A DNA stretch of 64,000 nt. It comes from Muricea muricata. Lineage: Eukaryota; Cnidaria; Anthozoa; Malacalcyonacea; Plexauridae. Under the pieces are notes generated by a model that did no database searches, had not been told where the DNA came from, and saw only the letters and a list, made by a program, of their open reading frames with translations. The stretch spans positions 2,911,179 through 2,975,178 of the forward strand of contig OY979717.1 of NCBI GenBank assembly GCA_963855995.1, in the 5' to 3' direction. Every line of letters begins with the position of its first letter. The stretch's first letter is position 1. Shown piece by piece: positions 1 through 64,000 of this stretch. The translations under genes were made by a program, and so were the position numbers.

Positions 1-1443
1 GTGTGTCATTCCTGAAGAAATCACAAATGACTACAATATTTGCAATATTTGTTGGTTCAAGATATATCTGGCACAGGGTTACGGTTTGGGTCAGGGTCAT
101 TTTATGCATGGCATAATAATTCCAATAAGTATTGGCATTATTAAACGTAACCAATAATTTTATTGGGTTACAACGTTCGGATTGGCAGTCCTATTTCGCA
201 AAATTCCCGCTGACTATCCCGAGCGCATGCTCATGCAAACTGTTTGTTTGTGTCGCCCAAACGAACAAGCGTGGCAAAGAGTTTTCCATACCAGAATTTA
301 TTTTTTATTCAGTGTTTAAACATGTCGCAGAATTATCATTTAGAAGTGTAATAGATAAATTTACAAATTGAATTTGATTTGGCCGGGAATTCGTAGGTAA
401 TAACAAGTGCCCACGACAGGGCTTGATTGTTTTCCCTGTTTTGACCGTCATTAATTAAACAACCTTTCCCCAGTTCATCTACGTTTTTTTATTACTCGTG
501 TACAAAAATATATGAGCACTTTTATTATTACATCGTGTGAACTGTGATGAGTTCTGAATAACTTTAGATCTGAGCAACTCGTTGTAGCAAGTCAAAAATT
601 TTCAATAAAACCTGTTATAATTTCTTGTGTTCTTTTGTTGCCTCAAAGCCTCTTCAACGTAAACAATCTAGCACTAGTGCACATTATGAAACGTACCAAT
701 GACAGTGAAAAACGATAAACAACAAAAAGCAACCTGTTCTTTAAGGAAAATATTGTAACAAAACACGTTTCAATGATCACCACAATAGTCGTTCCACTTG
801 AGAAGCTGGGCTAGTACGAAGCTGAAACAAGGTGCGTGAAAATATCTTTTTTTAATGTTCTTAAATTCTCTTTGTTCCTAAATGTGTTTATAAGTTGAAT
901 TAATCAACGGATGATATCGTTAATTGTAAGGAAATGTTAGGGTTAAAAGAAATAAAAATAACTTTGTTTTAAAATTTTAACTTGTTGCGAGCATGTGGTC
1001 TAGCAGACAATAGACTGATCTTGAAAGGCGCACTTTGCAAAATCGAAAATTGTTTTTTGCAACTGCACTGGAATATCTTAGTGTCATTGTATGGCACATT
1101 GGATATAAAATTTTGCCTTCAAAGGTTTGGCAATCACGGTAAGGCGTTCTGGGAGCTTTTTTGAATGAAAAGGACAATTCGAATTTTCCTTTTCGATCTA
1201 GCTTAACAATGATATACATCATGTCTTTGGTTGTTTAGTAACAACTTCTTATAGAACTCCTTAACTGCAACGGCAAGAATCAACAGACAATAGTATAAGC
1301 TATATAGTAAGCATGAACCAAACATTGTATACTAGTGTGACCTTCATTTGTATGCCGCTACCTCAATTGTAGACATTTCTAGCTCTGTTGGCACATACAG
1401 TGTGGAAGCCATTAACAATTTTTATCGGGTTTTTTGCAGGAAA
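1..1443. other. Upstream spacer and probable 5' UTR of the first minicollagen-like gene
   Basis: I see no coding exon here. The small open frames lack coding character and several begin at TTG or GTG. A polypyrimidine tract followed by an AG at 1438-1439 lies just upstream of the first ATG at 1444, so a 5' UTR intron probably ends there, as it does before the second minicollagen. The promoter itself cannot be placed. Confidence 0.5.
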
Positions 1444-2445
1444 ATGGAGATTAGAATTTCAAATTGCGTCTTTGTCCTTTTATTTTTTGTTGCGTGTGCG
1501 TGGGCTCTAAAGATCGGTGAGTATCGTAATACTAAAGAAACAATGACAATGTAACAGTTGTACACAATGTATCTCAGTTTCCCTTGTCAAGGTTTTAGTT
1601 TACCCTCCAATGTTCAAAGCGTTACAACAATTATAACACGTGTTTTTTTACCTTTTTTGTGTGTTATTAATATAATAATATTATATTGTAATGATTTTTT
1701 TAATATTTTGGTTAGTTTTATTACAATTTTACATATGACAGGAACATATTATGTTAGACGTTTCGTATTTTCGGTAAATTGAAATGTAATTATAGATTTC
1801 GTGAATGAAAATGTGACATTTACCCGGTAACATTTATTGTCGTGTCAAGAGAAACAACGATACACAGATGCTACTAGTACACATGTTCCACGCAATATAT
1901 ACCGCCCGGCTAGCTTAGCTAGCTCCTATCAAAGCTGCTTGTTTAGCTATCAAGATTCTCTCGTGTCTGTGCATGTTTTTTGCTAAAAGTTCTTGCTAGG
2001 TTTGAAAAGCAATAAAATCAAAATAATTTAGGGTCTGATACAGTAATTATTCCATTTTTTTATCTTCGCAGAAAAACGTTTCGTAGACTATAGTCCATTA
2101 CCTCCACCTCCTCCAGGCCCACCAGGTCCAGATGGCCCTCCAGGATTTGTTGGACCGCCTGGACAAGACGGTCCCAAAGGACCCCAAGGTATACAAGGAC
2201 CACCAGGTCCCCCAGGCCCACCTGGCCCTCCAGGAATGCCAGCTGTTCCTGCTGGACGTCGCAATGCAATGCCAGCACGAGCTCATTCGCCACTACCAAG
2301 ACGTGCAGCACCTCCTCCACCCCCATCGCCAATATATGGACCCCCAGGTCCTCCAGGCCGCCCTGGTCCTCCTGGACCCCCAGGACCACGAGGAGGACAA
2401 GGAGCACGTGGTGGAGCAGGACGTGCCGGGGCTCCTGGAAAATAA
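1444..2445 (+). CDS. Minicollagen-like protein without cysteine-rich domains
   Basis: Two exons, 1444-1516 and 2072-2445, joined by a GT-AG intron in phase 1, give 148 residues. Residues 1-22 are a signal peptide (hydrophobic core FVLLFF). A short propeptide ends in EKR, where E is the codon split by the intron. The mature chain then runs PLPPPPP, 14 Gly-X-Y triplets, a basic linker containing GRR and [11 protein letters not shown], and a second block of 12 triplets ending in GK. The order signal, dibasic propeptide, polyproline, short collagen matches cnidarian minicollagens, and 14 triplets is a normal length for them. What is missing is both cysteine-rich domains: the only cysteines are in the signal peptide. 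It could therefore not join the disulfide network of the capsule wall by the usual route. The next gene on the same strand, 3.4 kb downstream, is a complete minicollagen, so this is probably a diverged tandem duplicate. An AATAAA follows at 2669. The exon structure is well supported; the role is inferred. Confidence 0.85.
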
Positions 2446-2668
2446 ATGACCTGAATATCCTGGCAACGATTGTAGTATATTTAGTGTTCATGGCAAAAAC
2501 GAGCAGCTGAATAAGAATTTCATATGTGGCTTCTGTCATACAAAGCGGAATAGACTTTAGACAACCGAGGCCTTGAGATTTTTCATACTATAACTGATTG
2601 TTATTTGATATATAAACTTTACTTATGCAGTGAATGTACTTTTTTATATATTCAAGTGATATTAGAAT

Positions 2669-2674
2669 AATAAA
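2669..2674 (+). terminator. Putative polyadenylation signal of the minicollagen-like gene
   Basis: An AATAAA hexamer lies about 225 bases past the stop codon at 2445 in AT-rich DNA. Position and orientation fit, but no transcript end can be seen from sequence. Confidence 0.45.
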
Positions 2675-3004
2675 AGTAACACTTTGAATGCCTTTTTACA
2701 TTTTTTGGTGCTATAGATCTTAGAGCTAGGGCCTTATGTACGATTATAAACGTAGCAGCCAATGCAAACACTGAGAAAAAGGGGGTATGGAGAGAAGGAG
2801 ATTGTTGAACATAATTGCAACGTAATTGATTCATCAAAGCGTATAATTATTGGCCATGAACAGAGTGTTCTAAAAAAAGTGGAGTTCTGCATTCAAGTTG
2901 ACATCTTGCAAAGAATATTAAGCAATGAGGCTATAGTGTTTATATAACTGATTGAACTATCAAAACTGATTGAACTAAGAGTAATTTCCATAACTAGTAT
3001 CAGC

Positions 3005-3006
<2 letters not shown>

Positions 3007-3038
<32 letters not shown>
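3007..3038. repeat. (TAA)n microsatellite
   Basis: About ten uninterrupted TAA units. They sit next to the 3' end of the LINE fragment on the minus strand (3145-3429), where such tails are common, and probably represent its decayed 3' tail. Confidence 0.85.
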
Positions 3039-3144
3039 TTATTCTTATATAGCCCTATTTACAATTACAGATCAATAGCGCTTAACACAACATATATCCT
3101 GTTTACAATTCTATAAATTACAAATCTAAAATAGCAGTTTACTA

Positions 3145-3429
3145 TTATGTTAAAAATTGTTGAGTAAAAAGATAGGTTTTAAATGATTTCTTAAACTTCT
3201 CAATTTCAACTATTGTTCGAATGTCAACTGGAAGGCTATTCCATAACTGAGATGCAGCAGCATAAAACGATCTGCCACCCAATGTTAGAGGCATTTTCTC
3301 ACTCGGAGGTAGTAGCACAATACCGCCGTTGGATCGAAGACCGTAGGATGACTTGGATTTGACTTTAATCAAGTCTTGAATATAAGAAGGTGCTAGCCTG
3401 TGGATGGCCTTAAAAGCTAAGAGTAGCAC
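3145..3429 (-). pseudogene. LINE (non-LTR retrotransposon) C-terminal tail, 5'-truncated
   Basis: The minus-strand frame reads as the extreme C-terminus of a CR1/Rex-type LINE reverse transcriptase polyprotein: FKAIHRLAPSYIQDLI, then GGRSFYAAASQLWNSLP, then FKKSFKTYLF. The order fallen-helix, LWNSLP motif, FKxxLKTxLF tail is characteristic of these elements in invertebrates and fish. Only about 95 codons remain and no catalytic domain is present, so it is a 5'-truncated dead copy. A TAA-repeat tail lies at its 3' side. The exact clade cannot be assigned from this tail. Confidence 0.75.
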
Positions 3430-5865
3430 TTTGAAGTGAATTCTTGAATGTAATATTTTGGTTTTGGTGAATGTAATATTTTGGTTTTGTCCAAGCCTTT
3501 CTGGGACTCTGACTGCATGAACAAGATTTTTAAATTATATTTGTACGATGTAGTGAGACTCTTCTTCCTGTTCAGGCTTCAGATTCTCCTTTCTTAAATA
3601 ATTTTCATTTGATTCTGTATGTGATCTGGTTGCATAATCGATAAGCTGGGGCAAAACGTTAGACCTGCAGTAAAAGCAAATGCGAAGCTTGCGTGATCCT
3701 AGTTTTTAATCTTTTGCGGAGCTTACATTAACCTCTTTTCTATCACAGTCAAGCGAAAGAAATAGCATAAGTTCAGACTGAGGCTAAACTGATCATGTGC
3801 CATCTTTAGACCAACTTTTATGTAAACACACTCTACACCTTCACTGTGGCCAAAATGTGACCGTTTAAGGCAGGTCACCTCTTACAAGGCTAGTTTAAAT
3901 ACTAGGTGGTCAAGTTTTCCAAGTTTTTCAAGGTTATGCAAGTGGTCTCCCAAACCCTAACCTTAAGTCCAAACAAACACCCTAATACTAATCCCTAACC
4001 CTTGCCCTTACCCTGACCCTTGTTTTCAAAATTTGTCATAGAATGAAGCATTTTGATTGGAAACCACCAAGACCACCGCTTATTATTGTTAGCCAATCAA
4101 ATTACATCTTCTAAGAGGTGCGACTCACCTGAAATGTTTCGCTTTGACTAATTTGCCCCATGCTATCTAAACGATAGTTCGCAGTAACAAATATTTATCT
4201 TAAATCTATGCACACCAATACTCAATGCTCTTTCTGTGTCATACGTACATATCTGTACAATTGTATGTCTGTAAAGTCTTATTTCAAAACATTTTGAACA
4301 TGTCAAGATTCATCAAATAAAGTAAAAGGTAAACTACTTGCTCGACTTATTTATGCACCGGCATAAGTACAGCGTCATTTGCATGGGCGGAGGATTCGGG
4401 GGCTTGCTTATCCATGTATCCACCTATTGTCCAGCGAATTCCATTTGAAATCGACTAGATTTCAAAAGACATTTATTTGGCAGAAAGTGAACATATGAAC
4501 AAATAACCTTTCCTCTCCAATTGTCGCTACAGTTACGCCACTGTATTTAGGACTAAGGCATTCGACGTTGTTGTGTCGAATGCTTTATGATGATGCTGTA
4601 TTTAAACTGAATGGATAATTTTGGATAGAGACCATGCAGTTTCGATAATAACTAGTGATAGTCGATAAGCCCAATATATAGTAACGAGTTAGGTGCCACC
4701 ATGCTAGTGTTCTGTAACAGTAGATTGATTTATTGTCATAGTTTTAATCACAACTTTTCTTATCATCCACGGAATCTGTTCAATTAAAAAAATAAAATTC
4801 TTGTACTCACGAAACAGACATCTTCGTTGCTATATTTCTTTGCGCTGTGTTTATTTTACACCATGAATTTATTAATTTATCAAATATTATTGAATGCGCA
4901 ATGAATATTCAATAGTCTTTACTGCATGCTCGTATGACCTCGTCTTCATTTCGGCCTTCTTTGGTAACGCAGGCTCACACTTCAAGGCCAAGAACTCAAA
5001 CCATGGTACTAACCGCTTGCGCACGAAATGGGCATGCAAATTATCTACTATCATAGACAAAGCAAAGAAACTAGTCGTTGGAGTACAATTTCGTCGCCAA
5101 ATTCAGCTGACTTGCAATTAGGGCATAGAAACTCGAACGATCAAGTCCAATTCGAGTCCTTATATATTGATCGCACTTTATTGATCAGAAAGAACATTAA
5201 TCAAAAAGGTAAATTAATGGCGAAGTTTTTAAAGTGCTATCACAATTTACGATATATCAGAATTTACGCTTTAAATGTGATGTCTTGCGTCAGGATACCC
5301 AAAACACGTACATATGACGGACGTTCCAGTATTTATAGCTACTAATACAAATATCGGCGAAAAGCGACAGCAAAATTATTATTTCCCGACATACAGGGCG
5401 TTGTTTCGAAACGTTTATGAGTTCTAAGTTTCGTATATGAACACATTTATGAGGCTGTAAAGCTACCTGCCTCTCGCAGTTAATATTTTGTAAATAAATT
5501 TAGGTGGCGTTCTGTATTTAAAGACACGGTAGTAAGCATCACTTATCGTACGTTACAAAACAATGATACGTTTACTGCACAGACAAAAGAAACATTGGCT
5601 GCAACAAAGAGATTTCCTGTAGCACCTGACAAAACCACTTACTTATTTATAACATTTAAGCAGGCACCATATTGCAGTGAGTTCAAGCGTTCATCATTTA
5701 CCGTTGGTGTTTCGTATACGAAGGAGCTCAGAACTGATTCAGTAAGTTCATTCCAGCTAAAAATCTTTATTTGGTTCGGTTATGGATTTCACTTTCTATA
5801 CCTTGTTAGGTTTTTATTTGTTCATAACTTTTTCTTTCTTTTTCAGGTTAAGTTAGGAATCCAAG
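3430..5865. other. Spacer between the two minicollagen genes
   Basis: No exon is recognisable. It holds scattered degenerate CCCTAA-like words around 3950-4020 and a small hairpin near 4557-4585. At the right end a polypyrimidine tract and AG just before 5847 look like the end of a 5' UTR intron of the next gene, whose ATG is at 5866. Confidence 0.4.
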
Positions 5866-7959
5866 ATGAATTGGGCTCTTGTGGGCCTCTTTATCGCCGG
5901 TGTAATATGTCTAGGGGAAGCTAATATTATCAAGAAACGTGTAGCAATGAGGACGGAAAGTATGTATCTTGCAATATATCAATAATTTTGAATTTAAATT
6001 CAAATTTGCGCTAAAGTCTTGACATTTTCCCGAAGCTTTTTCGAGCGCAGCTTCAAGCGATACTAATTGAAGGTACCTGCTTCATTAGTTGCGAAACTGA
6101 AGATAGATGAATTAATTTTGGAATAAATTGCGATAAAGTTACAATGAAATAGAGATGAAATTAAGTCTACCAATTATATTTTCCGATTTAAACTTCGAGA
6201 TACAATCATTTTTCTCATGTACTCAAAGTTTCAAGTAATTTTATTCCAATCTTACGGATCTAATAAATAATCTCACAAATAGCAAAAACTATGCTTTCCT
6301 ATTTTATGGAAATTATTCTGTTGAGATTTTTATGGACACGAAATATGAATCAGCTAATTCAAGGCAGTAATTTTTAAATCAGAATACATGAATATGTATC
6401 CCAGCATCCTCTCACTCGTATAGAGAGGAAAGTATTAATCAAAGCGCCAAGTTTCTTTTAAGCTCTTCATCTTATTCCTTGACAAAAATATTAAGATCAA
6501 CCTACTCAGTATCTTTAATAAATGGCAAAAATGTATTTAATTACAAAATTACCTGCTAGTGAAAGAAAGTTTTAACCAAAAGTTGCAACATAATTGTAAA
6601 GAATCACAATTTTGAGTGTTTAGAATTTTGACAACTTGAAATTAACTAAAAATGGATGGGTGGTCAAGATAAATCGTTCACTTACGATTAGGTAAATTCT
6701 GGCTATGACAAAATATTACTGCAGATACAGTTAAAGCAACCAAGTACACAATGCGAAGCTGTCGTATTTGCCGGTGACAAATTATTTTTGCTAGTTTACT
6801 GCTAGAAATGAACAGTAATTTTCGTAAACACAGTAATTTTAAGTAGGAATTTCGCGGATTCATTTTTTTTATTTTCAACTGTAGTTAAACTGTCAATTCT
6901 TGCCGTTTTGTTTTGATAAGTACTTGCTGACCACCAGTTTCTTTGTATTTCCTAAGTAGACTGTGTTATTTTATGTTATGCTTGTTTTCTTAAAAGCATT
7001 TTGCTTTGAAAGCTTTTCTTTCTTGTGTAAAATCTTAAATACTAAAGGTCTTTCACAATAAACGCATATTAGTAGTTAGATCACCTAGGCGTATAAACTC
7101 AAAAACAATTGCAGCAAAAGCAGGTTGCATTTAGCACATTTTTAAAGCATATAATTACAGTGATCTTCGTTGGGAATATGTTTCAACAATTCGACTGTCC
7201 AATGAAACAGCGCCAGTGCCACTTAATTAAATGCACAAAAATCTACGAAAATACGTGATGATGTTGCAATGTAATTTAGTCATTTAGAATCAGTAATGTG
7301 TTCTAGACTTCCTTGAAACATCATGGCGCATCATCCGCCGTATGCTAGATTTCACTGAATAGTAACGGAAGTTGAATATGTGCCTAGTACAATGGAGCAC
7401 TAAGCCGTGATGTAATGCGCTATTGTTCAGTGAGTGTGAATATCGTCATTGAGCTGTTATTTTTTTAGGTGCTGTAGTACGAAGTCCAATCCCTAGCCCA
7501 TGTGGTGGTGGTTGTCCAGGCTCCTGTGCTCCAGCGTGCTCTCAAGTATGTTGTCGCCACCCCCCGCCCCCACCTCCCCCACCACTTCCACCTCCACCAC
7601 CACCACTTCCACCACCACCACCTGGACCTCCTGGTCTAGATGGCCCTATGGGTCTACCTGGACCAATGGGACCTGATGGACCTAAAGGACCACTAGGCCA
7701 CCCTGGACCTCCAGGACCTCCAGGACCACCAGGACAAGCCGGTGCCCCCGCAGGACCAGGCGGACGTGATGGACCTCCTGGACCACCTGGACCACCCGGA
7801 CATCAAGGACCTCCTGGCGATCCAGGTATAATGGGACCTCTTGGTCCTCCCGGACCCCCGGGTAACCCTGCTCCACCAGGACCACCTCCTCCATGCCCTC
7901 CAGTGTGTGCTCACACCTGTATCCGAGCTTGCCCAGCACCATGCTGTCATGGTCGTTAG
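5866..7959 (+). CDS. Minicollagen, nematocyst capsule protein with canonical N- and C-terminal cysteine domains
   Basis: Two exons, 5866-5959 and 7469-7959 (phase 1 intron), encode 194 residues. Residues 1-19 are a signal peptide; KKR at 23-25 is the likely propeptide cleavage site. The N-terminal cysteine domain has cysteines at 43, 47, 51, 55, 59 and 60, exactly CxxxCxxxCxxxCxxxCC. Long proline runs broken by leucines follow, then 27 Gly-X-Y triplets interrupted once by a single alanine (GAP-A-GPG), then PPPP and a C-terminal domain with cysteines at 174, 178, 182, 186, 190 and 191. In the family, trimers assemble in the nematocyst vesicle and the cysteine domains reshuffle disulfides to harden the capsule wall. 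The collagen block is about twice the 12-16 triplets usual for Hydra minicollagens. The start is the only ATG that gives a signal peptide; a 5' UTR intron seems to end just upstream. An AATAAA overlaps the bases after the stop (7960) but is too close to be the likely poly(A) signal. Confidence 0.96.
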
Positions 7960-9163
7960 AATAAACCCAGAACGAAATATCGAGAAATACGTGAACAGAA
8001 TCCAGAGGGAGCAAAATACAATACATGTATTTTTTAAACATGGACAGTTTCAAGACTATATGTATTGCTTGTTAGTTTATATTAAGCCATTCTGAATATA
8101 AAATTTCTGTACTAAAAAGAAAAAAATATAAGTGTTGAGTGTGTCAAAAATTTTATTTAAAACATGATTTGTAGCCATATACTATTTACATTTCTTTAGC
8201 TTTCACAAACTGCATGTCTGCAATGATTAGCATTTAACAATCTTTTGCGCGATTATTAGTAAAGAAAATAGATGCAGAAATACATCGCTGATGAATTGCG
8301 CTGAATGAGGACAAAGACTTTAATTGTTCAACCAAAACTATTTACAATACGATCATTGATTTAAACGTCCTCCAAAGATATGACTTTCGTTTGTAAAACG
8401 AATGGACAGTCAGTTTAATTAGGTCAAATCCTATAGTCAAATCGGTGCCTTTCTAGTCTTTGAGATCTAGCTTATTTCAAAATGACTGTTTCGCACAACG
8501 AAAATAATCTACATTATTATTTATTGAAAATAATTCAAAAGTTTTGATTGGTTATGGGCGGTGGATGAAATCGTCATACCGCTTGGTAGTTGCCCAAATT
8601 TAGAGTTATGTTATCAGACTATTGAAAAGACACATTTGACGTTATGACGTAATTTGTTCGGATATTGAACACACATATTCCACATCATGACGTCACACTA
8701 ATTTATGCTGTTTGTACCAAATGCAAGGAAATATAATTGGCTTCTTCAGTAGCTTGCGTCTTGTTTACAAGTCAAGCGTTTATTTTGGGTCCGATATGAA
8801 TACAAATAAATAATAAAACAATCGTTGAATTCGGTTCTCGAAAGTTATATCTGAACCTCTATCTTAATTAATAATTCCTCAAATCGTACTCGTCTTCATT
8901 CAATAATTGTTTATCATTTATTCGGTTTGTGCACTGCCTACCGTGTCTAGCCATATTTTCGTATTTCCTGTCACGTGTCATTAGCTACAACAGCGGACAG
9001 CTTGATATAATACCTTGAACTCGTGGTCAAAAAGTGAAATTTTTCGAAAACAAACAAAGGAGTGAACTATTACAAATTGACGAACGAAAATATAAAAGTA
9101 TGCAAAACCTGAAAAAATTACACTCTAATGACAGTTCATGGGACAATAGTCCCAATTAGATAT

Positions 9164-9212
9164 GATAGACCTAAAGGACCACTAGACCAGCATGCAGCTA
9201 CAGGACCACCAG
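9164..9212 (+). pseudogene. Possible degraded minicollagen fragment
   Basis: The first 26 bases match the collagen block of the minicollagen exon near 7675 with two mismatches, including 17 identical bases (acctaaaggaccactag), and an ACAGGACCACCAG tail follows. It encodes RPKGPL plus a disrupted Gly-Pro stretch in a frame that soon leaves the collagen pattern. With the two real genes just upstream this looks like the remains of a third tandem copy. The match is short, so chance similarity between Gly-Pro codons is not excluded. Confidence 0.4.
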
Positions 9213-9547
9213 TTAGTCTTAGTTCTCTAAGACCTCAGGAAGATATTGTTTATGTACGGACCTTCCAGTCGGAAAATAACATATATTTTAGTCTAAGATA
9301 TAAGTCAAAGCAATGTTGATGAGGATCAGTTCAAAGTACCATATTCAATAACATGACAACCAAGCCTGCGCGCCACTCTATGAAACTAACGGAGCTCCTG
9401 GGTACGAGGCTGGTAAGACATGGCAAACCTATATATAGGCCTTATACAACAGCAAAACAATATCTGAGAATGTAATGAAAACGGTATTGAATTAAATATT
9501 GTGTAGTAAGCCCAATTAAAAAAGACTGTGTTCAACTGAACACGGTG

Positions 9548-9645
9548 AACAGGACCAGCCACGGCAGCCCACGACCAGCCACGGCAGCGCACGACCAGCC
9601 ACGGCAGTCCACGACCCGCCACGGCAGTCCACGACCAGCCACGCA
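9548..9645. repeat. 20-bp minisatellite
   Basis: About five tandem units of a 20-bp GC-rich sequence beginning ccagccacggcag. Units differ by one or two bases. There is no spacer structure and no coding sense. Confidence 0.8.
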
Positions 9646-11387
9646 CGGCTATGATGAGGTGATTTACTTGGCTAAGTTTTGCTAGTTAATTAGGCGTGGT
9701 TGCTGCAACTGCACTACTTTCCTGGTGGAAGATCGCCAGCAACAGTTATCTTGCAGAAATACGCAAATATACGCAAACTTTTACTGGCTGAGCAACATTT
9801 GAGTTCCTTTGCGGAAATTTCGTGTTTATAAACCTGGTAACTAGTTATTTCACGTCCTTTCATTTTGTAACAACACCATAGTAATTGAACGTGTTTTATT
9901 ACATGACCTAATGGTTTGGATTAATCTTGCATCATTTGTAAATCATTGGCTCGAACCCGCTTACTAAAGGACTAACGTTATCGGTATCGGCTGTGCACTC
10001 AAAAGTAAAAAATATAGGTTCTTTCATTACATGAAACGCTCATAATGAGATTTAAGCGAAAGTCCTCCGGGGGGGGGGGGTTATATTCCCATTTCCCAGT
10101 CCAAATTATGACTAAATGCCATTGTCTAAGACCACAAACCACATAGTCCTAGAGGCTGTCTTGCTCAAATTTGAATTTCATTCCCATTTTCTCTTGTTTT
10201 CTGACAGTTAAATTCCAGTCCAAGTCTATGGGATCCCATTAAATTTTCCCAGCAAAAAAGACAATTCCGAGCTCTCCTTTTACCCCTTCAGAGTCCTCAC
10301 TTATCTCTCTTACGTACTAATTTGCGATGAAAGAAGCTCGCTCGAAACTGTAAATTTGTTTTATCGCTTCGGGTAGTGAACTGTGAACGAATTTATATAG
10401 AGTTCTTTACTGTAATTAAGAATTGTTTTAGTCGCAAAGTTATGTTTTTACAGTAGCATCAGACTCATAGTGACTTCCGTAGAATTCGGCTTTGTTAAAA
10501 ATTAAATTTTATCAAGAACGTACTTAGACTACTTTTACAGTTTGATTTTTATATAACTTGGCCTAGTGCGCTCATGTTATAAGCGTGATTTTTCATGCAA
10601 TGGGAGTTACTTGGGGTGTAATGCTCAAACACTACCAATTACGAATTACCAAGTACATTCATATTCCAAGGACGTTGTGTGAAAAAAGGTAATTTATCCA
10701 CCGTTTAAGTGCCTTTGATACAACCGGCCCACTATTGACATTGTATACTTGTATGACAGTTTTAGTATTCTTGAGTCAGTTTTTCAAAGCTGGTTTAGCC
10801 CTAACCCTTGGTTAAACCCATTGTTTTGGTTTCAACATCTCCGTTTCTTTTAAAACTTCTGGAACGAAAACTACTAAATGATCTAGGCAAGATTTTTCAA
10901 AAAAACGTCTCCAAACGTGTAAATAAGCAAGAGGAAAATTAGCCATATGACATATAACAATGTGTAGTTCTGCAGCTCTCTTGGCCGTTTTTAAAACCGT
11001 ACCGTAAACGATTTTTCAAAAAATTCGCTATAACATGTACTTTCGTCGCATCGAATGCAATCAGTTCAAACAAGAGATAAATGAGATAAATCCGTCTTAT
11101 CATATGTTGTTAAAATTGGATTCGAAGGGATGAAAATATGATGTTTAGGACGGCCAGGCCTTTATAAGAATTCTATATAAGTAATTGGCGTAATTAACGA
11201 CAATTAGCGATATTAAATTATTACATTTAAACGATTCCTCCGTCTCAGGGGCCTGGATCAAGTTGGTGACATCTTGCCACGTTTCTTTAAAATGCTTCAT
11301 ACACATTAGAAGTAAAAAATATATATTATTCTGTACTTTTGTCAACAATATTCATTAATTTCACAAAGTTGAAATTCCCTAGGAGTT

Positions 11388-20643
<9,256 letters not shown>

Positions 20644-21569
20644 GAATTATGAACAATTATAAACAAGAATGAAACAAATTTAAGCTGATAAACCTAGAGA
20701 ACTGTTATTTGTACAAAGAAAAAAAATAGTATTGTATTATACTTGCACGGCTTATTGCAAAGAGAGATATAGTACCTAAAAAATGGATGTTGCATAGAAA
20801 ACAGGGGTGTATATTCTTTGATGACCTCACCCTCTTTGAGTTTTTCCATATTTTATGCAGATTGGCGGTAATATCAATTTCGCCGTGTCGAGCCTGAGTT
20901 CTATTTTTACTATTCTAGTATTTTTCCTTCAATTTTGATAATTATTTTTGGGAAAGAAGTTTGGTTCAAGCTACAAAAAAGTGCTACAAAGCAGTTGATC
21001 AAAAAAGGCAAACAATTTACATATTGATATAAGATATTCCCCCCCCCCCCCCAAAAAAAAATACTCTTCATCTTCCAATAGCTCAAATTCCCATCTCCTT
21101 GCCGTAAAAGTCGCACTTCAACTGTTGGCCCACATCTATTTGGTAAAATGTTGAAATATTAGTTGAAATGTTATTCTGTAAGTCATATCAACCTGCAACA
21201 CAGATATTTATGTATATGTAGTTGCTGGAAAGCATCTGAAAGTAACTAGGGCCATTACATGACATGCATTGGTTCTTCTTGTGGCTGTTATACTACAACT
21301 GTACTTGCTTGTTTTGTATTCCTTGCCGTTTGCCTTTACCTTTCTTTTCCTATTACAAAAGAAACTTGATTTGTTAGAATATGTACCCCTGATGACAAGT
21401 GCATGCGCAATGAAAAACAAATCGCACATTTTTGAGAATATATGTAGCTTATCGTATAGATAGTTTTTATTAAATATTTTCGAGCTCAAAAGTATGTAAA
21501 ATAGTATTTTAAGACGTTTCAAATAAAATCATATGTTAAGTTCCTTGTATGTTTGCATTGTGATTTTCA

Positions 21570-21791
21570 AATTAAAATATAATTTTGGGGAAACACAACG
21601 TAAATTTACTGTCGCAAAGCTTTAGATCTGCAAGCTCGGATCTTCATCAACGTTATAATGATAATCTCGGATCTTCATCAGTGCTAATAATAATCTTGGA
21701 TCTTCATCAGTGCTAATAACAATTATTATGCGAATCGAAAGTTTTGCGATAGTAAATTTACGAGTCGTTTCCACAAAATTATATTTTAAAT
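21570..21791. mobile_element. MITE with about 55-bp inverted ends and internal 30-bp repeats
   Basis: The left end attaaaatataattttgggg and following cgtaaatttactgtcgcaaa recur inverted at the right end with a few changes. Between them about three copies of a 29-31-base unit starting ggatcttcatcagtgct are found (21635-21722). No open frame. Confidence 0.75.
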
Positions 21792-22352
21792 CAAATATTG
21801 CATAATATGATGTAACGATATAAATGTAACGAAGAGGATGTATGAAATCATGAAAATAATCTGGCATTCAGCTGGATCTGGCAAGCATTCCTTTTATTCA
21901 GAATATAGCTAGAGATAATTCCTGTTTGGGGAGGGTAAATTTTAATTGCATATAACATAATCATGTCAATAGGTTTCTTTCTGCTTTTCCATTTCTCTAC
22001 AATCTGTACATGAGGACAGTTCAATTCAAATAAGGTTTAAAAACCCTGTCCTTACAACAATTTACATTGTTTTTATCACAACGATTGGATAAATTCTTTT
22101 ATTATATACTGAATGTCAAAGTTCATTTATTCCTGTTTCTTATTGGTTAAGAACGTATCACGTGATAGTGGAGAAATTCTACTGTCTCCCTGGCAACGTA
22201 GCTAAGCGGTGGACATTACTTTTATTCACCGGTAAATAACAAATCCACAGAGCCTCACGGAGCCATGTCAGGTAAAAGGTAATCCTTTTTATACATGTTT
22301 GATTGATTTGTGGTACTTTTCTTCTCTTTTGACATTCAGTATATAATAAAAT

Positions 22353-22492
22353 ACTTATTGACTGAGACCTCGGGAAAGCAGTATGTTTTGTGGACCCTCG
22401 ACTGTCGATGTTTCCCTCGGCTTCGCCTCGGGGAACATCGACAGTCTCTGGTCCACAAAACATACTGTTTCCCTCGGTCTCAGTCAATAAGT
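22353..22492. mobile_element. Near-perfect hairpin, 140 bp
   Basis: Arms of about 60 bases start acttattgactgagacctcg and end with the reverse complement; the loop is GC-rich (ccctcggcttcgcctcgggg). The loop composition recalls that of the hairpin at 17079-17232, which suggests related foldback families. Confidence 0.7.
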
Positions 22493-22751
22493 GTTAAATA
22501 TAACAGCCCCGTGATGTTTTCCAACAAAAAAGTCTTTTAAAACAGCCTTTGTATATAAACGGTTTGAGTATATCTAATTAATGTTATAACTAAACATGCT
22601 AAGTTTTCTGGCGAGTTTATACTTAGAGTGACTCTGACAAAAATGTTCCTGAGAATTAAGTAAGGATATAACGTAAGCGCGTGTGTATAAATTAAACATT
22701 ATGTTTTTAGATTTGTGGTTACACACTTCTTGAAACAGTCTTTGTACAGTT

Positions 22752-25700
22752 TTAACGATGACCATTATATTGTAGCTCACTTTCAGCATCTTCATAATCA
22801 TCTGACATTCTGTCATGATACCTTGACGCTCGTTTATTCGGCTTGGGCAGCTTATTCAGAGTGTCGCCATCACTATAGGGTCGACTTTTTCGTGAAGAAG
22901 GGTGTAAGTCATTTCTTCTTTGTGCATTCATTTCTTTAATCAGCTCCCAGAGTTCTTCATTTCGTCGGTAAGTCTCGTCCATTGCTTGAGCTATCTCATG
23001 TTTAATGTTTTTCCTCAGTTTGTCCATTTCTTCTCTTTGAACTGCCATTTCTTTCTGAATATGTTGTTTCAGTTCAGTGATGTTTTCTTCTCTTTTGTTT
23101 TCAAGCGGTACGATGGCTTTTGATGAAATTTTATCACTCGACCCTTCTTTGGATTCACCATTTCGTATCTTTTCCTCTAATTCCAACTCGATTTCTCGAA
23201 TTCTTTCCTCGCGACCTTTCAGATGCACCATTCCCATCGTTTTCTGAACTTTCTTTTGAACGTAATCCAGCTCTTCTTGGAATTTCATCTCAGCCAACTT
23301 TCTTAAGAGTTTGTTTTTCTGTTCTCCCGCCATCTTGCTAGCAGCTGTGCGAACACGTTCATCTATCTCCAGATCGCTCGGAATCTCGCATGCTACAATT
23401 TCCAGGGATGTGTCTGGCGTCTTCTCTGGCATAGGTTGACGATTATTTTTTGCCAGTCTAGGAATTTTACTTTTTCTCGGTGGTTTAAGGTTCTCAGTTG
23501 GGCTAGGTATAATTTCCGGGAGTTCGTTATCATTTTCATCAGAAAATGACATTTCTGTTGATCTTTCATTTGCTCGTCGCTCGGCTTCTTCCAGTTGTTT
23601 GTTGCGGTTGATTTTCTCCCATCTTTCGTCTACATTGAAACCAAATTAAAACTTAAAGTCCATCAATGTGCGTCTTCAAACTATGTTACCTGAGAATACA
23701 CTGACATGAAAAATAACATATTAATCTGATACTGCAGATGACAACGAAAAATTTGTTATCTTGAGCCGGATTGAACTTGTATCTACGGGTTTGTAGACCA
23801 CCGCTGTAAGGCTGATTTCTATTCAGTGAAATTTTGCGATCGCGCAAAACTTGCTCGCTACCGTTTGAAATGTGTTCAGTCAACTATATCTAATGAAATT
23901 TGTTCAACTTGACAACAAAAAAGCGATCGTATACAAAAATTTGCCCGCTAAATTGCACTGAATGGAAATCCGGCCTTAGCCATGGAATCACCCGCGCGTC
24001 CTCAAAATCCCACTAGAGACAACGAATTCGTTTCAGATAAGTATTAGTTTAGTTTTCGTATATCCAGCTGAAGATGCTTCTGAAATTGAATTGATGTACG
24101 TAGTTACTAAGTAAATGTTTTAGGAATTAACATACTAGACAAGCACAGTGAGAGAAGTGGTTTAAGCGCGAGTAATGTGCATGAGGATGAGTATACTTGT
24201 TCAAGGACAATGGAGCAGGTGCGGGCTACTGTTTTGTTTTGTTTGTAGATTTATAGGCTTCAATTCTTTTGCCGCCATTTCATTAATTTTGACTCACACA
24301 TCTTTGCGGTAGACTATGCATATAAACAACATGTCTCTTCAGGCTACCTAGCATCTATCAAATGACTCAGATTTGGAAAACGATATTAGATTGAAAATGA
24401 AGCAAAGTAGATATACCGATGACATGAATCCGGCATCTGTTTTATATTTATTATATAGCATCGGTTTTTACCCAGTGACAAAATAAATTTGGAAAACAAA
24501 ATTAAATGATCTACTACTGTTTTAGTAAAACCAAACGGAGTTGCTCCTTTATTTATAGCTCAGATGCTCAGATATGAGCGATCTATTTTGACTTCCTGAT
24601 GCTTCACCTTCTGTTTTCAATTTGTGGTTGGAGTTCATTTGAAGGATTTTTTAGTTCGTTGTAACAGATCCTTGACTCTGACGTTGCTATGAATGTCATT
24701 TTCAAAGACAGACACAATATATATAACTGTCTGGTTTAAGCTTTTTGTGTATGTTATCGATTTTTCATGCACCTTTGAAGCATAGGTTAATTCTGTTCCA
24801 TGCAAGGTTGATGTCATTTATAGTTCAAACCGCGTTTTGATCGACCGCGCTGCAAGCAATGTGTTTTTCACTTTCCAAGCATAAAACATTGAATAGATTC
24901 ATATTAATCTGACACTGGAGAGAACAACAAAAAATTCGTTGTCTCGAGCGGGATTCGAACTCGCATCTTCGGGTGTGCTGACTGCCGCTCTACCAACTGA
25001 GCTATATCGAGTCAACTGGGATTGGCAGCGAGTCTTATCCAATTTAAGTGCACGAAATATTTTTGTGACGACTTAACGCTTGTCCTTGAGGACGCGCAGT
25101 GTTTCAGTCTTCAGAACCATCCTCAGAGATATGAAAAGCTAGATTCGTATTAATCTGACACTGCATGCAGAGAACGGCGATAAATTCATTGTCTCGACAC
25201 ATGAACTGATAAAGAACACAATAAGGATATCGCCAAGCTAAAAACTAAGTATATCTGCACGCAATGCCAACAGACTAACGGCGTACTGCAACACCGAGTG
25301 ACGCTTTTCTGGTGCCTATTTAATGTAATCGTAGTCGTGGATACTTGTCGAACATGAATGATTCCAAGAAATAGGGAACGGCTGATATCGTCTTATTGTG
25401 TATCAATAAATTTTCTATTGTGAAAACAGCGGGTTAACATATACAGTAGGCCTGCGTGGTTTGGCTTGGGACCTGCAACTAATCAGTTTTAAATTCTAAA
25501 GATAGATGAAGACTGCATGCGTGATTTGAAACTTATATATACATATACAAAAAACCCGTGCAAACATCAATTGATTTAAAAGGTTTAATATATTTCCCTA
25601 CCTGTCAGTAATCTGTATATCCGTTTTTCAATCGGAAGACTTATGTTTTTCCTTTCGTAATCATTCCACTGCCGCTGTAAGTAATTTGCACAAGAAGTGC

Positions 25701-25881
25701 ATACAGGGACGCGACCGTTACTGAACCATCGAGCGTTCTCTTCATTCTTCAGCCTTTCCAACAGTGGGAAGAATGGCCCATGAAGTCTCCAGCGATAATA
25801 CAGGAGCTTTATGGGTCCCGGACTGGGATTTTCACACGAAACACAAACGCGCTCTCGACCTGCGAAGCCATTTCGTGCCAT
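22752..25881 (-). CDS. Unrecognised protein with two CxxC pairs and a long coiled coil
   Basis: Two exons on the minus strand, 25881-25602 and 23629-22752 (phase 1 GT-AG intron), give 385 residues. The ATG at 25881 is the first in frame. Residues 1-93 form a compact N-terminal region with cysteines at 13/16 and 61/64, two CxxC pairs that could hold one zinc ion; between them lies GPFFPLLERL. Residues from about 95 onward are highly charged and predicted helical, with a clear heptad-like stretch at roughly 190-330 (for example LRKNIKHEIAQAMDE). A Pro/Lys-rich segment (PPRKSKIPRLAK) resembles a nuclear localisation signal. I do not recognise the family. The reading frame, splice phase and composition make it a real gene; its job is unknown, though a zinc-binding, coiled-coil nuclear scaffold would fit. 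The intron holds SINE copies. Confidence 0.85.
23700..23806 (-). mobile_element. Degenerate copy of a tRNA-derived SINE
   Basis: On the minus strand it matches the better copy at 24887-25016 over the T-arm region, the AACAAATTTTTCGTTGT body and the CAGATTAATATG tail, with about one change in five. It is interrupted at its tRNA side by the MITE that begins at 23806. Confidence 0.6.
23806..23978. mobile_element. MITE with about 50-bp inverted ends
   Basis: The ends TAAGGCTGATTTCTATTCAG and, inverted, TAAGGCCGGATTTCCATTCA face each other, with further inverted similarity inward around gcgatcg. No open frame. It sits exactly at the edge of a SINE copy, suggesting insertion into it. Confidence 0.65.
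24887..25016 (-). mobile_element. tRNA-derived SINE, best copy in the window
   Basis: The minus strand begins with a tRNA-like head: box A TAGCTCAGTTGGT with D-arm GCTC/GAGC, and box B GAGTTCGAATCCC. The acceptor stem pairs at only five of seven positions and the anticodon arm is poor, so it is not a working tRNA. A body (acaacgaattttttgttgtt) and a tail (cagattaatatgaatc) follow and are shared with copies at 23700-23806 and 25138-25198. A shared non-tRNA body makes this a SINE family rather than a lone pseudo-tRNA. Confidence 0.75.
25138..25198 (-). mobile_element. Body/tail fragment of the same SINE family
   Basis: Only the body and tail are present (plus strand gtattaatctgacactgc, then aattcattgtctcga), lacking the tRNA head. 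It lies about 120 bases from the best copy and in the same orientation. Confidence 0.6.
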
Positions 25882-28800
25882 GAATGAGTTTATTTTGAAG
25901 TCGGTGACCTATAAAAGTGAGCTATAAAACAAAACAATCATAACTTTTGAAGACAAGTCAGATTTCACCAAATGAATAAGCGAAATTATAAATGAGTCTA
26001 CTCAAGCACGTATTATATTATACCTCGCACTACAAGACACAGACTGAGACGTTACAGAGCGTCTCTAAAAATCGGAGAAAATCTTCTGAGCAGTACATGT
26101 CGCCCAGACTCGTAACAAATAAAGACTTTTTAGGTCTTTACGACCTTATGCTGTTAAAACACAAACAATCATACAATGTACAAATGCTTGTGAAAATTAT
26201 TCTAGATCATAATGTATTAATGTTTTAAATCCAAATCGTTTGTAACCTTGACGATTACAGTATTGTTATGGCATGATCCAATATTAATTACTGCTATTAT
26301 CTTCTTGAAAATTTAAATATTCTTTCATTTGGATTATTTGCTTACTTTGGCAATACACGCTAAAAAACTAGCCACACACAACATACTTATAAGATCGTCG
26401 TCACGTCCAGAACATCCCCAAACCTGTCAATTCTTCTTAAAACGCGAGAAACTGAGATGTGCAAACCCACTACAGTTTTAAGTAATCCAAACCTTTGATG
26501 CAGTCTTTGCTAGACTAATCATGTAAGCCATGAATAATATATTATCGGTTATTTTAATGAGAACGTCTGACGTCAGCGCATTCGTTATAGCGCACACACG
26601 AGATGATGACTTGCACGAAAAACGAAGTGAACGCAAATATGTTAGACTTAAAGTTAGAAAAGACATAATATCACCTCGCCCTCCGTTCGTAGCAAGATAG
26701 GTTCAGATCTTTTAGCCAATCAGATGTGCTGGACGATGTAATTTATAGCCAATCGGATTCTTTTAAGATCGGTAAAAAGGGCATCCAGCGTTGAGCCTGG
26801 TTCACACTTGTCATAAGAGTCGGGAATGACTTCTTCAGGCCGATGTGATTGAGTGAATCCTATACCATTGCAAAAGCAATCTAATGTTTATTCTATTCAT
26901 TCATATACGTTAGAAGACGAAAGTGTAAATCAGGCTTTAGTGTATCTGTAACAAGTTAAACTAGCCTCATATGCAACAACACGCACGCATAGAGTGCCAA
27001 TCTGATTATTTAAGCAGCTTTACATACAATAAACTTGATGCAGACTTGTGATGTTACATGCATATACGCCCAGTTAACTATGCATTTCCCGATTCAACCC
27101 AAGGCGTTGTTACTTTCATTCCATTTTAGTTGGGTACTATCAGTCCCCTTCGGGTAACGGGTAATTGTACCTAATTTAGTGTGCATTGGTATAACTTTTT
27201 GAAATACTTGATTATTTCTACCATCATGCTATAAAAATAATAGGAGCAGGAGCTTCATATTTCCATAGTTAGAGTTGTCAGACGGTACATTTCATGAATG
27301 GCAATACTCAGCAAAGTAAAATCTAATAATTCAGTCAACCTAGGCTCAGGTGAGTAGCGAAGAATGGAGTGCTGGGGGAGGGGTGTAGAAACCCCAAAGT
27401 TGCAATTGAAAACTCATTACGTAATATTCGGACATTCATTCTAGGTAGGATTCCATGACATACTGTCATATCGTCGCATGCGGACACTTGAAAACTCCGT
27501 CTGCATAAAATATCTATACTTTGTTATAGGAAATTAACGATGCACTTTATTAACGCAGGTTTTAAAAATTTGCGTTAATTCAAAGACCATTTATACAGTT
27601 TAGCAACCATTAAGCAAACGGGTCTTAGTGAAATAAAACACAAGAGCAACACTGATGTTTTTTGATTATGTTAATATTATGCTGCATCCTTTAATAAGGT
27701 AATTGATTTCGTAATAATTTCGAGTGGTGATGTTGTTACCGGCTACTCACTCTATCGTCAATACTGTCTCCTTATTAGACTCATATATGACGTTGTCGTC
27801 GACGTCAAATGAAATCCCAGAGTATTGACTATTGTCTGCGTGGGCGTACCTGCCAATATTTGGAGAGGGGCGGTTGGTAATCCCTAAAATTGCCCGACTT
27901 CTATTTTGTTTCTGATACTTCATACTTGTATAAATGTAATTTCAATAGATTTAGGAAGTGCTAGAGGTGTGTCCCACAGGTTTCCTATAGATTGCACAGC
28001 AATTTATTTTGAGGCGTTTTTCCAAACGCTGAAATGGAGCAAGGCCACAAACTGCCTAGACTGTGATAGAAAAAGAAACGTGCACGGGGGTTTGCGTATA
28101 TACTAGAACCCTACTTGATTGAAGGTTAAAATGTTAAAAATCTTAAGATATGTCTATCGTTGGTGATCGTAATATGCTAAAAGAATATCAAGATTTATAA
28201 AAAAGTGTTTTATGATTTGCGCTCACACTTAAATCTGAAATAGCTAATAAATACCTCTACTACTGATTTAATTATGATATCCAACAATACATTAGTTGTG
28301 GAAAGTGGACGAATTTAGAAAACCACAAATTGAAGCTACCTAACCCAACCTAAAGAGATGAGTGCCTCAAATTACAGACATCATAACCCGGAAAAGTTTC
28401 GGGAACCCCTGGCCCATGCTCCTTGGTTTAGTGATCTCCACCAAATGGATGACGTAAATAAAAAATTAAGAAGCTCGTTTTGATTCTCATCTCTTAATAC
28501 TTTGAGAAAGCATGCACTTGTTAAGAAGATACTATATCGCCAATGTCCATTTGTGAACGACGAATGTATGAAACTTATGAATAAATAACTAAGTTGCATA
28601 AATTTGCGCGGCAAACTCGGATGCAAAGTGACTGGGAAGAGTTCTGTATGTGTAAGAAAGCGTAAAGAAGACTACGTGAAACATGTCCGAAATGAAATAT
28701 ATAATGGTGATAAAAGATGATTTGTGCGGAAGGTCATCAGAGATTCGGTTCCGCGCAAAGAGATTAAGGACTTAAATTACTTAGGGTTGCTTTCCAATCC

Positions 28801-29022
28801 GTTTTTTTAAATTTACACGGGCATGCATGCACATAAAAGTTTAAACTCTCCTAAGTAGTTTGTATTTAACAAATAGAATCACTAACGTATGCTAACTCGT
28901 AGCGAATGCTGAATTTTCTCCATCAAAACATTTATTCATTTCAAATGTAATATTGAAATTGATTTAGACTTTTACGTGCGTGAACGTACGTGTGAAAAAC
29001 GCGTAACTGGAAAACAGCCTTA

Positions 29023-29291
29023 AGAAATGTTGAGGAATTAGCCGCGGAATTCGCCGTCTTAATTTTTACATAAACGGGAGTTAGCGCAGCAGAGGTTGAA
29101 GCTGAAATTGCTGCCGAGCATAATTTACCAACGTTAGAGCCACCCGCACCAGCGGATATTCCAGAGTACGTCAACGGCATTGTAAGCATGTACAGTAATT
29201 CGAGGGCAGAGTGGCAAAAAGCGTTCAACCTTCCTCCGAGTAAAATTTGCAAACATTTCTCAAAATATGTAAAGTTAGGTTTTCTAAACTG
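29023..29291 (+). pseudogene. Coding-like frame of unknown origin with one in-frame stop
   Basis: A plus-strand frame has protein-like composition: RNVEELAAEFAVLIFT, a stop at 29071, then VSAAEVEAEIAAEHNLP, PAPADIPEYVNGIVSMYSN and RAEWQKAFNLPPSK. The alanine- and glutamate-rich text stands out from the AT-rich surroundings and ends at a normal stop. It could be a pseudogene, or two exons of a gene with a missed intron. I do not recognise it. Confidence 0.3.
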
Positions 29292-29673
29292 AAGATCAGA
29301 ATTAATCTTGAGAATGAATCAATATTTTTTCAGGAAGAAGGCATGATTTTCTGGAATATATATTAATAGATCATCATCTATTATTTTTTTGTCGTGTTAG
29401 TGTTTAGGATACATTATGTAGTGTGTTTACATGAAACCTTCCTCACTGACTGCCCATTTTGCAAACCTTCCTCACCGGTAATACCCGCATACCCGTGGCT
29501 TTTTTGCAACTCTGCTTGAGGGGTTCCGCAAGGTTCGATTGCTTTCTAATATATACACTAATTATCGGGGAAATGTGCCTAAGTGTTGTCGCTAGACTCA
29601 CTCGTGGATAGAAGTGAATGAACAGAATACGCATTTGTACGTGTTGTTCCAACAGTGTTTTTGTTTTTTGATT

Positions 29674-31705
29674 CAGGCAAAACCATAGACATAGTAGGTC
29701 TAGATCGCTGACTCATAGAATCGGAGGCGTGACCTGTATGATAAATCCAAGATGGCGCGGGAACCGGGCAAAAAACTATAAGACTCTACAGGGAAATCAA
29801 TGTTTTTCGCGACTTAAAACGTCTCGTTGCTTGGAATCGCTTCGAATCAACATTTTTTGGAAACAACTAATTATTGCGGAAGTTTTGAGCACTATTTGTA
29901 TAATTTCTGCTGAATTCCTCGTGAAAATCTCGCTCGTGAAATGTGTTGTGAATTGGTCACTTGGTCAGTTCGAGACATTTGTTATCCAAAATATGTATTT
30001 TTGACCGGCTTTGCCCTCTTGGGTGTTATTGTGACCTACAGCTATCCTAAATTAAACATTTACAAAACGATGGAGCAAGATCTTCGCGTACAAATCGATT
30101 GTTCGCTTGATTTGTGTGGTGTGTGATACCTGATAAGTTAGTAAATTTACTACATAGATACGACTTCAAGCCAACGTACTGTTTTCGAACTTCAAAGACG
30201 GATAGGTTATCAAGTAAATATTGTCTGAATTATGTAATATGCATTACCAAAATATAATCGAAAACTGGTGCTACAGCTGCTAGTTTCGTTCGTGTGAATC
30301 GTGTGTGAAATGTGGGTAGAATTAACTGAACAGTCCGCAGTTTAATGACCGAAATTTTTTTATTTGAATTTAAACTATATGTTTCCTTTACATTAACATA
30401 ATGGTAAACTTTGCATTGGCATACTTTTGCAGACACTGTACATAGAATGCAACATGCACCTGCTTGCTAGCTTGTGCAACATTAGACCAAAGTCTGCAAA
30501 CATGCAAGTATGGTAAAGCAATATTCTAATGCCCATTTGCTATATTCCAATGAACAATTAGTCGTGATTATAAAATCATTAATAATTCATGAAGAAACTG
30601 CACAAATCATCAGAAAATCTAGGCTAACCTGCCAACTGCGCTCAATATTGATAATGATAAATTGATGATGATAAATTTATTTATAACTGAGTCTGAGGGT
30701 CATCAACTAAACTGAACCCAGACCACCTGATTAGACTCTAGAAGGTTTCTACATTTCTGCGCAAAATTCTCTGGTGAAAAGGTCTTTTATGCGCAAAATA
30801 AAACTTTTCAGTCTGGGTAGTTTGCACACACTCAACACAAATTTAACCTAATTAAGCGTGAAAGACATTGTATGAAGTGAACACAAATACCGTTAGAATA
30901 ATTTTCAAATTGGCAACGTCAAAAAATGTATCATCTTGCTCCATAGATTCATCGACACACTGTGACACTGCATTACAGTATACATGATTGTAAATGAAAA
31001 TCACACACCACACAAATCAAGCGAATAGTCGATTTGTACGCGAACATCTTGCTCCATCGTTTTGTAAATGTTTGATTTAGGATAGCTGTAGGTCACAATA
31101 ACACCCAAGAGGCCAAAGCCGGTCAAAAATACATATTTTGGACAACAAATGCCTCGAACTGACCAAGTGACCAATTCACAACACATTTCACGAGCGAGAT
31201 TTTCACGAGGAATTCAACAGAAATTATACAAATTGTGCTCAAAACTTCCGCAATAACTAGTTCTTGGGAAAAAATGTTGATTCGAAGCGATTCCAAGCGA
31301 CGAGACGTTTTAAATCGCGAAAAACATGGATTTCCCTGTAGAGTCTTATAGTTTTTTGCCCGGTTCCCGCGCCATCTTGGATTTATCATACAGGTCACGC
31401 CTACGCAATAGTAATTATGCTATGAGTCAGCAATCTACACAGCAAAAAACGCACAACCTGTTCTGGCCTGATGAAAACAGCATTGAACAATGTTGTGCTG
31501 CCCACATTGTTCAAGGTTGTCAACAATATTGTTCAACATTGTTACACCTGACTGCAGGCTAATTCAGGCTCATCAACTTGTTCAGTATTGTTGACAACCT
31601 TGAACAATGTGGGCAGCAAAACATTGTTCAATGCTGTTTTCATCAGGCCAGAACAGGTTGTGCGTTTTTTGCTGTGTATACCTACTATATCTATGGGCAA
31701 AACCA
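29674..31705. mobile_element. About 2-kb DNA element with about 430-bp inverted ends
   Basis: The 29700-30130 segment recurs inverted at 30995-31415 with about 95% identity, including matching reading frames on opposite strands (starting MTCMINPRWRGNRAKNY in each). Outermost, ggcaaaaccatagacatagt at the left has its inverted counterpart at 31680-31705, beyond a MITE nested in the right arm. The centre shows no recognisable transposase. High similarity between the arms suggests recent activity or gene conversion. Confidence 0.75.
31438..31676. mobile_element. Tc1/mariner-like (Stowaway-type) foldback MITE with TA duplication
   Basis: It starts CACAGCAAAAAACGCACAAC, ends with the exact reverse complement, and is flanked by TA on both sides (31436-31437 and 31677-31678). 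Arms of roughly 100 bases are almost perfectly complementary. It is inserted in the right arm of the larger 29674-31705 element. Confidence 0.88.
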
Positions 31706-32192
31706 ATTTGATTTCATGTAATAAGCACGAAATAAATGTTAAAGCGATTAAAATGTAGTTAAATAACCTAATCTTCTTATTAAAAGTAAATATAAATGAT
31801 GTAAAGTTAGATATAGTTATAAACTATAAGTTTAACAATTTTGTAATTTGGGAGAATCTATCAAGGTTTAATAATAATTGCGAAAATTTCTAGGTCTTAT
31901 AATGTATCTAAGTTATAAATAACATTTAAAATACGGTCACAGATGATGAGCTGATAAAACCATCACACAAATAAACTTAGGGGCTTCTTCAGCTAAAAAA
32001 TTATTTGCTAACGTTTCTTTGCTACATCGCAATATTCATATTAAACTACATTTTCCACCTGGTATTTCAATTACACTATATATTCTGAAAGAAATTTCCT
32101 GCAAAACCAAAAATCGCTGCAGGAGGATGGTCAATATTAAAACTTTTTAAACTTCTTTCTCTCTCTCTTTGTAAATTCACATTCCCTCACAT

Positions 32193-32214
32193 CCCCCCCC
32201 CCCCCCCCCCCCCC
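32193..32214. repeat. Poly-C tract
   Basis: An uninterrupted run of about 22 C preceded by a CT-rich stretch. Length in the assembly may be unreliable. Confidence 0.9.
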
Positions 32215-32575
32215 ATCAGGCCATGCCCCGTTCAAACATGTTAAGGAAGCTGTGGACGCAATCCCGTGTCGTCTGGGCGGTCTGGGCCCATGACCGCCCA
32301 TCCGTGTCCGCGATACTTCAACTCTCGTACTCAGGCGCTTTTTGTTTTGCTGCACGGAAATACCAACAATGCACCACGATTTTTATGACCTTTTTCGACG
32401 CATTGGAAGACAAGGAAGACGCGTGTTAAAAAAATCTAGAAGAATTTTAGGTTCGTTCATGCTTTCTTTTGAAGAGTTAACTATTCCAACGTGTTAGATA
32501 ATTTCGATTTTATTTAGCTGTTGATTTTTGTTATGCATGCTGTTTATATCGTTTTTAGTTTGTGAGAAAGGAAAG

Positions 32576-35500
32576 ATGAGTCTACTTGACGACACGTTTA
32601 ATAAAGAGCGAAAGGTACGTATACGCTCTTCTGTACGTTACATCTTTATACATACTATGTTGCGAATCAATATATTATTCCTTACATCAAGATAAACAAT
32701 GTTATGTTTGCATACAAGTTCAGAGCTGATTCAGCTGGATGCATTCCTTGACTATATTCAAATGATCCCATCACCGCATCAGCCATGAGGCATGTTCACA
32801 ATGTGAGATGAACTCTTTGAACTGTCTCCAAGCTGAAAGTTCTGCATAGACAGGTAGCAACATGAAACTATCAGTGCAGAATTCTGTTTCCCAACAAATA
32901 TCAAGGGCAATTTGCTAGCTATAACTTGTTTCTCAGCATGAGAGACATTGGATGCAGTCATTGTTTGGCTCTAATAAGAGAGGTTTAGCAAACACGAGGC
33001 CATGTCGCCAGGACGTGTAAATGGCGTGGACCTTCGAAATTCCACACCCGATTTAGTCTTGGATGTTGGCTGCGTCCTAAAGAGGACGTCAGTCGAGTTG
33101 TTTTCATGTCGTCTTCAGAACGTCAAAGTTTTGTTCTTTTTATTAAAAAATATAATGGTAGGCATCCCAAAAAACACTCTATTTTGTTGTCCACATGTTG
33201 TTTGTAGTTCTAGGTAAACATTTTGTGAAACGACAAGGTTGTTTCTTAGTATTTTGGTAATTTTTGGGTCTATCGGGTTTTCACAAACACTTTCGCCACC
33301 ATAACAAAACAACAAAATCGCAAGCAATGTTAGTACTTCAGTACTGCTAATATTCTTCATCAAGTGATATATTTGAGGGCATAGAAACGAAAGATATAAT
33401 AGCAAGTATTTTCTTAAGAAAGGAAACAAGGAAATAAGCAAGATTTAACATAGTCAAATCAGTCAAACCAACGCAATCTTCAGAGACAGAAGGCCATCCT
33501 TAGAAAGCTTTCCTGGCCCATATCTTGACAACTAATTGAAATATCCAACGAAATAATCAGGCGGGGTGGAAACACAAAAATGCTTGCAAAGAGACCAATC
33601 TGACATTTTAGATCAAAGTAGATGACTATTGTTTGTACAATATAGCAACATGCAATACTTTGGTGAACTTTCATTGGTTTTTGAGTTGTTTTCAAGCAAA
33701 AAACCTGCTAGAGGAAGCATGTAGAAACATCAAATTTTATAGTTATGTTGTTTGTTTTGTTTTACCTGGTAAATTTTCATTTTATTTGATGATATTCTTG
33801 AGTAGACAGTAAAATTATAATAATTTGTATTTAGTTGCCAACTTTATTAAATTAATATATTTATGGTATTTGGTCCTTATGTAGTGGTATCTTGGGAAAT
33901 GGAAATTTACACATTGTTATTGGTCACTCATCACAAACAGTGACCAATAACAATGCATAAATTCCTGTTTCCTAGGATACACGGTCCGAATCACGATTTA
34001 TGAATAAGGTCTATAGAACTATGCAAAAACTGTTACGCCACAGACCACAATATGAAACTGAATGGGTGTTTGAATGTATAAAACACTGAGCTTTTGGGCG
34101 GCCTATGTTTGTGTTGGACAATTCTGTGTCCGGTCAGTACAGTTAAACCTATGCAGTATGCCTTAATTGATATGTCTTCTAAAATTTACAGCGAAGTTCT
34201 GACCACTTCGGCTTGGATGATGACTTTGGTGATAAGCGGGTAGGTCATGTGGATAAATTTGGTTTTATATCTTGGAGATTTAGTTTTGATTCTTAAAACT
34301 TTGCCCCTTTTTTCCAATAAAAAGTCAGTTACGTCAGTTTGCATGGAGCCTACGAAGTGATTGATAGATTGATATTGCTCCCTTTATGGCATGCTAGTAT
34401 CACCCCCCTCCCCACCCTACTATAGGCTGTAGTTTTGTTTTTCTAAATGTGAAGTAACGGCAGGTGTCATCTTTACATTGTTTATTTGGTATTGATAAGG
34501 CTGGCACAACCAACAACTTTCCACACCTGAGGTGCACTTCACATTTCAAATTTTTCTCTGCTTTTAAAGATGAAACATGATGATCCTCCTCGATCGAAAG
34601 TCCTTCATATTCGAAATCTACCAGAGTCTGCAAGTGAAGCAGATGTAAGTGTCATTTTAGTTTTTGATAGTTACTTTTAAATGAAGCTGTTTCAATCTTA
34701 ATATATTAAATAATGTATTAATCAGTTTGTAACTTTATTTGAGTTCTAATTTCTAATCATTCCTAATTTGTATGCTTGATTGTTTCCTTAGATTATCACA
34801 CTTGGAATACCTTTTGGAAAGATAATCAACATTTTAAAAATAACAAAAAGTCGAGGAAGACCACAAGTAAGATGAATCTGAAATGTATTTAAAGTAGTTT
34901 GTGAAATAATTACAGACATTAAGGGATCTTTCACTGCCCAAACAATAAATTAAGATAGAACTTCATTACGAAGTTTGTTTTCGTCCTTTGCTCACAATGT
35001 TGAGGTTCTGTTAACTTTCATTAATATTCGTAACTGTAACTATCAGGCATTCCTTGAAATGGAAGATGAAGTTAAAGCAGAGGCAATGGTTAATTATTAT
35101 CAATATGCACCAGCAAAAATAAAGTAAGCAATGTATTTAGAAATTTTCAGCCTACAAAACCGTTTGTAATTCCTGACCATGTTTTATTTAATTTACATTA
35201 GAGGTTCAAATGTATATGTCCAGTACTCGTCACATAAAGAACTGAAAATAGAAAAACAATCTCCGACAGTAAGTCTTGCTTAATTGTGTTCTTGCATGTG
35301 TTAGTAATAAAGGAAAAGTATGCCTTTGGATGAGTTTAAGAATTAGCATTGTTTCACCATAGTCTCACTGCATTCTCTCAATGTCTTAAATCTCAGGAAG
35401 TTGATAAAGCACTGCTATTTAATTTAATGATACTGGTACACCAATATTCATATAATTTTAAGTTGATGTGGTTGGGAGGATAAAGTAACATAATTTGTCA

Positions 35501-38500
35501 ATCTTGTTTAGATTGCAAATCTTCTGGCTGCTGCAGCATTAGCATCTTCAGGAGATCTATCATCAGCGCTGGCTGGAGAAAACTCAAATAACTTTGGTTT
35601 GAACAATGGTGGCAACAATGGGGGTGGTTTACTGCCAAATCCTACAACGCAACAAAGTGCTTTTATACCAGATGGAATGAGTAATGTCCTGAGAGTTGTA
35701 GTGGATAACATGTTGTATCCTGTGTCCATTGATGCCCTACATCTTGTGAGTACAAGTGAATTAATAATTTGGCGTACAGTATTTTAGTATTTTCTGGGTG
35801 TTCAATGGAGTTCATGGATAATTTTGTACATTTTATTTCAATTTAGATATTTTCCAAATATGGGACAGTCGTCAAGATTGTTCTTTGCACCAAGACAAGT
35901 ATGTCAATTAATGGTTATTTGCTTCAAATGTGGTTATCATTAATATGTATTTGCATTCTTTGTATCAGCTGAATGAGTTGATTATGTGTTCTAATGAAAT
36001 ATTTAGATCAGTTTCAAGTGTTTGTGCAGTATAAAGATCATGTTCCAGCCAATGCTGCCAGATCTGTAAGTATGGTGGTATATCATAGTGAAGATAAATA
36101 GTTCATTCCAGAAAAGATCCATTTTGCACAGAGGAAATTTCTGATGTACAAGGAGGGGAGGAGGTGTCTAAAGAGAGTTTTAAACCTCTCGGATGTATTT
36201 TAATCTGTATGAAATGTGTTATTTGGCTGTTTATGAAGTGTGCAAGATAAATATTTCTTGTTTTGTCATTTGAAGTGTGTTTTTCACTTCATCTGTCAAC
36301 TACTCTTCGATCAACAATAAACCAGCCATAGAAAAACTCGAACTTTCATAGTCCAGTCAAACCTAATTCCCAGTTTGCTGGCTCCAGTAGTTCACACACA
36401 CGTCTGTATTCTGTGCATGATGCTAGAATGTTTGGTTGTAATGAACAATATAATTTTTAGGCTAGTATGATGTATCCAGCTAAAAATAGAATCAATCTTT
36501 TTAAATGTCAATGCTTGTTCTTATTCTCCATGCAAAATGATCTTATGTGTGCATCTCATTCAACAACTATACTGTATACAGTATTTCATACAACAATATG
36601 TATCATTCACTATTATGCTATCACTTTACTGTCTTATGAGAAATATTTGGTTACAGGCACTTGATGGACAAAATATCTACAATGGATGTTGCACAATGAA
36701 AATTGGTTTCTCAAAATTCAACAACTTGAATGTGAAATACAACAATGATAAAACAAGGTACACGTAAGCATATTTGCACAAAACATGGAATCATGATTTG
36801 CCACCTTAATTATATACAAGCCTGAATTCAACATATTGAGTGAGTCCTAGCTGGTGGAACTGATTTGTTTTAATGCTGCGTTGTGTATTAGGTTGTTAGC
36901 AATAGCTGTTGTCTGTACAAAATCAAATACTTAATTAATTCACAAATTTGACACAAACCACTTAATTCAACTATTGACATGAACAGTGTGACATCTCAGC
37001 TAGAACAATGTTTTTTCTTGCAGGGATTTCTCTCGTCCAGACTTACCTTCAGGCGAAGGGCAGCCTTCCTTTGATCCAAATCTTGGTTTATCTGCATTGG
37101 GTGTGTATACAGTTTTTGTTGCTGGGGCAGAAAGATTTAGGCAGACTCTGATATAACACTTCAGTTCACAATATCTTTTGCAAAATATTGCTGTTTGTTT
37201 AACAATAAGATTATTAATTCCAGCAGGTGCAGTTTTGAGTAATCCCTTCCTAAGTGCTGCAGCAGCGTCAGTTCCAAATCTTGGTCTTCTGGGTGCAGGA
37301 AACATGCTTCAAGGTCAGCACAAAATGTTGGAATCAAACTATAGGGCTGTACGATGTGTAGGATCTGTTGTCATGCGGATTACTATTTATAAATACCCCA
37401 TTTATACCCAAGTCATATCTGGGTTGTCAACTAAAAACGTCATTGCAAATTGATTACCAATATGCAAAAACCATTAGGGTTTGTTTGGATGGTCCCTCTT
37501 TGCCAGTACAAGCCAAGATATGGAATGATCTGAATGTATTGATTTTAATGGGCTTCATGGTTCACCTAGACTGCATTATTTTCCTTTTGAGAAAATATAG
37601 TAATAAGCGGAATAATAGACATTGAAACAATGGTAATGTTGAGTATTCGATGTTCTTGGCAACGATTTCATTCACAGCATGTTGCTCTCATGTTTTGAAC
37701 TTTAGTTTGATCTTGTTGACTTATTTCAATGTATCAAAATCATCCCCTTCTGTCTGAGCCAGATCATGTAAACAGCCAATTGCACGACAGCAAAACATAC
37801 TTGTTTTATGGTAGCTGTCTTGTTAAATGATTGCACAAATAACATATATATGGCGACGGTGAAAATGTATACATATTCGATGGCTCTAAAACATTTTATC
37901 AATTGTGTTGTAGGGTTAGGAGCTGGTAATCCTGGTATGCAAGCTCCAAACGATGACAGACATGGACCAAATCGTGATTTTGATGAGAGAGGAGGAGAGA
38001 AAACTATTTTACTTGTCAGTGAATTGGATCCCGAGGTATGTATTTACGTTTCTGTGTTTTATTTTCTTTTAATTTTAGGTAATTAAGCATTAAAGACAAA
38101 TTCGTAAGATATGAAAGTTGATTTCTGAAATAATCTTCGTTAATTAAAATCAAAATCTCCTAGTATCAGCAAAGTAACACTCTTTATCAGCAAAGTTCAC
38201 TCTTTATTGAAACCTTCCACAAAACCTTGATTATAAATGTCTTCACTTCACACTGTTTGATTTACTCTCTTTTTTTTCTAAATTTCGTTAGATAGTCTTG
38301 AAATCTTTGGTCACTTTTAAATCATTCGGTCTATCTTGTACTTTGCAAAATTTCTTTCAAAACTTCAGAGTTTGACCAAAGAATTTATTGTCTGTGCAGG
38401 CTGTGTGACAGACAGAAAACCTTCTTGTGAAACCTTTAGAAGCCAACTTGTTTTGATTCAAATTCATTTTAAAAGAAAACTGCGGAGCATGCTAGTGTAG

Positions 38501-41500
38501 TGACAGTCTTATCATAACGTATTTAAACTTGGTATCGTTTAGCACAGGCAGAATATTCTTTGACAATTGACGATCAGTTGCTACTATTACTATACATTAA
38601 ATTAGTAATATTTCATGTTTTTTTTAAGTTCTCATATACATCTTTACGTAAGAACGTCTGTCAAGAAGCCACTGAACAATTCTGTCTTCGTTGTTCTAAC
38701 TCTAACTTTTCTAGGTTTTGCTATTACTACCATTTGATTGCTAACCACTTGAAATTGTTTCTCTTTCTTTAATGCGCTGGTTTTCGTCTTGTCCCTGCTC
38801 TGTTTCCATATCCTGCTTGCGAATTTTTTAGAGGATCAAATGTGATGACCTTTTCACTTTGTTTGGTATGTCTACATCGAGCCCTTTCCTCTATCACGGT
38901 TTGATCGTATTATATTTCGTTATCTTTGTACTTTATTGTATTTTACTTGTACTCTCTTTTGTCTTATTGCACGATGTAGGTGGCGGGTTATTCGACCTTT
39001 TTGGGAAGGGAAGAAGGATAGAATAGAAAAGCGGGATGGGGGGGGGGAGTCGCTTTAGATTATGCTCTCCAAAATGTTTTGAAATGCTTGTCTTTGGGCT
39101 ACTTCTATTTGTGTTTGTTTGCGTTTCAATATATTCGTAATGTCATGTGGTGTTTTGTTTGAATTCCAATGACGTTTGTACAATTTCATGGTTTAAATCA
39201 GCTACTAAAAGTACATAATTAACTGTATTTTGAATAAGATTAAGTATACTTTTGCCTCCACAACAAATATTTTTAAACAATCCAATGTCATCAGCCTAAT
39301 GGGCATGCTAACATTTGAAACGTTATGTTTCAGATGTAAACAAACACAGAATAAGTTTGAACGTGGGTGAAAGTGATTCTTCCACATTCCCGCCGCCTAT
39401 GTTGTGTTAATATAATTAATAATGTTAGAAATGATATTTAACAGGCTAAAATACATTCAGTTTCTGCTTCTTAAAATGTATTTTTTTTCCGATTCATTGT
39501 TTTATTCAGTGTCAGGGAAATTTCTTTTGATAATGTTCCCAAATACTTTATTTCAATATATAATTTCAATCTCAAATGTTATGGCCACCATATTGTTGGA
39601 CCAGGACAAATTAATCTTAGATTCTTTTACAAGGGCCACCTGCCTGGCTTGTCAACTTCTTTGGTTCTATAGTCCCTCTTTTCGTGTCAACATTTTTTGT
39701 CAGCGTAAACTTTTTTTTGCGCAGTTTCTTTTTCATCTAAATGTTCGTTGCTTTATAATTATATCTTAATTGCTATGTACTTTAATTATAAAAGAATCTT
39801 GGACTTTTCTTGTGCTAGGTGTACTTACTATGAAATCAGTTGGTGTACTGGTATTCAAATTTCTCTCAAACTTTTGAATCATAAAATTGTCTAAAATGAT
39901 GTGGGGTCCATACCGTATTGGGAAATCTCTCCTTGATTAACCTTTGAATTGCTGAAAAAAAGGTAAATGTTTTTGACGTTGAATTGATTTGATTTTATTT
40001 GTTTACCCCAGGTGCTTATGGTGATGTTATGCGTGTTAAGATTCTTTTTAACAAACCAAACACAGCTCTGATTCAGTTTGCAGACTCACAACATGCACAG
40101 ACAGGTAAGAGGAAACTTTAAAGGAACTTTATTTGCACTTGACGCTAATCCTCAGTTAAGTTATAATTGGTAGTTCTGTGTTACAGTGGGCAGGGGCATC
40201 TAAGTATACTAAAGTGCGTGTTTTGTGTTTTTGTTTACCAATCTCGAACTGCAAGGACAATATCTCAGCATAAGGAATAAACATTGGGCCAATCAGCAGT
40301 TCAGCATGTCCCCTTATTTCTATGAAATTGAGTGGCCAGAATAATGATAAAACAGCCAACCCAGTGTTTTTATTGGCCAGCCCTGGTGAGGACTTCTGGC
40401 AATTGATAGTGGTATTACTGGGTTCCTCCCCCCCCTAACCAAGTCCTCATTTAAAACCCTTATTGTAAACACTAACACTTGCAGTTACCCTAACCCTAGT
40501 GGCCAGGTATTTTATAATTGTACCCTCGTTTGAGATGTATATGTGGCGAAGCTAAATAAAATTATAAAAAATCCTTGCCCAGTGGTAGTTTTATTAAGGT
40601 GAACAACGTACAGTAGAATAAATGTGCATTATGTGCTGTGCTGAAAACATTTCAAGGCAAGGTGGTATTCAAGTTGCGAGTTGTTTTTTTTGTTCTGCAG
40701 CTCGGGAGAATCTGAACAATGTTCGATTTCAAGGGAAAACTATGAGAGTGAGTACATCAAAACACGACCGTATCAGCATGCCAAAGAAAGACGGTGAGGT
40801 ATGTGCATTAAAAGAGGATGTTTGCAAATACTGATCAAATATGATTGTTTTTCCCGTACATTACATTGCTTTTATTAACTTTAGTCCAATGGCTGATGGA
40901 AAGGAGAACGGAATTTAAGTCCCTATTTAATTCCTCAACCAAGACATACATTAAATAACAAGAATGCATTAACGTTAGAACATGTAAAACATTTACCTGT
41001 AAACAACAGTGTTTTGTAAGGATCGACATTTACCACGCATGGTTTTGCAAGCTATAGTAACATCAAATTAACTGTTCAGCTTGTCCGTTGAAAATAAGGA
41101 TAATTTATGTATGTACGTTGTATACAGGCTTGAAAACAACAGATAACGTCTGTTTTTGTGAGTTCATCAACACCGATAATATTGAAATTGCTTAACATAG
41201 AGTATAATACACATTCCAATATTATGTACACTCCGGGAAATTCGGTGTTCGGCACTCACGTTTGACGCAGGCCTGGTTACATTGTTCCCGCCTTTTCGAT
41301 GTTTAATTTGAGTTTTCGTTAGCTTCCGAATCTTATAAGTTTTCAAACATGTTAAACGAAATTCGTGTTGAATTAAACATGTTTAATTGAAATTTGAAAC
41401 GATGTTAACATCGAAAAGCTGAGAACTATGTAGCCAGGCCTGCGTCGAACATCGAGTGTCCAATAGAGAAATGAGTAGTAAATGTTTTTTTCGGCAAGCA

Positions 41501-44500
41501 AGGAACTGAATGCACCTCCTTGGCTTGCGTGTAAATTAACCCTTTCCAGATCACGTGATTGTAGAACGGCTAATTAAATTAGACCATTTCAGATCAGATG
41601 AGCTGAAATGGATGAATTTGCATGCACGTTGAGAAGGTCTATTGAACGTATTTTCTTATTAGTTATAATTGAAATCCTTTTCAGGGCGCCCATTTAACAA
41701 AGGATTACTCAAGCTCTCGAGCTCATCGCTTCAAACAATATGGTTCAAAAAATTATCAAAATATTTTCCCTCCTAGCAGAGTGCTACATTTATCTAATAT
41801 TCCGTAAGTGTATTGTAACATACTGTGTGTCTGCCTTAACATGTTGTTGTTATTATTTATTTGCATTGCTACAACCCACTATAAGCGCCTCTTGCCACCT
41901 GAGGGGTTTAAAAACGATTTTGAATGATAACTTTACGCAGCTTTGGCTGTAAAGTGTTTAAATCTGCTTTTAATTGTTTGGTTGTGCGCATCAATGATCG
42001 CATGCATGAAACATTTTGTATGAGCAGAATATTTTTACCTACAGGTGTTAACTCTCGGATGCCGTAATGGCTATCACACCTCCAACCGTATGCCACAAGA
42101 AAGGGGTCATTTTGTTTCAGATTTTGTCCAAAGATTTTCCCATTTATCGAGGGTACCAATGGACAATTCGCATTATAGTCTAAAGTTCGAACTAGAAAAA
42201 GAACGAAATATTTTACGGCAGTTAGAAAGAGGATCTTTCGTAGAGGTTGCAAAAGTTTGGTTGCGAAATGTTGTAAATTACGGAGACTACTGCAATTCTA
42301 CTAATCTTAGGACCCTCTTTGCAACTGTAGTAAAAGATTCCTTTCTTCTTGGCTAGTTCAACCTTTAGTCTACAACGCAAATTGTCCTGTCTGTTGGTTA
42401 ATTTACCGACAAGTCTCTTTTTCCTGCGACCTATATTCTGCTTCACCGGCGTAATTGCAAACGAGGGGGTGGGGTACCCTCTCGGTGCATCCCTGTCACC
42501 AGGTGCTCCTGTGGCCCAGTGAGGCAAAGACAACTGTAGCTAATTGTCACATGATTTCTGACTTTCAGAGGAAGTGTGACGGAAGATGACATCAAATCTC
42601 TGTTTTCATCTAAAACTGAAGGAAAACTCGTCAACTTCGAGTTCTTTTCGTAAGTTTTAATAATAGACGAGGAAATGGCACATACTAAGTTATTTGCCAA
42701 TTACGATATTGTGAATGTATGGACAATTTGTTTGTTTCCGAGTGAGACGTTTGTAAATTTTCAAATTTGACCTATTGCATGTTGCGACGCCAAAATTGTT
42801 CCGGTTCGTGGATAAAAACGGAGGTGATCACAATTCCAAAGAAGCAATGCATGTCTTGATCGGTGTTTTATCAAGCAAAAACAACTTGGCTTTTTCTCGC
42901 CAATAATTTCCTTAAATTCGATGTTAAAATGACCAGTAAAGTAATTTAATATAAGACTAGCATTCTGGTTCCATGACACGCATACGAGTGACCGAGTCAG
43001 TCATTAAGTAAGAACGATCATCAATTTAAAACAAATTGCCGATACCCCAACTCGTGCAGCGAATATTTTAGATCTAATTATCACCAATTTACAAGATTTC
43101 TCTTGTAAACCTGTTGTGATGGCACCTCTTGGATTATCTGACCATAGTATCGTCAAATGGGTAACAGTACAAAAAAAAGAAGTAACAACTAGTAATAAAA
43201 CAATTTAAAAGGAACTTCGTCGCTTTCCCCAGTCATCGTGTGTATTTCACACAACAGTTTCGCTCGTGTTAAAGAAATCACTTCCGCGTTCTATCTTAGA
43301 ACATGCCTGTCCTGTTTGGCACACTACATGACCATTGTATTTATCTAATAACATCGGAAAAGTGCAAAGAAGGCCTTTTCGTATAATATATCCTGGCGTT
43401 GACTATACGGATGATCTGAGTATCGCCCAGTGCAAGCGCCTTGTCGAGAGACGCCAAGATATCTGTGGTCAAATTTTTAAGAAAATCTAAGATCCCGATG
43501 GTAAACTTAACCGTATTTTACCTGTCTGCCGAAATATAGGACCGAAAGATATAAAAATAGTTTTATTTTCAAGATGTGTTTATTTGCTAACAATGAACAT
43601 TTGTAGCTTTGTGTCTTTTTAGTTTTTTAATATTCGTATTGTTAGCATATTGCTATTCATCTTTGGTGCTAAAATATGTTTGATATACCATTAATAATAA
43701 TAATAAAAATAGTAACCAATGAAATTCGTTCTTCGTAATAGGAGGGACTAATCGATTATTTCGTGACTATTATAATTTCTTGTCAAGGAAGTATAGCTAA
43801 AGTTTTTCTATAAGCCCATTCTTCGACGTTACAGAGGACATTTTGTTAGACCGTATGTTGGGCTACATAATGATGCAATGAAATATAAATAAGGTTTTTG
43901 AACCATTCTAACAGGAAAGAAATTGGACGAGGAAAAAGAATGGCTCTGGCGGAAATGGCGTCTGTCGAAGAAGCAGCTCAAGCCTTAGTGGTAAGTTTGA
44001 TGGAGTGCTGACGATTATTTACTGGTGGAGTAAACAGCTCTCTTAAAAAAATTCAAGGGAGGCTGGCAGGAATTTCCCATGGATAGATACATAATCAATA
44101 ATTTGTAAAAAGTTTTCAGTTTTACCAGATTTAAGAAATAGTTAATTCAATGACTTCTCTGTACAACAATCGGTGGATGGTTTGTTTATTTGAAACTCTC
44201 AAAATAAGTTAATTGCAAAATAATTGGACTGTAAGAACTGTGAGAAGTTGACAATACAAGAAGAGAGATGTCCGTGGCTAGCACTACAAATCAGGCCTTG
44301 TCTATCTCTAGACATTCATGTATATAAAAGCACTGAACTTCGCTAACATAGCGTTTTAAACAACGTATTATTATATGTGTAAATAGTAAAAAGAACTTTG
44401 TTTTCAATTAAAGCATAATTGTTTGTTGTTTAGGACCTTCACGATTACCCAGTCGAAGATAGTCATCTTCGTGTATCATTTTCCAAGAAGACGCTACGTT

Positions 44501-44502
44501 GA
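32576..44502 (+). CDS. PTBP1: Polypyrimidine tract-binding protein (PTBP family), four RRMs, 20 coding exons
   Basis: Exons: 32576-32614, 34192-34239, 34570-34644, 34792-34866, 35047-35123, 35202-35268, 35512-35745, 35847-35898, 36007-36065, 36657-36757, 37024-37100, 37224-37313, 37914-38035, 38832-38865, 40012-40104, 40701-40798, 41685-41803, 42569-42649, 43915-43990, 44434-44502; phases sum to 561 residues. RRM1 (about 37-115) has VLHIRNLP and AFLEMED; RRM2 (184-262) [13 protein letters not shown], followed by [23 protein letters not shown]3 (362-440) [12 protein letters not shown] and [17 protein letters not shown]4 (481-557) VLHLSNIP and the C-terminal [12 protein letters not shown]. In animals PTBP binds CU-rich RNA and represses exons. 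The 34-base exon at 38832 is needed to complete RRM3. The acceptor before 37224 is a tandem CAGCAG, allowing one codon more or less. No N-terminal NLS as strong as in vertebrates is visible. Human has three paralogues, so the symbol marks the family. Confidence 0.95.
33115..33360 (-). CDS. Possible small secreted protein, antisense in intron 1 of the PTBP gene
   Basis: From the ATG at 33360 an 81-residue frame starts with a plausible signal peptide (polar start, then [15 protein letters not shown]) and continues [15 protein letters not shown] with three cysteines outside or at the end of the hydrophobic core. There is no family I recognise and no neighbouring exon that obviously extends it. 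It could equally be a chance frame in AT-rich DNA. Confidence 0.25.
   Translation of the reverse strand: MKNISSTEVLTLLAILLFCYGGESVCENPIDPKITKILRNNLVVSQNVYLELQTTCGQQNRVFFGMPTIIFFNKKNKTLTF
33888..33976. mobile_element. Short foldback hairpin
   Basis: Arms around attgttattggtcact and its complement are separated by about ten bases, with outer similarity extending to the gggaaat/tttcct ends. It is located in intron 1 of the PTBP gene and is probably a MITE remnant. Confidence 0.6.
41250..41461. mobile_element. MITE with about 60-bp inverted ends
   Basis: Ends ggcactcacg...gacgcaggcctggttaca and, inverted, ggacactcg...gacgcaggcctggctaca. The inner part is AT-rich and palindromic (aacatgtttaa). 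It lies in the PTBP intron between 40798 and 41685. Confidence 0.7.
43027..43530 (+). pseudogene. Internally deleted LINE remnant
   Basis: The first part encodes [20 protein letters not shown] and [13 protein letters not shown], the C-terminal signature (LDLxxT...LGxSDH) of a LINE apurinic endonuclease. From about 43290 it encodes [10 protein letters not shown], then [15 protein letters not shown] and [19 protein letters not shown], the far C-terminal part of the reverse transcriptase polyprotein. The RT core between them is gone and stops are present, so it is a dead copy. It lies in a PTBP intron. Confidence 0.75.
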
Positions 44503-44576
44503 TGTCGTTTCTACATAAGCAAGCGACGTCCTTGTCATTGGACTGAAATGTACATAGATGTTTTGTGTCCAGTTGA

Positions 44577-44582
44577 AATAAA
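44577..44582 (+). terminator. Putative polyadenylation signal of the PTBP-type gene
   Basis: AATAAA lies 75 bases past the stop codon, followed within 40 bases by a T-rich stretch, a normal arrangement. Confidence 0.65.
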
Positions 44583-45012
44583 ACTGCAGTGCTGTAAATA
44601 GTTCTATTTTTTAAACATCATTTTTTAAGTTTGCGAACTCTTAATTCATTTTACCGGCTCTGCACCATTGTACTGATCACCTTGTAGTCTGCGTTTAAAT
44701 AAGCTTACAGTAATACGTAATGTACCGAAATAAAAGAAGCTTAGCTTTGAATGTTTACTTTATTCTGTACACTTCCTGCGCGGTAATTGCTGGATAGTTA
44801 ACTTCAAATTACTAACAAATTCCTTGTATCAGTATTCCTTTGTTATTTCCTGCTTTTTGACGCTTCATAAATATCTCTTATAAAAAAATTTGCTAGTATG
44901 CTATGAAGTATGCTATGTAGAGATAAACAATTTTTCATACTAACAAATGAGCTCCTTGTGCGAAAGTCCGGTGCCAATTCGGATTACAATTTATCCATAA
45001 GGTCAGCAATGA

Positions 45013-45261
45013 CCTTATAATGGCAACCATCGCGGAGAGGAACTGAAAGAAGAGCGTCAAAGCGAGGCTAGTGAGGCGTCCTTAGGAAGGGCATTAGAAC
45101 GTGCGATACGTAACCATTCTCTGTGCGTCCTTTTCCGCGATTTAGAAACAGTGGACACTAAACTTTTTGCCGCTAGAATTATTTGGACACACCTTGTGCA
45201 GGACCTTACCATCACAAATTTGCGAAAACTGCGAGTGGTTAGAGACCGTGAGGAATTTTAG
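45013..45261 (+). other. Coding-like open frame without a start codon
   Basis: Eighty-two codons are open up to a TAG at 45259. The text is charged and protein-like (ELKEERQSEASEASLGRALE, then AARIIWTHLVQDLTITNL). No ATG is in frame and no strong acceptor precedes it. It could be an orphaned exon, a transposon scrap or chance. I do not recognise it. Confidence 0.25.
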
Positions 45262-45544
45262 ATTTCGAAAACAAACGATGAAACAATCCAATGGGTGAAT
45301 CTCTTGAATTATGTTTTGATGTAAGAAAACCCCCAGACAATTAGCAGCAAAGAATTAATAAAGGTACATAGTTTTTTAGAGGCTCCGTTTTTCATGATGA
45401 CGTATGCGATCCTCCTGTTTCCGAGGAACAAGTCGCGCGAAAAGTGTTTAGTGGGAGCTCAGGTCCCCTATCAACTGGACAATCCGCTGTTGGGTAAATC
45501 ATTGAGGGACATCTTTGACAATCACGCACGCATATGTTCATGTG

Positions 45545-48500
45545 CTAACAGTACTGTGTGCGTTGTTCGCGCCAAGTAAATAATGGATTTTCAAACACTT
45601 GAACATCTCTCTCAATACCAATGCACGCCATTTCTGCAACAGGATAGGTCCTTGTTTCTGCCTTGCACTTGTTAAATACTTTCCCCAAAAACACTTGCAA
45701 ACATCGACGATACGTTGTACTTGTAACGTAATAAATTACAGGATTTATAACTGATGTAGAGAGTGCAAATATCACTGTAACACTGTGCCATTTTGTTCCA
45801 ATTGTCACCACATCAAACTTGTATAGAAGATAATATACTTGATTTGGGCTCCAGCATGTTAGAACAACAAGTGACGTAGCTGCGCACGTGTTTAGCAGCT
45901 GTCTTTCATAGTTGGGTCGTAGGCTGCAGCGAACGTTTTGATCATGCCATTTTCTGTACAACGAACATAAAACCAGAACTAGTACCAGTGATGGTGCGAT
46001 AAATTTGAATGAAATTTCTACAAATGCCACAATTTTTCTCGTTTGGTAGTCTTTGTACGACCATTGGCAGGGTGTTTGAGCGTTCACATCCTTACTTGGA
46101 CTCATTTCTGTTAAATGTGGCGCATTTGTGAATAAGCCGAGCACCCAAATGATAAAAACACAGGCTTTTACCTTCAATGAAGATATGACAGTTCTGTATT
46201 TAAAAGGATATCGTACAGCAAACCATCTTTCAATTGATAAAAACATCACTGTATACACAGATACAATACCAAACAAAAATATCATAAACTGGGAAAAAAG
46301 AACACGACAGTATATTTCTCCCGCTATTCCATCTGCGGAGTCCACCAAATTTACTGGGAGGATTAGAGCTGGTGTAATTACTAGTGCAATGCCTAAAATG
46401 TGCAAATGAAGAACGTGGTTAAAATTACAGTCCCCATACACGGGGCCGTTCGCCGTAGTTCGAAAATGTGGCTAGAAAACAAATTTCATTAAGCATGTCG
46501 TGGAACTGAGGTATCTTTGCAGAACATAACTTTTTCAAACACGGGGAGCTCGAATCTGAAAAGTTGCCGCTCCTCTGACCCGCAGTTTTTTCATAAAATC
46601 CATTTTAATTCTCACTCTTTCAACACGCTTCAAATAATCTCCCGCCATTTTGAATTCTTCAATATTCCGTTTGCAATCGCTCAGAATGATGATTATTCTG
46701 TCCCAGATCCCTCAACTCGTGGTAAATTGTCATTCTAACCGATGGAATTGCTAAAATCATTCACTTTGTAAACACATGGCTTCTTACAAAGCTGCTAGTC
46801 ATGTTTGTGTTGTGAAGTCCATTTCCCCGGCAAATGCAGAAATAAAAGAGCTATTAAAAGGGATATATCAGCAAAAATTATTGAGACATAAGAAAACAGT
46901 GCTTAAACCTATTTTTATCATATAAAAAACTCACAGAAGTCGACGATTCAGGTAATATAAGTAAGCTTGAGAGACCTAAAACCACCCTTGCCAATGCTGG
47001 TCGAAAACGTTTGTCAGAGGAAAACGTCGGACAACCAGGAAAGTATAACTAATAATAAGTTATCAGCAATGTTGTGCTTAAGAGCCAAGTATAACTGCAG
47101 CAAAAATGTTGCCTTTGGCTTTGACCAAAAATAGGTAAAATCAATAATAGTCCACCTTCATCACGCATTCATTAACTGTACATAACCTCCCAGGATAAAT
47201 GATTAGTTGACAATTTTTAAATATCAGAGAGTTTTGCAACAATTGTTTTCATGTATTCATTAAGCGTTAACGCTTGAAACTTCTGTTTTAAATGTTTTGT
47301 TCCTCACTTTCCAATAATATTATTAGAACTACAAATAAAATATATATTGTCTTCAATGTGTCCAGTTACTTCAGTGCACAAGAAACATAAGGTCTGAAAC
47401 ACCAACAGTAACATGCACTAAAACACTTATCAACCTAAGTTGAAAATAAACCGACAGAACAATCTTCAATAAAGGGGGTTTTCATCCAAACCTCCCATAA
47501 AAGAGACACAATTTATAGCTCACTAAGTGACCATTAATTTCACTAAGAGGCTGTTCAATATATATAAACAAGGTGACAAAATAGTGCGCCGAATATCGTT
47601 TTTACAATGGAGTGTTATTGCAGCAGTTGCGATATCACTGGTGGGGTAATGCCCCCCAGTTACAAGTTGCTAGAGGGGTTTTCTCAAGCCAATGCCTAAT
47701 TAAATTTTCCTGGAAGGTATCTAGAAGTGAAAGGTGTTTCCAACATGTTTCCAACCTATGTGTTACATTAGAATCACATATACAATTGATAATAACGACT
47801 GATTTTAAAAGGGGAATTGTTGGTGTTTCTTGTGCACATTGACCCTAATAACAACTGATTTTAAAAGGGGAATTGTTGGTGTCCCTTGTGCACATTTTCT
47901 TCTACTTTTGGCAGGCGAAGTGAAAGCTCTAGCAGGCGTCTTGTTCCTTTTTATCAAAATAATCGAGTTTTTTTTTGCATCAGAAAAAACCAGTAGCAGC
48001 TCTACAGTTCTATGCTGGCTATGAAAAGCATGCTATTGTTATACTTTTATCATTACATTATCCCCGAAATCAGAAATCGCTTTTAATAGTTGCTGTCTGA
48101 GATACTATGTTGCATTGTGACAACTTCCATTCAAGGTAACCCAGATTGAAAAAAGCCAGATGGAAATGTCATATCTGTGATGTCTAAAGCCCCAGGCTGT
48201 TTACAGATTGAGCAAATTTAGGGAAAAACATTTGAAGATGGATAAGGACAATTAATCTATTACCTTTTTCAGAACTGGAAATAGAATGAATTTGTCCGTT
48301 GCTTTCCTATTACAAACGTTTTCGTCCAGCATTGGCAAGGATGGCTTTAGCTCTCTCTTTAAAGGTTACTTGTTATATAGTAAACCTGTCTGAATAGTAG
48401 ACTTTTGCGAGTTCTGTTTATGATAAAGACGTATGTAAGCACTGCTTTATTATGTCTCAAAAATTTTTGCTAATATCCCTTCTAATTTCTCCATTTTTGC

Positions 48501-51500
48501 CGTGGAAATGGACTTCACACACACAAACATGACTAGCACCTTTGTAAAAAGCCATGTGTTTACAAAATTAATGATTTTAGCAGTTCCATCGGTTAGAATG
48601 ACAATTTACCACGAGTTGAGGGACCTGGGACGGAATAATCACCATTCTGAGCGATTGCAAACGGAATATTAAAGATTTAAAATGGCGGGAGATTATTTGA
48701 AGCGTGTCGAAAGAGTGGAATTAAAATGGATTTTATGAAAAAACTGCGGGTCGGAGGAGCGGCAACTTTTCAGATTCGAACTCCCCGTGTTTGAAAAAGT
48801 TATGTCCTGTAAAGTTTCCTCAGTTCCACGACATGCTTAATGAAAGTGAACGATATCGGGTCACGGCGAACGGCCTTTTATGTCCATGGTCACAATGTTA
48901 CTATCTCTTGCATCATTTCCATGGGCATACTGCATAACCCGGACTCGGACTCGGACCCAGACTCGGACTCGGACCCGGACTCGGACTCGTGAAAAAATTC
49001 GTTACAAAAAGAATTCGTAGTTGCAGGGAAATATTTTTTAAGAATTACTATGGTGTTACAAACACAGTTTTCCTGCCAATTTGCAACCAATTTGTAAAAA
49101 TCTATAAGGCTTATATGTTCCTGATTGTTTTAGGCTCAACATTAAGCTTGGATCTGATTATATAGCATGTAAATATTAAAGCCTTTCATACAAGATCTTC
49201 TTCTTAAGCTATTTGAAGGCAAGTTCTGCACTTACGCGCAATTTTCGCATCATATCATTTTGCCGGCATCATGCGCTATTTTCTTGGACCACAATACTTT
49301 GACAAGCGTACGCATTATACACAACTACTGTTACTACGAAAAACGACAACATTTTTATTGATTCAATGTTTTGACCTTATTTTGTCATCATCTGGAATCT
49401 GATGATTACGCATTATAAGGTTCCAAATTTCGCCCAATTTTCGCACAGGAAATATATTAGCGATACAAAAACTTTAACCGACCATATGTTGAAACACAAC
49501 ACCTTGACAAGCTTTGGGCGGCGCTTTTATGTATTGCAAGGCTCCAAAGTCCAAAGAATTTATTGCAATACGTGCGATCATCCACAGAAGATTATACAAG
49601 CTTTCAAGCGATGCGTTAGTTACAAAATTTATAAAAGTATTTCGTGTTTGTATGGCTCACTGCCTCACTTGTAAAAAAGAACGCGCAAATGCGCTATTTT
49701 ACCCATGTAAAGATTTAGTAATTGTCGCCAGAGCAAGGAGAGAATATTGGAAAAACGGAGAAAAAGTCATCTCGAGCGAGCTGTCTAACGTATATTTTCA
49801 TGTCAATCCGAACTGCGTTGCTGTTAAAAATGCATTTTTCGTGCCCGGATTGGTACAAATTCCTCCTGATTTACAACCTTTTTTAAAAGAATCGCACAAG
49901 AGGGAACTGAAGAGGAAACTTAACCTTAACTTTTCGTAGTTCATATATTGTAAATAATACTTTCTTTGCACTGGCACGTTCGTTTATCCTGATAAACATT
50001 TTGTTAATTTTTAATGGAAGATCTTGTATGAAAGGCTTTAATATTTACCTGCTATATAGTCAGATCCAAGCTCAATGTTGAGCCTAAAACAATCAGGAAC
50101 ATATAAGCCTTATAGATTTTTACAAATTGTTTGCAAATTGGCTGGAAAACTGTGTTTGTAACACCATAGTAATTCTTAAAAAGTATTTCCCTGCAACTAC
50201 GAATTCTTTTTGTAACGAATTTTTTCACGGGTCCGAGTCCGAGTCCGAGTCCGGGTCCGAGTCTGGGTCCGAGTCCGAGTCCGGCTTATGCAGTATGCCA
50301 TTTCCATGCACAGTATCTGAGACAATGTTTATGCCTCAGTCATTTGGAACCACGCCCCCCCCCCCACCCCCGGGACATAGCGGGGATGTTCAAAAATATA
50401 ACAGGGATTTAACGCCATTTAACAGCGCAATATGCCCCGTAGTGCCGTGGAATTAACTACGAATTTTAACACCGGGGAATCAAACCAGGATTTAACAGCC
50501 GGTCTTAAAATGGCGTCCCACAAAACAACTTGTAGAAAAGTATGTTTATGTATCCTTAGCAATTCATAAACTTACAGTAGGTATACATTAAATCAGGTTT
50601 TACCTTATTTATTTCAGCAATATTAAAAGATCTATTTGAAATTTGATATGAACGCATTGAACGCAATTTATAAAAACGAGCTTTATATATTTGTTATATT
50701 AACTGTTGCTATTTTCTTGTTATATTGGCGTAATATTTTTAACACTTCATAAGGTTTTAAATTAATGTGTGATCTGGTTGATTTGGATGTTTTGAGGCCC
50801 CGCTATACTGGGGGTTTAACAAGTAACTTTGCACCAGGGGTGGGGAAATTAACAGTTTTTAACACTTGGTTAGTGTTAAGTTCCCCGCTATGTCCCGGGG
50901 GTGGGGGGGAGGGGTGGTTTTACAAATGACTGAGGCATTACTCACGGGAGCCGAAATAATGCCGGTAAAATCTACTTGCGTTTACAGTACGCCGTTACAG
51001 TTTTGTAACTTGTTTACAAGCAATCATATAAACCCAAAATATTTTTAACAAAGCAAAGAAATTTAAACGAAAAGCATTCAAGTTTGCTGTTTTGAGACCT
51101 GAGATGTTTCATTTACAAGCGGCACCAAAAATTAACGGCGTTTGTGTTTACACAACACCGCGTAGCGGTCCGTTTTCGTTCGACCACGTTTATTAGAAAG
51201 CGTGGTCGTGTCGCTACCGCAAAAGTAACGTTTTCAAACAAATCCGCTCCGGTGCTGTGTAAACGGAACGCCGTTTTGTTACTTTTTTCCGCCGTTTTCA
51301 GACCGATCCGGAGTAGTGTAAACGTAGTCTGAGTATCATGTTTGATATGATTATTGCTTTAGCCCTTTAGATGTATGATCATGCATTTATCATGACAAAT
51401 TACTCCAGACCTGTATTTAAGTATTTTGATTCACAAGCACTGAATCACGAGTGTCTAAGATAAGTATCTAGTTATTTTAGCAAGTTAGTAACCACGTTTA

Positions 51501-53011
51501 CGTTCATGTACATGAACTGACGAAGTACTGTGGACAAATCACAACATTATTAATTATAATTTATTAATGGACATAGTTTGCTTGTTATCATGTTGCTGTT
51601 GTGTACTCAGATTGCTGTAGCATATCATCGCTAAAATGTGTATATCATTGTCTCTAATATTTTTTGCATTATCATGAGAACAGCATCATCCCCTTTGGCC
51701 AGGGTCAGGTTGGTGCGCACCCCCTCCCCAAGTAAATCCATCTCAGCAATATTAAACGCAGTTCAAGGTTATCGTGTTTCACGGCATGCATCGTTTTTGG
51801 ACCCATACGGGATCGATATTTCTGTATAGTTGCAAGATGTCCCATGCAGCTACTTTTTAAAACCTAAAGTGGTTTGCTTTTCCCCATAACGCCTCTGCTC
51901 TATAACATTAACTATTTCCACTCAATACGTAAATAACTAAGAAATTGAGATTATCAGCAATTATACTGAACTTTCTTCGCACGAACTGTCTATTAGAAAG
52001 ATTAATTGATAATAAAAAGCAGATGCTTGATATAGATCACAGGAAATGTCAATAAAACTGAAATTTAAGTAATAACATTGCCAGAAATCCTGCATCGCTG
52101 CAATTATACTTAATAACGAAGAGATATACAAAATACAGTCAGTAACTCCTTAACAGCACATTTAAAAATAACGTGTTAACTCATTCAAATCATTTTGGTT
52201 CAATTTCTTAGATGTTCTTTGTTGTTTTATTAGCAGATTGACATCTTGACTACAGACGTATTAGCTCAATGGCGGAATAAAATTATAGCGATTACTACTT
52301 CTTGGTATTCATGCCATAACCATAGGTCATCTATGCTGCTAGCCTGTGCACAGACGCAACACTCTCTAATATAACGTGCCACATTAGTAGCGCGTTTCAG
52401 CCTATACCAGGTTTGTAATCCATACAATAACGGATGTTGTGACTACAGCTCAATCATTTGCCGTTCCTGAAGTGAAGGCAAAAAATCTGAGCAAAAACGC
52501 CTGAGCAAACATTGCTGAATAAGAAACAACTTGTGTGCGACAACCGGTAGTCCTACATTTTATAACCAAGTTAAAGTTTTAATAAAATGGACAATTCAAT
52601 ATATATAAATATGTACAAATTACAAAATAGACGCAGGAGGCAGTCTATTTACTCGATTTCACTCTGCACTATGCAAAAGCAGCACAATCGGTTACTTTCT
52701 CTTTACTCCCTTCACAACTCTCTCTTCCTTGCATTTATTATTTAACAAGATATATATTATACAAATAGATTACCTGCGAGCATATCAGACAGCATAATAT
52801 TGTAAAGAAGGATATTGTGATGACCACGTTTTATTTTCTTATAGTTTATCAACATTGCTATGAGAAATAACCCATTAGGTACGATGGATCCTAGACTGAT
52901 AATTGAAAATATCACTTTCATCACGTTGTTGGAGTCCGTATGACTATTTCTTGCTGAAGCGTTTCCATCACTCGCTGGAACAAATGTTATGTTAAAGATT
53001 GGAGCTGTCAT
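45545..53011 (-). CDS. Class A (rhodopsin-like) G protein-coupled receptor, two exons
   Basis: Exons on the minus strand: 53011-52774 (ATG at 53011) and 46392-45545, with a 6.4-kb phase 1 intron inside TM2; together 361 residues. The extracellular N-terminus has sequons NIT and NAS. TM1 contains IVPNGLFLIAML; the splice rebuilds TM2 as NIMLSDMLAGIALVI with the conserved Asp. TM3 starts after the conserved Cys (GEIYCRVLF) and ends ERW, a variant of DRY; the partner Cys is in TPCQWSYKD. TM6 has CWSPNQVYYLL (CWxP) and TM7 NPVIYY (NPxxY). These mark a peptide- or amine-type class A receptor. Ligand and subfamily cannot be read. An upstream in-frame extension to 53101 lacks an ATG. Without the first exon the second alone would lack TM1. 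The intron is nearly filled by transposons. Confidence 0.88.
46433..48888. mobile_element. About 2.46-kb element with about 600-bp inverted ends
   Basis: The segment 46433-47040 recurs inverted at 48295-48888: for example catgtcgtggaactgag, cggttagaatgacaatttac and cagcattggcaaggatgg occur on opposite sides in mirrored order. Outer ends share ggccgttcgccg. Inside are two direct copies of a 56-base unit (about 47787-47900) and no recognisable transposase. The left end is about 40 bases from the acceptor of the GPCR second exon. Confidence 0.75.
47787..47900. repeat. Direct duplication of about 56 bp
   Basis: Two adjacent copies of a unit containing ctgattttaaaaggggaatt and ttgttggtgt, differing at a few positions. 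They lie in the middle of the long-TIR element. Confidence 0.8.
48893..50326. mobile_element. About 1.43-kb element with about 300-bp inverted ends and an internal ORF
   Basis: The segment 48893-49195 recurs inverted at 50017-50326, including the words catactgcata, gaattcgtagttgcagggaa and ttgtatgaaaggctttaata. Each arm carries a tract of GGACTC/GAGTCC hexamers (48942-48990 and 50230-50284). It abuts the preceding element with almost no gap. The interior carries an ORF at 49529-49939. Confidence 0.75.
49529..49939 (+). CDS. Unknown 136-residue ORF inside a long-TIR element
   Basis: From the ATG at 49529 the frame stays open for 136 residues: basic N-terminal half (IAIRAIIHRRLYKLSS), then CMAHCLTCKKERANALFYPC, a helical basic stretch (VIVARARREYWKNGEKV), and a proline-containing C-terminus ending KRELKRKLNLNFS. 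The cysteine arrangement is faintly like a broken zinc finger or RING but lacks enough ligands. No family is recognised. It is the only long frame between the inverted arms, so it may be the element's own protein or captured host sequence. It is antisense to the GPCR intron that contains it. Confidence 0.45.
   Translation: MYCKAPKSKEFIAIRAIIHRRLYKLSSDALVTKFIKVFRVCMAHCLTCKKERANALFYPCKDLVIVARARREYWKNGEKVISSELSNVYFHVNPNCVAVKNAFFVPGLVQIPPDLQPFLKESHKRELKRKLNLNFS
50331..50938. mobile_element. MITE-like element with about 55-bp inverted ends
   Basis: Left end ATGCCTCAGTCATTTG, then C-rich accacgcccccc and ggacatagcgggg; all recur inverted at the right end. The interior is AT-rich with noncoding text. 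It lies in the GPCR intron a few bases from the previous element. Confidence 0.75.
51131..51333. mobile_element. Probable MITE with imperfect inverted ends
   Basis: Left cgtttgtgtttacacaac and right gtagtgtaaacgtag face each other, with inverted gcggtccgttttcg/gaaaacggcgg-like text inward. It is notably GC-richer than its surroundings. Boundaries are approximate. Confidence 0.5.
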
Positions 53012-55267
53012 GTTGAATTGACTTTTAGTTACGTTGTCAGTGAACCGAAGGCGAATGTGTGTTTGCACTGTGTCTTTGTTTACTTTCGAAACTGTTGTTT
53101 TTTACATAAATTCAAACTAACCTTCAAACAAAATATAGTTTTAGTTTGTTTTTAGAATAACATTCTTTTAAATTCTGCAATTTTTCGTTAGTTAGGCAAC
53201 TGCACATAACCTTTAGAAAAGTTGTTTTTATTTCAACTACCACATTATCAGTTTTACGAATGAATTTTATACCTACTGAGCAGCAACAAGTCATTATCTC
53301 CGTGATAATGAATGACGCACTAAAAAATACTATAGCAAGGATTACTAGTTATGAGTTATTTGTAACGGTAATGATTTTGATATTAAAATAACATTCGCTG
53401 AAACGTAAAGAGCGTTCTGCTCTTCTGTACAGAGCAGCAGATGTGCAGATGCATCTCAGTTTCTGCAGGTGTTGCAAGGCAGCGGATAGGATTATGACGT
53501 TTTTTACTGTGAGGGTTTTTTGTCTTAGTTTTTAATTTCAGGCATGCGATAATTCACGTCCGTGCTTATTAAGATTTTTGACATTTTGAATATTAGGGAT
53601 GTTGAAACTACGTAAGTAAAACGTAAGTGGTTTTAATTAAATAGACTAAACAAGGTGCCTCGAAACTTATTCATTTGATAAAGTTCAACATTTTATACAA
53701 ACTTTAATAAGTATTCCGGAAATTCTAAAGAACGAAGTGCATTATTATCGTATGAAGGTAGATTGTTACGAATAGATCATGATCATGCTTAACTGCCTGT
53801 TTGACATTGCCATACCATTTGGAGACATAGTAATACTGTTTTTTTAATACTGTTTTTTTTTCATAGAATTAGGAATTTCAATTACTTCTACTGTAAGATG
53901 AGCTTTTCAATTTATTTCAAGAATAGTTTTAGATCTGGAAATATTTCTTCCAAAGTGCTCGCCCGGCTACATAATGGGGACATCACACAGGGTATAAATT
54001 ATGTGACGTCATGGCCGCCATGTCGCTGAACTTGGACCATATAGGTACACCATTACTCTCCTCTGCAGAGGCTTTTTGTTTCTTAAGCTAGTGCCTTTTT
54101 ATTAGTCTTCGTTTTATTGGTCGACGTTTCCCCAGGTTCACGGAGGATTATTGGAAGTTGAAATTTATAGCTAGGCACCAGTTATAAAACCAAGAAGCCT
54201 TTGCGGGGAAGAGTGCATGATAGACCAATATAAAGATTACTTCGAATGCTCCGAGCTAATTATAAACAAAAACACTAGATCTTGTAGATCCTGAAAATTA
54301 ATAATAACGTCATTTTTCAATTTTGATATGCACAAACCCGAATGTCTCACAATTGCTCAACTTATTGAGAATGTTCCATGTCCTCTCAAGGCCATCCTCA
54401 AACAACACTCTGAAAAACATCGGACGGGGGGAGAGAGGTACTGAAGTTGGCAGCGTATTATTGGTTTCAATGCATACATTACATGCGACTTTCGCTATAA
54501 ATGCAGGTTCGTCTGCTATTAATCATTAAGGATTTTGAATAAACACTCGGCGGATACGATGAACGTATGCCAATACATGGCGTGTATACGACAGATTCGA
54601 GAGCTTTAGATTTATCACGACAACAATAATTTGTCGTTGAGAATGAAGTTTTGTAAACTGGATAACATTCTGACGCAATGATCCAGAGCGAATAAGAATG
54701 CGGGTTTGTAAGAGGCAATTTCAGAAAGAGAAATCTCTTAGTTCTACTCGTTCTCGAAGTCGTACTCAAATTTGAAGCTCCCAATTAGTACGAAGAAACC
54801 ATACGTTCTTGAATGCACTCGTTGAGAACATATAAAGACCATAAAGGGGAGGGGCAGACAAACTTTACGACATTAAGATTTAATAAGATTATATATACTA
54901 TTATTCTTTAGTTAGTAAAAAGTTGTTTTTTTCGCATATATTACAAGAGCCCACAGACTATATATGTCCATCTATAAATTGAGATATCATGACAGAATAA
55001 AACGTATTCATACAACAGCCACAATATAGAAGATGGACACCTGTGTAACAAGGCGCCCAATTATTATGCAGTTTACTGGCCGCCACGAGCCAGTTCAGGG
55101 TTCTTATTGGCCAGAAAATGCAGTTGACTGGCTGGCATAATGGTAATGAGATACGTAATGCGATATACGTGGACACACAAATCTCAATTGAGTGGCCCTA
55201 CTGTCTATTCCCTATTCTCTGCAACAGCTTTCAAATTGTCCCGATACGTTTCCTTCAGCTAACATTT
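53012..55267. other. Spacer between the GPCR and OGFOD1-type genes
   Basis: Apart from the MITE at 54049-54219, no feature is recognisable. It must contain the promoter of the minus-strand GPCR at its left and the 3' UTR of the OGFOD1-type gene at its right. Small open frames appear random. Confidence 0.4.
54049..54219. mobile_element. MITE with about 45-bp inverted ends
   Basis: Left accattactctcctctgcag, followed by aggctttttg and agtgcc; the right end gives the inverted equivalents with several mismatches. No open frame. Confidence 0.6.
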
Positions 55268-58200
55268 TCATTCGAAATACGTACACATTATATTAAAATA
55301 ATGATCTTCACGTTCTTGGTTTGACGAACTGGCATTATTGTTAGTCGTTTTGCAACTGTTATTAATATGTTTAACAAACTTTAGTGTGTCCGTGTCACGA
55401 TAGACCAGTGCCAGTGAGTTCGAACATGGGTATATTGTCAACAACTAAAAGAAAAATATTTCGCCTATTAATTGCAACTGCCCCTACACCTAGACAAAAC
55501 TTGAACATTGTGTTCTGCAAGTGGAAGTTGGTGAAATGTGACATACAATGCACTCAGACTAACAAAAATTTAAATAGAATCATTCTTAATAAAGATTTTT
55601 CAAAGTCGAACATTGCTAAGGTATTTTGTTGTTCACTATAGCATTGCTGTTAATTTGAAGAACATTCATCAATGCATCAAGAAATATTGCCTTTTTATTC
55701 TAAACCACGAAATGCAGCAGTCTAAATGTGATTGCGGCAAAAAGAAAACAATGTTCAAAATGTTTAATCCTCATTCTACATCATTCTACATTACACATCA
55801 TTCTCAGTAGTAAACTGAGCACAAGACATTTTGATATAAAAAGAATGTAACATTCCCCAAAATTGAATTTTTGACATGCTGAGTTTATGCAACCTCATTT
55901 CACTTTGCTCGTTTTGGGATTCGAGCATTTTTGAATTTATTGCAACCATTTTGGAACTTAAGTTATTGAATAGTATACACTTAACTTTCTGTAAACATAA
56001 TTAACTTAATTATTGGGAACTGTTAAATTTGAAGTCTTTTATATACACTCGAACTCTCGTTTTATCATATCTGTATGACAAAATCTCCTTCTCATGCATT
56101 AAACACAAATCATAATAGCCTCCCTAGTACGATATCTCAAATCCCGTACCTCTTCGTCTTCCTCTCTTGCCACATAACTTGTATAACCTCCAAACTCTTC
56201 ATTCCATCCTGCAGCAAGATCGAAACATTAGATTTCATCCAAAAATATATAATTCTATGTCAACTGTTTTATGATAATATAAATCTATGCTCAACCAATT
56301 TCAGCTTAGCGTTTTTTTGTCAAAAATAATACAAAAAAGCTGCACTGAACGTTTCTGTAGCTGTTGAGAACTTTAAAAACTGAGAGTAAAAACAAATTTT
56401 TTATGATTGAGTGGAGATAAGTATAGTAATACTGAGTGGTTCTCTGCGAAGCAACATTTTTTATAGGTTATTTTTTAATTTCTTTTATTTTATAGCAATT
56501 TTTCCGTTAAAGCATTTTATATTCATAGTAAATTCTTTGACATTACGTGAAGAAGAAATGAAGCAAGCCGATAGTTGCGAATATAAGAAACAAAACATAA
56601 AACAAGATCCATAATCATTTACTATTTAAAATACTGACTCACCATCACAACCAAGATAGAACAAGGCGTCCAAAGCCATCTCGGAAGCTTCTGGATCTTT
56701 GTCGTGTATCAGTGTATAACAACCATGTGACCAGTGACATACGCTACCATGACAACCAGAACTTTTTTCGTTATTCTGTCTAGCCTGAAATTATTCGAGA
56801 TAGGTCAGCTAGGTTCTCGTTCATTACAAATTGTTGGCGATGTCTTTTGCTGTAATTACCGATACGAAGAATGCTTTGTCTTTCTGCTTATATTTCTCCT
56901 TCAATTATAATTTCCCTTTGCTGACGATTTAAAACGAATTAGAACTAACGGCTTTGCTGCCATACTGTGCAAGTGTAATTTAGTGTTCTCATCATGGTGA
57001 CAACATGACGTGCATCTAGAAATTTACTAATATGTAGGATAATGTTCCCTGTTTGATTATTTTTTCTGAAATACAGTAGGCTACGTAAGTCATGTAAACT
57101 GGAGTGAATGTTGTAATTAAATTACATGTTACGAGCCATGTTACGGTTATTCTTACATGTTACGAGCCGCGAATGTACAGTCATTAGTCTTATCACGAGT
57201 TTGAGACTGGGATCAAAGACCGGAAAAATCGTATAATGAAACTGTTTCATTATTATTACAATAACCGAAGTTATTTTCAATGACATTTATTGAAAACAAC
57301 ATTCCAATCGGCAACATTACAATCCAAATTTCATCCGGGTATACTCTGACACTATTTTATGGCACTGCACTGTTGCAACACCCAGCAACTTCTCAGTTGA
57401 AATTTTAATTTTAAATGTTGCAGTGTCTGATACTCTCACCTTCTCTTCATCTGCTGTTTCTTCTTTATTTTCATCATCATCGCGCTCTTCGCCTTGCTCA
57501 GCCACATCGACATTAGACAACTTTAGACCAGTAAATGTAGTAAGAAGTTTAAACATTGGCTCTGATTTAAACATTTGAAAACATTCTTGAAGAAGGCCAG
57601 TGAGACTGTCATCAGTAGCTTTATCATACCTCCTATATATATACAATTCAAAAAAGGATATAGCTGAGTATACCGTTGTCGAGCCAACTTCATCCGACTT
57701 ACTTAATACACAAGAACAACAGGAAATTCTCCTGTCACTCCTCTTACAATAATAAAAAAAACTAGCAAATGATCCTTGACTGATAAAAGTGGTAAAGATA
57801 GCGAAGAGCCGTCCGCAGTCTTCTCTATGTACTGGAATCATGGCTCAATGGTACAGTCGTAGATGGTTAGAAATAAAGATTCACCTAACATGTTTTGCAG
57901 ATAATAACAAACCACCTGAGCTTATTACCTCTTATTAGCAGGTCCAACTGCTTGCCAGTTAATTCCTTCTTTCTTTAATTCCTTCAGCAGTGGCTCGTAC
58001 TTCTCTTTCTGTTGTGAGAAATCGATAAATTATTTCAAAGACACAAATCACAATCATATTTAATCACGTATCTAACCAGGCTTACCGTCTAAATCATCCA
58101 GAAGCGTCATAGACAATTTAGTAGAGCGAGCATATAAAAAGGGATGCAAGGGGACTAAATACAGTTAAGGCAATTTGACTTTCCTACCAATAAAAAATCT

Positions 58201-61200
58201 TTCAATTCAATTTCCGAGTTTTCTTCAAAACCTTCTCGTATGTCTCTGACAATGTCAGGCTGCAAGTAGATCGGGTTTATCCAAGAAATTAAAATTTCGT
58301 CCTAAAATATTCCAGGAAAAAACTGGTTAAAATACATTTAAATTTAAATATTCTACATTCTTTGGGAGTTGTTATTTTAAATCAATTTTACTATTTGTGT
58401 CATTTAGCATGCGTTTAGCATGACAAATTTAGCATTCAAAAGAAATTTTAAAGTGAAACTTGTGAAACGTATGCGTTATTCATATACGTATTGAAATTGA
58501 TAAGTGCTTTTTAAGCAATCTAGTTCTAACGTACTTGAATTTGAAATTACTCTATCAAGCCGCGTCATGTCGTTATATCGATTGTTATATGTTTTACAAC
58601 ACATTTTATACTCTTGAGCATCATGAAACCAATCAACTCAATACAAAATGTGTCAGCAGTTTCAGCTACAACTAATATAGGTTATACAGTAATTGCCCTC
58701 CGGGGCCAATTGCTTCCGGCGCTCCCTACACAATCGCCCATGCATTTTTCCCGTTTCTAAGGGACTGGACATTAATTACAGGGGAGAGGACTGGTGCAAA
58801 ATGGGAGAGGATCAACATTTTTTGTGGAATGGAAAAGGAGGTAGGGGGCAGATAATTTTATGCGAGCAAAAAGAAGAGCATTAAAGATGCCATGTACCAT
58901 ATACAAATGTATTTTCATGTCCAAATTAAAAAGAATAATTTTTTCAATAGGTTAAATACCTAGTAACACCAAAGGCTTAGTACAAATATATATTATAACA
59001 TATTAAACAGGAAGTATTCAATATTATTAGGAATACATCCTTTGACTGGCCTACTTTCTTTCTTTTCAGTTCAAACAAGGTAGTAAATAAACTTCCGGGT
59101 AGGGAGTGGGGGAGGGTCAGTGTAAACTCTGCAAAACTTTAGGGGAGGGTCAGGAGAAACTTGTACACGGTATATCCCACTTGCACCAGCCCTCCTCCCT
59201 GTAATTAATGGCCAGTCCCTAACCTCGACAAGAAGCGGAAGTTGTGTGGCTGGTGGCAGTTCTTTATGAGGAGATGGTCTTTCGACTGGCGGACCATGAA
59301 ACCAACCACTGACTGATAATCTTGTTTTATCTGACAACATCTCTGATACCTGCAGAGAAAACAAACGAATGTTGGGCAAGAAGACATAAACTGCGTCCTT
59401 CCAAAATTTTCAGACTAACCAAAACTCGATGTGTTCATCGTTGCAAAAAACACAACATGGGGGCGATATTGGGCTATGCTCAGAGAATTTATTTGCATAG
59501 AGCTTTCCTCATAGGAGACTAGGGGAGGAGGTTGGAGCAAAAAGAAAGAACTTTTGACAAGATTCTGTAAGATATGCTTTTAATACCGACCCCTCCCAGT
59601 GATGGTCTTTTTTAATGAATTTCCTTACAAACTCAGAGCACTGATATTGTAGGCCTAGATTTTGAAGCTGTTTATCTTATTACAGGTGATATGTATTTTA
59701 TCAAACTGCAACAGTTGAAATTGTATGTAACGGAATATTTACCTAATATCAACTACATAAACTCTTACTTTATTTAATGTATATTACTTTGTCCAAACAT
59801 ATTTTTTATTTATAGTTCAACTTCAACCGCTTACTATTCTTGATGTACGAAAAACTATTTTTCGCTCTTTAATATTTTTCTTCTTTACAATGTGGAGCAC
59901 AAATATATACTCAATATGCTTATTAACTAACATATCAGGGCAAAATTGCTAAATAGTGCTCAGGATTAATAAACAAGATAGGTAAAACTACTGCATAGTT
60001 ACTAAAACGTAACTTCAACCATGTATTGCTCGGTAGTTACACGTTAAATGCTTTCACTGTCATATGGTTGTAAGAGGATCGTTTCTTTCTTCGCGTATTT
60101 TTCAACATGAATTTCTTCCAATAGCACATCACTAACGTCATCATCTTTCTCGACACTTTTGGAACGTGAATACCTGTCAAAGAGCCATTCCTTGGCTTTC
60201 TTCACAACTTCGAGCGTAGGTTTGCCATCCTTAACCTCGTCAAGAATAGCTTTAACTTTTCGTTCCCCTTCCTTTTTGGCAAGAATTTTAGCCTCGGTCT
60301 TAAATGTTGAAATTGCAGTTTCCGCTTCAATCCTTTCGTAGTCGCAAACAACTGTCCGTATAGATTCTTGATCATTTAAAAAACAGCATTTGTTAATGAA
60401 ACTATAAATCAAGGACAGTATTGCTGATATAAGAAGCATAGACCAAGCTATAATTGAAGAAAGTCTCTGCATTTTAATCGACTCGATAGAGTCATTAGGG
60501 TTATTACCAATAGAGAAACAAACAAAATAATTGGTAGTGGCAAAAGTAAGAATAAGCCACGCAAGTGCCACTAATGCTGACTTCATCAAGGCATGACAGG
60601 TAGCACGACACACGACGACTCGGTCAACCTTTCTTCGTCGGAAACAACTAGTTACGGAATCCCAAAAAGAGTTGCTCATCATCAGAGTTATCGAGAATAA
60701 ACACAAAGCAGGAGCAAATAAAAACATTCCGCCATAAAGGGCATATCCTTCGTTAGGGCAGTTGTAATATGTCGTGTTTTCCAACAACTTTTCCAATGCC
60801 CACAAGCCAAAGATTGAAATTAATGGCTTTAATGATTTCTTTTGCGTCGAAGAGAATATTTGCTTCTTAGCTAAGTCGATAAGTGAACTGGCCATTGTTG
60901 AAATGATATTGTCGTAGTTTGTCAGTTGCAAGAATTTATAAATCATGAGTAAATACTGAGAAAATGAAAACAAAAATGAAACCGGAGGAGTAAAGCCAAA
61001 ACTATATAAATACCTATCATCATATCTCACATGTGCTCCCACATATTATGGAAAGCCATAGCTGTCTTAAGTGATAAAACGTCCTTTCATTAGGTGCTTT
61101 ATACATTATATACGGTGCTTTAAACATGACATGCGGTGCTTTGAGTATTATACGCGTTTCTTTAAACATTATATGCGGTGCTTTAAACATTATATGCGGT

Positions 61201-63957
61201 GCTTCGAGCATTATATGCGGTGCTTCGAGCATTATATGCGGTGCTTTAAACATTATATGCGGTGCTTCGAACATTATATGCGGTGCTTTAAATATTATAT
61301 GCGGTGCTTTAAACATTATATGCGGTTCTTCGGGCATTATATGCGGTGCTCTGAACATTATATGCTGTGCTTTGAGCATTATACGTTTTATCACTTAAGA
61401 CAGCTATGGCTTTCCATATTTCATTATAAATTAATATGTTGGCAGGTATATCGTGGATGTTATCTTGTAACGCAACTATATAAGTCACTTTTTGCGTATA
61501 TAGGAAGAACATTCATTTGTTGATAACAATATGATCTGCTCGCTTCCTGAATCTATCTCTTTGGCTATATGCGAATCATAATGGTCTTGCATGGGAATTC
61601 ACTCGCTCTCATTCTGCATGACGAAAATTTTTATCGGAGTTCATATCCGTCAAAACATAGGATATTAGGATCTTGATTTCTCTGATACGTTCACGACAAA
61701 TAAATTTACATTTTGTTGGTATATTCAACAACAAATTTAAAGTAATTTCTCTGAAGCATTGTTACAGTAATTATATTTACTGTCTTTTATTTCAATGAAG
61801 AAAACGACGATCGATTGATTTTCGTTTTTACATACTGTATTTTATTTTAATCAACCTCATAATTTTTTAAGTTTAGTAAAATGAGCAGATTTTGAAATAT
61901 GACGGTAGATCATGCACTTTGAACCCTGGCTACTGCTATTTCGCGAACTATTTACATGCACGGCCAAAACACAACACACACTGTCAAAACACAACACACA
62001 CTACAAAAACACAACACACACTACCAAAACACAACACACACTACCAAAATACAACACACACTACCAAAACACAACACACACTACCAAAACACAACACACA
62101 CTACCAAAACACAACACACACTACCAAAACACAACACACACTACCAAAACACAACACACACTACCAAAACACAACACACACTACCAAAACACAACACACA
62201 CTACCAAAACACAACACACACTACCAAAACACAACACACACTACCAAAACACAACACTTTCATGACATACTTGTCTTCTTTGAGGCTGGCTCAGATCCTA
62301 CATGACAGATAGAATTCAATGCCGCCAGGTGGGGGGTTGCTTGTCTGAATCATTGAGTCGGTTTAAACCGAGACAACACGTCAAATGCGTGCGCTACGCG
62401 CGCGAGCGTCACGCAAACGCAAAATCTTTTAATTTCACGCGTGTGTTTGCTTGCTTTTCAGCAGGGAAAAGTTTTGAGAAAACATTCAAAACTGCAAACA
62501 ACATTGATATTTGGACCGCCTGTGGCAATATTGCAATCTTTGCTATCCACACGTTCATACTTCATGTAGTTTTTTAATTAACATTTGTATTTATGTGTGT
62601 TGTGTTTTGGCAGTGTGTGTTGTGCCTTGTTAGTGTGTGTTGTGTTTTGTACTTGTTGGAGTACAATCAGTCCTTAAATTTATAACACTTTAAAATTACG
62701 TATACACAATACTAAGAATTACCTGATGAAAGGAAACTGGAGTGACCTCAAAGAAAACTAAACTATTCCACTCTGGAACTATTGATTTCACTATTTTATC
62801 TGGTTGACCAAACTCTATATTAAGAAACATTTATTTTTAAGGTTATGAAAATTGTTAACACTATGTGCAAATTCTGTAAAAAATCATGTACAGTTACACA
62901 GGAAGAATCATTTTAGCACAGAGCGCTTACCATCAATATCAAATAAATCAAGTGAACCTTGAAAAAACAAAATAAACATGTCCATTTCTGGGATAACTAA
63001 TACAAAATTTTTTTAATTTTACAGGCTTATTTCCGGACGAGTCCCTGATAGTTTCTCTAATTGGCTACAATAGTCAAAACATTATTTCTTAGTACGAGCT
63101 AAAGCTATCTCCCTTAAAATCCGTAAATGCATGATGTAATCATTTTTGCAATTAAAATATACATTTACTTCAAATCAATCTCACGACACAGTAGATGTCT
63201 TAAACTTAGTATACTAGCGATTCTTTCTAGACTGTGTTTTATACATAGTACTAGCGACTTCGCGTTCCGGACTAGCGATTTTTCTTTTAAGATCCTTGCT
63301 GTGAGATCAATTGAAAATTACATAGTTGTATAATAAGTGCTACTCTGGTTTTGTCAAATGAATAAAATCACCGAACAAAGATTACATTCACGACCCAACG
63401 TTTCGACACTCCGCTCTAATGTCTTCATCAGGGGTGGTCTGATGTTGAAACTCACGACCTTATATGCTGTCAAGGTGACGTCATCTACCAACAAGATGTA
63501 AATACTCTTTTGGTAAATGACTTCCGTCATCCCTATTTAGCCGGGCCCTTGTGCCTTAAATAGGGATGACGGAAGTCATTTACCACAAGAGTATTTACAT
63601 CTTGTTGGTAGATGACGTCACCTTGACAGCATATAAGGTCGTGAGTTTCAACATCAGACCACCCCTGATGAAGACACTAGACCGGTGTGTCGAAACGTTG
63701 GGTGGTGAATGTAATCTTTGTTCGGTGATTTCATTCATTTAACAAAACCAGAGTAGCACTTATTATGTCGGATTATATACCTGGTTGCGACATAGTCACA
63801 AATTTCAGTTCGTTACTTAGTTGTAGTTACTGATTCATCTACGAGCGAGCCACCGAGAGATTACCTCCATCTTTCTGAGTCCATGTAGTTGGGACAAGAT
63901 AAAAAATGTAGGCAACACGTCTTCCCTCAAGCTCATCATCATGACAAAGAAGAACAT
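55268..63957 (-). CDS. OGFOD1: OGFOD1-type prolyl hydroxylase, 3' part (5' exons outside the window)
   Basis: Ten exons on the minus strand: 63957-63865, 62957-62931, 62814-62723, 59349-59224, 58301-58188, 58008-57929, 57632-57440, 56784-56643, 56208-56150, 55444-55268; phases agree and give 366 residues to the stop. Matches to animal OGFOD1 run throughout: [20 protein letters not shown] (HxD iron ligands), [13 protein letters not shown] (distal His), [12 protein letters not shown] (2-oxoglutarate Arg), [37 protein letters not shown], an acidic linker, [20 protein letters not shown] and [20 protein letters not shown]. The family enzyme hydroxylates a prolyl residue of ribosomal protein uS12 (RPS23). 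About the first 150 residues lie to the right of the window. All catalytic residues seen are intact. Introns host a nested gene and several repeats. Confidence 0.95.
58758..59222. mobile_element. MITE whose end forms the splice donor region of an OGFOD1 exon
   Basis: Left TAAGGGACTGGACATTAATT and right, inverted, TTAGGGACTGGCCATTAATT; similarity continues inward through acaggg and ttgcacca-like text to about 47 bases. The right end lies next to the exon end at 59224, so that the donor GTTAGGGACTGG is largely element sequence. No clear target duplication. Confidence 0.7.
60044..60946 (-). CDS. CALHM-like (calcium homeostasis modulator) channel, intronless, nested in an OGFOD1 intron
   Basis: From the ATG at 60946 the frame encodes 300 residues; this start gives [15 protein letters not shown], which matches the amphipathic N-terminal helix of CALHM proteins (IFQFLQSN-like). 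A longer frame to 61042 begins at GTG and is not preferred. Four hydrophobic segments lie near residues 39-55, 70-90, 120-140 and 163-185. [20 protein letters not shown] corresponds to the CALHM CxC...PA segment between TM1 and TM2 but has one Cys where the family usually has CPC. The long charged C-terminal half ([20 protein letters not shown]) is helical as in the family. CALHMs form large-pore plasma membrane channels for ions and ATP. The gene lies on the same strand as its host intron (59350-62722). A TATA-like box is at 61001-61010. Membership is inferred from pattern and moderate similarity. Confidence 0.75.
   Translation of the reverse strand: MIYKFLQLTNYDNIISTMASSLIDLAKKQIFSSTQKKSLKPLISIFGLWALEKLLENTTYYNCPNEGYALYGGMFLFAPALCLFSITLMMSNSFWDSVTSCFRRRKVDRVVVCRATCHALMKSALVALAWLILTFATTNYFVCFSIGNNPNDSIESIKMQRLSSIIAWSMLLISAILSLIYSFINKCCFLNDQESIRTVVCDYERIEAETAISTFKTEAKILAKKEGERKVKAILDEVKDGKPTLEVVKKAKEWLFDRYSRSKSVEKDDDVSDVLLEEIHVEKYAKKETILLQPYDSESI
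61001..61010 (-). promoter_or_regulatory. TATA-like box upstream of the CALHM-like gene
   Basis: The minus strand reads ATTTATATAG about 55-65 bases upstream of the preferred ATG at 60946. Position fits a core promoter with a short 5' UTR. In AT-rich DNA such words also arise by chance. Confidence 0.4.
61047..61418. mobile_element. MITE with perfect 35-bp inverted ends around a minisatellite
   Basis: The left end tatggaaagccatagctgtc continuing ttaagtgataaaacg is repeated as an exact inverted copy at the right end. The interior consists almost wholly of 21-base tandem units. It ends about 100 bases upstream of the CALHM-like start codon. Confidence 0.85.
61128..61395. repeat. 21-bp minisatellite inside the MITE
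   Basis: About 13 units of 21 bases, typical form gcggtgctttaaacattata, with drift at the ends. The units are in frame on both strands, which explains long spurious open frames over the array. Confidence 0.9.
61966..62263. repeat. 20-bp minisatellite (caaaacacaacacacactac)
   Basis: About 15 almost identical units of 20 bases. Because 20 is not a multiple of three the array is open in all three forward frames and gives three spurious ORFs. No spacers between units, so not a CRISPR array. Confidence 0.95.
62597..62656. repeat. Short inverted copy of the 20-bp minisatellite
   Basis: About three units of the reverse complement (gtgtgtgttgtgttttg), facing the main array across about 330 bases of GC-richer single-copy sequence. 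Confidence 0.8.
63330..63766. mobile_element. 437-bp near-perfect palindrome (foldback element)
   Basis: Arms of about 210 bases read outward-in: ataataagtgctactctgg, then gattacattcacgaccc, gtcaaggtgacgtcatctac and aaatagggatgacgg-like text, all mirrored on the other side; the centre is a GC-rich loop of about 20 bases. Each arm holds a CTGATGA ... GAAAC pair around a short hairpin. No open frame. It lies in the OGFOD1 intron before the exon at 62957. Confidence 0.85.
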
Positions 63958-64000
63958 CTGGACAGCAAAAATTCCAATTAAGATTAGTTATAATGGAAAA

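Follow-up and report, generated by a model that had tools for sequence, protein, structure and literature searches.

Minicollagen cysteine domains are held to stabilise the trimer, to polymerise minicollagens and to harden the capsule. The question raised by this locus of Muricea muricata is whether a gene for a minicollagen-like chain with no cysteine in its mature part (gene A) is a working gene, and what its product could do next to a complete minicollagen (gene B) encoded in the same window, the whole stretch of 64,000 bases analyzed here. On balance we favor reading gene A as a live paralogue of gene B whose secreted product, minicollagen-like but free of cysteine, is a cnidocyst protein with a trimer that would stand outside the disulfide network. 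How the gene is built, its coding signal, the lack of cysteine, the charge and the similarity to gene B are observed; expression, processing, trimer formation, location and binding mode are what we infer.

Gene structure and coding signal

The two-exon reading of 1444-2445 proposed in the initial annotation held up, with exon 2 starting at 2072 (Table 1). The coding parts of 73 and 374 nt join to 447 nt and translate into 148 amino acids and a stop. When ranked by a simple home-made consensus score among all plus-strand GT and AG sites of the window, the donor at 1517 falls in the 99.25th and the acceptor in the 99.8th percentile. In-frame GC of exon 2 at the first, second and third codon positions is 0.855/0.790/0.185, with a GC content of 0.314 in the intron, 0.328 and 0.347 in the flanks and 36% in the whole window. 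Since such a contrast between codon positions is unlikely in sequence that is not maintained as protein, we regard exon 2 as coding. A similar pattern was observed over the whole of gene B (0.785/0.744/0.251), and both genes have the same preference among glycine and proline codons, GGA, CCA and CCT being the commonest. Synonymous codons differ along the repeats of both genes and tandem-repeat scores within exon 2 of gene A are low (43-52), which together argue that this exon is not a fresh expansion at the DNA level.

Strong candidate acceptors are located close 5' of both start codons, with exon edges at 1440 for gene A and 5847 for gene B (98th and 99.9th percentile of AG sites, respectively), and both genes may therefore have a 5' non-coding exon. 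The best-scoring donor upstream of the gene A ATG by the consensus score is at 832. An open frame of 175 residues antisense to exon 2 (2060-2587, minus strand) very probably results from the codon bias of that exon.

Table 1. Positions of gene A, gene B and the decayed collagen block within the window
Feature	Position	Strand	Description
Possible 5' UTR exon edge, gene A	1440..1443	+	candidate acceptor 1438-1439 just 5' of the ATG; consensus scores only
Coding exon 1, gene A	1444..1516	+	signal peptide 1444-1506, then propeptide start LKI; phase-1 donor at 1517
Intron, gene A	1517..2071	+	555 bases, phase 1; acceptor AG at 2070-2071
Coding exon 2, gene A	2072..2445	+	propeptide end EKR and entire mature chain; stop 2443-2445
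Mature N-terminal segment, gene A	2080..2115	+	12 residues with Tyr31 and polyproline; gene B has here the N-terminal cysteine domain and a longer polyproline
Collagen block 1, gene A	2116..2241	+	14 Gly-X-Y triplets by pattern, the last GMP
Hinge, gene A	2242..2337	+	32 residues, arginine-rich, net charge +5, two RR dipeptides, second polyproline, Tyr113
Collagen block 2, gene A	2338..2442	+	11 triplets and GK, net charge +5, no acidic residues
Coding exon 1, gene B	5866..5959	+	signal peptide, KKR-ended propeptide and a few residues more
Coding exon 2, gene B	7469..7959	+	complete minicollagen; collagen blocks of 14 and 13 triplets with one alanine between
N-terminal cysteine domain, gene B	7501..7554	+	CX3CX3CX3CX3CC
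C-terminal cysteine domain, gene B	7894..7947	+	CX3CX3CX3CX3CC
Decayed third minicollagen-type collagen block	9152..9212	+	80% identical to gene B 7663-7723; several glycines replaced

Anatomy of the gene A protein

Translation of the joined exons bore out the signal peptide, EKR propeptide, polyproline and 14 Gly-X-Y triplets noted initially, and the full order is signal peptide, KR-ended propeptide, polyproline, 14 triplets, hinge and 11 triplets followed by GK. The predicted signal peptide spans 21 residues (MEIR...CAWA) and its hydropathy peaks at 3.2 over residues 8-18; its cut was placed by this hydropathy together with the A-X-A rule, which we take to apply here. The definition of minicollagens includes a signal peptide followed by a propeptide of 4-20 residues that ends in KR (PMC7981951, PMC3145756), and gene A, with its predicted signal peptide and the six-residue propeptide LKIEKR, has both. 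Similarly, its first block of 14 triplets lies within the 12-16 central Gly-X-Y triplets of minicollagens, the block of 11 being additional. Minicollagen polyproline stretches flank the collagen domain on both sides; in gene A, PLPPPPP immediately precedes block 1, PPPPP follows it beyond a basic segment of 23 residues, and none is present after block 2.

The mature chain of 121 residues has nine arginines and a net charge of +8. Hinge and block 2 together carry +10 and no acidic residues, as compared with +1 for gene B after its first block. Tyrosines at residues 31 and 113 are each close to the start of one collagen block, and the mature lysines are at 60 and 148. Collagen was the only Pfam match in the gene A protein, and likewise in the gene B protein.

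Search for cysteine domains

Both cysteines of the gene A protein reside in the signal peptide, leaving none among the 121 residues of the mature chain, as claimed in the initial annotation. Neither the N-terminal cysteine domain that defines minicollagens, CX3CX3CX3CX3CC, nor the C-terminal one is present. A six-frame scan of the 64,000 bases yielded the six-cysteine pattern twice and a looser four-cysteine pattern four times, all within gene B and none elsewhere. Among conceivable cassette exons of 18-300 nt placed 30 nt or more inside either end of the gene A intron, eight would preserve the frame, none with minicollagen cysteine spacing; two of them contain three cysteines, and the splice scores of both are middling. 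With stops read as X, the three forward frames of 1-1443 and 2446-5800 matched no Pfam family up to an E value of 0.1. In nematogalectins a galactose-binding lectin domain follows the collagen domain; none turned up in the gene A protein or in these frames of 2446-5800.

The hinge was also compared with the cysteine domains of gene B. A remnant of the C-terminal domain was not supported (protein p = 0.077 over 5,000 residue shuffles; DNA p = 0.88 over 5,000 codon shuffles), and none was detected in the comparison with the N-terminal domain (protein p = 0.44). Of the proposal that gene A has lost both cysteine domains, the absence thus stands but not the loss, since with no remnant detected a lost domain and one never possessed look alike.

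Gene B and the minicollagen cluster

Gene B encodes 194 amino acids, has a phase-1 intron and, judged by its sequence, is a complete minicollagen, in agreement with the initial annotation, and belongs to group 1: both cysteine domains are present, and the mature chain has 12 cysteines, no tyrosine and a net charge of +2. In its C-terminal domain a valine precedes the second cysteine and a proline follows the fourth, residues reported as favoring the C-type fold (PMC4195985). The suggestion that in gene A a second collagen block takes over the position of the C-terminal domain was right about the block and loose about the replacement, as gene B has a second block (13 triplets) as well as a C-terminal domain.

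The two genes are arranged head-to-tail on the plus strand with 3.4 kb between their coding regions. In block 1, 16 of the 28 X and Y residues are identical in register, a value matched by 149 of 100,000 triplet shuffles in a test that covers this one block only, and the in-register offset was the best of nine tried for all identities as well as for non-proline identities (3 versus at most 1). At the DNA level, 131 ungapped bases including the polyproline-collagen junction are 69% identical, a score of the kind that collagen composition inflates. The KR site is encoded by exon 2 in gene A and by exon 1 in gene B, so the phase-1 introns are at non-identical places, which counts against a simple duplication.

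The stretch at 9152-9212 reached a local score of 62 versus 26 for the best among 269 other 200-base stretches (10,000 to 63,800), and appears to be a dead third copy of a minicollagen-type collagen block. With genes A and B, this fragment forms what looks like a small minicollagen cluster. Such clusters have been reported in several cnidarian classes including Anthozoa (PMC7981951), and the three cloned Nematostella minicollagen genes are on different scaffolds (PMC3145756).

Alternative readings of gene A

Similarity and position bear directly on an unlikely alternative, namely that gene A lies beside a minicollagen by chance and that its product is a small secreted protein of the "collagen-like" type from gland cells, endoderm or some other non-stinging tissue. 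Nematostella has short collagen-like proteins without further domains that are broadly expressed over cell types (PMC12549020), and gene A has no cysteine domain and no Pfam match other than Collagen. Moreover, out of three Acropora mini-collagen-like lectins a single endodermal one is known, and its repeat is interrupted (PMC2629781); the gene A collagen is interrupted too, and a minicollagen-like repeat alone is thus no guarantee of cnidocyte expression. However, gene A has a KR-ended propeptide and a polyproline-14-triplet core in register with gene B, and it adjoins both gene B and the decayed third block.

Highly improbable, in our judgment, is a larger gene of which the gene A frame shows a single isoform, with a cysteine domain added by alternative splicing, either by joining exon 1444-1516 to 7469 or through a donor inside exon 2. 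Hydra minicollagen clusters are said to have a common signal peptide (PMC3145756), and the introns of genes A and B are both phase 1, the join of gene A exon 1 to gene B exon 2 staying in frame to the end; yet the product would be without a KR site, and gene B starts from a separate signal exon that encodes KKR. As for an internal donor, exon 2 contains 16 GT sites, of which the one at 2189 is a moderate candidate (89th percentile, phase 1), but exon 2 closes with a clean stop and gene B is the nearest cysteine-domain pattern within the window. Least credible of all is a decaying minicollagen duplicate that is open by chance: the dead block at 9152-9212 shows that copies here do die, but whereas that fragment lost several glycines those of gene A are unbroken over 14 and 11 triplets, its splice sites are good and its codon-position GC contrast is as strong as that of gene B.

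Database matches and other features of the window

Among solved structures, 86 distinct sequences matched gene A with E values of 1 or less. Most of the best 60 of these 86 are named collagens or collagen peptides; a few carry other names, for example a hyaluronoglucosaminidase, a complement C1q chain and a spike-collagen fusion. Best placed was 8zxl ("spindlefibril"), whose match breaks down into 29 weak repeat segments of at most 12 bits each and does not indicate kinship. Gene B matched 29 sequences at E up to 1e-5, mainly collagens. Of 47 pattern stretches in viral contigs, three loci on three contigs (L001-L003, 3001-3204) match the collagen part of gene A (residues 36-101, about 40% identity), presumably as collagen-like repeats, and in prokaryote genomes 0 of 596 did; the viral and prokaryote collections are not meant to hold animals and are silent on gene A orthologues.

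Elsewhere in the window, a minus-strand frame of 129 residues (3145-3534) without a Pfam match at E up to 0.01 has what we take to be a resemblance to the tail of a retrotransposon reverse transcriptase, and a histidine-rich stretch on the plus strand (15350-15560), read by eye from the DNA, presumably resembles the loop of a zinc transporter. Two minus-strand frames correspond to a rhodopsin-family receptor (45545-46471; Pfam 7tm_1, E 2.8e-25) and a calcium homeostasis modulator channel (60044-61045; Pfam Ca_hom_mod, E 2.7e-18). Long open overlapping frames at 61020-61398 and 61880-62312, with repeats approximating "FKAPHIM" on the minus strand and another repeat on the plus strand, are probably tandem-repeat DNA.

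A possible role in the cnidocyst

As a live paralogue of gene B, gene A would be expressed in the stinging-cell lineage; once its signal peptide and KR-ended propeptide had been cut off, the chain would enter the cnidocyst vesicle. Three such chains could zip into a short rod without a cysteine knot, aided by the GPP runs in each block. In the Hydra model, the helix is held to nucleate before the C-terminal cysteine domain associates through disulfides; this domain steadies the trimer after nucleation and links trimers later (PMC4863159). For a chain without this domain, nucleation through GPP runs would be possible, while joining the disulfide net would not. The gene A rod would stay outside that network, packed in the wall, thread or matrix through triple-helix and polyproline contacts, and its basic hinge and block 2 would bind cyst polyanions such as poly-gamma-glutamate and chondroitin, both of which nematocysts contain (PMC9205923).

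Tyrosine- or lysine-based links might perhaps also hold the rod. The initial annotation had argued that a cysteine-free member would have to be non-crosslinked, a necessity that does not follow: mature capsule minicollagens of Nematostella resist reduction, from which the authors deduced further covalent links (PMC3145756), so "no cysteine" need not equal "not cross-linked", and Tyr31, Tyr113, Lys60 and Lys148 of gene A could be candidates for non-disulfide links. The capsule, tubule or matrix roles listed in the initial annotation may still apply. On dityrosine in nematocysts, passages of PMC6989532 concern artificial gels only.

A basic, cysteine-free collagen rod may fit a softer, polyanion-rich setting, and our first guess for its site, offered tentatively and with somewhat more doubt than confidence, is the thin-walled spirocyst rather than the nematocyst. 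Spirocyst walls are described as thin, less dense and remaining accessible to antibodies (PMC3145756), and as thin and serrated (PMC9935875). Spirocysts also hold cysteine-bearing minicollagens, NvNCol-3 and NvNCol-4 by antibody (PMC3145756) and NvCol-5 by expression (PMC12549020), which means that a thin wall by itself does not require a cysteine-free chain. A more far-reaching version, which we think quite unlikely, would have gene A form wall or thread with no part at all in the disulfide network, with tyrosines 31 and 113 and the arginine-rich half replacing the twelve cysteines of gene B in a redox-independent lattice, polyanion-bound or tyrosine-linked, that would partly explain the resistance of anthozoan capsules to reducing agents.

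If gene A does work as a cysteine-free paralogue beside a complete minicollagen, the pair would be a natural control for the cysteine-domain model. It would allow testing whether a Gly-X-Y rod alone trimerises and enters the cyst, and would help to ask which non-disulfide links anthozoan capsules use. As a spirocyst protein, gene A would join the features that separate a soft, sticky cyst from a piercing one.

Comparison with known minicollagens and their relatives

Canonical group 1 minicollagens (gene B, NvNCol-3 and Hydra NCol-1) share with gene A the signal peptide, the KR propeptide and a polyproline before a block of 14 triplets, and gene B also has the phase-1 intron near the signal peptide. 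In contrast to them, gene A is without both cysteine domains and has a basic hinge of 32 residues and a basic C-terminal second collagen block. Departures from the minicollagen structure do occur, as 16 of 21 Hydra minicollagens are said to follow the canonical one (PMC4195985). Like gene A, NvNCol-7 is of minicollagen type with its collagen split into more than one block, and the single alanine that parts the blocks of gene B is an interruption as described for that protein; NvNCol-7 differs from gene A in keeping both cysteine domains and in a collagen part of about 1000 residues in 25 blocks (PMC12549020). Nematogalectins and the Acropora mini-collagen-like lectins resemble the gene A product in being secreted and in combining a signal peptide with a Gly-X-Y domain, and in nematogalectin-related genes an intron follows the signal peptide (PMC4195985, PMC2629781), but these proteins have a lectin domain and gene A does not.

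Because the defining cysteine domains were tested for and are absent, we do not class gene A as a minicollagen. Among the literature matches listed, no title or abstract opening describes a cysteine-free minicollagen. A minicollagen relative with an incomplete set of features has a precedent in four Nematostella proteins, which were named "minicollagen-like" in 2025 (PMC12549020). Compared by text description only, these are, like gene A, short collagens with some but not all of the minicollagen features. Gene A, having some and not all minicollagen sequence features, falls under the usage of that name, and from its sequence it is likely a further member of this recently named group, of which minicollagen-like-3 and -4 are expressed in spirocytes (PMC12549020).
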